From the NCBI GenBank assembly GCA_029553475.1, contig JAKPKV010000114.1, positions 62,001-126,000 of the forward strand: DNA of 64,000 nt. The letters run 5' to 3'. Positions 1-64,000 of the stretch are shown here, piece by piece. Each line of letters begins with the position of its first letter. Within the stretch, counting starts at the first letter, position 1. The notes under the pieces are model-generated. The model made no database searches, was not told the DNA's origin, and saw only the letters and a list, made by a program, of their open reading frames with translations. This DNA comes from Armatimonadota bacterium (GTDB taxonomy: Bacteria; Armatimonadota; Hebobacteria; CAIYQO01). The position numbers were made by a program, and so were the translations under genes.

Positions 1-1620
1 GCCGTGCTGGAAATTCGGGTACTTCGCGTTGACGATATCCTTGAAGTAGCGCACCAGCGCCTGGGTGCGCAGCGCGGCGTAGTAATCGTAGGTGCCCTCG
101 CCGCCGCACTGCCCGCCGCCGCGCGGGTGGCCGTCCCAGCGCACGGCGTCCCAGCCGAACATCTCCACCGAGCGGATGACCTCCTCGGCGGCGATGCGCG
201 TCATGCGCGGGGTGGCGTCGGGGTTGATGGGCAAAAAGTCCTGCCAGCCCAGCGGCTTGTCAAACACCCCGCCGCGCACCTGCGGCCCGAAGCCGATGGG
301 GAAGAACTCCTTGTTCTTGAAGCGGTCCAGGCTCTTGACGTTGACGCCTTCCCACATGCCCACCGGGTAGCGGTACTGCCCGCGGTGGTCCAGCGGATAG
401 TCGTAGGCCGTCTTCCAGCCCAGGTACCCGGACATGATGAACTTGCCGTAGGTGACGCAGGCGTAGCCCTGCTTCTGCGCCTCTTCGATGAGGCTCCGCA
501 AGCCTTGCTTCTGCAGGTGGTAGCAGGTCTGCCCGGAGAACCACCAGTCCGTGTCCGAGCTCATCTCCACCATGTCCTCTTCCGCCCAGGCGAACATCTC
601 GCCGCAGTTCTGGTACAGCCTGCGCGAGGCGGTGACGAGCTCGCGCTGCCGCTCCCGGCTCAACAGCGAGTTGCCGAAGCGGATCACGATGCCGCTGTGG
701 ATGGCCGTGCGGTAGAAATTGGTGACGATGTTGAAATATTCCGTCGCCTCGCTGCGGTCTTTCCCATCGGCGGAGGTGTAGACCGCCACCAGCGCGTGGC
801 CCAGCTCGCGCCGCGGCAGCGGAATCTCGAAGGTCAGCGTTTGCGGTTTCTCGGTGAGGGTGACGGGGATCTCCTTCACCTTCTCGCGGACGTTGACGCC
901 GTGCTCCAAATACAGGGTCAGCGTGCCGTTCGCGCCGCCCGTGCCCACCGTGCGCAGCGTCGCCGTGCCGTTCAGCGTGTCGCCGGGCAGGTAGCGGATT
1001 TTATCGGTGGTCACGCCGGCGACGTAGCCGCTGTGCGACAGCGGGATGAGCTCGGCGTCGTCCAGCGCGAAATACTGGTGCTCGCGCGGGCTCAGGCCGA
1101 AGGCGATCTCGCCCATGCCCAGATCGGGGTCGGCGTCCGGGCCGTCGTGCGCGGCGACTTTCGTCTCCAGCGCCTGGTGCTTGAACGCCTCCGCGTCGGC
1201 CCAGGCGGCCAGCGACAGCCGCAGCGGGCCGTCGGGGATGACCACCTGCACGCTCTTCCACTCCGGCTGGTTGGCGCGCGCGAAGAAGAGCGAGGATAGA
1301 TTGCCCGCCTCCTCCTCGTTCACCCGCACCGTCAGCCCGGAGTTCCACGCCACCTCGTCGGCGACGTGCGAGGCGCGCAGCTTCAGCCGCAGCCGATAGA
1401 CTCCGCCGGGCATGGCGTCGCGGGAATATGTCACTGTTGACCGCTGATTGATCGGGTAGCCCAGCGTCGTCTTATGCCTGCCCGGCACCCCTTCGATCTC
1501 GCTGGCCTCCCCGCGCCACTGCGCCGCCGGCAGCGCCACCGTCCCCTGGGCCAACAGGGCGACCGGCAGCAGGCAGGCCAGACACAGACCGAGCACCAGC
1601 ATCGCAACGTGACGCACCAT
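1..1620 (-). CDS. secreted TIM-barrel glycosidase-like protein (3' end cut by window)
   Basis: This frame is open for 540 codons from an ATG at 1620 to the window edge, so the C-terminus is missing. A signal peptide (MVRHVAMLVLGLCLACLL, ending near ALLAQG) predicts export. Residues about 25-270 look like beta-sandwich domains (NGTLTLYLEHG, EKPQTLTFEIPLP). From about residue 290 the sequence looks like a TIM barrel, with GWDAVRWDGHPRGGGQCGG near residue 510 and acidic residues in the places expected of a glycosidase barrel. A GGGGGAG ribosome-binding site lies five bases before the ATG, and a good promoter lies just upstream. I cannot assign a GH family. The glycosidase call is an inference from the barrel-like motifs and the neighbouring carbohydrate genes. 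Confidence 0.6.
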   Translation of the reverse strand, partial: MVRHVAMLVLGLCLACLLPVALLAQGTVALPAAQWRGEASEIEGVPGRHKTTLGYPINQRSTVTYSRDAMPGGVYRLRLKLRASHVADEVAWNSGLTVRVNEEEAGNLSSLFFARANQPEWKSVQVVIPDGPLRLSLAAWADAEAFKHQALETKVAAHDGPDADPDLGMGEIAFGLSPREHQYFALDDAELIPLSHSGYVAGVTTDKIRYLPGDTLNGTATLRTVGTGGANGTLTLYLEHGVNVREKVKEIPVTLTEKPQTLTFEIPLPRRELGHALVAVYTSADGKDRSEATEYFNIVTNFYRTAIHSGIVIRFGNSLLSRERQRELVTASRRLYQNCGEMFAWAEEDMVEMSSDTDWWFSGQTCYHLQKQGLRSLIEEAQKQGYACVTYGKFIMSGYLGWKTAYDYPLDHRGQYRYPVGMWEGVNVKSLDRFKNKEFFPIGFGPQVRGGVFDKPLGWQDFLPINPDATPRMTRIAAEEVIRSVEMFGWDAVRWDGHPRGGGQCGGEGTYDYYAALRTQALVRYFKDIVNAKYPNFQHG

Positions 1621-1638
1621 GCATCTCCCCCCGTGTGC

Positions 1639-1667
1639 CGTATACGCGCACTGATTCAGTTGGACAA
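1639..1667 (-). promoter_or_regulatory. sigma70-type promoter TTGTCC-17-TATACG
   Basis: On the minus strand TTGTCC (1667-1662) and TATACG (1644-1639) are 17 bases apart. The predicted transcript would start about 12 bases before the ATG at 1620, leaving a very short leader with a Shine-Dalgarno site. This suggests the gene below is not only transcribed by read-through from the FAD oxidoreductase. A short hairpin (GGAAGGT-TCCG-ACCTTCC, 1678-1695) lies just upstream and could end the upstream transcript. Confidence 0.5.
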
Positions 1668-1762
1668 TTCGCCGGCGGGAAGGTTCCGACCTTCCGCGCG
1701 GCGGGCATTCTCGTGGAGTCCGAGCGATGACGGGGACGGCGGCAACATCGCGCACACCGCCG

Positions 1763-4030
1763 CTACCGGCCGTACAGGCGCACCGCGTAGACCCGCGCCG
1801 CCGGGCAGCCCGCCGTGGCGTGAATGACCAGCCGCAGCGCCGCGGTGGTGACGGCTTCGAAAATCACCTCGCGCTTCCGGAAGCGGTTGCCCGTCTCCCG
1901 ATAGACCGTCCGCCACCGCTCGCCGTCCCGCGCCCGCAGCTCCCAGTCCGTCGCCAGCGTGGCGGGGAGCCGGTCCGGGCCGTCGAGGGGGGCGTGCAGG
2001 TCGCTGTCGAAGCGGAGCTCCGCGCGGGCGATGGTCTGCGGCGCGGCCCAGCGCCATTGCAGCCACTGGGGGAGGCCGTCGGCGGAGATCCACAGGTTCG
2101 GCCAGGTCTCCGGCCAGTCGCGCCCGTTCACCACGTTGGACGCCTCGTAGGGGCGGGATTCGGGCGTCACCCGCGCCGCCAGCGCCATCCGCGCGTGCTG
2201 GTTCCAGTGCTGGTACGGCGGCACGGCGCACTCCGATGGATTCAGCCGCGGCCAGCGGCGATTTCCTGGGTCGCAGCCGCCCGGCGACGCGTGGCAGAAC
2301 TGCGCCACCGTGCCGGCCGCCTGCCCGGCCTCATGCCACTGGACGCCGGGCGCGGGGTGGAGCGCGAGGCGGTACAGGCCGGGGGTGATGGCGAGATTCG
2401 GCGCGCACGCCACCCACCGCGCCTCCCCCGCCGGCGCCGCCAGCGCGCCCTGGTAGAGCGCCTCCCCGGCGTCCTGATCCCACAGCCGCCGCAGCCGCCG
2501 CAGCTCGATTGCCACCGCGCAGTCGGCCTCCGCGGAGAGGCAGACGGCCAGGGTGTCGAGGCGCGGCCCGCTCAACGGCAGCACCAGGCCGCGCGCCGGG
2601 TCCAGCGCATGGCGCGCGCCCGTCAGGCGGTCGAGGATGAGCGGGGCGCTCGAGGAGGCGGTCACCCGCGCGGTCCGCGCCAGGTCATCGTCTTCCTCGC
2701 GGGTGAAGCCGAGCAGGCGCGCGTCATCGCGCAGCAGCCGGCGCTGAATCTCGCCGATATGCGGCGCCGCCGCGGCCTGCCGGGGCAGCAGGTCATGCGC
2801 CAGCGCGTGGGCCGCCGCCGCCCCGGCCGCCTGCCCCAGGCAGGCGGTGGTGAGCATCACCCGCGCCGAGCCGAGGGCGACGTGGGTGGCGCTGAGATTC
2901 CGCCCGGCCATCCAGAGGTTCTCGATAGTGCGGCTGTAGAGCGCGCGCAGCGGGATGCCGTAGGGGGCCACCCTCGCCCAGTTGGCGTAGGCGCCGTCAA
3001 GATGCGCGTATTCGGCCGGCTCCGCCGGGTTGAGGACGCCGCCGCTGGTGTGCAGGTCAAGATACCAACCGCCGTAGGCCACCGCGTCGGGCCAGTGGCG
3101 GTCAATATGGCAATCATACTCCGAGAGCACCACGTCACCGAGCAGCCGGCGGCTCTCGCGCTTGCCGGGCACGGCGCCGATCCATTCCAACTCGTAGGGG
3201 GCGTAGGACGCCGCCTCGCGGAAGCGGTTCTTGAAAAAATCCCACACGCCCAGCGCCCGGCGGTGCAGCTCGCGGGTGATCGCCTCGTTGTCGCGCACCG
3301 TGTCCCAGGGCGGCATGCCGATCTCCATCCACCACCAGCCGCCGGCGCCCTCGCCCCCCGCCGCGCCCAGCCAGCGGCAGACGCCCACCGCCTCTTCCGT
3401 CTCATACCGGTGCGCCCAGTCGGGCGCCGTGAAGGGAACGGGGCGCCCGGCGTTCCGCGCGCGCAGCAGCACGGTGCTGCCCATCGTCCAGGCATCGGCC
3501 TCCACCGGCGCCATCGGCTCGCCGTATTCCCCGCGCGCCTCGCGCCCCATGCGCCAGTCGGCGCCGGCCAGCAAACCCACCGTGCCGTCGCCGGTGCAGT
3601 CCACCACCTGGCGGACGGTGAAGAGGAATTCGCGCTCGCTGCCCAACTGGCTGGCCCGCACCCGCGCGATGCGCGCGCCCGCCATCTCCACCCCGCGCAC
3701 GCTGGTATTGAGAAAGAGGGCCAGATGCGGCTCGCGGCGGACGAACTCGCCCAGCAGCACATCACTCAGCGGCGTCCCCACCCCCGTCGTCAGCAGGAGT
3801 TCTTCGATCAGTCCGGTCTCGCGCGCGAAGGCGTTGTACTGGTTGGCGCCGCTCGGCCCCACGCGCACCTCGCTGGAGGCGTTGCCGCCCGGCACCGGCC
3901 GGTCCTGCACCAGCGCCGTCGCCGCCCCGCCGCGCGCCGCCGCCACCGCCGCGCACACGCCGGCCAGCCCGCCGCCGGCGACGAGAAGGTCGAAGGAGAG
4001 GGTTTTGGGCTCCACCGTATTGATGGTCAT
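1763..4030 (-). CDS. FAD-dependent oxidoreductase with C-terminal discoidin-like domain
   Basis: A protein of about 755 residues. The N-terminus carries a dinucleotide-binding motif (LLVAGGGLAGVCAAVAAARG), then GGNASSEVRVGPSGAN, typical of the FAD_oxidored family (PF12831) found in carbohydrate loci. A second flavin-family signature (MAGRNLSATHVALGSARV) lies near residue 390. The last 170 residues read as an F5/8-type (discoidin) sandwich (SNVVNGRDWPETWPNLWIS). The substrate is unknown. I see no signal peptide. A GTG at 4036 is also possible, but GAGG eight bases before the ATG at 4030 favours the latter. The start lies ten bases after the GH172 stop, so the two are probably co-transcribed. 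The flavoprotein call is firm; the role in glycan oxidation is an inference. Confidence 0.85.
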   Translation of the reverse strand: MTINTVEPKTLSFDLLVAGGGLAGVCAAVAAARGGAATALVQDRPVPGGNASSEVRVGPSGANQYNAFARETGLIEELLLTTGVGTPLSDVLLGEFVRREPHLALFLNTSVRGVEMAGARIARVRASQLGSEREFLFTVRQVVDCTGDGTVGLLAGADWRMGREARGEYGEPMAPVEADAWTMGSTVLLRARNAGRPVPFTAPDWAHRYETEEAVGVCRWLGAAGGEGAGGWWWMEIGMPPWDTVRDNEAITRELHRRALGVWDFFKNRFREAASYAPYELEWIGAVPGKRESRRLLGDVVLSEYDCHIDRHWPDAVAYGGWYLDLHTSGGVLNPAEPAEYAHLDGAYANWARVAPYGIPLRALYSRTIENLWMAGRNLSATHVALGSARVMLTTACLGQAAGAAAAHALAHDLLPRQAAAAPHIGEIQRRLLRDDARLLGFTREEDDDLARTARVTASSSAPLILDRLTGARHALDPARGLVLPLSGPRLDTLAVCLSAEADCAVAIELRRLRRLWDQDAGEALYQGALAAPAGEARWVACAPNLAITPGLYRLALHPAPGVQWHEAGQAAGTVAQFCHASPGGCDPGNRRWPRLNPSECAVPPYQHWNQHARMALAARVTPESRPYEASNVVNGRDWPETWPNLWISADGLPQWLQWRWAAPQTIARAELRFDSDLHAPLDGPDRLPATLATDWELRARDGERWRTVYRETGNRFRKREVIFEAVTTAALRLVIHATAGCPAARVYAVRLYGR

Positions 4031-4040
4031 TGACACAGCC

Positions 4041-5159
4041 TCAGATAATTTCCAGCGCGTTCCGGTCGCCCAGCGCCGGGAAGGGAGCGTGCGGTTCCGC
4101 CTGGTACCAGTAGGCCACCGAAGCGATGTCGTCTTGCAGGGGCAGATAGCGGCCCTCGCCCCGCCAGCCCAGCGCCTGGATGGTCACCCGCAAGTCCTCC
4201 GCAAAGCGGATGGGATCCATGATATGGAAGCGGTAGAGCAGATGGCGGTTGCCCGGACGGCTGGCCGGCGGCGGATCGGCGTTGAAGCCGCTGTCGCCGA
4301 AGGGGTAGCCCATGAAGGGCGCGCTGTAGTTGCCGCGGAAGCACCATGCCCCGCCAAAGTAGTCCTCGGTGCCGGTGCCGCAGAGCGTGGGGAACTCCGC
4401 ATCACCATCCAGGAAGAATTTGATCTCCCCCTCGCCCCACCAGCCGGTGTTGTTCTGCTGCCAGGCCATGACGGTACCCACATACTGGCCCCACCCCTGC
4501 ACGCCGTCGAGGAGGGGATACTCCTCGCCATACGTGAGCGGATTCACGCGGCGGAACTGCGCGTGGAAGTAGGCTTCGTCGTCCTCCACCTCGGTGAGGG
4601 TGTAGTTGATGGTGTAGAAGAACCCTTGCGCGCGCTGCGGATATCGGCTCTCCACCGTCACCCGCGCGTGCGCGCGAAAAGGCATGGGGAAGAAGCAGTT
4701 CAGCCCGCCGTCCGGGTTCACGTTGATGGGCAGCGCGGTGATCGGCGTGCGGCGGTTCCAGCTCTGGCAGAAGAAGTCGCCGATGGGCGCCTCCACGCTG
4801 GGCGTTGCCTCGCCGTCCCAGTAGATGCGCAGGATGACGTCGCGGTAATATTTATGGTCCAGGGTCATCCAGAGATGCTGGATGCAGCCCGGCCCGTCCA
4901 CGTCCATGAGAGTCGTTTCCACGCCTGTCGGCAGGTTGATGCACGGCCGCACCTTCCATGTGCGTCCCAACTCGCGCGCGGCGCCGCTCTCCTCCCACTC
5001 CTGCCCGATGCGCGCCACCTCCGGCTGCGGCGTCGCCGACACCTCGGCCATCCCGCCCCTGCCCTTCTCCCCGTAGACGTTTTCGGCGGTGATGGAGCGC
5101 GTCCGCGCCCGCGACAGCTTCGCGATAGTGCCCAGGGTCATATTGAGGCCGTTGGACAT
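4041..5159 (-). CDS. DUF2961 / GH172 family glycoside hydrolase
   Basis: A protein of 372 residues. The sequence has DUF2961 hallmarks: LPTGVETTLMDVDGPGCIQH near the N-terminus, GDFFCQSW, the tract FFYTINYTL, and GTGTEDYFGGAWCF, whose acidic pair corresponds to the conserved GTGTEDY motif of GH172. Characterised GH172 members act on fructofuranosides and arabinofuranosides; the substrate here cannot be told. I chose the ATG at 5159 because GGGAG precedes it at good spacing. An in-frame ATG at 5198 would add 13 residues rich in charge and is less likely. No signal peptide is seen. It lies between the 1110-residue secreted protein and the FAD oxidoreductase, probably in one operon. Confidence 0.85.
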   Translation of the reverse strand: MSNGLNMTLGTIAKLSRARTRSITAENVYGEKGRGGMAEVSATPQPEVARIGQEWEESGAARELGRTWKVRPCINLPTGVETTLMDVDGPGCIQHLWMTLDHKYYRDVILRIYWDGEATPSVEAPIGDFFCQSWNRRTPITALPINVNPDGGLNCFFPMPFRAHARVTVESRYPQRAQGFFYTINYTLTEVEDDEAYFHAQFRRVNPLTYGEEYPLLDGVQGWGQYVGTVMAWQQNNTGWWGEGEIKFFLDGDAEFPTLCGTGTEDYFGGAWCFRGNYSAPFMGYPFGDSGFNADPPPASRPGNRHLLYRFHIMDPIRFAEDLRVTIQALGWRGEGRYLPLQDDIASVAYWYQAEPHAPFPALGDRNALEII

Positions 5160-5261
5160 CCGTCTCTCCCGCATTCGATCTCGTTCGTCGTGAGGCACGC
5201 GGCGGAGCGGACTGGCGCCGCCCCCCGCTCAACGCCAATCCGATCTTCACGCTCCCGCTCC

Positions 5262-8200
5262 CTACCCTCCGATCCTGATCTCCACCATCCCGCCCGCCGG
5301 CACGGTATACGCCTTCCGTTTCAGCGTGAAGGGCGTCCACGCTTTCTGCGTCTCCACCCTGGTGGTGATGGCCTGCTCCGTGGGGTTGTGCAGGGCGACC
5401 ACCCACTGGCCGGGGAGCGTGTTGCACAGGGTGATCTTCACCGCCGGGTGGTCGGCGATCACCGGGTGGCCGAGGAACAGGTCAATGGGCTCGTCGGCGA
5501 AGACGGTCGCGTAGGCGGTGCCGTCCACCATCGGCAGTTGCCGCCAGTTGGGCGCCTTGCGCGCGCGGTCCAGCAGCCACACGTCCCAGTTGTCGTGCAT
5601 CTTCTCCAGCACGAGGGCGCGGTTCGCCTTCAGCGGCACGGCGGGGATCTTCACCTCGGCGCCGCGGCCCTTGCCGTCCAGGGTGAGGGCGATGGCGTCG
5701 GCGCGAGACGGCGCGCTGCTCTTCGCCCCCTTCGGCAGGGCCGCCATCGCCGCGAAGAAGGCGTGCAGCGTGTCCAGCGTGGTGCCCGCCGGCGAGCCGA
5801 CGAAGCCGATGCGCGTGGCGAAGGTCGCGCCGGCGGCCAGGCCGCCCGCCGCGGGGCGCTCGCCCAGCGCGATCTCGTTGCCCTTGCGCGTATACACCAG
5901 CGTCTCGTCGAGACTGACCACCCCCACCGGCCCGCCATCCGAGTCAATGAGCAGGTAGGCGCCCGTCGGGAAAGGGCCGCTCTCCGGCAGTTGCGCCAGG
6001 GTCTCGGCGGTATACAGCGTGCCGTCGGCGGCGCGCAGCGCGGTGAAGCGCGTGGAGACGTAGCGGATGGGCAGCTTGGCGTCCGCCGCGCTCAGGTCCT
6101 GGCGCGCGGTGAGGTGGAACTCGTACCAGCCGGCGCGCAGGCCGTCGGAATAGGCGGCGAAGGTCGTGCTCTGTCCGTAGCCCTCCAGGAAGGGGTTCGG
6201 CTGCACCGGGCTCCACCAGCTCCAGGCGTTGCCCCAGCTTGACGGGTCGGTGATGATATTGTCCACGTAGCCCCCGCCGATGATCACGTCCGGGCCGGCC
6301 AGCACGAATTTCGGCCGGCAGTTGATGTGGCTGACGCCCGGATACCCGGCGATGCTCACCACCGGCGCGAAGGCGAAACTCGGCGAATCCTTGCCGCTGC
6401 CCGCGCCGTCAATGGGCAGCGTGGGATAGTTCAGCGTGAGCGTGGCGGACGGCGCGATGGTGCCGTACCAGCCGCCTTTGTTGTGCGTGTAGCCGTTCAT
6501 ACTGCCGCTCTTGTAGAAGTGGTAGCGGCCATCCTTCGTCAGCGACGTCGCCGAGCTCAGGTAATTGCAGCGGTCGCCGCAGATGAATTCGTTCTGCAGC
6601 GTGTTCGTGTTGCGGATGTAGGCGCCGATGGCGCGCTTCCCGTGCACGTCGGTGATGATCGGGTAGATGGAGCGCTGCTGCGAGTTCTCGAACTCGAAGG
6701 TCTGGTCGAAGGCCTTCGCGCCGTTCGGGCGGAAGTGATAGAGCTCCTTGCCGTTGGACATGATGACGATGTCCTGCAGGCCGGCGTCGCTGGTGACGTG
6801 CAGGCGCGCCTGATAGCGCCACAGGTCGGGGCGGAACCACTCGCCCCACGGCACCACCACCTCCCAGCGGCCGCGCCAGGCGTTGATGACCGGCCCCTGG
6901 GTGATGTATTGATAGGGCCGCAGCCAGGCGAGCTCTTCGCTGAACAGCGTGCGCATCGCGCCCACGCCCGGGCCGTATTCCTTGCTGTAGGAGCCGTCGC
7001 CGAACTCGCCGGGGGCGGTATTCACCACCGTCCAGCCCTCCTTCAGCCGCGCGGCGATCTGCTCGGGCGCATCCATCAGGTCAATGGAGAGCGGCGCGTA
7101 GTACATCTGCATCGCCTGCAGCATGGCAAAATCGTCGAAATGGCTGTCCACCACCTTGCCGTTGTCCGTGGAGTAGATGACGAACTGGTTGTTCATCTTA
7201 TACTCCCACGGCGGAATCTCGCTCTCGTCGTGGCGGAAGTAGCCGGTCGGGCCTTTGTAGCCCATCTGCTCGAAGACGTAATCGAAGATATATTTCGTGC
7301 GCACGCGCTCCGGCAGCCCTTTGGAATTGTCCATGCGCGTGTTGTCCGGCGTCAGCAGCTCCGCCAGCGGGTATTGGACGTTGTCGCCGAAGAAGAATTG
7401 CGCGGTATTGGTGTGGGCATCGCGCCACCAGATGCCCGGGATGGCATAAAAATCGTCATCGCTATACTTAGCGCAGTCCGCCTTAAACTGGTTGAACTTC
7501 TCCGCGCTGGTGAATGCCAGCGGCTCCAGAAACGCCAGGTATTGCAGGCCATGCGCCTTTGCCGCCTTCACCCATTCCTCCACCGTGGCCGTGCCGCCGG
7601 AGTAGCTGGAGCGCGCGCCCACCAGGCCGCGAAGCTGGTCCTGATCGGTAATCGGCGGCGCCGTCGTCCAGTCGCGCAGCGGCTCCGGGTCTTTCGGTTT
7701 GAAGGTGGCGGTGAGCAGCGACTCCGGCGTCGCCGTGCCGCCTTTGCCCGCCGCCAGCGTGGGCGCGGCCATCCAGCGGAACAGGTTCGCATACAGGCGA
7801 ATCCAGTTGCTCGGTTTGCCGCCTTGCCCGTTCGTCAGCATGTCCTGCACCGGCGGGCAGTTGCCGGGGCTGGCGAAAATCCACTCCGGGTTGATGCCCA
7901 GCGCCGCCAGCCGGCCTTTGCCGACCTCGCGCGTCGCCAGCAGCGTGGGGGATTTTTCCGCCTGCGCGGGGATGTACGGGCGCACGATGACGCGCTTTTC
8001 TTCCTCATACGGCACGGCTTCCGCCGTCGGCGAGGCTTTCACCACCGGCCGCCAGTTCGCGTCGCCGATGATGCTGATGGGCGCGGTGGCGCCTTCCTGA
8101 TTGCCGCGATGGTAATAGAGCAGGCCGTCCACGCCCTGATTGAACGGGGGCGTCATGGTCTCGGTGAATTGCAGCGTGCTCTGGAAGGCGCGCACCACCC

Positions 8201-8594
8201 GGTCCTTGTCATGCTCGGTGATGATGACCCAGCCGAATTTCGCGCCGTGGCGTTCCAGGTAGTGTTGCCGCGCCAGCCATTCCGCTTCCCCCCATTTCTC
8301 GCCCGGCAGCACCAGCACCCCGCCGCCCGCCGCCAGGAAGGCATCGAGCGCCGTCACCACCGCGGGATTCTCGGCGCCGCCCGTCACCACCACCACGTTG
8401 TAGTCGCCGGTGGGCAGCAGTTCGGGCAAATCGTTCGCGCGGCAACTGTGCAGCTCAATGCCTTCCGCGTGCAGCGGCTTCGTAAAATACCCCTGGTGCA
8501 GCCCGCTGGTGAAGAGCACCGCCGGCTTCTTCCCCTGGGCGCCGACCGCCCCCCACAGCAGCACGACGGCCATCAGCACGGTGAACAGACGCAT
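5262..8594 (-). CDS. large secreted multidomain protein with GATase-like and PHP-like regions
   Basis: A protein of 1110 residues with a clear signal peptide (MRLFTVLMAVVLLWGAVGAQ). Residues about 25-270 resemble a class I amidotransferase-like fold such as the trimerisation domain of GH42-type enzymes (DYNVVVVTGGAENPAVV, GGGVLVLPGEKW, GKGRLAALGINPEW). Around residues 325-430 the pattern YSGGTATVEEWVKAAKAHGL-QYLAF follows the start of PHP domains, but the metal-binding His-x-His is not there. The remainder is rich in aromatic residues and beta strands and is probably carbohydrate-related. No catalytic residues can be assigned. A GGAGG site lies six bases before the ATG. It heads the carbohydrate block above GH172. 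I do not recognise a named family for the full protein. Confidence 0.75.
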   Translation of the reverse strand: MRLFTVLMAVVLLWGAVGAQGKKPAVLFTSGLHQGYFTKPLHAEGIELHSCRANDLPELLPTGDYNVVVVTGGAENPAVVTALDAFLAAGGGVLVLPGEKWGEAEWLARQHYLERHGAKFGWVIITEHDKDRVVRAFQSTLQFTETMTPPFNQGVDGLLYYHRGNQEGATAPISIIGDANWRPVVKASPTAEAVPYEEEKRVIVRPYIPAQAEKSPTLLATREVGKGRLAALGINPEWIFASPGNCPPVQDMLTNGQGGKPSNWIRLYANLFRWMAAPTLAAGKGGTATPESLLTATFKPKDPEPLRDWTTAPPITDQDQLRGLVGARSSYSGGTATVEEWVKAAKAHGLQYLAFLEPLAFTSAEKFNQFKADCAKYSDDDFYAIPGIWWRDAHTNTAQFFFGDNVQYPLAELLTPDNTRMDNSKGLPERVRTKYIFDYVFEQMGYKGPTGYFRHDESEIPPWEYKMNNQFVIYSTDNGKVVDSHFDDFAMLQAMQMYYAPLSIDLMDAPEQIAARLKEGWTVVNTAPGEFGDGSYSKEYGPGVGAMRTLFSEELAWLRPYQYITQGPVINAWRGRWEVVVPWGEWFRPDLWRYQARLHVTSDAGLQDIVIMSNGKELYHFRPNGAKAFDQTFEFENSQQRSIYPIITDVHGKRAIGAYIRNTNTLQNEFICGDRCNYLSSATSLTKDGRYHFYKSGSMNGYTHNKGGWYGTIAPSATLTLNYPTLPIDGAGSGKDSPSFAFAPVVSIAGYPGVSHINCRPKFVLAGPDVIIGGGYVDNIITDPSSWGNAWSWWSPVQPNPFLEGYGQSTTFAAYSDGLRAGWYEFHLTARQDLSAADAKLPIRYVSTRFTALRAADGTLYTAETLAQLPESGPFPTGAYLLIDSDGGPVGVVSLDETLVYTRKGNEIALGERPAAGGLAAGATFATRIGFVGSPAGTTLDTLHAFFAAMAALPKGAKSSAPSRADAIALTLDGKGRGAEVKIPAVPLKANRALVLEKMHDNWDVWLLDRARKAPNWRQLPMVDGTAYATVFADEPIDLFLGHPVIADHPAVKITLCNTLPGQWVVALHNPTEQAITTRVETQKAWTPFTLKRKAYTVPAGGMVEIRIGG

Positions 8595-8933
8595 GGGAAA
8601 CCTCCGCTTGGTGGATATAATCGGTTAGACGCCGCGGTCACCAATTCGATGTGGGGTCTGCCATCGCCTTTCGGGGAGAAGTGGACAATGCATGCGCCGG
8701 ACTCCCGGGCGGGCGATCCCGATGCATGCTCTTTGGCAAATGGTTTCCGCTTTGGCGGGCTGTTCATCGGTGGGCTTCCGTCCCCCGGATTGAAATCCGG
8801 GGCTGGAGCCACAAAGTCCGCCCCCGCGGACTGGCCGGATCGGGCCGACCGACCGGATACCGAGCACAGCGGGAGTCATGTGTCAAAGAGCATCCATCGA
8901 GCCGACTCCGGGGAGACGCTCGCCCGCCCGCTC
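8595..8933. other. intergenic region with a dispersed repeat
   Basis: About 340 bases separate the 1110-residue gene from the second DtxR-type regulator, both on the minus strand. The part next to 8594 holds the ribosome-binding site of the large gene and a weak minus-strand TATA-like stretch near 8615. The middle holds the two-hairpin repeat described at 8783-8836. I see no gene; open frames here lack family motifs and ribosome-binding sites. Confidence 0.5.
8783..8836 (-). repeat. two-hairpin dispersed repeat, copy 1
   Basis: This element holds a palindrome (CCCCGGATT-GA-AATCCGGGG, 8783-8802), the conserved linker CTGGAGCCACAAA and a second hairpin (GTCCGC-CCCC-GCGGAC, 8816-8831) followed by TGGCC. 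A second copy in the opposite orientation lies at 55606-55660. Its second hairpin is GTCCAC-GCCG-GTGGAC, so one G-C pair has become an A-T pair with both sides changed. That pattern indicates selection or copying that keeps base pairing. Confidence 0.75.
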
Positions 8934-9581
8934 TTACCGCTCGCCCGCCCGCCGCACGTAAATATCCCCCGCCAGCGCGCTGTCCACGGCGATCTGCGTC
9001 TGGCCGACCTGGAAGACCACGCTGGGGAAGAGCTGGATGACGTGCACCGCCGCGCCGGGCAGCGCGCCGAGGGCCATGAGTTTCTGCACGGTCTCCGGCT
9101 GGCGGCTGGAGAGGTAGGCGATGGTGCCGCGCTCGTCCTTTTTCATGGTGGAGAGCGGCGCGATGGCCGCGTCGGCGGCGCGCTTTTGCTCCCGGCAGCA
9201 TGGGCCGGGCGGGATGGCGCGGCCGTGCGGGCAGGTTTTTGGGTGACCGAGCAGCGTGCAGATGTGTTCATCCACGCCGTGATGCAGCGAGTGCTCGAAT
9301 TCGCAGGCGGCGTGGTCCACGTCCCGGCCGTGCACGTCAATCACGTCGTGCAGCAGGCGCTCCGCCAGCCGGTGCCGCCGCACCGCCCGCTCCGCCTTCG
9401 CCAGCCCGTCCTGCGTCAGCGTCACCCCGCCGTCCTCGAGCACGGCCAGGTGGTGCCGCAAGAGCTCCCCCATGCCGCGATCGGACAACGCCGGCAACTC
9501 CCCCGTATACCCCTCGTGCTGGCGCATATACAGATGCTCCAGGTAATCTTCCACTTCCGGCGATAAATGCTGGTGTGACAT
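8934..9581 (-). CDS. DtxR/MntR-family metal-dependent regulator with FeoA-like tail
   Basis: A protein of 215 residues. It begins with the DtxR signature HLSPEVEDYLEHLYM and continues with TLTQDGLAKAERAVRRHRLAERLL and ACEFEHSLHHGVDEHI, the dimerisation and metal-binding helices. A Cys-rich stretch (GHPKTCPHGRAIPPGPCC) and a C-terminal FeoA/SH3-like domain (RGTIAYLSSRQPETVQKLMALG) follow. The helix-turn-helix seems about eight residues shorter than usual between YMRQHEG and GVTLTQDG, so its DNA binding may be altered. It is the last gene of the feo operon, after the zinc-ribbon gene. Function as an iron-responsive regulator is inferred from family and context. Confidence 0.85.
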   Translation of the reverse strand: MSHQHLSPEVEDYLEHLYMRQHEGYTGELPALSDRGMGELLRHHLAVLEDGGVTLTQDGLAKAERAVRRHRLAERLLHDVIDVHGRDVDHAACEFEHSLHHGVDEHICTLLGHPKTCPHGRAIPPGPCCREQKRAADAAIAPLSTMKKDERGTIAYLSSRQPETVQKLMALGALPGAAVHVIQLFPSVVFQVGQTQIAVDSALAGDIYVRRAGER

Positions 9582-9627
9582 GGTCTGTGCCTTTACTCCC
9601 CGCCCGGCTCGTGAGGGCCGGACGAAC

Positions 9628-9837
9628 TCACGACGATTTTCCCGTCAACTTCGCCACCAGGTCCGCAATCGCCCCCGGCAGCCGCGCCGGCGCGGGCATC
9701 TCATAGCCGCAGCGCGGGCAGCGCACCTTGCGGCAGCCGCCCGTGCCGAATAACGCGCAATTTCCGCACGACGTCGCCCCCTCCTCCGCGGTGAAGCGAT
9801 GGCCGCACAGATCACAGGTAAGCGTCGGTGTTGCCAT
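9628..9837 (-). CDS. small zinc-ribbon protein of the feo operon
   Basis: A protein of 69 residues. Cysteines occur as CDLCGH near the N-terminus, then CGNC, then CRKVRCPRCGYEMP, which suggests one or two metal knuckles of the rubredoxin/zinc-ribbon type. The C-terminus is a short amphipathic helix (LPGAIADLVAKLTGK). It starts eight bases after the stop of the DUF1963 gene and precedes the DtxR-type gene, so it is read with the feo operon. The ribosome-binding site is weak, so translational coupling is likely. A role in iron handling is an inference from its position. I do not recognise a named family. Confidence 0.75.
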   Translation of the reverse strand: MATPTLTCDLCGHRFTAEEGATSCGNCALFGTGGCRKVRCPRCGYEMPAPARLPGAIADLVAKLTGKSS

Positions 9838-9844
9838 TTTTCAT

Positions 9845-10714
9845 TCAATCGCACTGTTTTCCCACGAGTACATTGTCAAAACAGTGCCGCGCAAGGTCGT
9901 CGCTGTGAATCCAGAAATAGACCATCGCGAAGCCAAAGGCTCCGCTGCCATCATCGAGCAACTGGAGTAGTAGCTGCCAGTCACGGGCTTGCGTTCCACG
10001 AATAGGGTTGAATACGTCAGCACAGTCCGTGCGCATATCGTTCTGCAGCCGGTAGGCCTGCCCGAGTATTTGATCAGATGGATCGCGCCAACGGTCGGTA
10101 AATGCATCGCTGCATTGAAAATTAAATAACGCATCGCCCTCGGCTTCCGGCAGCTCAAGCATTAACATTTCCAGCGAATCGTAGCTGTCAGGCTCGCTGA
10201 TGAAGTGCGAAAACCGTAATGCGAACTGCTGCAGCACGAAATGGTGCCGCCACCCAGCATCTGATAATGCACACACCATTCCAGCATCATTACAGGACAC
10301 CTCTAGCTCATCCGGAATCGCAGGCACTGGGTGAGGGACCAGGGGGCCACCCTCTGGTGTGAAATGCCTGACGACCGCCGCACCGAGATCATCCGCTTTG
10401 TCTCCCCAGGGTTGCTGGCTCGCATAAAAGAATGACAGCACCCCCTCATGTGGAAGGCGCTGGTCGGTGTCATGCGGCGCGACATCCGCCAGATTGAGCT
10501 GCGCGATGAAGGTCATTGGAATATCGCGCCAGCTAGGCCATGTTGCCGTGGCCGGCATATCGGGATAGCCTCCGCGCTTCGAGGTACCAACCGGCAGCGG
10601 GCTCCGCGCGGGTGTAGATGCTAAGGTGATCGCGTTCTGTTGAAATGCTGCCAGATGCTCGGCAATGTAGCCGAACCCCTGCTCTTCCATCAGTTTATGT
10701 AGCGGAGTTTTCAT
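9845..10714 (-). CDS. DUF1963 (YwqG-like) protein
   Basis: A protein of 289 residues. The family pattern is clear: KRGGYPDMPATATWPSW near residue 50, then MTFIAQLNLADV, GVLSFFYASQQPWGD and near the C-terminus WQLLLQLLDDGSGAFGFA with a final DLARHCFDNVLV. DUF1963 proteins are cytosolic and of unknown function. The gene lies between feoB and the zinc-ribbon gene with small gaps. Its base composition is visibly less GC-rich than its neighbours and it uses more A/T-ending codons. This suggests a later insertion into the operon. No signal peptide or membrane segment is seen. Confidence 0.85.
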   Translation of the reverse strand: MKTPLHKLMEEQGFGYIAEHLAAFQQNAITLASTPARSPLPVGTSKRGGYPDMPATATWPSWRDIPMTFIAQLNLADVAPHDTDQRLPHEGVLSFFYASQQPWGDKADDLGAAVVRHFTPEGGPLVPHPVPAIPDELEVSCNDAGMVCALSDAGWRHHFVLQQFALRFSHFISEPDSYDSLEMLMLELPEAEGDALFNFQCSDAFTDRWRDPSDQILGQAYRLQNDMRTDCADVFNPIRGTQARDWQLLLQLLDDGSGAFGFAMVYFWIHSDDLARHCFDNVLVGKQCD

Positions 10715-10763
10715 CCCAACACCCGGAACGACACGGCGGGCGTTCCCTATAAAACCCTTTCAA

Positions 10764-12941
10764 TTACCGTCCCATCCATCCCGTCGCCATCAACATCACC
10801 CGCAGCAGCGCGCCCGCGCCGAAGGAGATGATCAGCACGAAGGCGGCCATGCCGAGGGCGGTCCGCAGGCCGCGCTCCTTTTTCATCACCAGGAACTGGG
10901 CGATGCAGGGGAGGAACAGGGTGAAGGTGACGGCGGAGACCACCACCTGCACCGGCGAGAGCAGGCCGTCGGCGAACAGGTCCGCCAGCCCGGCCGCGCC
11001 GAAGTCGCGCCGGAAAAAGCCGGTGAGCAGGATGGTGCCGCCGGTGAATTTCAGCGCCGGGTTCTGCGCCACGTCGGCGGTGGTGGGCAGCCCGATCAGC
11101 GCCGCCAGCGGATCCAGCGCGCGCTCGATGGCGCCGAACAGGCCCGCGTGCGGCACGAACGCGAGCTGTCCGCCCTGCAGCGTGAGCGAGCCGAGCCAGA
11201 GCAAGACGCTGGCGAGGATGAAGAGCGGCAGCACCTCGATGAAGTACCATTCCAGCCGCGTGTAGGTCTTCACCAGCACGTTGCTGATGCGGGGCAGGCG
11301 CAGCGGGGGCAGCTCGATATAGAAGTGCGGCCGCTGCCCGGGCAGCACCTTCGCCGCCAGCAGCCCCACGGTGAGGAAGATGAGCACGATCACGGCGACG
11401 TAGATGCCCAGCGCCGCCGGCCCCACCTGGCTGAGCATGCCCAGAAACACGCCGCTCTGCGCCGAGCAGGGGATGGCCAGCGCCAGCAGCAGCGTGACGA
11501 TGATGCGCTCGCGCCGCGTCTCCAGCACGCGGGTGGTCATCGTCGCCATGGTGTCGCAGCCGAAACCGAGCACCAGCGGGATCACCGCGCGGCCGTTGAG
11601 GCCGATCTGCTTGAAGATGCGGTCAATCAGCATCGCCAGCCGCGGCAGGTAGCCGCTGTCTTCCATGAGGGAGAAGACCAGGAAAAATAACCCGACGATG
11701 GGCAGCACGATCGCCACCGCGTAGGTGATGCCCAGCGTGAAGATGCCATACTCACCGACGAAGAGGTTCGACCAGAGCGGCGGCAGCCATCCCTCGATGA
11801 CGCTGGTCAGCCAGGGATTGATGATGCCGCCGAAGAGATTTTCCTCCAGCAGCCCCACCAGCGTGCCCGCGCCGAACATGCCGACGAACTGGTAGATGCC
11901 GAAGTAGAGCACCAGCGCCACCACCGGCAGCCCGGCCAGCGGGTGCATGAGCAGTTGCGACAGCCACTCCAGCTTCGGCCGTTGCTGCTCGGCGGGCGCC
12001 TGCACCGTGCGCGCGATGATGTCATTCGCGACCGCCTGCCGCCGCAGCGCGATGACGATGCGCAATGGCTGGGCGAATTGCGCCGCCGTTTCCGCCACGA
12101 TGGCGCGCACCTGCGCCAGCGCCGCCGGCGAGGCCCGCGCGGCCACCAGCGCCTCGATCTCCGCGTCCCCCTGCAGCAGCAGCAGCGCCAGCGCCCGCTC
12201 GGCCAGCGCCGCCGGCCGCCCGATGAGCGCGATAATCGCCCCGACCGCCCGCTCGATCCGCGCGTCATACGTGATGCACACCCCGCCCACCGGAGTCGCG
12301 GAGTCGCCCTCCGCGCACACCGGGGCCGCGGAGTTGTACTCCGCACACTCCGCACGTGCGGTCATCGCCGCGCCCAGCGCCGCCCGCAGCTCTGCGATCC
12401 CGCGCCCGCTGGCGCCGGCGGTGCCCAGCACGGGGATGCCCAGGGCGCGGCCGAGCTCCGCCGCGTCGAAGCGGAAGCCCAGCTCCTCCGCTTCGTCCAG
12501 CATGTTCAGCGCCAGCGTCACCGGGAGATCCGCTTCCAGCAGTTGCAGCGTCATCGGCAGCATGCGCTGCAGATTTTTCGCGTCCACCACGTGCAGCACC
12601 TGGCGGGGGTGCTCCTCCAGCAGCAGGCGGCGGGCGACGGCTTCTTCCTCGGTGATGGGCAGCAGGGCATACATCCCCGGCGTATCCACCACCTCCACCG
12701 CGCAGCCGCCGACGGTTGTGTGCCCGCGCGAGACTTCCACCGTCGTGCCGGGGTAGTTGGACACGGTCACGTAGGCGCCGGTGAGGCGGTTGAAGATGAC
12801 GCTCTTGCCCACGTTCGGGCAGCCGATGATGGCGAGCAGCGGGTGCCCGCTGGCGCGCGCGGGTTCGGCGCACGGGCAGGGATCTTTCGCTGTGGGCGCT
12901 GTGGGCGCTGTGGGCCGCGGCAGCCGGGGCAGCGTAGTCAT
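10764..12941 (-). CDS. feoB: ferrous iron transport protein B
   Basis: A protein of 725 residues. The G domain has GCPNVGKSVIFNRLTG (G1, about residues 40-55), the TT of SNYPGTTVEV (G2), DTPGMY (G3) and NMLD (G4). The membrane domain carries two Gate-like regions and roughly eight to ten helices (IVLPIVGLFFLVFSLMEDSG; PLVLGFGCDTMATMTTR). It imports Fe2+ across the inner membrane. Two oddities are seen. The N-terminus has a PTAPTAPTA repeat. Between the G domain and the helical linker, at about residues 199-218, lie two tandem ten-residue units (CAEYNSAAPV, CAEGDSATPV) that come from a 30-bp DNA repeat. Its start overlaps the upstream regulator stop by four bases. No separate feoA is seen; FeoA-like domains are fused to the two regulators. 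Confidence 0.96.
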   Translation of the reverse strand: MTTLPRLPRPTAPTAPTAKDPCPCAEPARASGHPLLAIIGCPNVGKSVIFNRLTGAYVTVSNYPGTTVEVSRGHTTVGGCAVEVVDTPGMYALLPITEEEAVARRLLLEEHPRQVLHVVDAKNLQRMLPMTLQLLEADLPVTLALNMLDEAEELGFRFDAAELGRALGIPVLGTAGASGRGIAELRAALGAAMTARAECAEYNSAAPVCAEGDSATPVGGVCITYDARIERAVGAIIALIGRPAALAERALALLLLQGDAEIEALVAARASPAALAQVRAIVAETAAQFAQPLRIVIALRRQAVANDIIARTVQAPAEQQRPKLEWLSQLLMHPLAGLPVVALVLYFGIYQFVGMFGAGTLVGLLEENLFGGIINPWLTSVIEGWLPPLWSNLFVGEYGIFTLGITYAVAIVLPIVGLFFLVFSLMEDSGYLPRLAMLIDRIFKQIGLNGRAVIPLVLGFGCDTMATMTTRVLETRRERIIVTLLLALAIPCSAQSGVFLGMLSQVGPAALGIYVAVIVLIFLTVGLLAAKVLPGQRPHFYIELPPLRLPRISNVLVKTYTRLEWYFIEVLPLFILASVLLWLGSLTLQGGQLAFVPHAGLFGAIERALDPLAALIGLPTTADVAQNPALKFTGGTILLTGFFRRDFGAAGLADLFADGLLSPVQVVVSAVTFTLFLPCIAQFLVMKKERGLRTALGMAAFVLIISFGAGALLRVMLMATGWMGR
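12288..12347. repeat. two tandem 30-bp palindromic repeats inside feoB
   Basis: Two adjacent 30-base units (12288-12317 and 12318-12347) share the pattern CACCGG-G-CGCGGAGT---CTCCGC-CA. Each holds a small palindrome, GCGGAGT-TGT-ACTCCGC in the second unit. The same sequence occurs at 24197-24256 and twice, inverted, at 55657-55768. Here the length is a multiple of three and the reading frame of feoB is kept. Confidence 0.85.
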
Positions 12942-13603
12942 GCGCGCGCCCCCGGCTCCACCAGCAGGTGCGCGGCGATCTCCCGCGACAGCGCAAAACG
13001 TTCCGCGCCGGTGTCCACCGTGAGCGGGCCGTCAAAGGGCGCGGCCGCGTGCACCGTCACCACCGCGCCCGGCCGCAGCCCGCTGGCGTGCAGGTATTCC
13101 AGCAACGCCGCGCTCTCGTTGAGGATGCGGCGCAGCGTGGCCGGCTCCCCGAGCGGCGCCGCCGTCAGCGGCGTCAGCGCCGGCGACTCCCCCCCCAGGG
13201 GATTGCCATGCGGACAGGTGGCGGGGTGGTGCAGCGCGTCCAGCAGGTACGCCTCCACCTCGTCGTCAATCACGTGCTCGAAGCGGCAGGCGATTTCGTG
13301 CGCCCGCGCCCACGGCATCCCCAGCAGGTCGGTGAGCAGGCACTCCGCCAGCCGGTGCCGGCGGCGCAACGTGGCCGCGCAGGCCTGCCCGCGCGCGGTG
13401 AGCACCGCACCCGTGCGCCGGTCATACGTCACCAGCCCCTGCTCGCTCATGCGGCGCAGCATCCCCAGCGCCGAGGGCGGCGCCACCGCCAACTCCCGCG
13501 CCAGCTCGGTCAGCGTCGCCGCCTCCCCGCGCTCCTGAATCCGGCAAATCGCCTCCAGATATTCCTCCACCTGCGCGCTCACGTCCGCCGCTCCGACCGT
13601 CAC
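12938..13603 (-). CDS. DtxR/MntR-family iron regulator with FeoA-like tail, first gene of feo operon
   Basis: A protein of about 221 residues. An intact winged helix is seen (QVEEYLEAICRIQERGE, ATLTELARELAVAPPSALGM, GLVTYDRRTGAVLTARG). Metal-binding and dimerisation helices follow (RRHRLAECLL, AHEIACRFEHVIDDEVEAYL), then a Cys/His stretch (HHPATCPHGNPLGG) and a C-terminal FeoA/SH3-like domain (LRPGAVVTVHAAAPFDGPLTV). The GTG at 13603 has GGAGGGG before it; a GTG at 13621 is possible but has no such site. The stop overlaps the feoB start. Autoregulation is likely because a DtxR-like dyad lies over the predicted transcription start. Iron is the probable co-repressor by family and context. Confidence 0.9.
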   Translation of the reverse strand: MTVGAADVSAQVEEYLEAICRIQERGEAATLTELARELAVAPPSALGMLRRMSEQGLVTYDRRTGAVLTARGQACAATLRRRHRLAECLLTDLLGMPWARAHEIACRFEHVIDDEVEAYLLDALHHPATCPHGNPLGGESPALTPLTAAPLGEPATLRRILNESAALLEYLHASGLRPGAVVTVHAAAPFDGPLTVDTGAERFALSREIAAHLLVEPGARA

Positions 13604-13645
13604 CGCATCCCCTCCCCTCACCGTTAGGATGGTGAAAGCATGTCG

Positions 13646-13659
13646 TTAGCCCGAACTAA
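13646..13659. promoter_or_regulatory. DtxR-like operator dyad TTAG-N6-CTAA
   Basis: TTAGCCCGAACTAA is an imperfect inverted repeat whose ends match the outer parts of IdeR/DtxR boxes. It begins directly after the minus-strand -10 hexamer and so covers the predicted transcription start of the feo operon. A further CCTAA half-site lies at about 13623-13628. Binding by one of the two encoded regulators is an inference. Confidence 0.5.
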
Positions 13660-13688
13660 ATCATAGCGCCGCCGCCCGGGCGTGTCAA
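13660..13688 (-). promoter_or_regulatory. feo operon promoter TTGACA-17-TATGAT
   Basis: On the minus strand a perfect TTGACA (13688-13683) stands 17 bases from TATGAT (13665-13660). The leader to the GTG at 13603 is about 50 bases and holds the ribosome-binding site. A strong core promoter with an operator on the start site fits repression by metal-loaded regulator. Confidence 0.75.
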
Positions 13689-13852
13689 CCCCGCCCGGCG
13701 AGGACATCGGCGCTGCGGGCCCGCCCACAACTCCCCCGCCCCGCTGCCACGCCTCGCGGGAAAAAGGTGCCTCCCCCGCTCACGGCGAATCTCCCCTCCG
13801 GTTCCCCGCGGTTGTGTGGCGTCTCCGCCGCCGGGGTATACCGATAATCGGC

Positions 13853-14611
13853 ATGCCAACCCGTGAACTGCCCGACCACGAGACGGATTTCCTGACCCAT
13901 TTCGCGGAGCTGCGCGCGCGCCTGTGGTGGTGCGTGGCGGCGGTGGCCGCCATGATGGGGGTCGGCTGGTTCCTCTTCGAGCCGGCGTACGCCCTCCTCT
14001 GCGGGCCGGTGGTGGCGGCGGTGCGCGCGCAGGGGGGGACGGTGATGACCATGGGCCTGACGGAGGCCTTCTTCACGCGCGTCAAACTGGCGGGCGCGTT
14101 GGGACTCATCCTCGCCTCGCCGGTCATCCTCTGGCAGGTGTGGGCGTTCATCCGGCCGGGGCTCACCCCCCATGAGCGGCGCGTCGCCGCTCCGATCGCC
14201 CCCGCCATCTGTCTGCTCTTCCTCCTCGGCGCCGGGCTGGCCTACCTCCTGCTGCCGAAGATCATCGCCTTCTTCCTGTCGTATGTGGGTGATCTGCGGG
14301 GCGTCACCCCCAATCTCATGCTGCAGGACTCCATCAACTTCCCGCTGAAGGTGCTCGTCGCCTTCGGCCTCGGCTTTCAACTGCCGGTGGCGCTGGTGGC
14401 GCTGGTGGCGCTGCGCCTGCTCACGCCGCGCACGCTGCTGCGGCAGTGGCGCATCGCCCTGTTCGTGATGACCGTGCTCGCCGCCGTCATCACCCCCACC
14501 GCCGACCCCGTCAACTGGGCGCTGCTGATGATCCCCCTCTGCGTGCTCTACTTCGGCACCGTGCTCATCGCCTACCGGCTGGTGAACCCCGCCGCGGGGG
14601 AGGGCGCATGA
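13853..14611 (+). CDS. tatC: Sec-independent protein translocase TatC
   Basis: A protein of 252 residues with six predicted membrane helices. The family signature is complete: FLTHFAELRARLWW at the N-terminus, EAFFTRVKLAGALGLILASP-VILWQVWAFIRPGL in the middle and FPLKVLVAFGLGFQLPVALV followed by ITPTADPVNW. TatC recognises twin-arginine signal peptides in the inner membrane. No tatA or tatB is seen here. The frame stays open 57 codons upstream, but the ATG at 13853 gives the normal family length. A small palindrome (CCGATAATCGG, 13841-13851) sits directly before the ATG, where no good ribosome-binding site is seen. The stop overlaps the next start by four bases. Confidence 0.95.
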   Translation: MPTRELPDHETDFLTHFAELRARLWWCVAAVAAMMGVGWFLFEPAYALLCGPVVAAVRAQGGTVMTMGLTEAFFTRVKLAGALGLILASPVILWQVWAFIRPGLTPHERRVAAPIAPAICLLFLLGAGLAYLLLPKIIAFFLSYVGDLRGVTPNLMLQDSINFPLKVLVAFGLGFQLPVALVALVALRLLTPRTLLRQWRIALFVMTVLAAVITPTADPVNWALLMIPLCVLYFGTVLIAYRLVNPAAGEGA

Positions 14612-17205
14612 GGCACGGCACCGTCATCCTGCTCCTGCTCTCGCTGGCGGCGGCTTTCGCCTTCACCCCGGCGCGGCGCGGCAACGAGCTGCTCATTGAC
14701 GGCCAGCCCACCGCGCTCACCTTCGCCCGCGGCTGCGACGCCGTCGCCGACGTGCCCGCCTACCGCGCCGTCGGCTTCAACACCCTGCTCGTGCGCGTGG
14801 ATTCCCCGGCCCCCGCCAAGCTGGATTACGCGCGCGCCCTCATGGATGCCGCGCGGGACGCGGGGCTCTACGTGCTGCTGGAGCTGGTGCCCGGCAACTG
14901 GACCATGGAGCGCCGCGCCGCCCTGAACGACGAAGAGTACGCCGACCACGTCGCCTACTTCCTCGATACCGTCATCCCGGAGCTGAAAGACCACCCGCGG
15001 GTCATCGGCTGGCTCGTCAGCACGGTGCGGGAAGGGCAGCTCGTCTCCGACGTCGGCACCTTCAACGCCTTCCTGCGCGACAAGTACGGCACGGTGAAAA
15101 ACCTCTGTGACGCCTGGTCCACAGCGAAGACGCTCTCCGATCAGGACACGCGCGTCTATCGCGCCCGGGTGCCGTCCTTCGAGGTGCTCACCGAGCGCAA
15201 CGCGGTCGCGTTCGACGGCGGGCAGGCGGGCATTCGCCAACATATCGTCGCCGATGTGCAGGCGTATCAACAGAGCGTGCACGCGCGCGATGCCGACTTC
15301 CAGCGCTATCTGCGCGCGCGCTATCCCTCGATCGAGCGCCTCAACGCCGAGTGGAATTTCCAGTTCGAGGCCTGGGACAGCGTGCGCGTGGCCACGCTGC
15401 TCAAGCGGCAGGAGCAGCGCGGCGATCCCTCACCGCTCTCCATGCTGGAATACGCGCGCTACCAGGCGACGCTGCCCCGCGAGCTGCTCGCCTGGTGGGC
15501 GGAGCAGGTGCGCGCGCGCGACCCCCGCGGCCTGCTTTTTGCCGGCGGGCAGTACCGCTACCGCACCCTCGCCACCGTGCCGCCCGCCTATCACGGCATT
15601 TATGCGGAGTGTTATCCGGGCACCGTGGAGCCGGACCTGGAGCACCACGCGCCGCACGCGATCGATCTCGCCCGCCGCGGCAACCGCTTCATCGTCCTCG
15701 CCGGCATCCTCGCCGAACGCTCGGCCCCGCCGCGCTGCGTGAATTACCTCTACGAAGCGGCGCTGCATGGCGCGGCCGGGGTGGGGGTGTATCACTGGCA
15801 GACGCTGGCGCAATCGCCCGGCCACGCGGCGGCGGTGGCGGGCGCGTTGGCCGACCTCGCCGCGCGCCGCCTGCTCGGCCGCGTGCCGCGCCCCACCGCC
15901 GCCTTCGTCTACAGCCCCTATCCGCTGGGGCCGGCCACGCTGGAGCGCCCGCTGTATGGGTACCTGCAGGGCTACGTGCATTTCGGGCCCGGCCTGCTGT
16001 TCTTCACCTTCCGCAACGGCACCTGCTACGGGCAGTTCGACTACCTCGCGCCGGAAGACCTGCCGCTGGTGCCGCTGGCGCGCTACCAGGCCCTCCTCCT
16101 GCCCGCGGTCCTCGACTTCCCGGACGCCGCGCAGGACGCCCTCATCGCCTACGTGAGACACGGCGGCACCGCGGTGGCTGACCTCTCCCTCGGCATGCTG
16201 CAGATGAAGGGGAACAACCACTACTTGCCGGCGAAGATGCAAGAGCTTTTCGGCGTCATCAACACCCCCGGCCTGCGCCCCGTGCGGCTGAATCTGGAGG
16301 TGTATCGCGAGCACCCGCGCTTCCCGCTGCTGCTGCAGGGGCTGCGCTCCACCGGCGTGAGCAACGGCCTCGCCATCGGCCAGGCGGCGAGGGCGATCCC
16401 CCTCGCGGGCACCGATCTCCTCTGCACCACCACCCCGTCGCGCACCATTCAGCGGCCCACGCCGCGTCTGCATCGCCCGCTGGAAGCCAAGCCGATCACC
16501 GGCATCTTCATCCGCCGCCATGAACACGGCGTGGCGCTCTACGCGCCCTTCCCGCTCTACCAGTACTGGGCATCGGGCTCCATGCTCTTCGATGAGTTCC
16601 ATCGCAACCTCTTCGGCGCCGGCGTGGCGCTGGAGATGGAACGGCCCATGGACTTTTTGCCGTCCATGGCCAGCGCGGCGGCCTTTGCCGACGGCATCGC
16701 CCTCTGGACACGCGATCGCACCCTGCCGCGGCTGCGCATCACCAACCCCGCCCGCCGGCTTTTTGCTACCCAGGCCGGCAGCTGCGTGCTGGAGCCGAAC
16801 CGCACCATTGTCACCGGCGACACCGCCGGATATCATATCATCGAGGCGCTGCCCGTCACCGTGGATCCCGCCCCGTTCGCCGTGCGCGTGGCGGATTGCC
16901 AGCAGAGCAAGCAGGCCTTCACTCTGGACCTCGGCGCCGCCGACGAAGATGCCGGCAAATCCCTCATCCTCCGCGTGTCCGGCGGGGCGTACGCCATCGC
17001 CCCCGGCTCCCGCCATCGCGTCACCCTCGTCACCGAGCAGGCCGTGAAAGACTTCACCATCACCGCCGACGCCCGCGGCGTCCTCGTCCTCTCTCTCCCC
17101 GCCGCCCGCTGCCGCGTCCTCCTCGGCGGCGCCGACACCATCGTCGAACCCCAGCCCACCCCCGCCACCGACGGCGAACTCGTCATTGACGCGGACCCGC
17201 TGTAA
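14608..17205 (+). CDS. secreted GH42-like beta-galactosidase-type protein
   Basis: A protein of 865 residues with a signal peptide (MRHGTVILLLLSLAAAFAF). The N-terminal half is a TIM barrel of the GH42/GH5-like type (VGFNTLLVRVDSP, GLYVLLELVPGNW). It contains two copies of the GH42-like helix FNAFLRDKYGTVKNLCDAW and FQRYLRARYPSIERLNAEW. A central amidotransferase-like (trimerisation) fold follows from about residue 430 (LARYQALLLPAVLDF, YVRHGGTAVADLSLG). The C-terminal 200 residues are beta-rich. The ATGA overlap with tatC implies coupled translation, an unusual partner for tatC. The substrate cannot be told. The family call rests on motifs only. Confidence 0.8.
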   Translation: MRHGTVILLLLSLAAAFAFTPARRGNELLIDGQPTALTFARGCDAVADVPAYRAVGFNTLLVRVDSPAPAKLDYARALMDAARDAGLYVLLELVPGNWTMERRAALNDEEYADHVAYFLDTVIPELKDHPRVIGWLVSTVREGQLVSDVGTFNAFLRDKYGTVKNLCDAWSTAKTLSDQDTRVYRARVPSFEVLTERNAVAFDGGQAGIRQHIVADVQAYQQSVHARDADFQRYLRARYPSIERLNAEWNFQFEAWDSVRVATLLKRQEQRGDPSPLSMLEYARYQATLPRELLAWWAEQVRARDPRGLLFAGGQYRYRTLATVPPAYHGIYAECYPGTVEPDLEHHAPHAIDLARRGNRFIVLAGILAERSAPPRCVNYLYEAALHGAAGVGVYHWQTLAQSPGHAAAVAGALADLAARRLLGRVPRPTAAFVYSPYPLGPATLERPLYGYLQGYVHFGPGLLFFTFRNGTCYGQFDYLAPEDLPLVPLARYQALLLPAVLDFPDAAQDALIAYVRHGGTAVADLSLGMLQMKGNNHYLPAKMQELFGVINTPGLRPVRLNLEVYREHPRFPLLLQGLRSTGVSNGLAIGQAARAIPLAGTDLLCTTTPSRTIQRPTPRLHRPLEAKPITGIFIRRHEHGVALYAPFPLYQYWASGSMLFDEFHRNLFGAGVALEMERPMDFLPSMASAAAFADGIALWTRDRTLPRLRITNPARRLFATQAGSCVLEPNRTIVTGDTAGYHIIEALPVTVDPAPFAVRVADCQQSKQAFTLDLGAADEDAGKSLILRVSGGAYAIAPGSRHRVTLVTEQAVKDFTITADARGVLVLSLPAARCRVLLGGADTIVEPQPTPATDGELVIDADPL

Positions 17206-17333
17206 GCGCACGCCTCCGCGAGTACGCGCGACGGTTTCCGGGCCAACACCCGCCTGAACAGCGAATATCGGTGTGCGCTACCGCCGCCCGCACCATGATC
17301 CCAGCAGACCGCCCGCCCCCAGCGCTGGCGCGC

Positions 17334-17368
17334 AAAAAAAGGAAGGCGGCCGGTCGCGGCCGCCTTCC
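17334..17368 (-). terminator. intrinsic terminator
   Basis: An 11-bp GC-rich stem (GGAAGGCGGCC / GGCCGCCTTCC) with a six-base loop is followed, on the minus strand, by seven T. It ends the transcript of the gene at 17555-18379, leaving a 3' untranslated region of about 200 bases. Confidence 0.85.
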
Positions 17369-17374
17369 GGGCCA

Positions 17375-17405
17375 CCATCACGGTGCGCTGAGAAACTGTT
17401 TCGAC
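17375..17405. repeat. dispersed repeat, copy 1 (second copy near 31668)
   Basis: The sequence CACGGTGC-GCTGAGAAACTGT-CGACAGT matches CACGGTGC-GCGCTGAGAAATTGT-CGAGCAGT at about 31668-31702 with few changes. In both places it flanks a structured hairpin region. The match is short, so it may be a mobile palindromic element or chance plus shared structure. Confidence 0.4.
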
Positions 17406-17433
17406 AGTATTCGCCGCCGCCTCGCGGGTCTCG

Positions 17434-17514
17434 CGCGCGCCTGACCGCGGCGGCTGGCCTGGCTTGTACTCCCCAGTACACTCTCGGCCCTCCGCCGCGG
17501 CCAGCCACGCGCGA
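17434..17514 (-). repeat. long extended hairpin in a 3' untranslated region
   Basis: Nested complementary blocks are seen: CGCGCG with CGCGCG, CTG with CAG, CCGCGGCGG with CCGCCGCGG, GGCC with GGCC, and at the tip GTACT-CCCC-AGTAC. Together they give an 80-base hairpin with small bulges. It lies between the stop at 17555 and the terminator at 17334-17368, so it would be part of the minus-strand mRNA. Confidence 0.6.
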
Positions 17515-17554
17515 GCCTCCGCGATCCGACGACGCCGACTGCCGAAACCCTTTC

Positions 17555-18379
17555 TTACAGCAGCGTGCACCGCGCGTTCGGATTGGTCGCGGCGAAGAAG
17601 CCGCTCGGGTTCGGTTCGAAGACCCACACCATCAACTGCTGATCGCCCGGGCTGATGCTGCTCACCGTCGTCGGCTGCCCGTAGAGCATCACCGGCGTGG
17701 GAGAGCGGACGATGTAGATCGCCGACAGCACGCGGCCGTCCGGGCCGAAGGTGAAGGCTTCGGGCCGCAGCGGGTCCACCGTGGCGTCAATGAGCGCGGG
17801 GTTCACGTAGATCTGCCCCATGCCGACCGCGCAGGCGCCCATCGGCGTGTACCCGAGCGCCTGCGCCTGGCTCGGCGTCATCGCGCGATAGCGCTCCGAC
17901 AGCGTCACCAGCGTGCCGCGGTCGGCCTCGGACAGCGTCGCCGGCAGCGTCACCGTGCGCACCGCCAGCGCCTCCGGACGCAGCCTGGCGGTCACCTGGT
18001 GATAGGGGAAGAAGGGGTTGCCATGCCGCGTCACCACCGGGTTCGGCCTATGATGCGTCGCCGGGTTGCCCTGGTCGAAGTAGCTGTGATACAGGAACGA
18101 GTAGTCGCGCCAGCCCACGCCGCTCGCGGGCAGATACGACAGCGCGTAGCGCTCCTGGCGCCCGAGCACCAGGATCGCCGAGTCGCGCTCCAGCGGCGTG
18201 GACACCAGCACCGGGCAGGGCTGGGGCGTCGCCATCGTCGTCGCCGGGCAAATCACCGGCCCCGTCATTTCAACCGAACCGGCCACCGTGGGACCGCTCG
18301 CGGGGGCAATCCCCACCATCTGGGCTGACGCCGCCCCCAGCACCAGCGCCACGGCCGCCAGCATCAACAGGTATCGCAT
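17555..18379 (-). CDS. secreted protein of a conserved uncharacterised family
   Basis: A protein of 274 residues with a signal peptide (MRYLLMLAAVALVLGAASA). The C-terminal half has the pattern MGACAVGMGQIYVNPALID, then VDPLRPEAFTFGPDGRVLSA and VWVFEPNPSGFFAATNP. I recall this arrangement (a Gly-rich H/Y-VNP motif followed by D-P-x-RPE) from uncharacterised secreted proteins of several bacterial phyla. No catalytic residues are assigned. An AGGAGG site precedes the ATG, and a promoter lies at 18444-18472. The transcript ends at the terminator near 17334. Function unknown. Confidence 0.75.
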   Translation of the reverse strand: MRYLLMLAAVALVLGAASAQMVGIAPASGPTVAGSVEMTGPVICPATTMATPQPCPVLVSTPLERDSAILVLGRQERYALSYLPASGVGWRDYSFLYHSYFDQGNPATHHRPNPVVTRHGNPFFPYHQVTARLRPEALAVRTVTLPATLSEADRGTLVTLSERYRAMTPSQAQALGYTPMGACAVGMGQIYVNPALIDATVDPLRPEAFTFGPDGRVLSAIYIVRSPTPVMLYGQPTTVSSISPGDQQLMVWVFEPNPSGFFAATNPNARCTLL

Positions 18380-18443
18380 ACCGGGATCCTCCTTTCACAC
18401 GCATGCCGCCCGGCCTGTGTGGCGCGTGGCGGGCTTCCATTGA

Positions 18444-18472
18444 GAATTATCCGTTCGCCGCTCGTGCCTCAA
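18444..18472 (-). promoter_or_regulatory. promoter TTGAGG-17-TAATTC
   Basis: On the minus strand TTGAGG (18472-18467) and TAATTC (18449-18444) are 17 bases apart, about 65 bases before the ATG at 18379. It would drive the secreted-protein gene. The match to consensus is moderate. Confidence 0.4.
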
Positions 18473-18587
18473 GCCGTGAAACCGCGACAATTCCCCCCGA
18501 TTCACCGGAAAGACGGGGGGGTTTGTTTCCAACGCGCACAGGAGGGGCCGGAGAGGAGGCGACGCCTCTCGCGCGGCAGGCGCCCCT

Positions 18588-18617
18588 TTCGACGCCGGCG
18601 CGTCGCCCGTGTATAAT
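18588..18617 (+). promoter_or_regulatory. promoter of mnmG, TTCGAC-18-TATAAT
   Basis: A perfect TATAAT (18612-18617) has TTCGAC 18 bases upstream. The transcript would begin at or next to the GTG at 18624, so mnmG probably has a leaderless mRNA. Confidence 0.6.
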
Positions 18618-18623
18618 GGGCGC

Positions 18624-20483
18624 GTGAACACCTGGGATGTGATCGTGGTGGGCGGTGGACACGCGGGGTGCGAGGCGGCGTCCGCCGCGGCGCGCCGCGG
18701 CGCGCGCACGCTGCTGGTGGCCCTCCGCCGCGACCGCGTGGCGCACCTGCCCTGCAACTGCAGCATCGGCGGCCCGGCGAAAGCCCACCTGGTGCGCGAA
18801 ATCGCCGCGTTGGGCGGCCTCATGCCGCGTATCGCCGACGCCGCCATGACCCACGCGCGCCTGCTGAATACCAGCAAAGGCCCCGCCGTGCGCGCCATCC
18901 GCGCGCAGGTGGACAAGGCGCTGTACCCCGCGCTGATGCGGGCGCGCCTCGCCGATGAGCCGAACCTGGCGATGCTGGAGGGCGAGGCGGCGGCGGTGCT
19001 GGTGGAAGACGGCGCGGCGGCCGGCATCGCGATGGCCGATGGCCGGCGTTTTCCCGCCCGCGCGGTGATCCTCGCCACCGGCACCTTTCTCAACGCGCGC
19101 ACCTTCGTGGGCGACGTGACGGAGGATGCGGGCCGCCACGGGGAGCCGCCGGCGCGCCGGCTCTCCGCGTCCCTCGCCGCCCTCGGCCTGCGGCTGGGGC
19201 GGCTGAAAACCGGCACCACTCCGCGCCTCGACGCCGCGACCATTGATTACGCGCGCTGCGAGCGGCAGGAGCCGTCGCCCACGCCCCTCGCCTTCCAGTT
19301 CGCCTGGCAGCGGCCCGCGCTCCCCGATCGCCCGCTGCTGCCGTGCCACCTCACCTATACCACCGCGGAGACGCACGCCATCATCCGCGCGAATCTCTCC
19401 CGTTCGGCGCTCTACGGCGGGCTCATCAGCGGGCGCGGCCCGCGCTACTGCCCGTCCATCGAGGATAAAATCGTCCGTTTCGCCGACCGGGAGCGCCACC
19501 AGGTCTTCCTCGAGCGCGAGGGGTGGGACTCCGACCTCATCTATCCGTTGGGCATCTCCACCAGCCTGCCCGCCGACGCGCAGGACGCCTTCGTGCGCAG
19601 CATCCCCGGCCTGGAGCGCGCCGTCATTCTCCGCCCCGGCTACGCGGTGGAATACGACTACCTCCCTCCCGACCAGCTGACGGCCGGCCTGGAGACGAAA
19701 GCCGTGCGCGGCCTCTTCTGCGCCGGACAGCTCAACGGCACCTCCGGCTACGAGGAAGCCGCCGGGCAGGGCCTGCTCGCCGGCATCAACGCCGTGCAGT
19801 ACCTGCACGGGGACGCGCCCGTGGTCCTCGGTCGCGACCAGGCCTACCTGGGCGTGCTGGTGGATGATTTGGTGACGCGCGGCCTCACCGAGCCCTACCG
19901 CATGCTCACCTCGCGCGCCGAGCATCGCCTGCTGCTGCGCCAGGACAACGCCGACCTGCGGCTGGCCGACCTGGGCGCGGCGCTCGGCCTGCTGCCGGCG
20001 GGCGATTACGCGCGTTTCCGCGCCAAGCGGGCCGCCATTGACGCGGAGCTGGACCGCCTCGCCTCCACCCCGCCCGGCGAGAGCGGGGTGGACGGCGCCG
20101 GTCTCGCCTCCGCCGCCGACTGGCTGCGCCGGCCGGCATCCACGTATGCGCGGCTCCGCGAAACCGATCCCGTCGCCGCCACGGTCCCCGAGGAGGTGGC
20201 GGAACAGGTGGAAACCGCGGTAAAATACGCGGGCTACATCTGCCGCCAGCAGCGGCAGGTGGCGCAGCAGCGTCGGCTGGAGGCGCACCCGCTGCCCGAC
20301 GATTTCCCCTACCAACAGGTACGGGGGCTGTCCCGCGAGGCCATTGACCACCTCACGCAGGTGCGCCCGCGCACCGTCGGGCAGGCGGCGCGCATCCCCG
20401 GCGTCACCCCGGCGGACATCTCGCTGCTGCTCGTGTGGCTCTCCGCGAAGAAACGGGCCGCTGTTTCACGTGAAACACGATGA
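18624..20483 (+). CDS. mnmG: tRNA uridine-5-carboxymethylaminomethyl modification enzyme MnmG
   Basis: A protein of about 619 residues, the usual length. The FAD-binding N-terminus is VIVVGGGHAGCEAASAAARR. The family motif is present as CNCSIGGPAKAHLVREI, then GTFLNARTFVGD, GLRLGRLKTGTTPRLD, RGPRYCPSIEDKIVRF and GLFCAGQLNGTSGYEEAAGQ. The C-terminal tRNA-binding domain shows YAGYICRQQRQV. With MnmE it modifies wobble uridine in tRNA; mnmE is not in the window. A GTG at 18609 is in frame but lies within the -10 region, so GTG 18624 is chosen. The gene ends in a perfect parS site and overlaps rsmG by four bases. Confidence 0.96.
   Translation: MNTWDVIVVGGGHAGCEAASAAARRGARTLLVALRRDRVAHLPCNCSIGGPAKAHLVREIAALGGLMPRIADAAMTHARLLNTSKGPAVRAIRAQVDKALYPALMRARLADEPNLAMLEGEAAAVLVEDGAAAGIAMADGRRFPARAVILATGTFLNARTFVGDVTEDAGRHGEPPARRLSASLAALGLRLGRLKTGTTPRLDAATIDYARCERQEPSPTPLAFQFAWQRPALPDRPLLPCHLTYTTAETHAIIRANLSRSALYGGLISGRGPRYCPSIEDKIVRFADRERHQVFLEREGWDSDLIYPLGISTSLPADAQDAFVRSIPGLERAVILRPGYAVEYDYLPPDQLTAGLETKAVRGLFCAGQLNGTSGYEEAAGQGLLAGINAVQYLHGDAPVVLGRDQAYLGVLVDDLVTRGLTEPYRMLTSRAEHRLLLRQDNADLRLADLGAALGLLPAGDYARFRAKRAAIDAELDRLASTPPGESGVDGAGLASAADWLRRPASTYARLRETDPVAATVPEEVAEQVETAVKYAGYICRQQRQVAQQRRLEAHPLPDDFPYQQVRGLSREAIDHLTQVRPRTVGQAARIPGVTPADISLLLVWLSAKKRAAVSRETR
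20462..20477. promoter_or_regulatory. parS: parS centromere site, perfect consensus
   Basis: TGTTTCACGTGAAACA matches the 16-bp chromosomal parS consensus at every position. It lies in the last codons of mnmG, just before rsmG and about 0.9 kb before parA. ParB would bind here and load as a CTP-dependent clamp. This usually marks the origin-proximal part of a chromosome. Confidence 0.95.
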
Positions 20484-21229
20484 CACCTGACATGACCGCG
20501 CTCCACGCGGGCGCCGCGCAACTGGGATTGACGATCACGCCGGAGCAGGAGGCGCGCTTCGCGCGGCTCCTCGCGCTGCTGCTGGCGCGCAACCGGCAGG
20601 TGAACCTCACCGCTATCACCGACCCCGGCGAGGTGCTGGTCAAACACGTGCTCGACTCCCTCACCGTCGAGCAGGTGTGGACGCCCACCCTCGGCGAGCG
20701 CGCGATGGATATCGGCGCCGGCGCGGGATTCCCGGGGCTGCCGCTGGCCATCCGCCACCCGGACGCGCACATCACCCTCAACGACAGCGTGCGCAAGAAG
20801 GTGGCGTTCATCGAAGAAGCCATCGCCGCGCTCGGGCTCGACAATGCGGACGCCGTCTGGGCGCGCGCGGAAGAACTCGGGCAGCGCCCGGCGTATCGCG
20901 GCCGGTTCGACGTCGCCCTCGCCCGCGCGGTGGCGCACCTCGGCGCGCTGGCGGAATACGCCCTGCCGCTCTTGCGCGACGGCGGCCGGCTCATCGCCAT
21001 GAAAGGCCCGAACAGCCTCCCGGAGATCGCGGACAGCGCCCGTGCGCTGGAGGCGATCGGCGGCGTGGTGGCGGAGACGCGCCGGCTGGCGCTGCCGAAC
21101 GGCGACGCGCGCGTGCTCATCGTCGTGCGCAAGGTCCGCCCCACCCCTGCGCGCTTCCCTCGCGACCCCGGCGCGGCGAAAAAGCACCCGCTCTTCCTTG
21201 ACACGACCCGGGCGGCGCGTTTAGAATGA
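20480..21229 (+). CDS. rsmG: 16S rRNA (guanine527-N7)-methyltransferase RsmG
   Basis: A protein of 249 residues. The SAM-binding motif is AMDIGAGAGFPGLPLAIRHP, preceded by NLTAITDPGEVLVKHVLDSL and followed by DVALARAVAHLGALAEYALP and RLIAMKGPNSLPEI, all typical of RsmG/GidB. It methylates G527 of 16S rRNA. The tail of about 20 residues after RVLIVVRKVRP (rich in P, A and R) is longer than in many homologues. The start overlaps the mnmG stop (ATGA). The parAB promoter lies within its last codons. Confidence 0.95.
   Translation: MTPDMTALHAGAAQLGLTITPEQEARFARLLALLLARNRQVNLTAITDPGEVLVKHVLDSLTVEQVWTPTLGERAMDIGAGAGFPGLPLAIRHPDAHITLNDSVRKKVAFIEEAIAALGLDNADAVWARAEELGQRPAYRGRFDVALARAVAHLGALAEYALPLLRDGGRLIAMKGPNSLPEIADSARALEAIGGVVAETRRLALPNGDARVLIVVRKVRPTPARFPRDPGAAKKHPLFLDTTRAARLE
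21198..21227 (+). promoter_or_regulatory. parAB promoter TTGACA-18-TAGAAT
   Basis: A perfect TTGACA (21198-21203) and TAGAAT (21222-21227) with an 18-base spacer lie in the last codons of rsmG. The leader to the parA ATG at 21350 is about 115 bases and has a GC-rich inverted repeat near 21283-21308. This suggests parAB can be expressed apart from mnmG-rsmG. Confidence 0.65.
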
Positions 21230-21349
21230 TTTTCGCGTTGAGAGAGGGAAACGGATTTTCCGGAATCGTTGTCACGTCATCCCCGGGCAGGCGCGCGTCC
21301 CCGCGGGATGAGCCGCCACCGTGACAGCGCATCGTCACCCTGCACTGCC

Positions 21350-22111
21350 ATGACAAAAACCCTGGCCATCGTCAATCAAAAGGGCGGCGTGGGCAAAACC
21401 ACCACCGCCGTCAACCTCGCCACCGGGCTGGCGCGCGCGGGCCATCGCACGCTGCTGGTGGACCTCGACCCGCAAGGGAACGCCACCACCGGCGCGGGCG
21501 TGGAGAAGTCGCGCCTGGAGGCCACCGTCTACGATCTGCTCCTCGGCGACCGCGCCTGGTCCGCGGTGACGGTGGCCAGCGCGGTGGAGGGGCTGGACGT
21601 CATCCCCGCCACCCTGGAGCTGGCGGGCGCCGTGGTGGAGCTGGCGACCCTGCCGGAGCGTGAGGTGCGCCTGCGCCACGGGCTGCGGGGCGCCGACGCG
21701 CGATACCGCTTCATCATCATTGATACCCCGCCGTCGCTGGGGCTGCTGCCGGTGAACACGCTGGCCGCCGCCGACGCCGTGCTGGTGCCGATGCAGTGCG
21801 AGTTCTACGCGCTGGAAGGGCTGGCGCAGTTGGAATACACCCTGCGGCTGGTGAAGCGCGGCCTGAACCCCGCGCTGGAGATCCTTGGCATCCTCCTCAC
21901 CATGGTGGATACGCGCATGAAGCTCTGCCGCGACGTGAGCGCCGCCGTGCGCCGGCAGTACGGCGCCCGCGTCTTCAAAACGGCCATTCCGCGCACCATC
22001 CGCCTGTCGGAAGCGCCCAGCTATGGGGAGACGATCTTCACCTACGACCCGCGCGGCAAGGGCGCCCGCGCCTATCTCACCCTCACCCAGGAGGTGATGG
22101 ACCGATGTTGA
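21350..22111 (+). CDS. parA: chromosome partitioning ATPase ParA (Soj)
   Basis: A protein of 253 residues. The deviant Walker A motif is VNQKGGVGKTTTAVNLATGL at the N-terminus, with DLDPQGNATTG, then IIIDTPPSLGLLPVNTLAAAD and LGILLTMVDTRMKLCRDV. It lacks an N-terminal helix-turn-helix, as in short chromosomal ParA/Soj. It works with ParB to segregate origins. The frame is open for 27 codons upstream, but the ATG at 21350 gives the conserved N-terminus MTKTLAIVNQ. Its stop lies inside parB with a seven-base overlap. Confidence 0.96.
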   Translation: MTKTLAIVNQKGGVGKTTTAVNLATGLARAGHRTLLVDLDPQGNATTGAGVEKSRLEATVYDLLLGDRAWSAVTVASAVEGLDVIPATLELAGAVVELATLPEREVRLRHGLRGADARYRFIIIDTPPSLGLLPVNTLAAADAVLVPMQCEFYALEGLAQLEYTLRLVKRGLNPALEILGILLTMVDTRMKLCRDVSAAVRRQYGARVFKTAIPRTIRLSEAPSYGETIFTYDPRGKGARAYLTLTQEVMDRC

Positions 22112-22956
22112 AACGCCGCAGCGGCCTGGGCGCGCTCATCCCCGGCGCGGAGCTGCCTACCGGCAGCGGGCCGGAGTTCGTCCCCATCAGCGCGATTGCC
22201 GTCAATCCCTATCAGCCGCGGCGCAGCTTCGCCCCCGAGGCGTTGGAGGAGCTGGCCGCATCCATCCGCCAGCACGGCATCCTGCAGCCGCTCACCGTGC
22301 GCGTGCGCGAGGGCGGCTACGAGCTCATCGCCGGCGAGCGCCGCCTGCAGGCCGCGCGCCGCGCCGGGCTGGCCGACGTGCCGGTGATGGTGCGCGACTG
22401 CGACGACCGCGAGATGCTGGAGCTGGCGCTGGTGGAGAATCTGCAGCGGGAAGACCTGAATCCGCTGGAGGCCGCCCGCTCCTATCAACAGCTCCTCGAC
22501 GATTTCGGCCTGACGCAGGCGGACGTGGCCGCGCGGGTGGGCAAGAGCCGCCCGGCGGTGGCGAACACCCTGCGCCTGCTGGCGCTGCCGGCGCCCATCC
22601 AGGGCGCGCTGGAAGCGGGGACGATCAGCGAGGGCCACGCCCGCGCGCTGCTCGCCGCCCCCACGCCGGAGCGGCAGCTCGCCCTCTTCCAGGAGACGGT
22701 GGCGCGCGGCCTCTCGGTGCGCGCGGTGGAGGCGCTCGCCGCCGCGGCCCCGCCGGCGCAGTCGGCCCCGCGCAAAAAACCCCCTTCCGCCGGCCTGGAC
22801 GCCAACCTGCTGGCGGCGCAGGAGGCGCTGCAGCGCGCGCTGGGGGTGAAAGTGCGCTTCCGCCCCGGCGCCACCGGGGAGAAGGGGGTCATCGAGATCG
22901 ACTACTACACCGCCGACGACCTGGAGCGCATCTACGAGACCGTCACCCGCGCGTAG
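22105..22956 (+). CDS. parB: chromosome partitioning protein ParB (Spo0J)
   Basis: A protein of 283 residues. The N-terminal CTP-binding region has NPYQPRRSFAPEALEELAASI, GERR at residues 77-80 and ENLQREDLNPLEAARSYQQL. The central helix-turn-helix is LTQADVAARVGKSRPAVANT, followed by GHARALL. The C-terminus (YYTADDLERIYETV) is the dimerisation domain. It binds parS, and two copies flank this gene cluster. A basic N-terminus (MLKRRSGLGALIPG) is the usual ParA-stimulating peptide. The start overlaps parA by seven bases. Confidence 0.96.
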   Translation: MLKRRSGLGALIPGAELPTGSGPEFVPISAIAVNPYQPRRSFAPEALEELAASIRQHGILQPLTVRVREGGYELIAGERRLQAARRAGLADVPVMVRDCDDREMLELALVENLQREDLNPLEAARSYQQLLDDFGLTQADVAARVGKSRPAVANTLRLLALPAPIQGALEAGTISEGHARALLAAPTPERQLALFQETVARGLSVRAVEALAAAAPPAQSAPRKKPPSAGLDANLLAAQEALQRALGVKVRFRPGATGEKGVIEIDYYTADDLERIYETVTRA

Positions 22957-22972
22957 GGTTTCACGTGAAACA
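22957..22972. promoter_or_regulatory. parS: second parS site, 15 of 16 consensus bases
   Basis: GGTTTCACGTGAAACA begins directly after the parB stop codon. Only the first base differs from the parS consensus. With the site at 20462 it brackets rsmG-parA-parB. A pair this close suits nucleation of a ParB partition complex. Confidence 0.9.
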
Positions 22973-23083
22973 CCCCGCGCCGCGCCGCCGGACGGCGCGT
23001 TGTCGTCCTACCGGCTCACGTTTGACGCGCTAACCGCCCACGCGCCGCCCGTCGCCGCCCCTACAATGGGCGAGGGAGCGGGT

Positions 23084-24187
23084 ATGGCGAATGTGCGGTT
23101 GGGGATTCTCGGCGTCGGCGGTTTTGGACGGTTCTGCCTGGAGCAGTACCGGCGCATGCTCGGCGTGCGGGTGACGGCCATCGCCGGCACCCGCCCGGAG
23201 AAATATGCCGCCCTCGCGCGCCAGTACGACATCCCCTACGCCTTCACCGATTGGCGCACGCTGGTGACGCATCCGGAGGTGGATATCGTCCACCTCGCCA
23301 CCCCGCCCGACCTGCGCGCCGCCCCCGCGCTGGCCGCCATCGCCGCGGGCAAGCACGTCTGGTGCGAGAAGCCGCTGGCCCTCACGCTGGCCGATGCCGA
23401 CGCCATGCTGGCGGCCGCCGACCAGCGTGGCGTGCGGGTGGGCATCAACTTCGTCATGCGCTACAGCCAGCATTATGATTTGCTGCGCACGCTGGTGCGC
23501 GAGGCGCTGTTCGGCGCGCCGCAGCGGCTGCTCTTTGAAAATCACGCCGCCGACCTCCCCCCCGACCACTGGTTCTGGGATCCCGCGCGCAGCGGCGCGA
23601 TCCCCGTCGAGCACGGCGTGCATTTCTTCGATATCTTCGCCTCCATCCTCGGCGCGGGGCGGCTGCGCTGGGCGGACCGCACCTGCCGCCCCAACGGCGT
23701 GGAGGACAAGTGGCAGATCGTGCTGCAGTACGGCGCGCAGGTGCTGGGATCGTTTTATCATGCCTTCGACCTGCCAGCGCCGCTGGAATCCACCCGCGCG
23801 ACGCTGCACTGCACGCGGGGCGTCATCTGCCTTGACGGATGGATTCCCGAACGGCTGGAGTTGAACGGGCTGGTGAACACGGAGGCGCTCGCGCGCCTCG
23901 CCGCGCTGCTGCCGGATGCCGGCATCACCACGCAGGCGCTGGGCGGCGGCCCCTGGCGGGCGAACGGCGAGCCGGTGGCGGCCACCACGCTGGCGCGCGC
24001 GCAGCTCTTCACCGCGGAAAAAACCCTCGCGTATGGCCAGGCGGTGCGCGCCGCGCTGGCTGATTTCATCGCCTGGACGGAGCATCCCACCCACCATCCC
24101 CGCGTCACCGGCGCGGACGGCCGCGCGGCGCTGGCGATGGCGGTGCAGGCGCGCGCGCTGGCGCGCGCGAACGCTGCCGCGCCCTGA
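23084..24187 (+). CDS. Gfo/Idh/MocA-family oxidoreductase
   Basis: A protein of 367 residues. The NAD(P)-binding N-terminus is RLGILGVGGFGRFCLEQYRR. It is followed by VDIVHLATPPDLRAAPALAA and the catalytic-region motif GKHVWCEKPLALTLADADAM, where EKP is the family hallmark. The C-terminal half holds the substrate-binding sheet (GSFYHAFDLPAP). It probably oxidises or reduces a sugar or cyclitol in the cytosol; the substrate is unknown. GAGGGAG stands before the ATG at 23084. A TACAAT box lies at 23062-23067 but no convincing -35 is seen. It follows the second parS and is unrelated in function to parAB. Confidence 0.9.
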   Translation: MANVRLGILGVGGFGRFCLEQYRRMLGVRVTAIAGTRPEKYAALARQYDIPYAFTDWRTLVTHPEVDIVHLATPPDLRAAPALAAIAAGKHVWCEKPLALTLADADAMLAAADQRGVRVGINFVMRYSQHYDLLRTLVREALFGAPQRLLFENHAADLPPDHWFWDPARSGAIPVEHGVHFFDIFASILGAGRLRWADRTCRPNGVEDKWQIVLQYGAQVLGSFYHAFDLPAPLESTRATLHCTRGVICLDGWIPERLELNGLVNTEALARLAALLPDAGITTQALGGGPWRANGEPVAATTLARAQLFTAEKTLAYGQAVRAALADFIAWTEHPTHHPRVTGADGRAALAMAVQARALARANAAAP

Positions 24188-24196
24188 CGCATAAAC

Positions 24197-24256
24197 CCGC
24201 GGCGTTGCACTCCGTCCACACGGGGGCCGCGGCGTTGTACTCCGCAGCGACCGGAC
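24197..24256. repeat. two tandem copies of the 30-bp palindromic repeat
   Basis: Units at 24197-24226 and from 24227 share CCGCGGCGTTG-ACTCCG with a 30-base period. They match the units inside feoB (12288-12347) and near alaS (55657-55768). Here they lie between two convergent genes. The palindrome is worn in the first unit. Confidence 0.75.
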
Positions 24257-24292
24257 CTCCCCGGCAGGCGGCGCCGGTCAGCGCAGCGGAGA

Positions 24293-25039
24293 TTACGCGA
24301 GGAGCCATTCCAGCAGCGCCACCGTGCCCATGCCCAGCAGCAGCCAGCCGATGTGCCGCCATGCCTGATGCGGCGCCGGATGCCGGGGCAGCCGGGGGAG
24401 GAGCTGGGCGAGGGCGATGTAGAGGAAACCGCCGGCGGCGACCGCCAGCACGTAGGGCAGCAGCGGGGCCAGGGCGCGCAAGGCGCCGTAGGCGAGGAGC
24501 GCCCCGGCAAAGGTGGGCAGCCCGGAGAGGAGATTGAAGAGCACCGCCCGCCGCGGTGAATAACCGGACGCCAGCAGCACCCCCAGATCCCCCGCTTCAT
24601 GAAAGATCTCATGCAGGATGATCGCCAGCGCCGTGGTGACGCCCGCCGGAATGGCGACGAGGAAGGCGGCGGCGATCACCACCCCATCCACGAAATTATG
24701 CAGGGCATCGCCGATGAGGATGAGCGGACCGGCCGCCCGTGCCTCCCCACACCCGCCCCGGTGGCAGCGATGCCAGACCACCGCCTCCTCCAGCACGAAA
24801 AAGGCCACCACCCCGCCCAGCGTGGCGGCGAAGACGCCATCGGCCGGCGCCGCGGTCAGCGCGGCGGGCAGCACATCGAGAAACGTCGCCCCGAGCAGCG
24901 CGCCAATGGCGTAGCGCACCAACACGCCCGTCACCGCCTCCCGTGCCCGCGGCGGCAGCAGCAGGAAGCTGGCGATGAGCAGTATGGCCCCCGCGCTCGC
25001 CAGCAGGCAGAAGAGCAGAATGTAGATGAGAATCGGCAT
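24293..25039 (-). CDS. ZIP-family divalent metal transporter
   Basis: A protein of 248 residues with about eight membrane helices. The ZIP signature is LILIGDALHNFVDGVVIAAA in one helix and LAIILHEIFHEAGDLGVLL in the next, providing the His, Asn, Asp and Glu residues of the metal site. A short His/Cys loop (WHRCHRGGCGEA) lies before them. It imports or exports Zn2+ or a related metal across the inner membrane. It faces the oxidoreductase gene and has no clear operon partner. Metal specificity cannot be told from the sequence. Confidence 0.92.
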   Translation of the reverse strand: MPILIYILLFCLLASAGAILLIASFLLLPPRAREAVTGVLVRYAIGALLGATFLDVLPAALTAAPADGVFAATLGGVVAFFVLEEAVVWHRCHRGGCGEARAAGPLILIGDALHNFVDGVVIAAAFLVAIPAGVTTALAIILHEIFHEAGDLGVLLASGYSPRRAVLFNLLSGLPTFAGALLAYGALRALAPLLPYVLAVAAGGFLYIALAQLLPRLPRHPAPHQAWRHIGWLLLGMGTVALLEWLLA

Positions 25040-25389
25040 TGGTCTCCAGTGCCGGCCACACTACGGGGCCTCCCGTCCATTCCCGGCTCCCGGCCAAGAT
25101 GGCGGCCAGGGGAGGGGGGGCCGCGAGAGCGAGGAGGGGGGAGACGCCGGCAGCGGAACCAACCCCGCGCCCTCCCCCGCGGGAAGTCACGTGCGCTTCA
25201 CTACGTCTTGTGGGCAGCGCCGAGTGGATTTGCAAACTTTTGTATGCGTTATCATCCTCCCCGTCCCCTTGACAGGCCGGGATAGCCTTTATATACTCGC
25301 GGCGGCGCGCCCGCGGTGTCGCGAGCCGCGACAGGCCCCGCGCCGCGTCCGGCGGCCGCATCAAGCGCGCGCGTCACAGGAGTGTTGTC
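25040..25389. other. intergenic region between divergent genes
   Basis: Next to 25039 lie the start region of the ZIP gene and a GC-rich stretch with no feature I can name. A near-perfect plus-strand promoter lies at 25269-25297, followed by an 85-base leader with several GC-rich complementary blocks. No gene is seen. Confidence 0.5.
25269..25297 (+). promoter_or_regulatory. promoter TTGACA-17-TATACT
   Basis: A perfect TTGACA (25269-25274) stands 17 bases from TATACT (25292-25297). It would drive the two YjbH-like genes. The leader of about 85 bases ends with AGGAG before the ATG at 25390. Confidence 0.8.
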
Positions 25390-26055
25390 ATGGCCCGCAT
25401 CATCCCGCTGCTGCTCGTCCTCTTCGCTGCGCTCGGCGCGCGCGCCCTCCCCACGCTCACCGGCCCCACCGGCCTAGTCGTGCTGCCCGACGCGCTGGCG
25501 GCTGACGCCGGCCTCCGCCTCGCCGGCGACGTGGCGGAGACCCCCGGCGACCGCGGCATCCTGCTGCGCGGCGTCGTCGGGTTGTCCGCCGGCGAAGTGG
25601 GCCTGCTCTATGCGAGCGATGACGAAGCGCTGCTGGGCGCCAACGGGAAGCTCGTCTTCCCGGTCGCGTTCCTGGATGCCGAGGGCGCGGTGGGCGCCAT
25701 CTACCTCGACGCCGAGCTCGTCACCCAGCGCTGCCTGTATCTGGCGGTCACCCGCCGCGGGCCGCTCAGCCTCACCGGCGGCCTCACCTGGACGGAGGTG
25801 CGCACCGTCGCCGGGTCGGCGGACGCCGTGCGGCCCTACGCCGGCGCCGTCCTCACGCTGCCCGGCGGCCTGCGGGTGATGGGCGAGGTGCAGGCGAAAT
25901 GCGCCCGGCTGGAGCCGAAGGCCATCACCTCGCTGCGCATCGCGCGTGCGGAGGGATTGCTCACCACCGTGGTGGGCGTCACCAACGCCGTGGCGTTGCT
26001 CGGCACGACGGAGCACTATCTCTTCGCGGGCATGAGCCTCGCGTTCAGCGCGTGA
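25390..26055 (+). CDS. secreted YjbH-like outer-membrane-type protein
   Basis: A protein of 221 residues with a signal peptide (MARIIPLLLVLFAALGARAL). After cleavage it begins PTLTGPTGLVVLPDAL, like the GETG-L-P start of YjbH-type proteins. The rest alternates hydrophobic and polar residues as in an outer-membrane barrel (RYLFAG-like strands; final residues LAFSA). It is shorter than its downstream partner and may be a partial barrel. YjbH proteins are linked to exopolysaccharide export in other bacteria, but no such genes are seen here. AGGAG precedes the ATG. The family assignment is tentative. Confidence 0.6.
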   Translation: MARIIPLLLVLFAALGARALPTLTGPTGLVVLPDALAADAGLRLAGDVAETPGDRGILLRGVVGLSAGEVGLLYASDDEALLGANGKLVFPVAFLDAEGAVGAIYLDAELVTQRCLYLAVTRRGPLSLTGGLTWTEVRTVAGSADAVRPYAGAVLTLPGGLRVMGEVQAKCARLEPKAITSLRIARAEGLLTTVVGVTNAVALLGTTEHYLFAGMSLAFSA

Positions 26056-26156
26056 AAGTTTTTCCGCCGCCAAGAAGGCGTCCGCGCGCGCGGCGCGAAT
26101 ACAAGGGGATAGGCGCGCGCCGCGCTGGCGCGGTCCCTATCGAGAAGGAGCCACTG

Positions 26157-26954
26157 ATGATGAACCGTATGCGGCTGCTCATCCTGCTGGCCGTGCTGAC
26201 GGCCACGCTGCCCGTGCTGGCGTATCCGACGATGCTCGGCGACACCGGCCTCGTGCAAATCCCCACCGCCAACGTGCAGCGCGAAGCGACCTTCGCGCTG
26301 GGTGCCGACTACCTCCCGGCGAAAACGCCGGCGGGCAATACCCTCTCCCTCCCCATCCGCCTCTGCTACGGGCTGTCGGAAGGGTCGGAATTCAGCGTCC
26401 TCATCAGTAACGTGGGGGACAACACCGTGGGGGTGAACGTGGAAGGCGCGGGCGCGAAGATCGTGCTCATTGACGAAGAGCTCTACGGCAAGCTGCCCGG
26501 CGTCGCCGCCGGCATCCGCGCGTTCCGCCAGAAAACCGCCCCCCGGCTGAACGCGGTGGAGGGCTACCTGGTGGCCTCCAAGGTGCTGCTGGCGCGCGGC
26601 GACAACATCGAGGAGGGCTTCACCGTGCGCATCCACGGCGGCCTCACCTACACCTCCTATTCGGGGGCGGTGGACGCGGACTTCACCAAGCCGTTCATCG
26701 GCCTCAGCTATCTGCACGTGAACAGTAACGCGCTGGTGCTGGATTACCTGCCGGAGCAGCAGGTCGGCGGCGTCACACTGCGCCAGGCCACCGTCTCCGC
26801 CGCGCTGCGCCGCCGCCTCTCCGATCACTTCTGGATGCAGGTAGGCACCACGCGCGCCTTCGGGGGGAACACCGCGGACACCCCCTTCGCCGGCATCATT
26901 TATCGCTACGCGGAGACGAATACCCGCGCAGACCGACGTCCCATCGAGTATTGA
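26157..26954 (+). CDS. secreted YjbH-like beta-barrel protein
   Basis: A protein of 265 residues. The signal peptide (MMNRMRLLILLAVLTATLPV) is followed by YPTMLGDTGLVQIPTANVQR, a typical opening of the YjbH family. Later strands alternate polar and hydrophobic residues (FSVLISNVGDNTVGVNVEG, HFWMQVGTTRAFGG). It is a likely outer-membrane barrel. AGGAG lies seven bases before the ATG at 26157. It shares the start motif and probably the promoter with the 25390 gene, about 100 bases upstream, so the pair may be an old duplication. The stretch between them has a GC-rich inverted repeat that may reduce expression of the second gene. Confidence 0.65.
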   Translation: MMNRMRLLILLAVLTATLPVLAYPTMLGDTGLVQIPTANVQREATFALGADYLPAKTPAGNTLSLPIRLCYGLSEGSEFSVLISNVGDNTVGVNVEGAGAKIVLIDEELYGKLPGVAAGIRAFRQKTAPRLNAVEGYLVASKVLLARGDNIEEGFTVRIHGGLTYTSYSGAVDADFTKPFIGLSYLHVNSNALVLDYLPEQQVGGVTLRQATVSAALRRRLSDHFWMQVGTTRAFGGNTADTPFAGIIYRYAETNTRADRRPIEY

Positions 26955-27017
26955 TCGCCGCCTGCCGGGCGCCGGCGCGGTGCATCCGCCGGCGCCCGCC
27001 CGTCTCACCCCCCGCCC

Positions 27018-27046
27018 TTGTCCCGGCGCGGCCAGCCGGGTACAAT
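27018..27046 (+). promoter_or_regulatory. promoter of dgt, TTGTCC-17-TACAAT
   Basis: TTGTCC (27018-27023) and TACAAT (27041-27046) are 17 bases apart, about 30 bases before the dGTPase start. The short leader can fold (CCCGGGCGC / GCGCCC). Confidence 0.55.
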
Positions 27047-27075
27047 AGCCCGGGCGCGCCGGCGCCCTCGGGGAG

Positions 27076-28131
27076 ATGATGACGACCAACACCACCCATG
27101 ACTGCCCCCGCCAGGTGACGGAACGCTGGGAGGCGCGCGCGCTCGCCCCCGGCGCGGCGCACAGCGCCCGCTCGCGCGGGCGCGCCCATCCGGATGAGCC
27201 CTGTCCTTTCCGCACCGAGTTCCAGCGCGACCGCGACCGCATCCTCCACTGCAAGGCCTTCCGCCGGCTGGCCGGCAAAACTCAGGTCTTCGTGCCCCCG
27301 CGCGGCGACCATGAACGCACCCGCCTCACGCACTCGCTGGAGGTCAGCCAGGTGGCGCGCACCATTGCCCGCGCGCTGCGGCTGAACGAAGACCTGACGG
27401 AAGCCATCGCCCTCGGCCACGATCTCGGCCACAGCCCCTTCGGCCATGCCGGCGAGGCGGCGCTGGATGCCGTCTACCGGGAGTACGACCCCGGCGCCGG
27501 CTTTCGCCACCACGAACAGAGCCTGCGCGTGGTGGAGTGCCTGGAGCGCGACGGCCGCGGGCTAAACCTCACCTGGGAGGTGCGCGACGGCATCCTGCGC
27601 CACAGCAAGGGCGCCGCCGACCTGCCGCAGACGATGGCGCCGGTGGCCGCCACCCTGGAGGGCCAGCTCGTGGCGCTCTGCGACCGCATCGCCTACAGCA
27701 GCCACGACATTGACGACGCGCTGCGCACCGGCCGGCTGCGGGCGGACGACCTCCCCGCCCCGGTGCGCGAGCGGTTGGGCGCCACGCACTCGGCGCGGCT
27801 CACCGCCATGGTCAGCGATGTCATCACCGCCAGCGCCGCGCTCGACGCCATCCGCATGTCACCGGCGATGACGGAGCTGACGAATGCGCTGAAGGACTTC
27901 ATGTACGAGCATCTCTATCTGACGCGCGCGATGCCGGCGCAGCTCCGCGCGCGGATTCACGCGATCATCACCACCCTCTTCCACGCCTACATGGCGGATC
28001 CCGCGCGGGCCCCCGGCCTCGCGCCGACGCTGCCGGCGCCGGCGCGCGCCCGCGCCGTGTGCGATCACATCGCCGGCATGACCGACGCCTTCGCCGAGCA
28101 GGACTATCAGCGCCTGTGCGCCGCGCCGTGA
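27076..28131 (+). CDS. dgt: deoxyguanosinetriphosphate triphosphohydrolase-like protein
   Basis: A protein of 351 residues. The HD-domain residues are RTRLTHSLEVSQVARTIARA, GHDLGHSPFGHAGEAAL and CDRIAYSSHDIDDAL, the metal site of dGTPases. The N-terminus has FRTEFQRDRDRILHCKAFRRL, typical of the family. It hydrolyses dGTP or other dNTPs to nucleoside and triphosphate. The length fits the shorter dGTPase-like subfamily. ATGs at 27076 and 27079 are both possible, with GGGGAG touching the first. The next gene follows after 11 bases. Confidence 0.93.
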   Translation: MMTTNTTHDCPRQVTERWEARALAPGAAHSARSRGRAHPDEPCPFRTEFQRDRDRILHCKAFRRLAGKTQVFVPPRGDHERTRLTHSLEVSQVARTIARALRLNEDLTEAIALGHDLGHSPFGHAGEAALDAVYREYDPGAGFRHHEQSLRVVECLERDGRGLNLTWEVRDGILRHSKGAADLPQTMAPVAATLEGQLVALCDRIAYSSHDIDDALRTGRLRADDLPAPVRERLGATHSARLTAMVSDVITASAALDAIRMSPAMTELTNALKDFMYEHLYLTRAMPAQLRARIHAIITTLFHAYMADPARAPGLAPTLPAPARARAVCDHIAGMTDAFAEQDYQRLCAAP

Positions 28132-28142
28132 AAGGACCGCCC

Positions 28143-28823
28143 GTGACTGCCGCTCCCGCCGCGCTTGCCGCGTTGCTGCCGACGCCCGGCGCCGTCATCC
28201 TCACCGGCGCCTACGGCAGCGGCAAAACCGAATGTGCGATGGCGCTGGCCCTCGCGCTCGCCGCCGCCGGGCCGGTCACGCTGGTGGACCTGGACGTGGT
28301 CACCCCCTACTTCCGCGCGCTCGACCACCGGGCGGCGCTGGCGGCGCGTGGCGTGCGCGTGGTGGCGCCGGACGGCCGGCTGGCGCACAACGACGCCCCC
28401 GCGCTGCCCCCCGCGGCCGCCGCCGCGCTCATCCACCCCCGCGGGCGCACCATCGCGGACCTGGGCGGCGATCCCGCCGGCGCCGTCGTGCTCGCGCAGT
28501 TCGCCTCCCGCCTGTCCGCCTGCGCGCGCTGGGCGGTGGTCAACTTCGCCCGCCCCACCACCGCGACCCTCGACGCGGCCGCCGCGCTGCTGGCGCAGGT
28601 GGCCGCCGCGACGCGCCTGCCCCTCACCGGTCTGGTGAGCAATACCCACCTGGGCGCGGAGACCACCCCCGCCGACCTCGCCGATGGTCTGGCCCGCTGT
28701 CGGGCGCTGGGCGACAGCCTCGGCGTGCCCGTGGTGCTCCAGTGCGCCCCCGCCGGCTGCGCGGCGCCCGCCGGGCCGCCGCTCCTCGCCATCACCCCCC
28801 GCCTCCGCCGCCCCTGGGAGTGA
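28143..28823 (+). CDS. P-loop ATPase of the MinD/CobQ-like type
   Basis: A protein of 226 residues. It opens with GAVILTGAYGSGKTECAMAL, a Walker A motif, followed by VTLVDLDVVTPYFRALDHRA, a pattern I know from a conserved but uncharacterised ATPase family (VDLDIVNPYFR) of anaerobes. Later motifs are TIADLGGDPAGAVVLAQFAS and GLVSNTHLG. AAAGGA lies seven bases before the GTG at 28143; no ATG is available. It lies 11 bases after dgt and is probably co-transcribed. Function unknown. Confidence 0.75.
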   Translation: MTAAPAALAALLPTPGAVILTGAYGSGKTECAMALALALAAAGPVTLVDLDVVTPYFRALDHRAALAARGVRVVAPDGRLAHNDAPALPPAAAAALIHPRGRTIADLGGDPAGAVVLAQFASRLSACARWAVVNFARPTTATLDAAAALLAQVAAATRLPLTGLVSNTHLGAETTPADLADGLARCRALGDSLGVPVVLQCAPAGCAAPAGPPLLAITPRLRRPWE

Positions 28824-28899
28824 TCGCCCGCCGGGCAGGCGCATGTCGGCTGGACAGACCACCGCTATGCACGCATGCAAATGAGCTCTTGACTCCGCA

Positions 28900-28928
28900 T
28901 TGACGAATCCCTTGCCGCATGCTACAGT
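28900..28928 (+). promoter_or_regulatory. promoter TTGACG-17-TACAGT
   Basis: TTGACG (28900-28905) and TACAGT (28923-28928) are 17 bases apart, with another TTGACT ten bases further up. It would drive the gene at 29031 with a leader of about 95 bases. Confidence 0.55.
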
Positions 28929-29030
28929 TATCCATAACTGGGTGCGGAAGGGCCGCGCGCCGTTTCCGCCTGCCCGCCTCGTGCCGGCGCTTGGCGACCG
29001 GAGCGGGTCAGCTCGCGAGGAGAATTTGTT

Positions 29031-31568
29031 ATGCGCATGCGCACCATCATCGGTTTGAGCCTGGGGTTCGTGCTCACTCTCGTCCTCGTCGGCGTCTTGC
29101 CGCTGCGCGCGCAGGATGGGCCCAGCTTCATCATCGTGCAGCCGCAGGCCGCGCAGAAAATCACCGGCACGGCGCTGCCCATCGTCATCGAGTTCTCCTG
29201 CGAGGAAGATGCCCCGGTGGTGCGCTTCGAGTCCTATCTGGACAGCGCCTCCCTCCGCTGGGGCCGCATTCGCCAGCCCATCGCCCGCGGCCATTTCCGC
29301 GTCGAGGCCGACCTGAATGAGATCAGCGTCAAGCCGGGGCCGCATACCTTATACGTCAAGCTCTATGACAGCAAGGGGCGCGTCACCCAGCGCGAGCAGC
29401 GCATCATCCTCGAAGCCCCGAACACCGTCCGCGCCGACTCCACGCCCCCGCGCGTGCGCATCGTCTCTCCCCGCGACGGCCAGGTCATTTCCGGCAAAAC
29501 GGATATCAAAGTGGACGCGGTGGACGATGAATCCGGCGTGAAGTGGGTGATGGTCTTCATTAACAATAAAATGCGCGCCTATATGAACGAGGCGCCCTAC
29601 GTCCTGCCGTGGAATCCGCTGGACGACAAGGAGCTGCTGAGCGCCTACGTCATCCGCGCCCGCGCCATGGATTTTTTCGATAACGAAGGCGCCAGCCTGC
29701 CGGTGACGGTGAAACTGGTGCAGGAGCGCACGCTCATTGATGACGGCGCCGCGCTGCAGCACCCGCCCGCGGACCCCGTGGACGCGGTGATCTTTCCGGT
29801 AACGAAGCTGCCGACGCCGTCGCTCGGTCCGGGCGCGGAGAAATGGACGTCCAATCTGCTTCGCCCCGCGGCGGCGCTGCCCGGCCTCTCCGGCGAGCTG
29901 CCGCTGGCGCAAGGCTTCGACCGCGGCGGGCTGCCTGCGGAGACCGGCGCCCTCGCGGTGGCCGTGCTGCCGGTGAAGACGCTGCCCGGCCTGGCGATGA
30001 CCGATGCGCTGGCGCACGCCGACGCCCGCGGCGTCACCGTGCCCGCCGCGCTGGCGGCGCGGCCCGGCCTGGCCCGCCCGCCCGTCGGCGCCGCGCGCCC
30101 GGCGGCGCCGAGCGAGTTGCCGCTCCCGGCCGCGCGGCCCGCGGCGACGCGAACGCTCCCCGACGGCGCCGCGCTGGTGGCGATGCTGCCCGGCGCCGCG
30201 AAACAGGTGCCCGGCGCGCCTGAACGCGCGCGGGCGGCGACGCTGACCGCCGACACCACGCGGGCGGTGGCGCTCGTCAATCCCGGCGCGTCGGCCCGCC
30301 CCGGCGTGCACACGCCCTCCGCCGGCGCGCCGGCGAGCGGCCATCTCGCCGTGCCCGCCACCCCGGCGGCGCGTGCCCAGGGCCGCCTGCCGGCGGTGAC
30401 GCTGGTGGCGCTGGCCCCGGCGGCGCCGGCGAAACGGCATCCCGGCGCCGGCGCGGATGCCGGCGACCTCCACCTGCGAGCGGTCGCGATGACGACCCCC
30501 GCGCGGCTCCGGGAGGCGGACGACGGCGCGCGTCCCGCGATGGGCGTGGCGGCCGCGCCCGGCGTGCGCACGCTCCCGGACGCGCGCGCGCTGGAGACCG
30601 TCGGCGCGCGCGGCACGTTGACCGATCTGCCCGTGGTGGTGGCGCTGCTGCCCGCCGGCGGCAAGCCGACGCCGGCCCTGACCACCCTGACCGCTATCGC
30701 GACCGCGCCGGGCGTGTACGCCCGGGGACCGAACCCGCGAGACACCATGCCGGCCGCCCGCGGCGGCGACCCCGCCCGCCCGGCGCTGGCGCTCGCCGCC
30801 GATGTCGCCAATCCTGCCGCGCTGCACGACGCCCACCCCCGCGACCGCCGCGTGACGCCGGAACCCGCGCCGGTGACACTGGCCGCTCAGCCCGGCAAGC
30901 TCGCGCCCGCCGCGCAGGCGAAACCCGCCGCCGGCATGCAGCTCACGCCGGCCTATCCCGTCGCCCCCGTCGCCCCCACCTCCGGCGGGACGGCGCCCGT
31001 GCCGGCGCCCCCCGGCGCGCCGCGCGCGGAGCAGCCCACGGCTGACGTGGTGATGGATCTCGAGCAGCATCACACCGTGAAGGGCGGGCAGACGCTGGTG
31101 GAAATCGCCCGCGTCTACGCCACCACGCCGGAAGAGTTGTTGAAGCGCAATCCGGGCATCAGCCCGGAGCGCCCGCTGCCGGAAGGCGTCGCGCTGGTCG
31201 TGCCGGGCGCGACCGCGCGCATTTACGTGGACGACACGCCGCTCACCGACGTGCCGAATCCGTTCATCGCCCAGGGGCACACCATGGTGCCTATCCGCCA
31301 CATCGTCGAGGCGAAGGGCGGCGTGGTGGTGTGGCTGCCCGCCACCCGTGAGGTGAACGCGTGGGCGGATAACACCTTCATGGGCCTGAAAGTCGGTGAC
31401 ACCAGCGCCCGCATCAACGGCGACAGCTACACCCTGCCCGTCGCGCCCGCCATTCGCCAGGCGCGCACCATGGTGCCGCTGCGCTACCTGATGACCGCGC
31501 TGCGCCTGCAGGTGACCTACAACCCGCAGACGGGCACCTACCTACTGGTGAGTCAGCAGGAGAAATAA
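29031..31568 (+). CDS. secreted cell-envelope protein: Ig-like, LysM and copper-amine-oxidase-N domains
   Basis: A protein of 845 residues. A signal peptide (MRMRTIIGLSLGFVLTLVLVG) is followed by Ig-like domains at about 25-240 (STPPRVRIVSPRDGQVISG, VDDESGVKWVMVFINN). Residues about 260-670 are a low-complexity region rich in Ala, Pro, Gly and Arg. A LysM domain (HTVKGGQTLVEIARVYATTP) lies near 680-725. The C-terminal 115 residues are a copper-amine-oxidase N-terminal-like pair (IYVDDTPLTDVPNPFIAQ; MVPIRHIVEAKGG; MVPLRYLMTALRL). It probably binds peptidoglycan. It is directly upstream of the pilM region in the same direction, so a link to pilus assembly or septal/polar wall is possible but unproven. 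Confidence 0.8.
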   Translation: MRMRTIIGLSLGFVLTLVLVGVLPLRAQDGPSFIIVQPQAAQKITGTALPIVIEFSCEEDAPVVRFESYLDSASLRWGRIRQPIARGHFRVEADLNEISVKPGPHTLYVKLYDSKGRVTQREQRIILEAPNTVRADSTPPRVRIVSPRDGQVISGKTDIKVDAVDDESGVKWVMVFINNKMRAYMNEAPYVLPWNPLDDKELLSAYVIRARAMDFFDNEGASLPVTVKLVQERTLIDDGAALQHPPADPVDAVIFPVTKLPTPSLGPGAEKWTSNLLRPAAALPGLSGELPLAQGFDRGGLPAETGALAVAVLPVKTLPGLAMTDALAHADARGVTVPAALAARPGLARPPVGAARPAAPSELPLPAARPAATRTLPDGAALVAMLPGAAKQVPGAPERARAATLTADTTRAVALVNPGASARPGVHTPSAGAPASGHLAVPATPAARAQGRLPAVTLVALAPAAPAKRHPGAGADAGDLHLRAVAMTTPARLREADDGARPAMGVAAAPGVRTLPDARALETVGARGTLTDLPVVVALLPAGGKPTPALTTLTAIATAPGVYARGPNPRDTMPAARGGDPARPALALAADVANPAALHDAHPRDRRVTPEPAPVTLAAQPGKLAPAAQAKPAAGMQLTPAYPVAPVAPTSGGTAPVPAPPGAPRAEQPTADVVMDLEQHHTVKGGQTLVEIARVYATTPEELLKRNPGISPERPLPEGVALVVPGATARIYVDDTPLTDVPNPFIAQGHTMVPIRHIVEAKGGVVVWLPATREVNAWADNTFMGLKVGDTSARINGDSYTLPVAPAIRQARTMVPLRYLMTALRLQVTYNPQTGTYLLVSQQEK

Positions 31569-32031
31569 CGGTCCGCGCACAGGAATCATCGAAAAAGATG
31601 GGAAGATCGGTGCCGCCTGAGGAACATATCAGCAGTCTGCGGAAGATCTCGGCCGTGACGCGGCCGCCACGGTGCTGAGCGCTGAGAAATTGTCCGAGCA
31701 GTCTCGGTGTGGGGCTGCTGAGGGGATGCCGGCTTGGATCCAGGCGGACGTCCGAGGCGCTATCGGGAGAGATAGGGTGAGGACGGCCAACGCCGAGCCA
31801 GGCCGGGAGCCACCAGCAGGCACGCGCCGAGACTGTTCGGACAGTTTCGGCATCCCTGGCGTGGCGTCCTCCCTCCGACCCGGCATGGCCGCCCGCCTGC
31901 CCGGTTGAGTTGCCGACAGCGCGGCCGCCGCGGCGGCCGCGCGAGGAATCGTAGCACAAGGGCTCCGGCCCGGTCCGCGCCGGATGGGGCGCGTCATCGC
32001 AGTCAAGGCACGAGAAGAGGAGTTGCCGAGA
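31569..32031. other. 463-base region upstream of pilM with structured elements
   Basis: No gene is seen. The region holds a repeat shared with 17375-17405, a hairpin of about 160 bases (31687-31847) and a 20-base perfect palindrome of G and C (31921-31940) about 90 bases before pilM. GAGGAG follows near 32017. I find no convincing promoter. Confidence 0.55.
31687..31847 (+). ncRNA. candidate structured RNA upstream of pilM
   Basis: A 23-base left arm (31687-31709) pairs with a right arm (31825-31847). The only three deviations from perfect pairing are U-G, G-U and U-G wobbles if the plus strand is transcribed; on the minus strand they would be A-C mismatches. CTGCTG (31715-31720) pairs with CAGCAG (31814-31819) further in. 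A small internal hairpin (CTATC-GGGAGA-GATAG) lies near 31769. It could be an untranslated leader of the pil operon or an independent RNA. Confidence 0.5.
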
Positions 32032-33189
32032 ATGGCCATGTTGGGCAAGTTCGCTGCCGGAGGCGGTACCATCGGTATTGACATCGGCAGTCACTCAATC
32101 AAGGTGGTACAGCTTAGCCCGTCGCGCACCGGCTTCGCCCTCACGCGGGCGGGCAGCACCCCCACGCCGCCGAACGCCATCAAACAGGGCGTCATCACCG
32201 ACCGCCCGGCCGTCGCGGACGCGGTCCACCTGCTCATGCGCGACCTCGGCATCGGCGCCGGCGCCGCCATCGCCGCCGTCGCCGGCCCCACCGTGGTGGT
32301 GCGCCAGGTACAGCTCCCCGCCATGCCGGAAGCCCACCTGCGCAAATCCATCTACTGGGAAGCGCGCAACTACATCTCCTTCCCGGTGGAAAACAGCTTG
32401 CTCGAGTTCCAGATTCTCGACACCCACGCCGACGACAGCACGCCGAAGATGGACGTGATGTTGGTGGCCGCCCCGCGCGAGCTGGTGGACAGCCGCGTGG
32501 AAACCCTGGAGCAGGCGGGCATTGAACTGCTGGCGGTGGAGGTGGAGCCGTTCTCGCTCATGCGCGCGGTCATCGAGCTGCCGCGCGGCGGGATGGCGGC
32601 GGCGAACGACACCATCGCCCTGGTGGATATCGGCGCCACGTATACGAGCATCTCCATCGTCTCCAACGGCGCCTTCGTCCTCTCGCGCACCATCACCATC
32701 GCCGGCTTTAACTTCACCGAGGCGATCATGAACGTGCTCGGCGTGGATGGGCTGCAAGCGGAGGAGATCAAGGAGAACGAGCTGCAGGTGGTCACCGACG
32801 AGGTGAGCCGCGCCGAGCTCTCCCCCATCGGCCAGGAAGCCAGCCGCGCGTTGGAGCCGGTGCTGGAGGAGCTCGTGCGCGAAATCCGCCGCTCCTTCGC
32901 CTTCTACGATTACCAGCAGGGGCCGGGGGGCACGCCGCGCGCCGCCGGCGCCGTCGGCGTCAGCCGCGTCATCCTCACCGGCGGCAGCGCGAAGATGACC
33001 GGGCTGGCCCCCTTCCTGCAGGACCAGCTCAGTCTCCCCGTCGGCCTCACCGACCTCTTCAGCACGGGGATGGTGCAGGTGCCGGAAGACGCCGATGAAC
33101 TCTACGCCCAGGAGCCGATGCTGGCGACCGCCGCCGGCCTCGCGCTCCGGGAGCCGATGCTCGTCCGGGAGAAGGGAGGCTATCGGTGA
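32032..33189 (+). CDS. pilM: type IV pilus assembly protein PilM
   Basis: A protein of 385 residues. It has the actin-like ATPase motifs GIDIGSHSIKVVQLSPSR (phosphate 1), IALVDIGATYTSISIVSNGA (phosphate 2) and RVILTGGSAKMTGLAPFLQD (adenosine). PilM is a cytosolic ring protein that binds the N-terminus of PilN. ATGs at 32032 and 32038 are both plausible; GAGGAG lies nine bases before the first. The stop overlaps pilN. It is the first gene of pilMNOPQ. Confidence 0.95.
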   Translation: MAMLGKFAAGGGTIGIDIGSHSIKVVQLSPSRTGFALTRAGSTPTPPNAIKQGVITDRPAVADAVHLLMRDLGIGAGAAIAAVAGPTVVVRQVQLPAMPEAHLRKSIYWEARNYISFPVENSLLEFQILDTHADDSTPKMDVMLVAAPRELVDSRVETLEQAGIELLAVEVEPFSLMRAVIELPRGGMAAANDTIALVDIGATYTSISIVSNGAFVLSRTITIAGFNFTEAIMNVLGVDGLQAEEIKENELQVVTDEVSRAELSPIGQEASRALEPVLEELVREIRRSFAFYDYQQGPGGTPRAAGAVGVSRVILTGGSAKMTGLAPFLQDQLSLPVGLTDLFSTGMVQVPEDADELYAQEPMLATAAGLALREPMLVREKGGYR

Positions 33190-33761
33190 TCAATATTAAC
33201 CTCATCGCCGAACGGCGCGCCCGCAGACAGCGCGAGGTGACGATCCTGCGCATGAGCACGCTGGGGGTGGTGCTGATCGTCTTCATCATGGTGGTGCTGA
33301 ATCTCGCCTGGTGGAAACTGACCGTGGATACCGCGCACACGCTCACCATGACCGAGCAGACGCTGACGGAGCGCCGGGTAGAGCGCGACGCGTTCCGCGC
33401 GCTCAAAGCCGACGTGGAAGAGAAGCGCGAAATCGTCACGCTGCTGGGGCAGGTGCGGGTGAGCGAGAGCGCCTGGATGATCATCCTCGCCGACATCAGC
33501 CGGGTGATCTCGCCTGACGTCGTGCTCGCCAGCTTCACCACCGAGACGAAAAACGATGCCATCTGGCTGCGCTTGACCGGGCGCGCCCGCGACTTTAAAA
33601 CCGCCGGCAGCTTCATGGAAAGCCTGCGCGTGGGCACGCGTTGGGCGAAGACGCCCACCCTCGGCGGCCTCACGTCGGGCGAAAACCGCGATACGGGCGT
33701 CACCCAGGCGACCTTCGAAATCCGGGTGCCGGTCGAGGGCCTGTACGGAGGGGAATTCTAA
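33186..33761 (+). CDS. pilN: type IV pilus assembly protein PilN
   Basis: A protein of 191 residues. It begins MININLIAERRARRQ, the conserved INLL-like peptide that binds PilM, then one membrane helix (TLGVVLIVFIMVVLNLAWW). A coiled coil (MTEQTLTERRVERDAFRALKA) follows and then a periplasmic ferredoxin-like domain (ISPDVVLASFTTETKNDAIW). It is an inner-membrane component of the alignment complex. The GTG at 33186 overlaps the pilM stop by four bases, and the stop overlaps pilO by one base. Confidence 0.93.
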   Translation: MININLIAERRARRQREVTILRMSTLGVVLIVFIMVVLNLAWWKLTVDTAHTLTMTEQTLTERRVERDAFRALKADVEEKREIVTLLGQVRVSESAWMIILADISRVISPDVVLASFTTETKNDAIWLRLTGRARDFKTAGSFMESLRVGTRWAKTPTLGGLTSGENRDTGVTQATFEIRVPVEGLYGGEF

Positions 33762-34477
33762 TGGGCATCCCGCAATCCGCCTTCACCCTCAAGCTCCTGG
33801 TCGTGCTCGGCATCGGCATCCTCGTGCTGGCCGTCGGCCTCTTCGGCTGGCACCGCCAGAACGTGGTTTATGCCGGCATGGACCGCACGGTCAAAGACAT
33901 GGAGCAGGAAATCCGCGACATCCACGCGGAGGTCGCCACCCGCGACGCGCTGGCACGGGAGCAGCAGACGCTGATCGCCAGCCTGCAGACCATTGACGGC
34001 AGCCTCATTGACTACGAGTATATGCCGTCCTACCTGGAGCAGCTGCAGCACGCCGCCGCGCGCACCGGCAACGCCATCGTCCGCCTCCAGCCCGACGATC
34101 TGCGCCCGCTGGACCTGCAGAGCAGCCCGCTGGCGACGGCCGCGAAGCCGGCGGCGGACACGGAAACGGTGAGCCGGCAACGCCCGACGAAAGCGCCCGG
34201 CAAGCGCGTGAAAACGCTCGACCTGGAGACGGCGAAATACCGCGTGCAGCAGATCACCCTGGAGGTGGAGGGCAGCTACCTCAGCCTGCTGCGCCTGCTC
34301 GACACGCTGGGCACCTTCCCGAAGCTGGTCTACGTGCGCACGCTGGATATCACGCCGCGCCGCGGCCGCGATCTCGCCCCCGGCGCCATCTCCGCCCGGC
34401 TGGATACCTACGCCATCATCACCCCGGAACAGTATCAACTCGCCGATGCCCCGGTGACCGAGGGAGGTGCCCGGTGA
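33761..34477 (+). CDS. pilO: type IV pilus assembly protein PilO
   Basis: A protein of 238 residues with one N-terminal membrane helix (LKLLVVLGIGILVLAVGLFG). A coiled coil lies at residues about 40-75 (MDRTVKDMEQEIRDIHAEVA). The periplasmic domain has the PilO pattern YLEQLQHAAARTGNAIVRLQ and VEGSYLSLLRLLDTLGTFPK. It pairs with PilN. The linker between them (residues 130-160) is longer than in many homologues and rich in K, R, T and P. It overlaps both neighbours, which indicates tight translational coupling. Confidence 0.92.
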   Translation: MGIPQSAFTLKLLVVLGIGILVLAVGLFGWHRQNVVYAGMDRTVKDMEQEIRDIHAEVATRDALAREQQTLIASLQTIDGSLIDYEYMPSYLEQLQHAAARTGNAIVRLQPDDLRPLDLQSSPLATAAKPAADTETVSRQRPTKAPGKRVKTLDLETAKYRVQQITLEVEGSYLSLLRLLDTLGTFPKLVYVRTLDITPRRGRDLAPGAISARLDTYAIITPEQYQLADAPVTEGGAR

Positions 34478-35079
34478 AGAAACAGCACGTCGAAATCCTC
34501 GCGCTCGTCGTCCTGCTCCTGGTGCTCGTGGTGGCAGTGGTGATGACCCTGAACCCCGCGCCGAAGCGGGCGGCGGCGAAGACGCCGAACCCCGAAGACC
34601 CGCGGACGACGAACATGCAGGCGGCGACGGCGACCGTCGAGGTCGCCTGGGCGGATCCCGAGCGGGTGCGGCAGGCCATCCCCACCGTCAGCGGCGGGCG
34701 CGATCCCTTCATGGATCTGCTGCCGCCGCCGAAAGGCCCCGGGCCCACGCCGGTCACGACGAACGAGACGCCCCCCCCGATTCCCGTGAAGATTGATACG
34801 CGGTTCCTCTCCAGCGCCACGCTGCCCGACGTCGGCGAGGTGGCGCCCCTCGCGGTGGACCCTCCGAAGATTTTGGTCCACGGCATTATCTTCGGCAGCA
34901 CCCGCGACACCACCTACGTGGCGCTCTCTGCCGATGGCAAGCCGTATACGTTACTCACAGGGGAGAAACTCCCCGATGCGCAGGGCAACCTGTGGACCGT
35001 CACGGCCATCACCCCAACATCGGTCACGTTGTCCAAAGGTACTCAATCTGCGCGCTTCCGTTTGTCAGGAGGTAGTTGA
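34474..35079 (+). CDS. pilP: PilP-like type IV pilus protein
   Basis: A protein of 201 residues. An N-terminal membrane helix (VEILALVVLLLVLVVAVVMT) anchors it; it has no lipobox, unlike classical PilP. A proline-rich linker (PPPKGPGPTPVTTNETPPPI) leads to a small beta domain (ILVHGIIFGSTRDTTYVALS, YTLLTGEKLPDAQGNLWTVT), which resembles the PilP/GspC homology region that binds secretin N domains. GTG 34474 overlaps the pilO stop. The assignment rests on position and fold-like pattern more than on strict identity. Confidence 0.8.
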   Translation: MKKQHVEILALVVLLLVLVVAVVMTLNPAPKRAAAKTPNPEDPRTTNMQAATATVEVAWADPERVRQAIPTVSGGRDPFMDLLPPPKGPGPTPVTTNETPPPIPVKIDTRFLSSATLPDVGEVAPLAVDPPKILVHGIIFGSTRDTTYVALSADGKPYTLLTGEKLPDAQGNLWTVTAITPTSVTLSKGTQSARFRLSGGS

Positions 35080-35080
35080 C

Positions 35081-37225
35081 ATGGTTGCACTGATACGGGC
35101 ACTGGCGGCGCGCCAGTGCCGGGGGCTGTGGCTCATCGGGCTCCTCGCGCTCGCCATCGCCGCGGCCGCCGGTCCGGGGTATCGCATTACTTCCCTGGAT
35201 TTCGTCGGCTCGCCGATTCCGGTGGTGCTGAAGGCGCTGGCCGACGTGAGCGGCACGAACATCGCCGTCGCGCCGGACGTGAAAGGGGACATCACGCTCA
35301 AACTGCGCAATGTCACCCTGGAAGAGGCGCTGACGATCATCGCCAACATGGCGAATCTCAGCTACCGGCTCACCGGCAACACCTACCTGGTGACGCCGCG
35401 CGTCGCGGAGTCGGCCACCCGCCCGACGGAGGTGGGCGCGGAGCCACCCGCCACCGCGGTGGTGCCGCTGACTGCCATCTCCGCCGCCGATGCCATCGGC
35501 GCGCTGAACATCGCCTTCAAGGACGTGGCGGTGAAGGAGATCCCCGGCCGGCTGGTGCTCTCCGGCCCGGCCAAGCGCCTGCTCGCCGCCAAAGCGCTGC
35601 TCGCGGAGATTGATCTGCCGGGCAAGCCGGCGGACGATGTCGCGCCCGCGGCGGAGCCGGACATGGCGGAGACGAGCTACCACGTGAAAGCGGTGGTGGC
35701 CTGGCAGGCGAAGCAGTATCTCGAAGAGCTGTATAAAGGCGACGGCCTCACCATCCGCTACGCGCCCCAGCGCCTGTGGGTGGAGAGCGCCGCCGACGCC
35801 CCCGCCGATGCCGCCGCCTGGAAGAGCAACGAACTCATCCTGCGCGGCCCGAAGCCGGTGGTGGCGCGCGCGCTGGCCAGCGTCGCCCGCATTGACGTGG
35901 AGATGCCGCAGGTGGAACACCGCTGCAACGTGAAGCGCATTTACGCCACCCAGGCCATCAGCTACCTGCTGGAGCGCTTCCAGGCGCGCGGCCTCACCAT
36001 CCTCACCGCCCCGATGACCTTCTCGGAAGTCGCCAGCATGGCGGAAGGCGAGAAGGCGGCGGCGACGGTGAAGAATAACCCGGTGGGCGCCATGGTGCGC
36101 CGCGACAAGGACGGCACCCTGAACATCACCGAGCCCATCGGCGACTTCATCCTGCGCGGCCCGGAAGACGTGGTGCAGCAGGCGATGGCCGCGCTGACCG
36201 CCGTGGATATCGGCCCCGCGCGCGTGGAGAAGATCTACACGCTGCGCTTCCTCAAGGGCGATGATGCGAAGAAGAAGCTGGATGAAATCTACAGCCAGGA
36301 AGGGCTGCAGGTGACGCTGGCGCCGGCGAAGCGCGGCACCGCGGGCAAAGCGGCCGGCGAAGGCGGCGGCCCGCCCACCGCCGGCAGGGGCACGGGCGCC
36401 GAGGTCTTTGATCTCGTGCTCCGCGGCCCGGACCCGGTGGTCACCCGCGCGCAGTCGCTGCTGCTCACCCTGGATACCGCGCCCGCGCAGGTCTCCATCA
36501 ACACGGAGATCGTCAGCCTCAATTCCGGCGAGGTGAAAAACCTGGGCGTGAACTGGAGCGGCATCATCGGCACCACGACGGTGGCGGGGCAGGCGAGCGT
36601 GGACTTCACCGAAGCGCAGCCGTCCGACCCGCTGGATCTCGGCCGCATCGTGCGCGCGCCGCTCAATATCAACGCCACCATCAACGCCCTGCAGACGGCG
36701 AACAAGGCGAAGATCATCAACCGCCCGTCCACCGTGGTGCAGAACGGCGAGCAGGCCACCATCCACGTCGGCGGGCAGTTCTTTTACGAGACGGTGAGCG
36801 CCATCGCCAACACCGGTCCCGTCTTCTCGCTGAACTCCGTCAACACCGGCGTCACCCTGCAGGTGCGCCCGCTGGTGTCATCGGACGGCCTCATCACGCT
36901 GGAGATCACCTCCAGCGTCACCGAGACGCCCACCTTCCGCAAGGGCGTCTCCGGGGCGGACCTGCCCACCATTCAGGAGAATTCCAGCACGACGGTGGTG
37001 CAAGTGCGCTCCGGCGAAACGCTGGTCATCGGCGGGCTGATGCAGAGCCGCGAGGAAGAGCAGCGCCAGTCGGTGCCCGGCCTCGGGAAGCTCCCGCTCA
37101 TCGGCTCACTGTTCCGCAGCAAACGTGTCGCTCCCTCGCAGACGGAGCTCGTCATCCTCGTGACGCCATCGCTCGTGGGTACGGGCGCGCCGGCGCCCGC
37201 GCCGACGCCGTCGGCGGGTCAATAG
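35081..37225 (+). CDS. pilQ: type IV pilus secretin PilQ
   Basis: A protein of 714 residues. A signal peptide (WLIGLLALAIAAAAG) is followed by an STN/N0 domain (ITSLDFVGSPIPVVLKALAD, VTLEEALTIIANMANLSYRL). About four further N-type domains follow, each ending in patterns such as ELILRGPKPVVARALASVAR. The secretin C-terminal domain starts near residue 480 (VSINTEIVSLNSGEVKNLGV) and ends VVQVRSGETLVIGGLMQSRE and GLGKLPLIGSLFRSKR. It forms the outer-membrane pore, which shows a diderm envelope. AGGAGGT lies before the ATG at 35081. No AMIN domain is seen. Confidence 0.96.
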   Translation: MVALIRALAARQCRGLWLIGLLALAIAAAAGPGYRITSLDFVGSPIPVVLKALADVSGTNIAVAPDVKGDITLKLRNVTLEEALTIIANMANLSYRLTGNTYLVTPRVAESATRPTEVGAEPPATAVVPLTAISAADAIGALNIAFKDVAVKEIPGRLVLSGPAKRLLAAKALLAEIDLPGKPADDVAPAAEPDMAETSYHVKAVVAWQAKQYLEELYKGDGLTIRYAPQRLWVESAADAPADAAAWKSNELILRGPKPVVARALASVARIDVEMPQVEHRCNVKRIYATQAISYLLERFQARGLTILTAPMTFSEVASMAEGEKAAATVKNNPVGAMVRRDKDGTLNITEPIGDFILRGPEDVVQQAMAALTAVDIGPARVEKIYTLRFLKGDDAKKKLDEIYSQEGLQVTLAPAKRGTAGKAAGEGGGPPTAGRGTGAEVFDLVLRGPDPVVTRAQSLLLTLDTAPAQVSINTEIVSLNSGEVKNLGVNWSGIIGTTTVAGQASVDFTEAQPSDPLDLGRIVRAPLNINATINALQTANKAKIINRPSTVVQNGEQATIHVGGQFFYETVSAIANTGPVFSLNSVNTGVTLQVRPLVSSDGLITLEITSSVTETPTFRKGVSGADLPTIQENSSTTVVQVRSGETLVIGGLMQSREEEQRQSVPGLGKLPLIGSLFRSKRVAPSQTELVILVTPSLVGTGAPAPAPTPSAGQ

Positions 37226-37247
37226 AATAGAATTGGAGGCAAGGCAG

Positions 37248-37943
37248 ATGATGCGCATTGTATTGGGACTCACCGTCGTCGCGGCCGGCATGCTGCTGCT
37301 GGCCGGATGTCATGGGGACGGCGGCGCGCTGCGCCCGGCCGTCAACTTCAAATTCGCCGAGGGCACCACCCTGCCGAGCATGCCGGATAATCTGCCGCTC
37401 GTCATCAGCGGCGATACCGAGGTGGACCTGCCGGACGCGGAGGACAACATCGCCAGCGTCACGTGGACGCAGTCGCCGGCCAATGCCGGCACCTTCGCCT
37501 CCACGCACACCATCGGCACCGCCTGGCTATCGGCCGATCTGCCCGCCGGCACCCGCAATCAAGCGGTGACGCTCATCCTCACCATCACCACCGCCAAGGG
37601 CGGCAAGATCGTCGCGCCCATCAATCTGCTGGTGTCGGACGCCGCGAGCCTCAACCCGGTGGTCGCCTTCCCGGCCGGCCTCGACGGCTCGACGGTGAAT
37701 GAGCAGGCCGGGGTGCTTCTCGCGCCGACGATCACCTACGTGCCGGGCGATCGCCCGCTCAGCATCACCTGGACCCAGGCGCCGGCCAATATGGGCACCT
37801 TCACCGCGCCCAACGATCAGAATACCGGCTGGGCCTCGGGGGACATCGCCGTGGATACCGACGTGATCCTCACCGTGAAAGTGACCACCGCGTTGGGCGG
37901 GGTCGCCACCCAGTCCGTCACTCTGCACATTGACGCGCAGTGA
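37248..37943 (+). CDS. lipoprotein with two Ig-like repeats, in the pil operon
   Basis: A protein of 231 residues. The signal peptide ends in a lipobox (GMLLLAGC), so it should be lipid-anchored. Two copies of an Ig-like module are visible: SVTWTQSPANAGTFAST and SITWTQAPANMGTFTAP, each with a terminal strand of the TLILTITTAKGGK type. Which membrane it goes to is uncertain. It begins 22 bases after pilQ with TTGGAGG before the ATG, so it is probably read with the pil genes. It might serve as a pilotin-like partner of PilQ, but the fold differs from known pilotins. Function unknown. Confidence 0.75.
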   Translation: MMRIVLGLTVVAAGMLLLAGCHGDGGALRPAVNFKFAEGTTLPSMPDNLPLVISGDTEVDLPDAEDNIASVTWTQSPANAGTFASTHTIGTAWLSADLPAGTRNQAVTLILTITTAKGGKIVAPINLLVSDAASLNPVVAFPAGLDGSTVNEQAGVLLAPTITYVPGDRPLSITWTQAPANMGTFTAPNDQNTGWASGDIAVDTDVILTVKVTTALGGVATQSVTLHIDAQ

Positions 37944-37948
37944 CGATG

Positions 37949-37980
37949 GGCGCGGCGGGCTTTTACCGGCCCGCCGCGCC
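37949..37980. terminator. GC-rich hairpin after the pil operon
   Basis: A perfect 12-bp stem (GGCGCGGCGGGC / GCCCGCCGCGCC) with loop TTTTACCG starts six bases after the lipoprotein stop. No T run follows, so it may be a weak terminator or an mRNA stabiliser. The -35 region proposed for pilB lies in its loop. Confidence 0.5.
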
Positions 37981-37989
37981 GGGTATACT
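37961..37989 (+). promoter_or_regulatory. promoter of pilB, TTTTAC-17-TATACT
   Basis: TATACT (37984-37989) stands 17 bases from TTTTAC (37961-37966). The leader to the pilB ATG is about 55 bases and is largely a single hairpin. Confidence 0.5.
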
Positions 37990-37999
37990 CATGCCGTCT

Positions 38000-38039
38000 C
38001 GGTTGCCCCGGCAGCATCCGTCGCTGGTCGGGGCAACCG
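38000..38039 (+). promoter_or_regulatory. perfect hairpin in the pilB leader
   Basis: CGGTTGCCCC (38000-38009) pairs with GGGGCAACCG (38030-38039); inner bases GGCAGC...GCTGG can extend the pairing. The stem ends 12 bases before the pilB ATG, where no clear ribosome-binding site is seen. It may control translation. It is too short for the known cyclic-di-GMP riboswitches. Confidence 0.5.
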
Positions 38040-38051
38040 CTTCAACCGCCA

Positions 38052-39770
38052 ATGGCCATCATCGGACATCGCCTGTTTGGGGAAATCATCCGCGAGTTGA
38101 CCGGGCTCAACGAGCAGGATCTGGAGCGCGCGCTGCAGATCCAGCGCAATACGCACGAGCCGCTCGGTCAGCTCCTCGTGCGCATGGGCCTCATCACCGA
38201 GCGCGACCGCGCGCGCGCCCTCGGCCGCCAGTGGGGCGTCCCCTTCGTGGACCTGCAGCCCGATCATCTCACCCCCGCCATCACCGGCCTGGTGCCCAAG
38301 CATATCATGCAGCGCTTCCGCTGCCTGCCCATCTCCCGGCGCGGCAACCGCCTCATGGTGGCGATGCTCAATCCGCTCGACATCTTCGCCATTGACCAAC
38401 TGCGCCTCGCCACCGGCCTCGAAGTTGACCCGGTCATCACCATCGAGGAGGACCTGAACAACGCCATCACCGGCCTCCTCACCTCCGGCTCCCATATCGA
38501 GGAGACGCTGAAAAAGGTCGTCGGCGAGGTGGGCGACGGCGAAATCACCTTCAAAGAGACGCGCGGCGACGAGGATCTCTCCGTGGATCAACTGCGCGAG
38601 CTCCTCGACGACGCCCCCATCGTCCAGCTCGCGAATATGATCATCCAGCAGGCGCTCACCGATAAGGCCAGCGACATCCACATCCAGCCGGAAGCGGACA
38701 AGCTGCGGGTGCGCTACCGCTTGGACGGCATCCTCACCGACGGCGCCGTCGTGCCGAAAGCCGCGCAGGCCGCGCTCATCTCCCGCATCAAGGTCATGGC
38801 CGAGCTGGATATCTCGGAGAAACGCGTGCCGCAGGACGGCCGGATCTCGCTGGCCCTCCATGGCCGCGAGTATGACCTGCGCGTCTCCACGCTGCCCGGC
38901 GTGCATGGCGAAAAGGTCGTGCTGCGCGTGCTCGACAAAAGCGGCGTCAATATCCCGTTGAGCAAGCTCGGCTTCCCCTCCGCGATGCTGGAAACCTACG
39001 ACCGCCTCATCCACCGCAGCTTCGGCATTATCCTCGTCACCGGCCCCACCGGCTCGGGCAAATCCACCACCCTCTACGCCACGCTCAACCAGCTCAACAG
39101 CGGCGACGTGAATATCCTCACCGTCGAGGACCCGGTGGAATACCAGTTGGCCGGGCTCACGCAGGTGCAGGTGAACTATCGCGCCGGCCTCACCTTCCCC
39201 ATCGCCCTGCGCACCTTCCTGCGCCAGGACCCGGACATCATCCTGGTGGGCGAAACGCGCGACGCGGAAACCGCGCTCATCTCCATCGAGTCGGCGCTCA
39301 CCGGCCACCGCGTCTTTTCCACGCTGCACACCAACGACGCCCCCACCGCCGCCACCCGCCTCGTCGAAATGGGCATCGAGCCGTTCCTCATCGCCTCCTC
39401 CGTCATCGGCGTGCTCGCCCAGCGGCTGGTGCGCGTGCTCTGCCCGCGCTGCAAGGAAGCCTATACTCCGTCGCCGGAAGCCATCCACCGCATGCATCTG
39501 CCGCTCGAGGTGGACCAGGTCACCTTTTACCGGGGCGTCGGCTGCGCGCACTGCCGGGGCGTCGGCTACAAGGGACGTATGGGCGTCTTCGAGCTGATGG
39601 CGGTGGATCACGACGTGCGCACGCTCATCCTCAACCGCGAGCCGGCCCACGTCATCCGCGAGGCGGCACTCAGCAACGGCATGATCGCCCTGCAGCAGGA
39701 CGCCATGCAGAAGATCGTGCAGGGGATCACCTCCGTCGAAGAGGCGCTGCGCGTCGTCTACACCGAGTAG
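38052..39770 (+). CDS. pilB: type IV pilus extension ATPase PilB
   Basis: A protein of 572 residues. An N-terminal GspE/PilB domain (LFGEIIRELTGLNEQDLERA, WGVPFVDLQPDHLTP) is followed by the ATPase core. Walker A is TGPTGSGKSTTLYATL, the Asp box includes TVEDPVEYQL, Walker B is DPDIILVGETRDAETA, and the His box is HRVFSTLHTNDAPTAATRLV. A zinc site is formed by LCPRCKEAY and GCAHCRGVGYKGRMGVFEL. It powers pilus or pseudopilus extension from the cytosol. PilT and PilC are not seen in the window. The gene is separated from the pilQ transcript by a hairpin and has its own promoter. Confidence 0.96.
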   Translation: MAIIGHRLFGEIIRELTGLNEQDLERALQIQRNTHEPLGQLLVRMGLITERDRARALGRQWGVPFVDLQPDHLTPAITGLVPKHIMQRFRCLPISRRGNRLMVAMLNPLDIFAIDQLRLATGLEVDPVITIEEDLNNAITGLLTSGSHIEETLKKVVGEVGDGEITFKETRGDEDLSVDQLRELLDDAPIVQLANMIIQQALTDKASDIHIQPEADKLRVRYRLDGILTDGAVVPKAAQAALISRIKVMAELDISEKRVPQDGRISLALHGREYDLRVSTLPGVHGEKVVLRVLDKSGVNIPLSKLGFPSAMLETYDRLIHRSFGIILVTGPTGSGKSTTLYATLNQLNSGDVNILTVEDPVEYQLAGLTQVQVNYRAGLTFPIALRTFLRQDPDIILVGETRDAETALISIESALTGHRVFSTLHTNDAPTAATRLVEMGIEPFLIASSVIGVLAQRLVRVLCPRCKEAYTPSPEAIHRMHLPLEVDQVTFYRGVGCAHCRGVGYKGRMGVFELMAVDHDVRTLILNREPAHVIREAALSNGMIALQQDAMQKIVQGITSVEEALRVVYTE

Positions 39771-39785
39771 CGCGCCGGAGGAGCC

Positions 39786-41294
39786 GTGGCGATTCTCGTC
39801 ATCACCATCATCAGCCTGCCGCTGCTCGCCGCCGCCGTGCTGGCGCTCTACGCGCTGGCCCTCATCCCGCTGCGCGCCCTGCCCGCGGGGGAATATGCCC
39901 AGGCGGTGCGCGCCCCCCTCTGGCTGGCGGTGCTGGTCAGCGGCGGCATGGCGGGGCTCGCCCTCGTCGCCCTCCTCCGCGCGGCCCCCGTCGCCGAGCC
40001 CGCCTTCGTCGGCTGGGCGCGCACCGGGCCGGTGCTCCTCATGGACGCCTACACGCTGTGGGCCGGCGCGCTGCTCGGCGCGGTGCTCGCCGCCGCCGCC
40101 TGGGTGCCCGCCGCCCGCCGCAGCCTGGGCGCGCGCGCCGGCGGACCGGCCATCGTGCTGCTCCTCGCCCTCTGGTGCGCGCTGCTGCTCCTCGCCGGCC
40201 TGCGACTGCCGCTGCTGATGCTCGCGTGGCTGGCGCTGCTCGTCGGCGTCGGGCTGCTCTGGCTCCGGCTGGGCAGGCCGCTGCGCGGCTGGGCGGATTG
40301 GGGGCCGCTGGCGGCGCTGGGGCTGGCCGCCCTGCTGGCGCTGGGCGGCCTGGGCTGGCTGCACGGGCAGCTCGGTCCCATGCTGATCACCGAGGCGTGG
40401 AGCAGCATCCTCACCGCCGCCCCGCGCGCCGCCAGCGGCGCCATGCTCCTCGTCATGCTCGGGTGGCTCGGCCCCGCCGTCTATCTCCCCTGGTGGCTCT
40501 GGCGCCGCCGCGACGAGCCCGCGCAGGCCTGGCTGCCCGCCGCGCTGCTCGTCACCGTCGTCGGCCCGCTGGCGCTGGCGCGCCTCGCCTGCTTCCTCTT
40601 CCCCCGGCTCGATGTCGCCGCGTTGGCCGCGCCGGGCATCGGCGATCTCTTCCTCGTCCGGCAGTTGCTGATCTGGCTGCAGGCGTGGGGGTGGCTCGCG
40701 CTGCTGCTGGGGGGCGGGTGGCTCGTCGCGGCCGCCTGGCGGCGGCGGCGCATCCTCGACGCCATGCAGCCGCTCCCGCTGGCGGCGTCGGGACTGCTCC
40801 TCCTCGGCCTGGCGATGGGGCTGCGCGCGCAGTCGCCCGCCGGGGTGGCGAGCATGCTCTGGCTCATCCTCGCCTGGGCCGGCACGCTCACCATCGCCCT
40901 CACCGCCGGCAGCCTGCTCGATGCCCTCACCCCCGGCGAGCGCACCGAGCGCTGGGTGCTCGCCGCCAGCATCTGGGTGGGGGTGGCCATGCTCGTCGGC
41001 CTGCCGCCGGGACCGGTCTACCGGGCGGTAGCCGCCGGCTGGGAGAGTTTCGCCGCCGTCGGCGCGCCGCGCCCGCTGCTATTGCTGGCGCTGGCGGTCA
41101 TCGCGCTCTGCGCCGGCTGGCTGCTGCCGCGCTGGCTGCGCGCCCGCTACGCCACCGCCCCGCGACCCGGCGCCGGCTGGGGCATCCTCGCCCCCGTCGC
41201 CCTCGCCCTCCTCCTCCTCGCCGCCGGCTGCCTCGCCGCCCACCTGCAGCCCATCCACGAGCTCATCCGGCGCAGCCTGCTGCAGGCGTACTGA
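39786..41294 (+). CDS. polytopic membrane protein, possible divergent NuoM/MrpD-type subunit
   Basis: A protein of 502 residues with about 13-14 membrane helices. Its layout resembles proton-antiporter-type subunits of complex I and Mrp: an early helix pair (VLLMDAYTLWAGALLGAVLA), and in the middle LGPAVYLPWWLWRRRDEPAQ followed by AWLPAALLVTVVGPLALARL, which parallels the usual PLHxWLPDA-hairpin. The key lysine of the canonical helix 7 and the glutamate of helix 5 are not apparent. GGAGGA lies before the GTG at 39786, 15 bases after pilB, so it is probably co-transcribed with pilB. The link to complex I is an inference; it could be an unrelated membrane protein. Confidence 0.6.
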   Translation: MAILVITIISLPLLAAAVLALYALALIPLRALPAGEYAQAVRAPLWLAVLVSGGMAGLALVALLRAAPVAEPAFVGWARTGPVLLMDAYTLWAGALLGAVLAAAAWVPAARRSLGARAGGPAIVLLLALWCALLLLAGLRLPLLMLAWLALLVGVGLLWLRLGRPLRGWADWGPLAALGLAALLALGGLGWLHGQLGPMLITEAWSSILTAAPRAASGAMLLVMLGWLGPAVYLPWWLWRRRDEPAQAWLPAALLVTVVGPLALARLACFLFPRLDVAALAAPGIGDLFLVRQLLIWLQAWGWLALLLGGGWLVAAAWRRRRILDAMQPLPLAASGLLLLGLAMGLRAQSPAGVASMLWLILAWAGTLTIALTAGSLLDALTPGERTERWVLAASIWVGVAMLVGLPPGPVYRAVAAGWESFAAVGAPRPLLLLALAVIALCAGWLLPRWLRARYATAPRPGAGWGILAPVALALLLLAAGCLAAHLQPIHELIRRSLLQAY

Positions 41295-41441
41295 CCGCAC
41301 ACCCGCGAGCTCTACACCTTCAACCGGGGTGGAAATGCGGACGCCACTCCACGCGTGACCAGGTGATCCACCCGCAAGTATTCGTGCCTGTTACCATTTT
41401 TCCGCTACCAGCGCCCGCCCCCACTCACCGAGCATCCCGCG

Positions 41442-44400
41442 TCACACCACCGTCGCGCTCCACGGCAGCGCCGCCCCCGTCAGCGGCCAGCAGGCCGTGC
41501 GGCCTTCGCGATCCTCCGCTTCCACGTAGAACTCCAGGGTGCCCGCGCGCTCGGCGGGCAGCGCCGCCTGGTAGGAACAGCGGAAGCGGTGCGTCATCGG
41601 CAGCGCGACCCACGGCGTCTCCCCCGCGTAGCGGCGATACAGCGTCACCCGGACGATGCCGCGGTCGGCATGCGCCGTCACGCGCAGCGGCGGCGCCTCG
41701 CCCATCTCCAGCCGGCTGAACGGCTTGCAGGCGACCAGCCGCGGCGCGGGGGCATCCGGGCCGCAGACGGCGTGCGCGACGTGCGAGCGCGGGCTCTCCC
41801 AGCCGTCGGCGGCCAGCCCCGTCACCGCATACTCGTACGCGCCGGGGTCGGGCGTATCCAGGAACATGCGGCAGCCCGGCCGCAGCGGCGCGCCGTTCAC
41901 GCGCGCCCACGCGCCGCCGGCGCGCCGCCGGTACAGGTGCTGGCCATCGCAGCGGCCCGGCTCCCAGGAGAGCCACACCTCCGTCGCCAGCCCGCGCGCC
42001 CGCACCTCGCGCGGGGGCACGGCGGGCAGGAACGCCTCCAGCCAGTCCAGCGTCTCCCAGTAGCGCGGCAGCGGCTTCACGTTCAGCGTCGCCAGCGTGC
42101 CGTAGTCGCTGCGCGTGGTCAGCTTGCGCGTCATGGCGGCCAGCGCGCGGTCCATGCCGGCGGCGAGCAGGCGGGTATACGCCTCCGCGGCAATGGCGGC
42201 GGCCTTCCCCTCCTCATGCGCCTCGCGCGCGGCGCTGGCGCTGCCGATCGCCAGGTCTATCGCTTCGCCGTCCGCCAGCAGCATGGCCACGCTGTCAACA
42301 TGCAGCGCGTAGTCCATCGTCGCCAACAGATACTCCGTCCGCTCCAGCCGCGCGAGGCGCCCCCCGGCGGCGTAGCGGTCGCGCAGCGCCCCGATATCCG
42401 CGCGCAGATCGCGCAGCACCGCCATGTGCGCGGACGCCCCCGCGTTGCGCCAGAGGTGATGGATGGCGATGAGGAAGCCGTCCATCGCCTGGTACGATTT
42501 CCCCGTCATACCGAAGGCCACCAGCCGCGGCCGCAGCGCGTAGACCTCCTCCTCGATGGCGCGCAGCGCCCGCCGCAGGAAGAGGGTGTCCGTCTCGCCG
42601 CGCAGCGCTTCCAGCCGCGTCAACGCCGCGCGCAGCTCCGCCACGCCAGGCCGCGTTTCGTCCGTCTCTCCCGCCTGTCCGCGCTGCTCCTGAATCAGGT
42701 GGAACGCCGCCTCGGTCTCGGCGGTTTTCGGCACGTCCGCCAGCGCGGCGATGGCCTTCTCCACCTTCGGGATGAGGTACGCGGCGGTCTCCGGGCCGAG
42801 CTCGAAGGGGAAATGCGGCGCCCAGCCCGTCCAGCGCATGGCGCTGCACTCGCCGGTGCCGCGCACGCCCGTCCAGCGGTCGCCCAAGCCCTGCAGCGCC
42901 AGCAGGCGGTCGCTCATCGCCTCCTCCTGCCGCGCGCCGAAGGCGTTGCGCGCCATCTCGCGGTAAAACGCCTCCGGGGTCAGCGCGGTGTCCCAGGCGA
43001 AGCGCGCGATGTACCCCGTCTCCTCCTCCACGTCGCGGGTGCGCCACTGTAGCGTCAGCAGCCCTTGGCAGCCTTTCTTCAGCGCGTCCGGCGCCAGCGC
43101 GCCCAGGGTGAGTACGTGCGGCTGGCGGCTGTCGCAGGCCGAGATGTCGCCCTCCACCCAGGGCATCGCCCAGCGCTCGCGCGATGGCGACAGCTCCCCC
43201 CACGGCGTGCTCACGTTCGGCCCCATGGAGGCGTCAATATTGTCGTGACAGGTGAAGATGACGTGGTCCGGCATGGTGCGGTCGTACGCCAGGGACAGGT
43301 CGGCGAACCGCATCCAGCGGTCGCCGCCCCAGCCCACCATCACCAGCGGCAGCGCGCTCCGCTCCCGCGCCAACTCTTCCAGCGCCAGCTCCGCGAAACG
43401 CCCGTAACGGATCGCCTCCCACACCCGCTGCGGATTCCCCAGGTACGCGAACTGTTCCCGCCGCGCCTCCAGCAGCGCCATGCCGGGATCGCCGGGCGCC
43501 GGCGGCGCGCTGCCCACGCAGGCGCCGCTCTCGTGCTGCCACAGCGCGAAGTGGGTGATCTCCGGGTTGCGTGCCAGGAACTGCCGCACGCGCGCCTGAA
43601 AATGCGCCGCCTCGCGCGGGTCGGCGGGGTCGGTGCGCGGCGCCTCGAAGCCGGCCGCCACCTTCACCGCGCAGCCGCGCGCATAGCGCGTCGCCTGGCG
43701 GAACATCGCCTCCGAGCGCTTGATCTCCGTCAGCAGGTCGGGCATATCCTCGCCGCACGGGCTGGAGAAGATCTCTTCGTCGAAGAACTCGCCGGTGCCG
43801 AAGGAGAACTGCGCGGTGCGCAGCGCCGCCACCGCCCCCCACGGCTTCGTCAGCGAATTCGGCGTCACGCCGCCGGTCAGGTACTCGCCGTCCACGTGGT
43901 ACGCCGCCCCCGGCTCGCCGTCGTACCAGTGCATCAGCAGCGTGTTGGCGCGCATCCGCGCGAGCTGATCGAAGTAGAATTTGTAATCGTGCAGCCCCCA
44001 GGTGGTGGGGCCGCAGAGGAAATTGTAGTGCAGCATGTTGCCACGGGCGGCGAAGGCCGGGCGCGCCGTCACGTCCAGGTCGGCGGGGATCATCGCCCGC
44101 GCCGGCCGCCGGGGAAAAGTGTCGCCTCCGGCGTAAAAGCCCATCCCCAGCCGCTCCAGCAGGCCGTAGACGCCGTAGAGCACGCCGGCGGACGCGCGCG
44201 CGCCCACGCAGAGTATCTGCAAGTGCGCCCGCGACAGCGCCGTCAGCCGATAGCCCTCGGTCCCGAGATCGCCGGGCGCCGTGGTATTGGGATCCAACAC
44301 CACCACCCGGCCGCTGGCCGGCATCGCATCTACCACCGGCGACGGCCGCCCGGTGAGCAGGTAGAGATACCGCGCCAGCTCCCCCGCCGCCAACCGCGCC

Positions 44401-44465
44401 ACCACGTCCGCCGTTTTCGGCAGGACAATCGCCGCCCCCGCCAGTGACCACGCCTGTTTCGCCAT
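41442..44465 (-). CDS. large glycosidase-like protein (GH20/GH67-type N-domain, DUF4838-like)
   Basis: A protein of 1007 residues. The N-terminal 120 residues match the GH20b/alpha-glucuronidase N-domain pattern (IVLPKTADVVARLAAGELAR, GVLYGVYGLLERLGMGFY). A TIM-barrel-like part follows to about residue 480 (RGNMLHYNFLCGPTTWGLHD, ITHFALWQHESGA, GWGGDRWMRFADLS). A long helical region lies at 480-830, and a fibronectin-like sandwich at the C-terminus (LATEVWLSWEPGRCDG, YEYAVTGLAADGWESP). No signal peptide is seen, so it is cytosolic or exported by an unseen route. Substrate unknown. It stands alone on the minus strand between plus-strand genes. Confidence 0.75.
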   Translation of the reverse strand: MAKQAWSLAGAAIVLPKTADVVARLAAGELARYLYLLTGRPSPVVDAMPASGRVVVLDPNTTAPGDLGTEGYRLTALSRAHLQILCVGARASAGVLYGVYGLLERLGMGFYAGGDTFPRRPARAMIPADLDVTARPAFAARGNMLHYNFLCGPTTWGLHDYKFYFDQLARMRANTLLMHWYDGEPGAAYHVDGEYLTGGVTPNSLTKPWGAVAALRTAQFSFGTGEFFDEEIFSSPCGEDMPDLLTEIKRSEAMFRQATRYARGCAVKVAAGFEAPRTDPADPREAAHFQARVRQFLARNPEITHFALWQHESGACVGSAPPAPGDPGMALLEARREQFAYLGNPQRVWEAIRYGRFAELALEELARERSALPLVMVGWGGDRWMRFADLSLAYDRTMPDHVIFTCHDNIDASMGPNVSTPWGELSPSRERWAMPWVEGDISACDSRQPHVLTLGALAPDALKKGCQGLLTLQWRTRDVEEETGYIARFAWDTALTPEAFYREMARNAFGARQEEAMSDRLLALQGLGDRWTGVRGTGECSAMRWTGWAPHFPFELGPETAAYLIPKVEKAIAALADVPKTAETEAAFHLIQEQRGQAGETDETRPGVAELRAALTRLEALRGETDTLFLRRALRAIEEEVYALRPRLVAFGMTGKSYQAMDGFLIAIHHLWRNAGASAHMAVLRDLRADIGALRDRYAAGGRLARLERTEYLLATMDYALHVDSVAMLLADGEAIDLAIGSASAAREAHEEGKAAAIAAEAYTRLLAAGMDRALAAMTRKLTTRSDYGTLATLNVKPLPRYWETLDWLEAFLPAVPPREVRARGLATEVWLSWEPGRCDGQHLYRRRAGGAWARVNGAPLRPGCRMFLDTPDPGAYEYAVTGLAADGWESPRSHVAHAVCGPDAPAPRLVACKPFSRLEMGEAPPLRVTAHADRGIVRVTLYRRYAGETPWVALPMTHRFRCSYQAALPAERAGTLEFYVEAEDREGRTACWPLTGAALPWSATVV

Positions 44466-44499
44466 ACGATAGCTTCCCCCGTTGCCGTGCTCTCCGCTG

Positions 44500-44547
44500 T
44501 TACGCTGTCATCCCGGCGAACTTATTACGCTATCATCCCGGCGAACT
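44500..44547. repeat. two tandem 25-bp units
   Basis: The sequence TTACGCTRTCATCCCGGCGAACT occurs at 44500-44522 and 44525-44547 with one change. The copies lie between divergent genes, upstream of the secreted protein at 44642. They could be binding sites, or simply a short duplication. Confidence 0.6.
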
Positions 44548-44641
44548 CCTTCCCCTTCGGGCCGGGTTCGGGGAACTTTCCCCCGCCGGCCGCGGTCATA
44601 AGATCCAGCGACACCGCTATCCGAATCGGGAGATTACCGAT

Positions 44642-45814
44642 ATGCGACACCGTGCACTCGTCCCCTGGCTCATGCTGCTGGCGCTGGCCGTCATCGGCGC
44701 CGCGCGCGTGAGCGCCGCGCCGCCGACCACCACCCTCAACCCGCCGCCGGCCGCCATCCTCGCGCAGTGCACGGCGGACCTGGAGCGGCGGCTGAACGTA
44801 TCAGCGAAGGATATTGGCCTGGAGAGCGCCACGCCGGTGGTCTGGCCGGACGCCGCGCTGGGCCTGCCCCAGGTGGGCACCCTGTCCGCGCAGGTGCGCA
44901 CCCCCGGCTGGCAGATCATCCTGAACGCGCGCAACACCCGCTACTTGTATACGGCCAGCGCCACCCACATCAAATACGGCGGTCCCGTCATCCTGTGGGG
45001 CGGCTCGCTGCTCTATCTCGTGCCCATCCCCAATGAGCCGAACCTGAATGGCGATCTCTACCGCTGCTCGCTGCTCGGCACCAACGGCGCCCGCGTCGCC
45101 GCCGGGGTGAGCGACTATTCCCCGCAGGCGAACGGCGCCGTCATCGTCACCCGGCGCATCGGGCGCTCCGCGCATGACCTGCGGCTGGTGAAGGCGGATG
45201 GGACCATCATCCCGCTGCACGGCGCCTTGGCCTTCGGCGCCGCCGCGCTCAACGCTGCCGGCACGGCATGGGCGGCCTTCGTCTGCCCGCGGGTGGGCGA
45301 CGCCTGGACGGTGGTGATCGGCACGCCGGGCGAGGCGAAGACGCAAACCCTCGACCTGCCTGATGACCAGAGCCCCGACCGGATCGCCTGGGCGGGCGAA
45401 CGGCTGCTGCTCCTCGGAAAGAAGGGCGGCTGCTACGTGGCCATCCCCGGCGCCGAGCACCCGACGTGGAAGGCCGCCCCCGTCCACGTCTTCCCGGAGC
45501 CGCGCTCCTACCTGCTGAATAAGAGCGAAACGCTGGAAATCCGCCAGGTCACCGTGGCGGGCACGCCGGCGGTGGAGGTCTCCCGCCTCTGGTTCACCGG
45601 CGACCGCAAACGCATCGCCACGCTTCCCGGCTTCACCCTGCGCGGCCATGATTTCCTCGGCAACCGCTTCGCCGTCGTCTGGGGCGAGCTGGACGGCGCC
45701 GCCGCGGTGAACACGGTGGATATCGCCACCGGCGAAATCATCCCCGGCCCCCGCGGCCTCGCCACCGTCACCCCTGCCGAATTCCCTCCCGCCAACACGC
45801 CGCTCACGCGATAA
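44642..45814 (+). CDS. secreted protein with conserved N-domain and propeller-like repeats
   Basis: A protein of 390 residues with a signal peptide (ALVPWLMLLALAVIGAARVS). Residues about 40-115 form a domain I recognise from secreted proteins of Chloroflexota and cyanobacteria: CTADLERRLNVSAKDIGLES, then VVWPDAALGLPQVG and PGWQIILNARNTRYLYTA. The remainder reads as beta-propeller-like blades (ALNAAGTAWAAFVCPRVG; RIAWAGERLLLLGKKGG). Function unknown. The ATG at 44642 is chosen because it begins the signal peptide; a longer frame from 44444 lacks one. A 25-bp tandem repeat lies about 100 bases upstream. Confidence 0.75.
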   Translation: MRHRALVPWLMLLALAVIGAARVSAAPPTTTLNPPPAAILAQCTADLERRLNVSAKDIGLESATPVVWPDAALGLPQVGTLSAQVRTPGWQIILNARNTRYLYTASATHIKYGGPVILWGGSLLYLVPIPNEPNLNGDLYRCSLLGTNGARVAAGVSDYSPQANGAVIVTRRIGRSAHDLRLVKADGTIIPLHGALAFGAAALNAAGTAWAAFVCPRVGDAWTVVIGTPGEAKTQTLDLPDDQSPDRIAWAGERLLLLGKKGGCYVAIPGAEHPTWKAAPVHVFPEPRSYLLNKSETLEIRQVTVAGTPAVEVSRLWFTGDRKRIATLPGFTLRGHDFLGNRFAVVWGELDGAAAVNTVDIATGEIIPGPRGLATVTPAEFPPANTPLTR

Positions 45815-46255
45815 AAGGGCATCCGGCAACGAACCTGGCAGCAAGTTTGGAAGCCGACGCGGGTCGCGTAAGTACCTCCGAATATAGCACCCGGCTGTTG
45901 GTAGTGCGCCTCGCAGCGAAGCGGAGTGGCGCCGCCCCGGCTGTAGTCATCGCGCCTGCTGGATATAAGGGTGACATCATCCCATGCCCCCTGCCATCCT
46001 GGCGGAGACACCATCGCGCAGCGCCACTCCGCTTCGCTGCGAGGCGCACTACCAACAGCCGGGTGCTCCGCTGACCATCCCGGTACGGGGGACCGTTGCC
46101 CCCAAAACTCCTCTGCGCGCTCCGCGGCCTCCGCGGTGAACAACACCGGCGCAGCGCCGCTTTCCCTATCTGTACGGTATAATGAAGAGGAGAAGCCCGC
46201 ACGGTCCTGTCCAGACCAATAGCGCGAACCACAAGCGATACTGGAGGGAGCAATC
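45815..46255. other. 441-base gap with a large inverted repeat and a TATAAT box
   Basis: The gap contains the 46-bp inverted repeat at 45887-46066. A TATAAT at 46178-46183 lies about 75 bases before the prepilin gene at 46256, without a clear -35. No gene is seen; open frames inside the repeat look the same on both strands and reflect the repeat itself. Confidence 0.55.
45887..46066. repeat. perfect 46-bp inverted repeat with an 88-base loop
   Basis: The left arm (45887-45932) and right arm (46021-46066) are exact reverse complements over 46 bases. The arms include GCACCCGGCTGTTGGTAGTG and CTCGCAGCGAAGCGGAGTG. The loop shows partial complementarity of its own. The exactness argues for recent insertion or gene conversion. 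No transposase gene is present, so it would be a non-autonomous element. Confidence 0.9.
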
Positions 46256-46891
46256 ATGTCTACGAAAGGGGTCACCCTCACCGAAGCCCTGCTCATCGTC
46301 GCCATCCTGGCGATGCTCGTCGTCGTCTTTTATCCCGTCTTCGCGCCCCGGCGTGGGCATGGCTCTCGCCAGGTTACCTGCATGAACAACCAGCGCCAGC
46401 TCAGCCTCGCCGTCATGGTGTATGCCCAGGATAACGACGAGACGTTCTTTCCTGATCCGGGATCAACTGCCTGGACGCGATCTCTCAGTGTGGACGACAA
46501 AAGCTGTGACTGCCCAACGCTCGCCGGCAAAGGCCGGGCGGCGCACCCCGAATATGGCTTCAACGCCAACCTGTTCGGCAAGAGGATCAGGGATATCCCC
46601 CAGCCGGCAGCCACGCTGCTGACCGCCGATCTGCGGCCGAGCGGCATGTTCACCAGCTACCCCCTCACCTCGGCAACCCCGGCGGATGCCCACGACTTTG
46701 ACGACGACATTGATCCCCGACATCGCGGCGGCTTTGTCTATACCTGTGTAGACGGACACGTCGCGTATGCGCCGGTCACCCACGGCGAAACGGTGCGCCA
46801 GGTATTGCACCATCAGGGGGTCTGCCTCCATCCCGCCGGCGCCCCGCAACCGCCGGCGCGGACCCCGACGGATACGCCGGCGACTCGGTAG
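46256..46891 (+). CDS. prepilin-type protein, H-X9-DG family
   Basis: A protein of 211 residues. The prepilin leader is short (MSTKG) and is followed by VTLTEALLIVAILAMLVVVF, with the conserved Glu at position +5. A pattern CMNNQRQLSLAVMVYAQDND follows and then CPTLAGKGRAAHPEYGFNAN. The C-terminal motif HRGGFVYTCVDGHVAY corresponds to H-X9-DG. Such proteins are common in Planctomycetota and Armatimonadota and are processed by a prepilin peptidase (not in the window). GGAGGGAG lies before the ATG. The last 25 residues are Pro/Thr-rich. It is unusual in having FTLIELL replaced by VTLTEAL. Confidence 0.85.
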   Translation: MSTKGVTLTEALLIVAILAMLVVVFYPVFAPRRGHGSRQVTCMNNQRQLSLAVMVYAQDNDETFFPDPGSTAWTRSLSVDDKSCDCPTLAGKGRAAHPEYGFNANLFGKRIRDIPQPAATLLTADLRPSGMFTSYPLTSATPADAHDFDDDIDPRHRGGFVYTCVDGHVAYAPVTHGETVRQVLHHQGVCLHPAGAPQPPARTPTDTPATR

Positions 46892-46892
46892 C

Positions 46893-46935
46893 GCCCCTCC
46901 CCACGCGGGGGAAGGGCTGGGGGAGAGGTGCGCCC
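46893..46935. repeat. G/C-run palindromic repeat, copy 1
   Basis: The run CCCCTCCCCACGCGGGGG followed by AAGGGCTGGGGGAGAGGTGC resembles the element at 58460-58508, read on the opposite strand (GGGGGGAAGGGGCTGGGG then ATAGGGTGC). Both lie next to gene ends. This looks like a dispersed genome repeat that may serve as a weak terminator. Confidence 0.55.
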
Positions 46936-47014
46936 CGCCAGCCCACCCTCTCCCACCTCCACCTCACACATCCGGCGGGTGATACCCGCCCTTCCCCCGC
47001 GCCCCGCAAAGGGG

Positions 47015-47020
47015 TATAAT
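47015..47020 (+). promoter_or_regulatory. -10 box of recJ (TATAAT)
   Basis: A perfect TATAAT lies 12 bases before the recJ ATG at 47033. No good -35 is seen 16-18 bases upstream. The transcript would have a leader of about five bases or none. Confidence 0.4.
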
Positions 47021-47032
47021 ACGCGCAGGTAC

Positions 47033-48766
47033 ATGGCCATCTTCCACCCGGACCCAGCTTCGCCCGCGACGTCCCGACGCAGCCTCACCGGCGCGCGGTG
47101 GGTTGTGACGCCTCCCGCCGACTCGCTCCCCCCCGACGTCCACCCCGCCATCGGGCAGGTGCTGGCTTCCCGCGGCATCGTCACCCCCGTGCAGCGCGCG
47201 GCCTTCCTCTCCGCCGACTTGTCCACGCTGCACGATCCGCTGCTGCTGCCGGACATGGCGGAGGCGGTGGAAGCGGTGCAGCAGGCGCTGGCGGAGGGCG
47301 GGCGCATCCGCGTCTTCGGCGATTATGACGCCGACGGCATTACCGCGGCGGCGCTGCTGGTACGCGCCCTGGGCGCGCTGGGCGGCACGGTAGACTGGTA
47401 TCTGCCCCACCGCGTGGACGACGGCTACGGCCTGAACGCCGCCGCGCTGGACGAGGCGAAGCGCGACGGCGTGGCGCTGGCCATCACCGTGGATAACGGC
47501 ATCAGCGCCCACGCACAGCTCGCCCACGCGCGCGAGATCGGCCTGCCGGTCATCGTCACCGATCATCACGAGCCGTCCGCCACGCTGCCCCCGGCGCGGG
47601 CGGTGGTGAACCCGAAACGCGCCGACAGCTGCTACCCCGACCGCGACCTGGCGGGCGTGGGCGTGGCCTACACGCTGCTGCGCGCGCTCTGCCACCTGCG
47701 CAACCTGCCGGAGTCGGTGCCCGCGCGCTTCCTCGACCTCGTCGCCATCGGCACCGTGGCGGACGTGGCGCCGCTCACCGGCGAAAACCGCATCCTGGTG
47801 CGCCACGGCCTGCCGCTGCTCACGCCGGCGAGCAAAAAGCTGGGACTGGGCGCGCTGCTGCGCGCGGTGCGCATCGAAGGCTGCGCCAGCAGCGGCGACA
47901 TCGCCTTCCTGCTGGGGCCGCGGCTGAACGCCGCCGGGCGCGTGGCGCATGCCGCCGCCGCGCTGGAGCTGCTGCTGACGAGCGACCCCACCGCGGCGGA
48001 GACGCTGGCCGCCCACCTGTGCGCGCGGAACACCGAACGCCAGGAAGAGGAAGCGCACACGCTGGAGGCGGCGCTGGCGCAGCTCGCGGAGCACGAGCTG
48101 GAGCGCGAAAAGGTCATCGTGCTCGCCGCGCCGGACTGGCACCCCGGCGTCATCGGCATTGTCGCCTCGCGGCTGCTGGAACGCCTACATCGCCCGGTGG
48201 CGCTCATCGCTGTGCAGGATGGCGTGGGGAGAGGCTCGGCCCGCGCCCGCGCGCCCTTCCACCTGTGGGAGGCGCTGGCGCGCTGTGAAGCGCTGCTGAC
48301 TCGCTTCGGCGGCCACCGCGTGGCGGCGGGCTTTGAAGTGGCGGAAGCGCAGATCCCCGCGCTGCGCGCGGCGCTGCTGGCCATCGGCGATGAACTCCTG
48401 ACCGACGACGACCTCCGCCCGACGGTACCGCTCGACGGCCTGCTGGAGCTGGATGACATCACCGTGCTCTTCGCCCGCGAGGTGGAGCGGCTGGCGCCCT
48501 TCGGCATCGGCAATCCCACCCCGGTCTTCGCCGCCTCCGACGTGCGCGTGGTGCAATGCGCCGGTCGCGGGCAGGACCAGGCGCACCTGAGCCTGGCGCT
48601 GCGCGCCGGAAACGGCCGCGCGGTGAACGCCATGTGGTTCCGCCAGGGCGCGCACGCCGCCGCGCTGCCCCCCGGCGCGGTGGTGGATATCGCCTTCACC
48701 GTCGAGCTGCGCACGTGGCAGGGCATGCCCACCCCGCGGCTGGTCATCAAGGATATCATGGTATGA
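47033..48766 (+). CDS. recJ: single-stranded-DNA-specific exonuclease RecJ
   Basis: A protein of 577 residues. The DHH-domain motifs are VFGDYDADGITAAALL, ITVDNGISAHAQL and VIVTDHHEPSATLP with DHH. The DHHA1 domain has WHPGVIGIVASRLLERLHRP and GRGSARA. A C-terminal OB-like domain follows (LSLALRAGNGRAVNAMWFRQ). It degrades single-stranded DNA 5' to 3' in recombination and repair. Length is normal. The ATG at 47033 is preceded by AGGT and a TATAAT; the open frame upstream to 46928 has no family match. It stands alone between the prepilin gene and a secreted-protein gene. Confidence 0.96.
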   Translation: MAIFHPDPASPATSRRSLTGARWVVTPPADSLPPDVHPAIGQVLASRGIVTPVQRAAFLSADLSTLHDPLLLPDMAEAVEAVQQALAEGGRIRVFGDYDADGITAAALLVRALGALGGTVDWYLPHRVDDGYGLNAAALDEAKRDGVALAITVDNGISAHAQLAHAREIGLPVIVTDHHEPSATLPPARAVVNPKRADSCYPDRDLAGVGVAYTLLRALCHLRNLPESVPARFLDLVAIGTVADVAPLTGENRILVRHGLPLLTPASKKLGLGALLRAVRIEGCASSGDIAFLLGPRLNAAGRVAHAAAALELLLTSDPTAAETLAAHLCARNTERQEEEAHTLEAALAQLAEHELEREKVIVLAAPDWHPGVIGIVASRLLERLHRPVALIAVQDGVGRGSARARAPFHLWEALARCEALLTRFGGHRVAAGFEVAEAQIPALRAALLAIGDELLTDDDLRPTVPLDGLLELDDITVLFAREVERLAPFGIGNPTPVFAASDVRVVQCAGRGQDQAHLSLALRAGNGRAVNAMWFRQGAHAAALPPGAVVDIAFTVELRTWQGMPTPRLVIKDIMV

Positions 48767-48922
48767 GCCAGCCAGGCGCTGGGCGTGCTTCGCGTGTGAC
48801 TGCGGCAGGAGCCGGGACGTACGCCGCCGCGCAGGCACGACCGGTATGCGCATCGGGGACGGGACGCGCCTCAGCGATCAGAGAAAACAGTTTCTTACGA
48901 GGATGTGACATAAGGAGCGACC

Positions 48923-49825
48923 GTGAAACACCTGACAACGTGCATGACGCTTGCCGTCATCGCGGCGCTGCTCGGCCTGGCCGGGCCGGCAGCCGCGCAG
49001 ACCATCACCTTCAAATTCAACCCGCCCAACGGCACCACGGTGGTACAGACGGACGCCATCTCCATCGTGAAACAGACCGGCACCAGCAAATCCACCGACG
49101 CGCGCGAGTCCAAAATGCGCATCGTCTTCAAAAAATTCGGTAATACCTTTCAAGTGACGCGCACGAAGCTGGGGCCGGCCGGGCAGGTGCCGCCCAACGC
49201 CGAGTCGCTCACCGTGAAGCTGGACAGCAACGGCAAATGCCTGGAGGTGGTCGGCATCAAAGAAAAGCGCGCAGCACTGCTGAGCAAAATCACCCCGGAA
49301 TCGCGGAAAAAAGGATTGGACGAGAAATACGTCGACCAGGTCATTGACGCGCAAATCGCCCTGCAGAAGAAGAGTTGGGCGGAATACGCCGGCAAATTCG
49401 TCGGCAAGACGGCGAAAATCGGGGAGACGTGGAAAGAATCCGCCTCCCTGGACCTCATGCCCGGCGTCGCCGTCACCATCCGGCGCACCATCACCTTCGC
49501 CGGCATGGTGCAGAAGGGCGGCAAGACCTGCGTGCGCATCCGCTACAGCACGGTCGCCGACCCCGCGTCGCTGAAAACGGCCATCGCGAAGATCATGGCT
49601 GAACGCGACAAAATCGCCAAGGCCCAGGGCAACACCGCCAACCTGCCGCGCGTGGTGGGCATGACCATCAAAGAGGAGCGTGAGCGCGTGGTGGATCCCG
49701 CCACCATGCTGGAATACGCCGACACCGTCACCAGCACCCGCTCCGAGCAGGTCTCGGTGCCCGGCCAGGGCACCATCACCACCTCCACCGTGCAAAAAAC
49801 GGTGACGACGTATAAATATGAGTGA
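48923..49825 (+). CDS. secreted protein of unknown function
   Basis: A protein of 300 residues with a signal peptide (TCMTLAVIAALLGLAGPAAA). The mature part is rich in Thr, Lys and Val with short strands (TITFKFNPPNGTTVVQTDAI, VGKTAKIGETWKES, VRIRYSTVADPAS). The pattern resembles DUF6263-type secreted proteins, where KFxxG and an GxxW motif recur, but I am not sure. AAGGAG lies before the GTG at 48923. No catalytic motif is seen. It uses more A-rich codons (Lys) than the neighbouring genes. Confidence 0.7.
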   Translation: MKHLTTCMTLAVIAALLGLAGPAAAQTITFKFNPPNGTTVVQTDAISIVKQTGTSKSTDARESKMRIVFKKFGNTFQVTRTKLGPAGQVPPNAESLTVKLDSNGKCLEVVGIKEKRAALLSKITPESRKKGLDEKYVDQVIDAQIALQKKSWAEYAGKFVGKTAKIGETWKESASLDLMPGVAVTIRRTITFAGMVQKGGKTCVRIRYSTVADPASLKTAIAKIMAERDKIAKAQGNTANLPRVVGMTIKEERERVVDPATMLEYADTVTSTRSEQVSVPGQGTITTSTVQKTVTTYKYE

Positions 49826-49840
49826 AAGGACGAGGGGGGA

Positions 49841-50011
49841 TTGACAATTGACCATTGAAAATTGTCAATGATACTGCTCTGTTACCCGTAGCCCGGCCTG
49901 CCAGCTCGGTGATGCACTCAATGACATCGGAGAGGCCGTCACCGATATACTTGAGCAGAGCTCGAACGAAAGAGCAAATTGATAATTAACAATTGTCAAT
50001 TGTCAATTCCC
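49841..50011. repeat. AT-rich inverted and direct repeats before hisA
   Basis: TTGACAATT (49841-49849) pairs with AATTGTCAA (49860-49868), and AATTGTCAATTGTCAATT follows at about 49991-50008. This AT-rich pattern stands out in a GC-rich chromosome. The stretch between looks like a short worn reading frame on the minus strand (LLKYIGDGLSDVIECITELA) with no start codon. It may be the remnant of an inserted element. Confidence 0.5.
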
Positions 50012-50026
50012 TCACACACAACGCCC

Positions 50027-50749
50027 ATGTTCATCCCCATCCCCGCCATTGACCTCCAGGGCGGCCGCTGCGTGCGGCTGGCACAGGGGGAATTCGACCG
50101 CGAGACCGTTTACGGCGACGATCCGGTGGCGATGGCGCTGCGCTGGCAGGCCGCCGGCGCGGCCCGGCTGCATGTCGTGGATCTGGACGGCGCCCGCGAC
50201 GGCTCGCCGCGCAACCATGATGTCATCGCCGCCATCGCCGCCACGCTGCGCATCCCCGTGCAGGTGGGCGGCGGCATTCGCGACGCGGAGACGGTGGAGA
50301 AGCTGCTCTTCCTCGGGGTGGATCGCTGCATCCTCGGCACTCGCGCCGCGCAGGACCGCGCCTGGGCGGAGGAGGTGTTCCGCGCCTTCGGCGAGCGCCT
50401 CATCCTGGGCCTTGACGCGAAAGATGGCCGGGTGGCGATTAAGGGCTGGGTGGAAACCACGGAGCTGACGGCAGTAGCGCTGGCGCTGGCGTTGAAAGCG
50501 GCCGGCGCGCGCCGGGTGATCTACACCGACATCAGCCGCGACGGCATGCTCACCGGCCCCAACGTGGAGGCGACCGCCCGCCTCGCCGCCGACACCGGGT
50601 TGGCCATCATTGCCTCCGGCGGGATGTCGGCGATGGATGATCTGCGCCGGCTGGCGCGCTCTCCCGGCATCGAAGGCGCCATCATCGGCCGCGCGCTCTA
50701 CACCGGCGCCATTGATCTCGCGGACGCCGTGCGGGAATTCGCGGGGTAG
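50027..50749 (+). CDS. hisA: phosphoribosylformimino-AICAR-phosphate isomerase HisA
   Basis: A protein of 240 residues of the TIM-barrel type. The catalytic Asp is in IPAIDLQGGRCVRLAQGEF, then LHVVDLDGARDGSPRNHDVI, VQVGGGIRDAETVEKLL, and the second Asp in YTDISRDGMLTGPNVEATA, followed by IIASGGMSAMDDLRRLA. It performs the fourth step of histidine biosynthesis in the cytosol. No other his genes are in the window. The ATG at 50027 gives the usual N-terminus. It lies just after the AT-rich repeats. Confidence 0.95.
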   Translation: MFIPIPAIDLQGGRCVRLAQGEFDRETVYGDDPVAMALRWQAAGAARLHVVDLDGARDGSPRNHDVIAAIAATLRIPVQVGGGIRDAETVEKLLFLGVDRCILGTRAAQDRAWAEEVFRAFGERLILGLDAKDGRVAIKGWVETTELTAVALALALKAAGARRVIYTDISRDGMLTGPNVEATARLAADTGLAIIASGGMSAMDDLRRLARSPGIEGAIIGRALYTGAIDLADAVREFAG

Positions 50750-50759
50750 CGCAGCGGCG

Positions 50760-51680
50760 TTACGGCTTGGCCAGCACCACCGTCACCTGACTGCCATAGG
50801 GGAGTTGGCTGCCGGCCGGGGGATTGGTGCGCACCACGTAGCCGGCCGGTTGAATTTTCGTCAGCTCATAGCGCCATGCCGCCGACAGCCCCGCGCGGCG
50901 CAGGTCCATCACCGCGTCGGTGCCCGGCGTGCCGGCATAGTCTTTCACGGTGACGAGCGTGCTCGCCGGCGCCACGGCGGGAGTCGGCGCGGTGCTCACC
51001 GTCAGCACCACCACGGCGCCGTGCTCCACCAAACTCTCCGCCTTCGGCTTCGTCGCCTGCACCATACCGGCCTGCGCGGCGGGGTCGCCCGGCCGCACTT
51101 CCACCTCCAGCCCCAGCGCGGTCAGTTTCTGGCGGGCTTTCGCCTCGGACATCTCGACCACGTCCGGCACCGGCACGGTGCGCGCGGCCGGGGGCGCGAT
51201 CACCCTGGGCCCGGAGCGCGGGTCCTTCGGCGGGGCCGGCAGCGGCGCGGGAATAGGACGGCCGGCCACGACCAGCATCACATCGCCATTGACGCGCACC
51301 TTCGCGCCTTCCGGCGGCTTCACCTTCACCACCAGCCCGGATTGGCCGGCGCGGGCGGCGTCGTAGACCACCACCGGGCGCAGCCGGGCCTGATTGACGC
51401 GCGCGCGCGCGGCATCCACCGGCTGGCCGACCAATGTGGCCGGCACCGTGCGCGTCGTCAGCCCGGCGTGGAGGAACTGGAAGCCGAAGTACCCGCCGAC
51501 CGCCAGCGCCAGCGCGATGCCGAGGCCGAGGAGCACGGCGTTGCCGGCGGCAACCGTCAGCACCGGTTTTCGCGGCGCGCGCGCCACCGGTGTCGAGGTC
51601 CCGCCTTCCTTCTCGATGCGCTCCATGCTGCGCGCAATCGCGGAAAGATCAGTCGCGTCGTCTAACTCGTAACGTGCCAT
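50760..51680 (-). CDS. membrane-anchored PASTA-domain protein
   Basis: A protein of 306 residues. A cytosolic stretch of 45 residues is followed by one membrane helix (AGNAVLLGLGIALALAVGGY). At least three PASTA-like repeats then follow (TLVGQPVDAARARVNQARLR; PDVVEMSEAKARQKLTALGL; YAGTPGTDAVMDLRRAGLSA), each with the usual turn before VNPP/KPP-like ends. PASTA modules bind peptidoglycan precursors or mediate contacts. There is no kinase domain, unlike PrkC/Stk proteins. ATG 51680 is chosen because it precedes a typical cytosolic tail. A possible promoter (TGTCAG-16-TATGAT) lies near 51783-51810. Confidence 0.85.
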   Translation of the reverse strand: MARYELDDATDLSAIARSMERIEKEGGTSTPVARAPRKPVLTVAAGNAVLLGLGIALALAVGGYFGFQFLHAGLTTRTVPATLVGQPVDAARARVNQARLRPVVVYDAARAGQSGLVVKVKPPEGAKVRVNGDVMLVVAGRPIPAPLPAPPKDPRSGPRVIAPPAARTVPVPDVVEMSEAKARQKLTALGLEVEVRPGDPAAQAGMVQATKPKAESLVEHGAVVVLTVSTAPTPAVAPASTLVTVKDYAGTPGTDAVMDLRRAGLSAAWRYELTKIQPAGYVVRTNPPAGSQLPYGSQVTVVLAKP

Positions 51681-51843
51681 AACCTGTCTGCATCGGCGCC
51701 CGCGCCGGCGGCCCGGCGCGGGGTCGTGGGGAACATCCCCGTTATTCGCGCCCCGGCGCGGTATTCCTTGTGGATTTGCAAAAATCATACCCGGCTTTTC
51801 TCGCCCTGACACCTGGCGGCCGCGCACCGTACACGCAAACGCT

Positions 51844-51870
51844 GCCGTTGTCGAAGAAGACGACAGCGGC
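51844..51870 (-). terminator. hairpin after the helical-toroid gene
   Basis: GCCGTTGTCG (51844-51853) pairs with CGACAGCGGC (51861-51870) around a seven-base loop. It starts six bases after the stop at 51876 on the minus strand. The T run is poor, so termination may be weak. Confidence 0.5.
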
Positions 51871-51875
51871 GGTGT

Positions 51876-53078
51876 TTACCCGCCGGCCATGTTGTCGCCC
51901 TCCGACAGGCCCGTCCCCTCCCGCGGGAAGAGCTGCGGGGCGGCATCATACAGGCGAAGCTGGGCCATCAGGTAGCACAGCGTGGATTCCGCCCCCTGGT
52001 TGCCGTTGGCGCCGCTGGCATGCAGCCCGTCATGGCACCCGCCGCTGAGCGGATTATACATCGGCACGCCCAGGATATTCATGCCGTAGAACCAGTTCAT
52101 CGCGCGAATGGCCGCGACCAGATACTCCGCCTCGCCGGTGAGGCGATGCGCGAGCAGGTTCACCTCGACCATCGCGCCCGCGTCAATCGGCTGCTGATCA
52201 AAAAGCGCCCGCTCCTCGCCGTAGGTATACCAGCCGTGGCAGCCGACGAGCGACAGGCAGCCCTCGGTGAAGAGCTCATGGTTGAGAAAGGCCAGACTCT
52301 CGAACCCGACCTCCAGGCACGCCTGATCGTCCATCAGGCTGCCGGCGCGCAGCAGCGCCTCCGGCAGCCGGGCATTGGCGTAGGTCAACGCCGGCAAAAA
52401 CCACGGCCAGTCCGGCAGCCGCTCCGCCGCGTACCGCGCGCGCAGCCTGTCCGCCAGCGGCCGCGCCAGCCGCGCGGCCTCCTCGCGCAGCGCCGCCCGT
52501 TCGCTGTACGCGCTCAGTCCCAGCAGCGCGTACGCCTGACCGTGCGGCGCGTCCGTCGCCAGTAGGTGCGGGTATAACCGGTGGAACATCTCGCGCGCGG
52601 GCACCGCCAGGTATTCCTCATCCAGCGTCGCCACGTGCCCCAGCGCCCACAGCGTGCGGCCGTGGCAATCCGGCGATCCTTCCTCATCCAGGTACGTGCG
52701 CGAGTAATCAATGAAGTTGCGCACGGTGCCGTTGGGCCGCTGCATGTAGAAGAGAAAGGCGAGATACCGCACCATCAGCTCATGGGCCTGCGCGTCGCCG
52801 AACAGGCGAAAATACTGGTGCGCCACGATCAGCGCGCGGCTGTTGTCATCCACGCAATAGCCCGTGGAGTAATCCGGAAACCAGAATTTGGCGTGCTGAA
52901 TCACCCCGCAGTCATCGGTCAGCCGATACAGGTGCTGCAACGTCGGCCGCGGCCAGGACTTCGTGTGCATCATGGTCACGCTCCCGCCGATCCGGGCCTC
53001 CCCCACCGCGCCCGGCCGGATTCCGGCCAGGATATCTTCCCCGCTGGGCGTCGTTGTCATGCTCCGCATGTGCGCCAT
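51876..53078 (-). CDS. helical-toroid glycosyl-hydrolase-like partner of a glycosyltransferase
   Basis: A protein of up to 400 residues. It looks like an alpha/alpha toroid: STGYCVDDNSRALIVAHQYF, DCHGRTLWALGHVATL and MNWFYGMNILGVPMYNPLSG with GGCHDGLHASGANGNQGAES. I know such proteins next to or fused with GT4 glycosyltransferases in glycan and mannan loci. The start is uncertain: ATG 53078 lies six bases after the transferase stop, but GGGAG stands seven bases before ATG 52973, where the conserved part begins. It is in one operon with the glycosyltransferase. Activity unknown. Confidence 0.75.
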   Translation of the reverse strand: MAHMRSMTTTPSGEDILAGIRPGAVGEARIGGSVTMMHTKSWPRPTLQHLYRLTDDCGVIQHAKFWFPDYSTGYCVDDNSRALIVAHQYFRLFGDAQAHELMVRYLAFLFYMQRPNGTVRNFIDYSRTYLDEEGSPDCHGRTLWALGHVATLDEEYLAVPAREMFHRLYPHLLATDAPHGQAYALLGLSAYSERAALREEAARLARPLADRLRARYAAERLPDWPWFLPALTYANARLPEALLRAGSLMDDQACLEVGFESLAFLNHELFTEGCLSLVGCHGWYTYGEERALFDQQPIDAGAMVEVNLLAHRLTGEAEYLVAAIRAMNWFYGMNILGVPMYNPLSGGCHDGLHASGANGNQGAESTLCYLMAQLRLYDAAPQLFPREGTGLSEGDNMAGG

Positions 53079-53084
53079 TCCCCG

Positions 53085-54305
53085 TTATCGCCGTGCCGAC
53101 ACCGGCGCCGGCACGGCGGCCGGCGCACGCAGCTCCGCCAGGCTGTGGAACAGCTGCTGGTACCGCGCGCCCACCTGCGACCAGACCATCGCGCGGCCGT
53201 AGCTCCAGTTCGCCTGCTCCATGCGCGCCTTCAGGCGCGGGTTATCCAGAATGCGCAGGCAGGCCTCCGCCATGCCGCGCGGGTCGCGCGGCGGCACCAA
53301 GATGCCGCGTTCATCACTTAACAGGAAGCGGGCGTAGAGATACGGCGTGGAGACCAGCGGCCGTCCGCAGGCCATCGCATACGCCAGCGTGCCGCTGGTC
53401 ACCTGTTCCAGGTTCAAGTACGGCGTCAGGTAGATGTCCGTCGCCAGCAGGTAGGCCAGCAGCTCCGCTTTGGTGAAATATTTGTCCACGAAGCGCACGT
53501 GCGCCTCCACGCCCAACGCCCGCGCCCGCGCCTGCAGCGATTCCCGGTAGCGCTCGCCCTCCTCCTGCTTCACGACCGGATGGGTCTGCCCGAGAATGTA
53601 GTAGAGCACGTCCGGATGTCGCGCCACGATATACGGCATCGCCTCGATGGCGTGTTCCAGTCCCTTGCCGGCGCTCAACAGGCCGAAGGTGGAGATCAGT
53701 TGGCGACCGTGAACGCCGAGATCCTGCTTGATGGTGTATTTCCGCGCCTTGGACACCGCCGGCGCGCCGTGATGGATCACGTGGATCTTGCCCGGATCCA
53801 CGTCATACACCCGGGCGAGGATGTCAGTCGCGAGCGCGTTCATCACCACCAGCGCGTCCGAGCGGGCGGCCACCCGGCGCAGGTTGCGGCGCATCGCCGC
53901 CGAGGGCTGGCTCAGCACCGTGTGCAGCGTGGTGACCACCGGCGCCTCCACCGCGTCCAGCAGGTCCAGCAGGTGCTCGCACCCCTCCCCGCCGTAAATG
54001 CCGAACTCGTGCTGCACCGAGAGCACGTCAAATTCCCGGCGGTTGATCGCCGCCGCCGCCGCCAGGTAGTCGCCGCGCGTGTCTTCGCGCACCGTGGCGA
54101 ACACGCGGTGATCGTACTGCAGCCCGCGGCCAGGGCGCTCCATCGCCGCCACCTGGCACCGCACGCCGTGCCCATCCACCGCGCGCATGACGTCTTCGGT
54201 AAACGTCGCCAGCCCGCATTCGCGCGGGACAAAGGTACTGAGAAACGCCACCTGCAGTGGCCACGGGGATGGCATCCGCGATGAATACGCCACCGATGCT
54301 TCCAT
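53085..54305 (-). CDS. GT4-type glycosyltransferase
   Basis: A protein of 406 residues. Two Rossmann-like halves are seen: the N-terminal part with FLSTFVPRECGLATFTEDVM and VLSVQHEFGIYGGEGCEHLL, and the C-terminal part with LISTFGLLSAGKGLEHAIEA, VRFVDKYFTKAELLAYLLAT and YLTPYLNLEQVTSGTLAYAM, which ends the family pattern E-X7-E in place (EQVTSGTLAYAMACGRPLVS). It transfers a sugar from an activated donor, as usual for GT4. ATG 54305 has GAGGAG before it; an upstream in-frame ATG has none. It is first in an operon with the toroid gene. Confidence 0.88.
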   Translation of the reverse strand: MEASVAYSSRMPSPWPLQVAFLSTFVPRECGLATFTEDVMRAVDGHGVRCQVAAMERPGRGLQYDHRVFATVREDTRGDYLAAAAAINRREFDVLSVQHEFGIYGGEGCEHLLDLLDAVEAPVVTTLHTVLSQPSAAMRRNLRRVAARSDALVVMNALATDILARVYDVDPGKIHVIHHGAPAVSKARKYTIKQDLGVHGRQLISTFGLLSAGKGLEHAIEAMPYIVARHPDVLYYILGQTHPVVKQEEGERYRESLQARARALGVEAHVRFVDKYFTKAELLAYLLATDIYLTPYLNLEQVTSGTLAYAMACGRPLVSTPYLYARFLLSDERGILVPPRDPRGMAEACLRILDNPRLKARMEQANWSYGRAMVWSQVGARYQQLFHSLAELRAPAAVPAPVSARR

Positions 54306-54451
54306 ACAGCTCCTCTCTCTCCGTGGTGTGGAGGTCGGGCGCGGACGGGGATGTCGCGCGTGCATGATGGAAAGAGTATAGCACCGGCGCGGCGGGGCGC
54401 CACCGCGCGAATGGACCGGGGATCGTGCAACGATGTGGCGGATTTACGACA

Positions 54452-54532
54452 ATCCAGCGCTTTCCCGCCGGGCAGGGAAGCGCTGGATCCGCGCGAAAGG
54501 CGCGGGCGCGCCCGTCCGGGTGCGCCCGCGCC
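54452..54532. terminator. two strong hairpins after the NifU-like gene
   Basis: A 14-bp stem (ATCCAGCGCTTTCCC / GGGAAGCGCTGGAT, 54452-54488) is followed by a perfect 11-bp stem (GGCGCGGGCGC / GCGCCCGCGCC, 54499-54532). Both lie between the stop of the NifU-like gene and the glycosyltransferase start. No T run is present. They may insulate the two transcripts. Confidence 0.55.
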
Positions 54533-54552
54533 GGCAGGGGAGGGGGGCGGAT

Positions 54553-54774
54553 TTACACCGCCACCACCTGAGTGACTTCCGGCACGCGCTCTTTCACCAC
54601 GCGCTCCACGCCGGCCTGCAGCGTCATCTGCGCCATCGGGCAGCCGCCGCAAGCGCCGACCAGCTTCACGCGCACGGTGCCGTCCTCATCCAGGCCCACC
54701 AATTCCACGTCGCCCCCGTCCGCCTGCAAAAAGGGGCGAATCTCGTCAAGTGCCGCACGAACTTTCTCTTCCAT
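54553..54774 (-). CDS. NifU C-terminal-domain (Nfu-type) iron-sulfur scaffold
   Basis: A protein of 73 residues. The whole protein is one Nfu domain: VRAALDEIRPFLQADGGDVE, then VRVKLVGACGGCPMAQMTLQ with the CxxC cluster ligand, and VERVVKERVPEVTQV. It carries or transfers an Fe-S cluster in the cytosol. ATG 54774 gives the normal domain; GGAG precedes it. An upstream in-frame ATG at 54837 lies in a probable promoter region. It stands alone between the RF-like gene and the glycosyltransferase operon. Confidence 0.93.
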   Translation of the reverse strand: MEEKVRAALDEIRPFLQADGGDVELVGLDEDGTVRVKLVGACGGCPMAQMTLQAGVERVVKERVPEVTQVVAV

Positions 54775-54901
54775 CTCACTCTCCTTCCGGACGAACTCTG
54801 GTAATGCTACCAAATCTATCGCATTATGTCTACCCACGTGATGCGTGCTGTACGCATTATACCGAAAGGACGGGGAGCGGTGGAAGGGCGAACCGACACG
54901 C

Positions 54902-55411
54902 TTACGCCTTCAATGGCCCCAGCCCGCAGCGCGCGCGCAGCGCCAGCGCCGCCGTCCACAGCTTCGGGTCGCGATGCAGCAGGTTGATGAAGTTCGTGGT
55001 GGTGATGCCCAGCGCGGCGGCGGCGGGCGCCACGTGCCCCCCGGCCGCCTCCAGCAGATCGAGCAGCGTGGCGAGCACGTCCAGGTAGCGCGGGTTCTCC
55101 GGCGACACCTTCAGCTTGCCGTCGCGGTTGATCTGCGCCGCCACCGCCGCCGGCGGGGTGAAGTGCGCCAAGTCCACCGGCCGGCGCAGGTGCAGCGCCA
55201 GTGCGTAGCGCAGCCGCTTCAATGCCAGCGCCCGGTTCTCCCCCTGCAGCCGCGACTCCCGCGCGAACGCGCCGATGCCCGTCGGCCGGTGCACGATATC
55301 AATGGCGCTGTGCGTCTTATTCCGCGCCTGCCCGCCCGGCCCGCCCGTCCGGCCCGCTTTCCAATCGCACTGCTTCAGGAGCTCGTCATCGGAGAGTTGC
55401 CAGTATTCCAT
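54902..55411 (-). CDS. release-factor-like protein with GGQ motif
   Basis: A protein of 169 residues. The peptidyl-tRNA hydrolysis motif is GRTGGPGGQARNKTHSAIDI, with VHRPTGIGAFARESRLQGEN following, as in the RF-1 domain (PF00472). There is no stop-codon recognition domain. The C-terminal 80 residues (INRDGKLKVSPENPRYLDVL, LLDLLEAAGGHVAPAAAALG) are a helical extension not found in ArfB. Related proteins are annotated as peptide chain release factor-like and may rescue stalled ribosomes. This role is inferred from the GGQ motif. No partner gene is adjacent. Confidence 0.85.
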   Translation of the reverse strand: MEYWQLSDDELLKQCDWKAGRTGGPGGQARNKTHSAIDIVHRPTGIGAFARESRLQGENRALALKRLRYALALHLRRPVDLAHFTPPAAVAAQINRDGKLKVSPENPRYLDVLATLLDLLEAAGGHVAPAAAALGITTTNFINLLHRDPKLWTAALALRARCGLGPLKA

Positions 55412-55761
55412 ACGAACCTGCCCCGGCGCATTTGGCCGTGCCCCGCCCCGCTACCGTTCACCTACGCCCGCGCCGTGTGGGGGAGCCGTCTCGCCCTGCC
55501 GCTCTCGTTCCTCACCACCCTCCGGAGCGCGGACATCCTGTCCGCCCGTCCCCTCCCTACCGAGGGGAGGGGGGCCGACACCAGCGCCGATATGAACGCG
55601 GTACCCGGCCAGTCCACGCCGGTGGACTTCGTGGCTCCAGCCCCGGATTGAAATCCGGGGTAAACTGGGGCCGCGGAGTTGTACTCCGCACGAGTTTGTA
55701 CGCTCTTTGTTCAACGACGGGGTGAGGGCACGCGTGCGGAGTACAACTCCGCGGCCCCAGT
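55412..55761. other. 350-base gap packed with repeats
   Basis: From the left it holds a small palindrome (GCGGACATCCTGTCCGC near 55528), a G/C-run, the two-hairpin repeat copy 2 (55606-55660) and the 36-bp inverted repeat (55657-55768). No gene is seen. The neighbouring genes are both on the minus strand, so this is the 3' side of alaS and the 5' side of the release-factor-like gene. Confidence 0.6.
55606..55660 (+). repeat. two-hairpin dispersed repeat, copy 2
   Basis: This is the second copy of the element at 8783-8836, in opposite orientation. It reads GGCCAGTCC then hairpin GTCCAC-GCCG-GTGGAC (55612-55627), linker TTCGTGGCTCCAG and palindrome CCCCGGATT-GA-AATCCGGGG (55641-55660). One base pair of the first hairpin differs from copy 1 with both sides changed. 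Confidence 0.75.
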
Positions 55762-55768
55762 TTACCCC
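55657..55768. repeat. perfect 36-bp inverted repeat over the alaS stop codon
   Basis: The arms at 55657-55692 and 55733-55768 are exact reverse complements around a 40-base loop. Each arm contains the 30-bp repeat unit found in feoB and at 24197, including GCGGAGT-TGT-ACTCCGC. The right arm includes the last codons and stop of alaS, so the repeat supplies the end of that gene. Confidence 0.92.
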
Positions 55769-58398
55769 CCGATCATCGCCCGCGCTTTCCCAAGCGCCTC
55801 CGGAATCTTCCCCGCGTCTTTGCCGCCCGCCTGGGCGAAGTCGGGGCGGCCGCCGCCGCCGCCGCCGGCGAGCTTCGCCATCTCGCGCACGAGCGCGCCG
55901 GCGTTGACGCGGCCGGTATGGTCGCGCTTCACCTTCACCGCAAACAGCGCCTTGCCATCGGTGGCGGAGGCGAGGACGATCACGTCGGCGACATCCTGCC
56001 CCAGGTATTCGTCCGCCAGGCTGCCCAGCGTGGCGGCGTCGAGGCCGTCGAGGGCGGAGATGAGCACGCGCAGGCCGGCGATCTCTTCCGCCTTCGGCCC
56101 CGCCGCCCCGCCGCCCGCCGCGGCCTTCACCTTCAGCTCGTTGATGCGCGCTTCCTGTTCGCGAATCGTCTTCTGCAGGCCCTCCACGCGGGCCAGGACT
56201 TCGTCACCCGGCGCCTTCAGCGCCAGCGCCAGCTCGCGCACGATGCCCGCCTGCTCGCGCGCCCAGGCGGCGGCTTTGCGCCCGGTCACCGCCTCGATGC
56301 GGCGGATGCCCGCGGCGACGGAGGACTCGGCGATGATCGCGAAGAAGCCCGCCTGCCCGGTGCGGTCGAGGTGCGTGCCGCCGCAGAGCTCGCGGCTGAA
56401 GGTGACGTCGCGGTCGCCGCCGATATTCACCGTACGCACCCACGCGCCGTACTTCTCGCCGAAGAGCGCGGTGTAGCCCGCTTTGCGCGCTTCCTCCAGC
56501 GTCATGTCGCGGATGACCACCGGCTCGTCGTCGAGGATCTTGCCGTAGACCAGCTCTTCCACCTGGCGGATCTCCTCGACGGTGAGCGCCCGCGGGTGGC
56601 TGAAGTCGAAGCGGAGATAATCCTCCTCCACTAGCGACCCCGCCTGCGTGGCGTGTTCGCCCAGCACCCGGTGCAGCGCCCAGTGCAGCAGGTGGGTGCT
56701 GGAGTGCGCGCGGCGGATGGCCTGCCGGCGGGCGCTGTCCACCGCCGCCGTCACGGTGTGGCGCGGGCCGGGCTCGAACTCCTCGTGCCCCTCCAGCGCG
56801 ACCGTATGCAGCACGTGGCCGAATTTGTCCTTTTGCGCGTCCACCACCGGCAGCGCCACGCCGTCGAAGCGCAGGGTGCCGGTGTCGGTGCACTGCCCGC
56901 CGGAAGTAGCGTAGAACGGCGTCGTGTCCAGCACCACGGTGGCGTAGGTGCGGTCGGCGTTCGCCGCAAAGTGCAGCAGCGTCGCCTCCGTCTCCGTCGT
57001 CACGTAGCCGGTGAAGGCGGTGGCCGGCACCTCGGCGCCGAGCATAGCAGCCGCTTCATACCCGAATTTCCCGCCGGCGCGGGCGCGGGCGCGGGCGGCG
57101 TCCATGGCAGCGGTGAAGCCGGCCTCGTCAATGGCCAGTCCCGCCTCCAGCGCCGTCTCCGCCGTCAGCTCCCGCGGGAAGCCGTAGGTGTCATACAGGG
57201 TGAAGACGTCGGCGCCGTTCAGCGCCGTCGCGCCGGCGGCCTTCGCCTGGCCGATGAGCGCGGCCAGCAGCTCTTCGCCGCGCTCCAGCGTGTCGGCGAA
57301 GCGCTCCTCCTCCGCGCGCAGCGTGTCGGCGATGAAGCGCGCGTTGTCGCGCAGCTCGTGATAATGCCCGCCCATCACGCCATCCAGCGTGGGCACCAGT
57401 TGCCAGAGGAAGGGCGCATGGAGGCCCAGCGCGCGGCCGAAGCGGAAGGCGCGGCGGATGATGCGGCGCGCCACGTAGCCGCGCTTACTGTTGGAGGGCA
57501 GCACGCCGTCGGCGATCATGAACGCCGCGCAGCGCAGGTGGTCGGCGATCACGCGCAGCGCCACCGTGCCGGCGGCGTCAGTCTTCTCCAGCTTCGCGAG
57601 GGTCATCGTCTCGATGATGAGCGGGCTGAGCAGGTCGGTGGCGAAATTCGTCGGCACGTCCTGCACCAGGCTGGCGATGCGCTCGAGGCCGGCGCCGGTG
57701 TCAATGCCCGGCGCGGGCAGCGGCCGGTATGCGCCGCCCTGATAATTGAACTGCTGGAAGACGTGGTTCCAGAATTCGACCCAGCGGTCGCAGCCGCAGG
57801 CGGGCGAGGTGCAGTCCGGCCCGCAGGCGAGGTGTTCGCCGCGATCGTAATGCATCTCCGAGCACGGCCCGCACGGCCCGCTGTCGCCCACCGGCCCCCA
57901 CCAGTTCTCTTTCTTGCTCAGCGGGATGATCCGCGCGTCCGGCACGCCGATCTCCAGCCAGAGCTGCTTGGCCTCCAGGTCTTCCCGGTACGGCTCGCCC
58001 GGCTTCGGCTTGTAGTAGGTCACCCACACGCGCTCGGGGTCGAGCCCCAGCCCGCCCTCGCTCTGCGGCAGCGTGGAGAACTCCCACCCCCAGCGCAGCG
58101 TCTCCCGCTTAAAATAGTCGCCGAAGCTGAAGTTGCCCAGCATCTCGAAGAAGGTGTGATGGCGCGCGGTATGGCCGACGTTGTCCAGATCGTCGGTGCG
58201 GGCGCATTTCTGCACGGTGGCCACGCTGCCGTACGGCGGCTCCACCTCGCGGCGGAACCAGGGGACGAACTGCTGCATCCCCGCCGTGGTGAACAGCGTG
58301 GTCGGATCCTCGGGCACCAGCGAGCTGCTCGGCAGCACCGTATGCCCCCGCTCCGCGAAGAAGCGCAAAAACGCCGCGCGAATCTCATTTCCGGTCAT
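55762..58398 (-). CDS. alaS: alanyl-tRNA synthetase
   Basis: A protein of 878 residues, normal length. The N-terminal class II core has FLRFFAERGHTVLPSSSLVP, FTTAGMQQFVPWF and NVGHTARHHTFFEMLGNFSF. Next come EFWNHVFQQFNYQ and GIDTGAGLERIASLVQDVP. The editing domain has RRAHSSTHLLHWALHRVLGE and RELCGGTHLDRTGQAGFFAI with the zinc-site CGGTH. The C-terminal domain ends GGGGGRPDFAQAGGKDAGKI. A Cys-rich insert (HLACGPDCTSPACGCDRWVE) lies in the catalytic domain and may bind metal. It is a single gene with an extended -10 promoter. Its stop codon lies in the 36-bp repeat. Confidence 0.97.
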   Translation of the reverse strand: MTGNEIRAAFLRFFAERGHTVLPSSSLVPEDPTTLFTTAGMQQFVPWFRREVEPPYGSVATVQKCARTDDLDNVGHTARHHTFFEMLGNFSFGDYFKRETLRWGWEFSTLPQSEGGLGLDPERVWVTYYKPKPGEPYREDLEAKQLWLEIGVPDARIIPLSKKENWWGPVGDSGPCGPCSEMHYDRGEHLACGPDCTSPACGCDRWVEFWNHVFQQFNYQGGAYRPLPAPGIDTGAGLERIASLVQDVPTNFATDLLSPLIIETMTLAKLEKTDAAGTVALRVIADHLRCAAFMIADGVLPSNSKRGYVARRIIRRAFRFGRALGLHAPFLWQLVPTLDGVMGGHYHELRDNARFIADTLRAEEERFADTLERGEELLAALIGQAKAAGATALNGADVFTLYDTYGFPRELTAETALEAGLAIDEAGFTAAMDAARARARAGGKFGYEAAAMLGAEVPATAFTGYVTTETEATLLHFAANADRTYATVVLDTTPFYATSGGQCTDTGTLRFDGVALPVVDAQKDKFGHVLHTVALEGHEEFEPGPRHTVTAAVDSARRQAIRRAHSSTHLLHWALHRVLGEHATQAGSLVEEDYLRFDFSHPRALTVEEIRQVEELVYGKILDDEPVVIRDMTLEEARKAGYTALFGEKYGAWVRTVNIGGDRDVTFSRELCGGTHLDRTGQAGFFAIIAESSVAAGIRRIEAVTGRKAAAWAREQAGIVRELALALKAPGDEVLARVEGLQKTIREQEARINELKVKAAAGGGAAGPKAEEIAGLRVLISALDGLDAATLGSLADEYLGQDVADVIVLASATDGKALFAVKVKRDHTGRVNAGALVREMAKLAGGGGGGRPDFAQAGGKDAGKIPEALGKARAMIGG

Positions 58399-58433
58399 TT
58401 TCAGTTACCATCCACGTCGAGAATCAACGCGAC

Positions 58434-58443
58434 AGTATAGCAG
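58434..58443 (-). promoter_or_regulatory. extended -10 promoter of alaS (TGCTATACT)
   Basis: TATACT (58439-58434) is preceded by TG one base upstream of the hexamer on the minus strand, an extended -10. No good -35 is seen. It lies 36 bases before the alaS ATG. Confidence 0.5.
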
Positions 58444-58482
58444 AAAGCGCGGAAATGGGGGAGGGCGGCACCCTATCCCCAG

Positions 58483-58508
58483 CCCCTTCCCCCCGAGGGG
58501 GAAGGGGG
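58483..58508 (-). terminator. G/C hairpin directly after a prepilin gene, repeat copy 2
   Basis: CCCCTTCCCCCC pairs with GGGGGAAGGGGG around a GA loop and starts right after the stop codon at 58509 on the minus strand. No T run follows. The flanking GCTGGGGATAGGGTGCC resembles the element near 46893-46935. Confidence 0.55.
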
Positions 58509-59603
58509 TCAGGGCGTGGCGAATATCTCCAGCTCGCGCAGGCCGTACATGTGCTGGGTGCTGTTGTGGGCGCCGCTGGAGATGACCTGATAGAAGATGG
58601 CGACATCGCGGTAGGGGGTGGCGTCGGAGACCGGCGTCTCGAAGAACTTCAGGTGGCCGTCACTGGCGGCGGGCGGGTCTTTGGGCACGTTGCCGGGGGC
58701 GATGGTGCGCCAGGCTTGCTGGCCGGGGTAGATGCGCCCGCGCAGCTCGACGCGGCAGTTGCCGTAGTGCTTCACGCCACCCTCGTTGGGGAAGACCTTG
58801 AAGGATTTGACCACCATGGGCTGGTTTAGCTGCTCGTAGCCGATATAGATCTGCCCGAGCGCGTTGGGGTTGCCGCCCGGCACCTCCATGCGCATCACCG
58901 CGCTGCTGCTGGTGACGATGCCGTCATACATCAGCGCCAGGCCACCGGTGCCCCACCAGACATTGATGTTGTCCCAGTAGCGGAAGGCGTTGGCGTCGGC
59001 GGGGGTGAGGCGGAAGGGGGTGCCGGCGCCGGTGGCGGGCTTCATGTAGATGCCCTCGCGCCCGAGGACCTCGATCGGCTGCCCCTTGATGACGAGCGCG
59101 CGCGAGGAGCCGTCCATCATGCCCAGCGTCACCGTCTCCTGGTGGCGGGCGGCGATGCTCTCGTTCAGGGTGTTCTCGCGGATGGTGTAGTCACCGTCCA
59201 TTTTCGTCTTGGTCAGGTCGGCCACGGCCAGGCAGTTCACCGGGCTGCTGATATAGGCCATCGGCTTCCCCAGCACCTCGCCGTTGAAGCCGTATTCGGG
59301 CTTGCCGTTGTCACCCTTGCCCGTCAGCGAGGGGCAATCGTAGATGGAGCCGCCGTTATACTCGGCCAGCGCGTGCGCCCACGGCTTGCCGGTGTCCTGG
59401 GGAAATTGCTCCTGATTATCCTGCACGAACATCTGCATGGCCACCACTATCTGCCGCACGTTGCTGAGGCAGGCTGTGGCGCGCGCCTTTTCGCGGGCGC
59501 GGGCGAAGACGGGGAAAAGGATCGCCGCCAGGATCGCGATAATAGCGATGACGACGAGCAACTCGATGAGGGTGAAGCCCCTCGGTGCGTTATTTCCGCG
59601 CAT
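58509..59603 (-). CDS. prepilin-type protein, H-X9-DG-like, with long C-terminal domain
   Basis: A protein of 364 residues. The prepilin N-terminus is [20 protein letters not shown] with Glu at +5, followed by [20 protein letters not shown], the usual helix. Then [20 protein letters not shown] and [20 protein letters not shown], a variant of the H-X9-DG motif, appear. The last 180 residues look like a beta-sandwich ([52 protein letters not shown]), probably discoidin-like. AAAGGAG lies seven bases before the ATG at 59603. It starts 35 bases after the stop of the next prepilin and is probably co-transcribed. Confidence 0.9.
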
Positions 59604-59638
59604 AGCATGCTCCTTTTGCTGGCGAAGGTACATCATGG

Positions 59639-61063
59639 CTAGTTCACCCCATACTTGCGGGCCAGGTAGCCCATCACCCCCAGCATCTCGCCGCTGGAAA
59701 GGCAACGGTCCTTGTAGACGATGATCTCGGCCACATCGAAAGCGGTCGAACGCGCGTGTTGGTTGGCGTCGCGGGTGGAGCCGATTACCCCGAAGCGGAA
59801 GTTGTTCGGGTTGGGATTCATCGCGACTTCCACCGCGCTGTTCATGCGCGCGAAGGCGGGCAGATTGGCCTCGCGATGGGTGGAGGAAAAGCCGACGATC
59901 TGCCATTTGTCGCGCAGCGCGGCGTAGGCGCCGTAGGTAGTGATGACGTTCTGGTCGGTATTGGTGCCGTCGCGGGTGATGCGCACCTGCAGCCCGTCGG
60001 AGGTGCCCCAGAAGAGGCCGTTGCGATACGCGTGGTTCAGTACACCCAGCATGCAGCCGCTGCCGATGCTGGTGGTGACGGGCCGCACCGCCATCGCCAC
60101 GCTCTGCACCACCTCATCCGCGCCGTAGGCGGTGCCGCCCGCGTTCGGGAACATCAGCGCCCCACCGTTGTTGCCGCTGGCGGTGAAGCGCAGCGCGGGC
60201 TTGCCGTTGCTGGAGTCGGCCAGGTAAGTGGGGGGCGTGCGATAGCGCGTGGTGCCGTCATCCGAGTTGCCTAGTTGGGCGAAATGGCGCACGGTGCGCG
60301 TCGTCATCGGCGTCGGGCTGACGTAGCGCGCCTCGGTGAGGAACGCGGCCGGCGGCGGGCTGACCCATTGATCGATCTGATCGCCGTTCGCCTTGGCCGG
60401 CGTGCCGTCGCTTTTCAGCAACGCGCCCGGCGCGTCGGCGGCAAACCAGAAGGTGATGTCCTCGGGGATGCGCAGGCTGGAGCCGGCGGTTTTGCGCAGC
60501 TCGGCATGACCGTCAACGAAGGCGACGGCGAAGCTGCCGTTATGGCGAAAGGCATAGTCGCTCGGCATCGCCTTGCCGGTGGGGCCGCGCCAGGGCATCA
60601 GGCGCGAAATAAGGTTGGGCCGCCAGCCGGCGGGGCGGTCGGCGTCGGCGACCAATCCCCACCCCTGCGCGTTCCAGTCCGCCACCAGCGCCTCCTCGGT
60701 GGGGGCGAAGACATCGCCCAGCGCGGTGGGCGGGTTGCCCAGCGGGTCGGAATACCCGTAGGTGTTGGTGACGCCCTGGGTGACGTCGCTCGGGCATTTC
60801 ATCACGCCGGCGGGCAGCCCCAGCCCCTCCCACACCGTCTTGGAGGCGGGAAAAGTTTCCCCGTTGTCCTGCACGTTCATCAGGATGGCGGTGGAAATCT
60901 GCCGCACGTTGTTCAGGCAGGAGGTGGCGCGGGCCTTCTCGCGAGCTTTGTTAAAGACCGGAAACAGAATGGCGGCGAGAATGGCGATGATCGCGATCAC
61001 CACCAGCAGTTCGATGAGGGTGAAGCCCGCGCAGCGGGTCCCCCTGCTCCGCAGATGAGACAT
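59639..61063 (-). CDS. prepilin-type protein with C-terminal LamG-like lectin domain
   Basis: A protein of 474 residues. The prepilin motif is [20 protein letters not shown], then [20 protein letters not shown]. An H-X9-DG motif is present as [18 protein letters not shown] near residue 185. The C-terminal 270 residues look like a concanavalin A/LamG fold ([20 protein letters not shown]; final [20 protein letters not shown] and [12 protein letters not shown]). AAAGGAG stands before the ATG at 61063. A pseudopilus or surface fibre carrying a lectin-like domain could bind glycans; this is an inference. A 25-bp operator-like site lies 51-75 bases upstream. Confidence 0.9.
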
Positions 61064-61113
61064 ACCTCTACACTCCTTTCACAAACAAACGTATCATTGC
61101 CAAGGTGAGAGCT

Positions 61114-61278
61114 TTCCGGGAATCACATGTTTTCGGAAGTCAGCGGGCGAAAATGCTGCTGCCCGGCGCTCCTCAGGGAGTGAAAGGGGGAATCTGGGGG
61201 AGGAAAATGCTCACTATGCTTGACAAAATCAGGCCTATGCTGCGTATACTTATTTCCGAAAACATGTGATTTCCGGAA
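61114..61278. promoter_or_regulatory. pair of inverted 25-bp operator-like sites
   Basis: A 25-base sequence at 61114-61138 (TTCCGGGAATCACATGTTTT then CGGAA) occurs inverted at 61254-61278 with a single change. Each site has TTCCG and CGGAA at its ends, as in a repressor half-site pair. The spacing of 140 bases would allow DNA looping. The left site lies just upstream of the prepilin gene; the right site follows the plus-strand promoter at 61220-61250. Confidence 0.65.
61220..61250 (+). promoter_or_regulatory. plus-strand promoter TTGACA-19-TATACT
   Basis: TTGACA (61220-61225) and TATACT (61245-61250) are separated by 19 bases, which is long but usable. No plus-strand gene begins within the next 900 bases, so it may make an untranslated RNA that crosses the candidate origin, or be controlled by the adjacent operator sites. 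Confidence 0.45.
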
Positions 61279-61584
61279 CCGGCGGCAGGGAATTTTTCGC
61301 CAGGCACAGCGGAACAATGCCGCGGTGGCGGGACCCACAGCCCATTGTGACAACATCGTCTGGCGGAAAATATGCCACAAGATGAGCGTTGAACGGTAGG
61401 GTGAACACGCCCTAAAGCGCATTTTCCTTGAAATAGTAGCGTGTGGACGCGACAAAGGGCCGAAACCGGCGGCGGGAGGGGGAGACGCGTCACCGCCTGC
61501 CGGCCCCCTCATCCGGTTCAGCGCACACACCGCGAGGATATGATACGGTATGCCGGAATCGCGGGAGTCCGCGTCGGAGAGTAG

Positions 61585-61793
61585 ATATTATCACCTTCCT
61601 TAATATTTTTCTTGAAATAACGATAAGGATAAAGGGGTGTGGATATGTGGAGACAGGCAACGGCCCCCGTTCGACGCCCGTGTGGATAAGCCCCCGGAAA
61701 AGCGCGGCGGTCGCGGGCCGTTCTCCCCGGAGCGCGCGGCCCCGCGCCGTGTACCCGGCGTTTTCGCAGGTTGTTATCCACGCGTGTGGAAAA
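61585..61793. other. oriC: candidate replication origin (DnaA-box cluster and AT-rich tract)
   Basis: Four DnaA-box-like nonamers lie within 160 bases. They are TGTGGATAT (61638-61646, one mismatch), TGTGGATAA (61681-61689, perfect), TTATCCACG (61774-61782, one mismatch) and TGTGGAAAA (61785-61793, perfect to TTWTNCACA). A 50-base AT-rich stretch (61585-61634) stands beside them and could be the unwinding element. A weaker box lies at 61442. No dnaA gene is in the window. The parABS locus about 40 kb away supports an origin-proximal position. Confidence 0.6.
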
Positions 61794-61806
61794 ATCCGCA
61801 GCCCCG

Positions 61807-62052
61807 TCAATCCACCAGCGACGCGAAGAAATCCGCGTTGCGCGTCACCGACCGCCGCCATTCCCCGGGCACGCGGGCCAGGTGATAGATGGCGTCCACC
61901 GGGCAGACGCTCGCACAGGCAGCGCAGTCAATGCATTCCATCGGGTCAATGACGTATTGATCGCGAGCGTCGTAAATGCAGTTCGTCGGGCACACCAGCG
62001 TGCACTCGCCGCACTTCTCGTCGCCGCAGGGTTCACAGATGACGTAGGCCAT
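61807..62052 (-). CDS. 7Fe-type (3Fe-4S / 4Fe-4S) ferredoxin
   Basis: A protein of 81 residues. The pattern MAYVICEPCGDEKCGECTLV followed by CPTNCIYDARDQYVIDPMEC and CIDCAACASVCPVDAI closely follows the Thermus-type ferredoxin I know (VICEPCIG...CVEVCPVECI...CIDCGACVPACP). It would carry low-potential electrons in the cytosol. A nearly perfect AGGAGGTG lies before the ATG at 62052. No redox enzyme is adjacent. It ends next to the DnaA-box cluster. Confidence 0.93.
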   Translation of the reverse strand: MAYVICEPCGDEKCGECTLVCPTNCIYDARDQYVIDPMECIDCAACASVCPVDAIYHLARVPGEWRRSVTRNADFFASLVD

Positions 62053-62200
62053 AATCGGCACCTCCTCGCGGGCTCTTCCCGTATGGTAGCAAGCGTTTCC
62101 CGGCGCGCGATGTCCAACTCTCGCGCCAATGCGAGAGGAAAGCGGCGGCGCGTGGCGTAAACAGGGAGAGCAGAGCACCCCGATGCCGGAAGGATCACGC

Positions 62201-64000
62201 ATGTACGACCGCCGCGAAAACGAGCACCAGGAACTCTTTCACCTGCGTATTGACCCCGCGCGGCCCGTGCCCATCCACATCCCCAGCCCGCTGGGACGCC
62301 TGGGCTATTTCTTCTTCGCGCGCGTGCCGGCCGACGCGGCCGACCGGCTGGCGGGCGTCGGCCTGCGGCTGGACATCGGCGGCCTGCGCGAGGACCACCT
62401 GACCGTCGCGCCGGGCGCAGGCGTGGAAGGCGCCGCGGTGCTGCCGGGCGCGGATGGCCGGGCCTGGCGCTGCCTGGGCAAGGGCCTGGTGAGCCGCGGC
62501 GACGGCACGGTGATCCTGACGGATTGGCCGGCGGACGTCACCAGCGCCGACCTGCTCATCACCACCTGGCCGCGTTTCGTGGAGAGCGGCATGGCCGACG
62601 CCTGGATCGCCGCGCAGGCGGACCCCCGCTGGGCGCCCTCCGGCGTGCCGCTCGGCGGCATCGGCGGCGGGCGCGTGGACCTCTGCCGCGACGGCCGCTT
62701 CCGCAACTTCAGCATGAATAATAACCAGGATGCCCCGGTGGAAGACCCCGACGGCCTGCCGGGCGCCTACCTGGCGGTCACCTGCGATGGCATCACCCGC
62801 GACCTCGCCACCCGGCCCATTGTGCCCGGCCACCAGGCGTGCGAACTCCTGGACTTCACCCCGCGCTTCCCGCAGGCCGTCCTCGCCGCCGAGCCGTTCC
62901 CCGGCATCGCCGTGCGCGTCCTCGCCAGCGGGCCGATCTGCCCGCATGACGTGCGCCGGTCAAGCATCCCCGGTTTTCTGGTACGCTGGGAGGTGACGAA
63001 TACCGGCGCCGACGCGCAAACGGTGACGGTGCGCATGGGCTGGCCGAATCTCATCGGCGTAGGCGGCGGCGTGGCGGAAGCGGAGAGCGGCATCGGCTAC
63101 GGCGACGGGTTTTATCACCACTGGGATGACCCGACGGGCCACGCGGAGACGGTCGAGGGCAGCACGATGATCTTCACCGGCTCCCCGCGATATCCGGCCT
63201 CCGCCGGCGAGCACATGCTGGCGGTGCGGATCGGCGCCGCGACGGCGGGCGACGGGCACGGCGAAGTCCATCGTGAACTGCGGCTGGAACCCGGCGAGAC
63301 CGGCATAGCTACGATGTCACTGGTCGCCGCCATGCCACACTGGATGGACTCGCTCAAGGTAGATCGCGGCCACGCCTGGCAGGACCATTTCAAGAGCGCG
63401 CGCGGCATGACGGCAGAACTGATTCTCGAAGCGGAGGTGATTCTCGCGGAGGCCGGCGCGCTCTCCGCGCTGCTCGCGGAGAGCACGCTCCCTGAGTGGC
63501 TGCAACGCCGGCTGTGCAACTGCGCCTACCCGCTGGTGACCAACAGCGTCTACTACCGTGACGGCCGCTTCAGCGTGAACGAAGGGCCCACAGAGATGGC
63601 GGGCTGCTACGGCACCATTGATCAGCGGCTGGCCGCGCACCCGGCGACGCAGCTCCTCTTCCCGCACTTGAACGGCACCGAGCTGACGCTCTTCGCCGAG
63701 AATCAGGCGGCCGACGGCGGCATCAATCACGATCTGGGCGGCGGGCACCTGGAGCGCGGCGTGCACCCGCAGGACTGGCCGGACCTGACCTGCTCTTTCA
63801 TCATCCAGACCGCGCGCCATGCCTGGACCACCGGCGACGCCGCCTTCGACGACGCCATGTGGCCGCGCGCGCGCCAAGCGCTGCTGAAACATGCCGCCTG
63901 GGCGGAAGCGGGCGCGGGCGTGGCGCAGGTGGGCGACGGCCTGGGCACCAGCTACGACGGGTATCACTACGAGGGCACCACCGGCTACCTGGCCACCCTG
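62201..64000 (+). CDS. GH116 (GBA2-like) beta-glucosidase family protein, 3' end cut by window
   Basis: The frame is open for 600 codons to the window edge. The N-domain has the GH116 pattern SGVPLGGIGGGRVDLCRDGR (about residues 145-165), with FRNFSMNNNQDAPVED. The start of the catalytic domain shows NEGPTEMAGCYGTIDQRLAA and LFPHLNGTELTLFAENQ, then DGGINHDLGGGHLERG and WPDLTCSFIIQTARHAW. The catalytic acid in this family lies further downstream and is lost. No signal peptide is seen. ATG 62201 is chosen because GAAGGA precedes it; an in-frame ATG at 62183 would add six residues. Family assignment is by motif. Confidence 0.85.
   Translation, partial: MYDRRENEHQELFHLRIDPARPVPIHIPSPLGRLGYFFFARVPADAADRLAGVGLRLDIGGLREDHLTVAPGAGVEGAAVLPGADGRAWRCLGKGLVSRGDGTVILTDWPADVTSADLLITTWPRFVESGMADAWIAAQADPRWAPSGVPLGGIGGGRVDLCRDGRFRNFSMNNNQDAPVEDPDGLPGAYLAVTCDGITRDLATRPIVPGHQACELLDFTPRFPQAVLAAEPFPGIAVRVLASGPICPHDVRRSSIPGFLVRWEVTNTGADAQTVTVRMGWPNLIGVGGGVAEAESGIGYGDGFYHHWDDPTGHAETVEGSTMIFTGSPRYPASAGEHMLAVRIGAATAGDGHGEVHRELRLEPGETGIATMSLVAAMPHWMDSLKVDRGHAWQDHFKSARGMTAELILEAEVILAEAGALSALLAESTLPEWLQRRLCNCAYPLVTNSVYYRDGRFSVNEGPTEMAGCYGTIDQRLAAHPATQLLFPHLNGTELTLFAENQAADGGINHDLGGGHLERGVHPQDWPDLTCSFIIQTARHAWTTGDAAFDDAMWPRARQALLKHAAWAEAGAGVAQVGDGLGTSYDGYHYEGTTGYLATL

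Follow-up and report, generated by a model that had tools for sequence, protein, structure and literature searches.

The 64,000-nucleotide stretch of Armatimonadota DNA analysed here (the window) raises the question of how repetitive, palindromic DNA came to lie in frame within a gene for a conserved iron transporter. The host gene, on the minus strand at 10764-12941, encodes a 725-residue ferrous iron transporter B (FeoB), recognisable from the Pfam FeoB_N, Gate, FeoB_C and FeoB_Cyto domains and from a TIGR00437 (feoB) score of 424 bits (cut-off 316). The initial annotation had described two tandem 30-bp palindromic units encoding ten-residue repeats, and these are real: they lie head-to-tail as direct repeats at 12289-12318 and 12319-12348 and together spell 20 residues, AEYNSAAPVC / AEGDSATPVG (an example of the peptide predicted from the insert is AECAEYNSAAPVCAEGDSATPVGG). 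The two units share a common layout, but only the second is close to the consensus derived below. That 3′ unit, ACCGGGGCC GCGGAGTTGTACTCCGC ACA (12319-12347, plus strand), has an exact core and scores 48.5 bits against our matrix. The 5′ unit, ACCGGAGTCGCGGAGTCGCCCTCCGCGCAC (also on the plus strand, opposite to feoB), has decayed to 79% identity with the intact one, with two mismatches in its hairpin core, and falls below the matrix threshold.

Within the protein, the extra residues sit between the FeoB_N G domain (residues 36-188) and FeoB_Cyto (residues 225-314). Alignment with homologues, which the initial annotation had suggested as a check, supports insertion, as the sister species and almost every other homologue lack the stretch. 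The linker comprises 48 residues here, 33 in the sister species, and 24-28 in 74 of the 77 relatives recovered; one relative (L047) has a long linker that is unrelated to the insert. The sister’s feoB is 89% identical and colinear with ours over its whole length, and at the insert point our gene is 45 nt longer than this closest relative’s, not the 60 nt that two full units would add. An AlphaFold model of FeoB residues 1-330 gives pLDDT values below 50 for insert residues 202-217 and mostly above 90 for the flanking G domain and helical domain, which agrees with the insert forming a disordered loop that the protein seemingly tolerates. Near its N-terminus (12885-12920), the same gene also has a small coding repeat, TAP/TA in triplicate, with no counterpart in the sister gene.

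The repeat extends far beyond feoB. Its consensus, ACYGGGGCC-GCGGAG-TTGYA-CTCCGC-A, has a 9-nt head, ACYGGGGCC, in front of the hairpin GCGGAG-TTGYA-CTCCGC; in the approximately 1.08 Mb surrounding all exact copies, conservation is strong from -9 to +17 and drops markedly beyond these positions. The exact core, GCGGAGTNNNACTCCGC, occurs 97-98 times in the genome (a 5.27-Mb draft of 194 contigs) and 0 times in the reversed control, and with one mismatch allowed the counts are 139 and 2. A 30-position matrix finds 115 copies in the 1.08 Mb and none in the reversed sequence; as the matrix scan and gene calls cover only the surroundings of exact copies, some degraded copies in other regions could have escaped detection. 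Two core matches that had two mismatches and no head (L146:4859 and L174:13481) were dropped as chance. Because the DNA recurs between genes throughout the genome, both chance similarity and a purely protein-level repeat can be rejected. Among 291 genomes of the phylum searched with at most one mismatch, the full motif was found in two, with 115 copies here and 5 in a congener; it was absent from a genome of the same family.

These copies are strongly depleted from genes. By our home-made, hexamer-based gene caller, coding sequence makes up 85% of the sample, yet at most 7 of the 115 copies overlap a called gene (binomial p below 1e-60). Convergent gaps are enriched, accounting for 26 of 70 loci vs. 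104 of 729 gaps, and divergent gaps are scarce (6 of 70 loci vs. 93 of 729 gaps). The genome-wide search and listing of genic copies proposed in the initial annotation yielded three interior cases, each flanked on either side by strong coding signal: feoB, the nickel insertion protein gene larC (L161; Pfam, 498 bits) and a methylpurine-DNA glycosylase gene (L196; Pfam, 199 bits). Left out of this count were a copy that extends a C-terminus (L163), one at an N-terminus with a possibly misplaced start (L201) and two short called ORFs. The interior copies sit at loops or domain junctions, and the host proteins keep their family match. They use three different reading frames (AEYNS, RGVALRS and RSTTP) and both orientations, which rules out a preferred frame. 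The idea of a “protein-compatible mobile element” thus holds in that the repeat is found in frame within three genes, but it should be taken modestly: genic copies are few, and being open in all six frames makes a weak case for a special adaptation when 32% of random 30-mers of similar GC content are equally free of stops.

The arrangement of neighbouring copies is informative about the unit that spreads. Among the 36 pairs of copies within 400 bp of each other, an inverted, heads-outward arrangement is seen in 31 and a heads-inward one in none. The heads-outward pairs are mostly exactly 98-99 bp long although their loop sequences clearly differ (two short inverted pairs measure 75 bp), and single-strand folds of such pairs give one long hairpin, with z of about -10 to -13. 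The two arms of a pair match at both variable bases above chance (Fisher p = 0.039 and 0.004). Roughly half of all copies are single ends or head-to-tail tandems, and single units tend to carry more mismatches than paired ones (1.03 vs. 0.61 per unit, p = 0.056, a trend); better conservation of pairs than of singles is what REPINs would be expected to show. Tandems with a spacing of about 30 bp occur at 12298/12328 and 24199/24229 in the window and at L162, L168 and L172; the 3′ unit is usually the better conserved.

Both further copies that had been placed in gaps of the window, at 24197 and 55657, are present between genes. The former is a degraded plus-strand tandem of two units at 24190-24247 (hairpins at 24199-24215 and 24229-24245), lying between genes that end at 24187 and start at 24293. 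The latter is a complete 98-bp inverted pair at 55664-55761, heads outward, with hairpins at 55673-55689 (plus) and 55736-55752 (minus); its 97% inverted repeat folds as a single hairpin of -44.1 kcal/mol (z = -10.3). The Rfam matches at this 98-bp element (MIR1437 and MIR3454) are far below gathering thresholds and merely reflect the long hairpin. The right boundary of the pair coincides exactly with the stop codon of alaS, the alanine-tRNA ligase gene on the minus strand at 55762-58398 (TIGR00344, 815 bits), where the flank TTACCCC is conserved in the sister species. Conservation of this flank shows the head to be the element’s outer end.

Other palindromes lie close to many copies. Within 26 nt upstream of 38 of the 97 exact copies there is an arm of a different palindrome: CTCCGC 19 times (about 3.5 expected), ATCCGGGG 10 times (about 0.6) and ATCGGGAC 9 times (about 0.2). 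Most of the 13 copies seen of one such neighbour, GCGTCCCGATGAAATCGGGACGC, themselves have ACYGGGGCC as their head, in some cases altered, so the tag is common to two different hairpins. Several additional repeats were noted in passing. A second palindromic repeat, CCCCGGATTGAAATCCGGGG, has inverted copies at 8783-8838 and 55605-55660 in the window and is flanked by a conserved CTCCAG; a related 16-mer, with about 20 matches in the sampled sequence, always falls outside called genes. At 45886-46067, between genes, is a 50-bp inverted repeat (98%) with an 82-nt spacer, a related piece of which sits in the sister’s gap beside alaS; another inverted repeat, at 61114-61278, has 30-nt arms (90%) separated by 105 nt and is unusually AT-rich for this genome. 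At L172:15725-15976 and L192:5376-5659, loops of the 98-bp type are interrupted by a second palindromic element with ends like GTCGTCACGCTGTACCGTG; the one at L172 is bordered on both sides by CAGATA, which may be the target duplication left by a nested mobile element. Segments at 59280-59590 and 60850-61030 of the window match dozens of places, at 71-91% identity, in each of two relatives (G001 and G002), which points to a large paralogous gene family.

Comparison with one congener provides empty sites. The sister species does not carry the element at three comparable intergenic sites (55664 in the window, L172:3912 and L195:14280), and its feoB and glycosylase orthologues do not carry the inserts. 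These empty sites indicate that the repeat spread mainly in this lineage after the species split. The net gains are all shorter than the repeat inserted: 45 nt for the two units in feoB, 12 nt in the glycosylase gene (the amount by which the sister’s, without the stretch, is shorter) and about 15-21 nt in larC, where relatives are approximately 4-7 residues shorter at the insert, with a difference of 5 for the closest solved one (12bi), and the sister’s gene is broken at the insert point in its draft assembly. Gains smaller than the element do not fit plain insertion without loss of host sequence. They may reflect later trimming selected for frame, given that there are three cases in fast-changing linkers, or they may be a property of the insertion.

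What kind of element is this? The initial annotation had likened it to Rickettsia palindromic elements (RPEs), and at the level of behaviour the likeness stands: unrelated genes (feoB, larC and the methylpurine-DNA glycosylase gene) have received palindromic inserts in frame that are absent in orthologues. The lineages are distant, RPE-1 is described as longer (PMC3733652), and our element has a coding unit of about 30 bp and is mostly intergenic; repetitive extragenic palindromes (REPs) and REPINs are the closer class. RPE-4 and RPE-6 have in fact been counted among REPs (PMC3733652). The 27-bp unit has the size (approximately 20-50 nt), palindromy, high copy number and mostly intergenic location of a REP, and the pairs, like REPINs (PMC3116915), consist of short inverted palindromes at fixed spacing that form one hairpin around a variable loop, accompanied by single remnants and mostly extragenic. 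The head, however, is ACYGGGGCC rather than GTAG, and no cognate RAYT gene lies beside a copy. Of the known REP tags (GTAG/GTGG or CGTC), GTAG is found near 6 and CGTC near 1 of the 97 cores. Atypical REPs without GT[AG]G do exist in some subclasses (PMC6006769), and with TnpA-REP (RAYT) and IS200/IS605 single-strand transposition (PMC8266576, PMC6006769) the repeat shares a short tag 5′ of a perfect small-loop hairpin, as in group 3 REPs. The likeliest mobiliser here would be a Y1 single-strand transposase.

In-frame REPs have been catalogued before: they are commonly grouped, code for 20-30 residues and often lie in DNA repair genes (PMC3733652). Our feoB insert, with two units and 20 residues, together with the DNA-glycosylase insert, makes a close fit to that description. 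REPs also prefer unidirectional and convergent gaps, and their tag is conserved while the hairpin varies (PMC3733652). Our repeat thus resembles the GTAG and CGTC REPs found inside ORFs in its in-frame copies in unrelated genes, DNA repair included, in a tag that stays constant across different hairpins and in its gap preference; it differs in its tag and in having few intragenic copies (three clear ones). The element is therefore REPIN-like with a different tag and is not filed as a GTAG or CGTC REP. The phenomenon of in-frame REPs is already known (PMC3733652), and what differs here is the tag and the missing RAYT partner, with no new category of element. None of the papers searched mentions both Armatimonadetes and repetitive extragenic palindromic sequences.

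The movement of REPINs is attributed to RAYTs, which are related to the Y1 transposases of IS200/IS605, enzymes that act on single-stranded hairpins (PMC3116915, PMC8266576, PMC6006769). The genome holds ten Y1_Tnp genes, of which two (L143 and L144) are RAYTs above the NCBIfam cut-off and a third (L142) falls below it, at 69 bits vs. 80. None of the ten loci is flanked by the feoB palindrome within up to 1.5 kb on each side, as a REPtron would be, with the caveat that a copy could be missed in a draft genome. The two RAYT genes adjoin palindromes of their own: L144 (G000:C159:5563-8721) and L143 (G000:C176:119388-122657) are flanked by GGAACGCCCTCCGTGGCGTTCC and GCCGGTGTCCTCACCGGC, and the palindromes near L143 and L144 occur in 7 and 13 copies, respectively, in the sample with at most two mismatches. 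These apparently constitute separate REP-RAYT systems in the same genome, and the resident RAYTs were rejected as the cognate enzyme. By analogy with known REPINs, the 98-bp pairs would move as single-stranded hairpins, through the action in trans of a Y1 (HUH) transposase. The genic copies would then be rare landings that survived by being short, stop-free, frame-restored and located in permissive loops, and would be tolerated passengers rather than selected parts. We give a probability of roughly 80% to this reading, in which the feoB repeat is a copy of a lineage-specific REP/REPIN-like element, mobilised in trans by a Y1 enzyme, with its genic copies merely tolerated.

The 98-bp pair could instead be a MITE belonging to a conventional DDE transposon whose terminal inverted repeats are 26-28 bp long, the singles being broken ends; fixed length, long terminal inverted repeats and a variable interior are MITE traits as well. 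We consider this unlikely: no target-site duplications are visible in the flanks of the 98-bp pairs that we inspected, single ends and head-to-tail tandems make up about half of the copies, each end is a perfect hairpin for which DDE ends have no need, and no larger element with these ends appeared among the stretches read. A different kind of explanation is that the repeats in feoB, larC and the glycosylase gene were retained for a role in the protein or mRNA, as a flexible linker or an mRNA hairpin. Their frame is kept, their positions are linkers, and REPs elsewhere in bacteria have often been suggested to act in RNA (PMC3733652). Yet their occurrence in three unrelated proteins, three frames and both orientations argues for neutrality, as does their absence from close relatives, and the older feoB unit has decayed; a retained function is thus quite improbable. 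Poorest of all is the prospect that the genic copies are assembly or binning artefacts. Repeats do break assemblies, and this is a draft of 194 contigs, in which repeat-mediated misjoins might place palindromes into genes. Each genic copy, however, is flanked by matching halves of the same conserved protein with the frame kept, the feoB contig is 329 kb long and the gene colinear with the sister’s throughout, and three misjoins that all preserve frame are hard to credit.

Beyond the REPIN-like reading, we can offer a more speculative proposal, which we hold doubtful: that the head ACYGGGGCC-GCG, carried by at least two hairpins, marks a third tag superfamily of REP-like elements, whose mobiliser is not a flanking RAYT and whose entry replaces about 12-15 nt of host DNA, often beside an existing hairpin. 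If true, replacement entry would explain both the sub-length gains of all three genes and the head-to-tail stacking. The sister’s empty sites make the insertion chemistry, clean or by replacement, testable by sequence once further strains become available. The findings extend the entry of REP-like elements into coding sequence to another phylum and to an unusual tag, and they illustrate a plain route by which selfish DNA can add new disordered loops to conserved proteins.

Follow-up and report, generated by a model that had tools for sequence, protein, structure and literature searches.

Locus and genomic setting

The window analysed here is a stretch of 64,000 bases (G000:C186:62001-126000) on a 329-kb contig, one of 194 that make up a genome of 5.27 Mb. 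Coordinates past base 64000 are given as window-equivalent, i.e. as contig position minus 62000. Judged by DnaA, the closest loci belong to Armatimonadota MAGs as well: L017 (JAKIYB010000030.1, 95% identity), from a congener, and L018 (JAGUZN010000055.1, 73%), from the same family and another genus. The next DnaA relatives include the MAG named Candidatus Hebobacterum abditum, and the class of the uncultured source bacterium is near Candidatus Hebobacteria. The following genes form the setting of the locus.

18609–22972 (+): mnmG-rsmG-parA-parB block with both parS sites, an origin-region segregation module 40 kb off
58509–61063: two tandem DUF1559-type prepilin-like genes, between alaS and the origin candidate
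61807–62109 (−): 4Fe-4S ferredoxin-like gene (Pfam Fer4), first of the intervening segment; the longest ORF reading starts at 62202
62204–64000, on to 64885 (+): GH116-type glycoside hydrolase gene (Pfam DUF608, Glyco_hydr_116N), second of the intervening segment

The initial annotation had described a gene-free region with prepilin, ferredoxin and GH116 genes as flanks. The gap 61064–61806 indeed contains no convincing gene, and all three flanking genes are present, with the ferredoxin and GH116 genes recognized by Pfam. An Rfam search across the locus returned nothing convincing, and ARAGORN found no tRNA there that could mark an insertion site.

The prepilin-like pair is absent at the corresponding place in both L017, where a YcxB-like gene is the left neighbour instead, and L018; the gap between alaS and the origin candidate seems to accumulate genes. 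Between the prepilin gene and the origin candidate lies an inverted repeat with 30-base arms (61114–61143 and 61249–61278, 105 bases apart, 90% complementary, core ACATGT), which is possibly a paired operator. A promoter-like site, TTGACA-19-TATACT, adjoins its right arm and is directed toward the AT-rich tract described below. This left flank with the inverted repeat is not common to the congener.

Two parS sites about 40 kb away had also been reported, and the search confirmed them as the only ones in the genome (20462–20477, perfect; 22957–22972, one mismatch). The position of parAB/parS 40 kb to the left fits an origin region without singling out 61.6 kb. The GC-skew check proposed with the initial annotation cannot decide the matter in this group: skew is weak in the window and over the whole contig, without a switch at 61.6 kb. 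It is jagged in the complete relatives G012 (60-point sample) and G006 (40 points of a 60-point grid, covering its first two-thirds). GC skew is too weak and jagged to place the origin in this class. The literature search on Armatimonadota origins yielded one paper on point, on the Fimbriimonas genome, which describes a jagged skew and a dnaN far from dnaA (PMC4072686).

Box cluster and AT-rich tract at 61.6 kb

The gene-free gap contains the following elements.

61582–61636: AT-rich tract, candidate DNA unwinding element (DUE), by AT content, instability and AT-richness in both relatives
61638–61646 (−): DUE-proximal DnaA box ATATCCACA, one mismatch, R1-like, pointing at the AT tract over a 4-base G run; identical in L017
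61646–61654 (−): weak DnaA box GTCTCCACA with two mismatches, in tandem with the 61638 box and sharing one base with it; identical in L017
61681–61689 (−): perfect DnaA box TTATCCACA; identical in L017
61774–61782 (+): DnaA box TTATCCACG, one mismatch, left half of head-to-head pair A; identical in L017
61785–61793 (−): DnaA box TTTTCCACA, one mismatch, the right-hand member of pair A, with two bases between the members; TCATCCACA in L017

Four DnaA-box-like 9-mers are thus found inside 156 bases (61638–61793, cluster 1). The number of four agrees with the earlier description, but the proposed two perfect and two near-perfect boxes do not: only the box at 61681 is perfect, and the other three have one mismatch each. 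The last two boxes do face each other two bases apart, as had been noted. Among 40 simulated contigs of the same dinucleotide make-up, the maximum was two such boxes per 165 bases compared to the four observed, and the clustering at 61.6 kb significantly exceeds chance. Since single near-boxes are hardly enriched genome-wide (369 versus 324 for the reversed pattern), only their clustering is meaningful. Four near-boxes per 300 bases occur at only two places on the contig, at 123.6 kb, which is cluster 1, and at 126.9 kb. Three of the nine perfect TTATCCACA copies in the genome fall in this 3.5-kb locus. When at most three mismatches are allowed, the inward-facing pair TTATCCACANNTGTGGATAA has three sites in the 5.27-Mb genome, namely 61774 (pair A), 64927 (pair B) and 65140 (pair C).

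The 50-base AT-rich tract of the initial annotation was recovered at 61582–61635 and holds the most AT-rich 50-mer of the window, with 38 of 50 bases A or T. It is the fourth least stable distinct site on the contig (99.994th percentile of instability), and the aligned tract is AT-rich in L017 and L018 as well. The box at 61638 lies in reverse orientation and faces the tract with four Gs between them. For R1-type DUE-proximal boxes, reverse orientation and a box-to-DUE gap of 8–18 bp are the rule (PMC5043019); the gap of 4 bases found here is below this range. The BUS rule combines a DnaA box of at most two mismatches, a spacer of 0–16 and at least three NAN trinucleotides, the DnaA-trios (PMC8287927). 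With a spacer of 4 and six NAN trinucleotides, ATATCCACA conforms to it, but the rule is loose and the agreement is weak evidence. Under the stricter form [G/A]A[T/A] only two of the six qualify, which makes for a weak DnaA-trio match.

Further to the left, ATTTTCCTTGAAATA at 61421 (within 61419–61458) repeats the core of the AT tract, ATTTTTCTTGAAATA at 61605, and TGTGGA follows here too. The unwinding module may thus have a second, degenerate copy at 61419–61458.

dnaA and the second box cluster

The locus had been presented as an origin without an adjoining dnaA. This is mainly an edge artefact, because the window ended short of the gene: the start of dnaA lies 1.4 kb beyond the window end, at 127416 of the contig (window-equivalent 65416). 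The appearance of an oriC without dnaA can arise from a window edge. The encoded DnaA has 460 amino acids and all three Pfam DnaA domains. Going right from cluster 1, its gene comes third, after those for the ferredoxin and GH116, at 3.6 kb from the last box; the GH116 gene terminates 0.5 kb ahead of dnaA. The features on this side are, in window-equivalent coordinates:

64927–64990: dnaA-side boxes
65080–65159: dnaA promoter, sigma70-like, with pair C directly downstream
65416–66798: dnaA

The gap between the GH116 gene and dnaA holds a second cluster (64927–65159), consisting of TTTTCCACA, TTATCAACA and two copies of the perfect TTATCCACA, four boxes in 222 bases. Pair B and the perfect box at 64982 lie upstream of the dnaA promoter. 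Two box clusters with a candidate DUE in one and two genes between them give the arrangement a bipartite layout. The spacer differs from the usual one, dnaA, in that it consists of the ferredoxin and GH116 genes with dnaA outside.

With its two perfect and two near-perfect boxes next to dnaA, and with a dnaA-adjacent pair that is the part common to other families, cluster 2 might be the only origin, leaving 61.6 kb as an accessory DnaA site with a regulatory or titrating function like datA or DARS. We regard this as distinctly unlikely. The tract in cluster 1 is far up the instability scale, compared to the 99.5th percentile in cluster 2; the R1-like geometry is found in cluster 1; and L018 has an AT-rich tract and both box groups in one gap. 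A stronger box cluster beside dnaA had been named in the initial annotation as an observation that would refute it. To the letter a cluster beside dnaA does exist, of similar strength, but the comparison with L018 derives both clusters from one stretch.

The gene dnaN is located 60 kb further right of dnaA, at about 188 kb of the contig. Genes such as mnmG and parAB are frequent neighbours of origins. This general knowledge, together with a GC skew that gives 61.6 kb no support, would be in line with an origin elsewhere, either at mnmG-rsmG-parAB (18–23 kb) or near dnaN, and with a merely gene-regulatory function of the clusters described here. Such a location appears highly improbable, as no box cluster occurs near mnmG-parAB or dnaN and the two dense places on the contig are those of clusters 1 and 2.

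Conservation in two close relatives

In L017 the gene order is the same: cluster 1, ferredoxin, GH116, cluster 2 and dnaA. The boxes of cluster 1 are found at −3778, −3735, −3642 and −3631 from dnaA in both congeners, base-exact. Since L017 comes from an independent assembly, the shared layout and spacings show that the layout is not an assembly error. The ferredoxin gene at this place is 90% and the GH116 gene 83% identical. Identity between the congeners amounts to 100% for the boxes 61638, 61681, 61774 and 64982 and for the weak tandem box, 95% for pair B and 90% for pair C. The sequence between the boxes (61690–61773) and the AT tract reach 67–68%, and the sequence just past the last box 46%. 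Box 61785 is the exception among the boxes with seven of nine bases.

L018 exhibits a different arrangement, in which a single gap of roughly 1.1 kb directly after alaS leads to dnaA. In this gap, positions −806 to −630 align with cluster 1 (score 29; shuffles: mean 10.8, sd 1.3; z 14.1), and positions −402 to −322 align with the dnaA promoter and pair C (score 27; shuffles: mean 11.3, sd 1.3; z 11.8). Order and orientation of both parts are preserved with no gene between them. A double box resembling the 61638/61646 pair is also present, and an excellent inward pair is located at −554, between the counterpart of cluster 1 and the promoter. The homology is recognisable only via alignment at the syntenic place; a nucleotide search with 61560–61800 in 121 genomes of the phylum recovered the source genome, the congener and, apart from these, no more than 29 matching bases around one box. 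No alignment to L018 was obtained for the ferredoxin–GH116 intergenic gap (z 0.8) or the prepilin side (z 0.2), and the ferredoxin, GH116 and prepilin genes are absent from the alaS–dnaA gap of L018. A short CCACCA match, considered as a ferredoxin remnant in L018, was judged by eye to be a chance hit.

Judged by these alignments, the comparison shows clusters 1 and 2 as apparent derivatives of one stretch that is now parted by two genes. The simplest history would be that both genes entered the alaS–dnaA origin gap in this genus while other genes entered on the alaS side. Only three members of the family carry the locus; the outgroup gene order is uninformative, and what speaks for the direction of change comes from one of the three, L018. 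We infer insertion rather than loss. Conversely, the split state could be ancestral and L018 could have lost both genes, and the occurrence of the unsplit state in only one same-family genome would agree with this. A loss is nevertheless unlikely: close homologues of the two genes are lacking elsewhere in the genome of L018 (G002; best identity 44% for ferredoxin and 37% for GH116) and in the class genomes searched, and L018 would have had to lose both genes by a clean deletion, with the order of the homologous parts left intact.

Proposed model of a split origin

Based on the sequence comparison, we consider it likely that 61582–61793 is the DUE-bearing side of oriC, which the 3.1-kb ferredoxin–GH116 segment parts from the dnaA side, and that the locus works like a bipartite origin. 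As far as part of an oriC is concerned, the initial annotation receives good support from the congener-conserved boxes and the homology to the L018 gap, and its missing dnaA is mostly an effect of the window edge. The oddity is that the DUE side and the dnaA side stand apart. Origin activity of 61582–61793 is what we infer from these features.

The intervening segment lies between pairs A and B. The DUE side is therefore at a distance of 3.6 kb from dnaA, whereas pairs B and C are still located at the dnaA promoter. DnaA-ATP would bind the R1-like box at 61638 and the weak tandem box at 61646. From there a DnaA filament would grow along one strand of the neighbouring AT-rich tract, which would thereby be opened. 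Additional DnaA would be loaded by the boxes at 61681 and 61774/61785, and opening of the tract would be followed by helicase loading. The boxes on the dnaA side would serve to repress dnaA and probably, through looping, as a further source of DnaA, as in the two-part origins of B. subtilis and H. pylori.

In B. subtilis, DNA looping appears to mediate the action of DnaA boxes that lie away from the unwinding module, and varied distances are tolerated, as tested within incC over hundreds of bases (PMC6669920). Origins of the H. pylori type loop over dnaA (PMC5043019). That looping would tolerate a spacer of 3.1 kb is an extrapolation from such systems, and DnaA looping between the two clusters has, in our estimation, about an even chance of taking place. 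A more far-reaching reading can be put forward only tentatively: the halves would have been pulled apart by two metabolic genes and would still act as one unit via DnaA looping over about 3.1 kb, with an unsplit, ancestor-like state in the sister genus.

Alternatively, 61582–61793 could be the whole working origin, displaced and self-sufficient. The boxes before dnaA would then only autoregulate dnaA, and the entry of the two genes would have moved the origin away from the dnaA promoter without splitting a functional unit. Cluster 1 alone does possess an AT tract, an R1-like box, more boxes and an oppositely oriented distal box, and pair C sits just downstream of the dnaA promoter, where a pair is also found in other families, as expected for autoregulation. 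We regard this as rather unlikely, given that pair B and the perfect box at 64982 lie upstream of the promoter and are conserved in the congener, and that the unsplit L018 gap contains an inward pair between cluster 1 and the promoter.

Read as a bipartite origin, the locus is similar to those of B. subtilis and H. pylori in having two box clusters, a DUE in one, the other at the dnaA promoter, and coding DNA between them. The spacer of bipartite origins is usually dnaA, and the whole measures up to about 2 kb (PMC4285127). In contrast, the spacer found here is the 3.1-kb ferredoxin–GH116 segment, with dnaA outside and away from the DUE. The L018 gap shares homologous elements in the same order (AT tract, double box, further boxes, dnaA promoter, pair C), but within a single 1.1-kb gap that lacks the ferredoxin, GH116 and prepilin genes. 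Similar to oriC of E. coli, the DUE-proximal box is R1-like and in reverse, and the origin does not touch dnaA. Whereas oriC and dnaA of E. coli lie far apart and the gene context is a different one, the distance here is 3.6 kb and the separation would be recent within the family.

This recent separation of the two sides by two genes appears to be new, and no literature on a 'split origin' with insertion was found. The reason for the split origins of some bacteria is named as an open question in PMC4285127. The split congeners and their unsplit same-family relative provide a natural before-and-after pair for the distance of the DUE side from the dnaA-side boxes. In addition, the locus offers an origin candidate for a class in which GC skew fails.

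Related arrangements in the phylum

An inward-facing pair 250–650 bases before dnaA is common in the examined Armatimonadota loci, though many are without one. In families near this one, the pair is located directly downstream of the likely dnaA promoter, so its role may partly be dnaA autoregulation. In other families of the class (L019–L023) only the box pair at the dnaA promoter is recognisable, with no counterpart of the DUE side.

Five further loci (L024, L025, L027, L194 and L196) resemble the present one in having a box cluster with a head-to-head pair 1.0–1.35 kb before dnaA and coding sequence in between. Coding DNA as a spacer thus occurs outside this genus as well, but only here was it seen to consist of two unrelated metabolic genes spanning 3.1 kb. 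In the first three of these loci the spacer is one HATPase_c regulator gene with a predicted helix-turn-helix tail (L024:3486-4301, L025:9039-9872, L027:9143-9958), and further boxes follow after dnaA. The product of this spacer gene could sense the cell state and act on dnaA. At L190 (G025:C1:158001-178000), in another relative, an unusually regular array of fifteen perfect TTATCCACA boxes occupies about 350 bases just after dnaA, many of them spaced by 11 bases.
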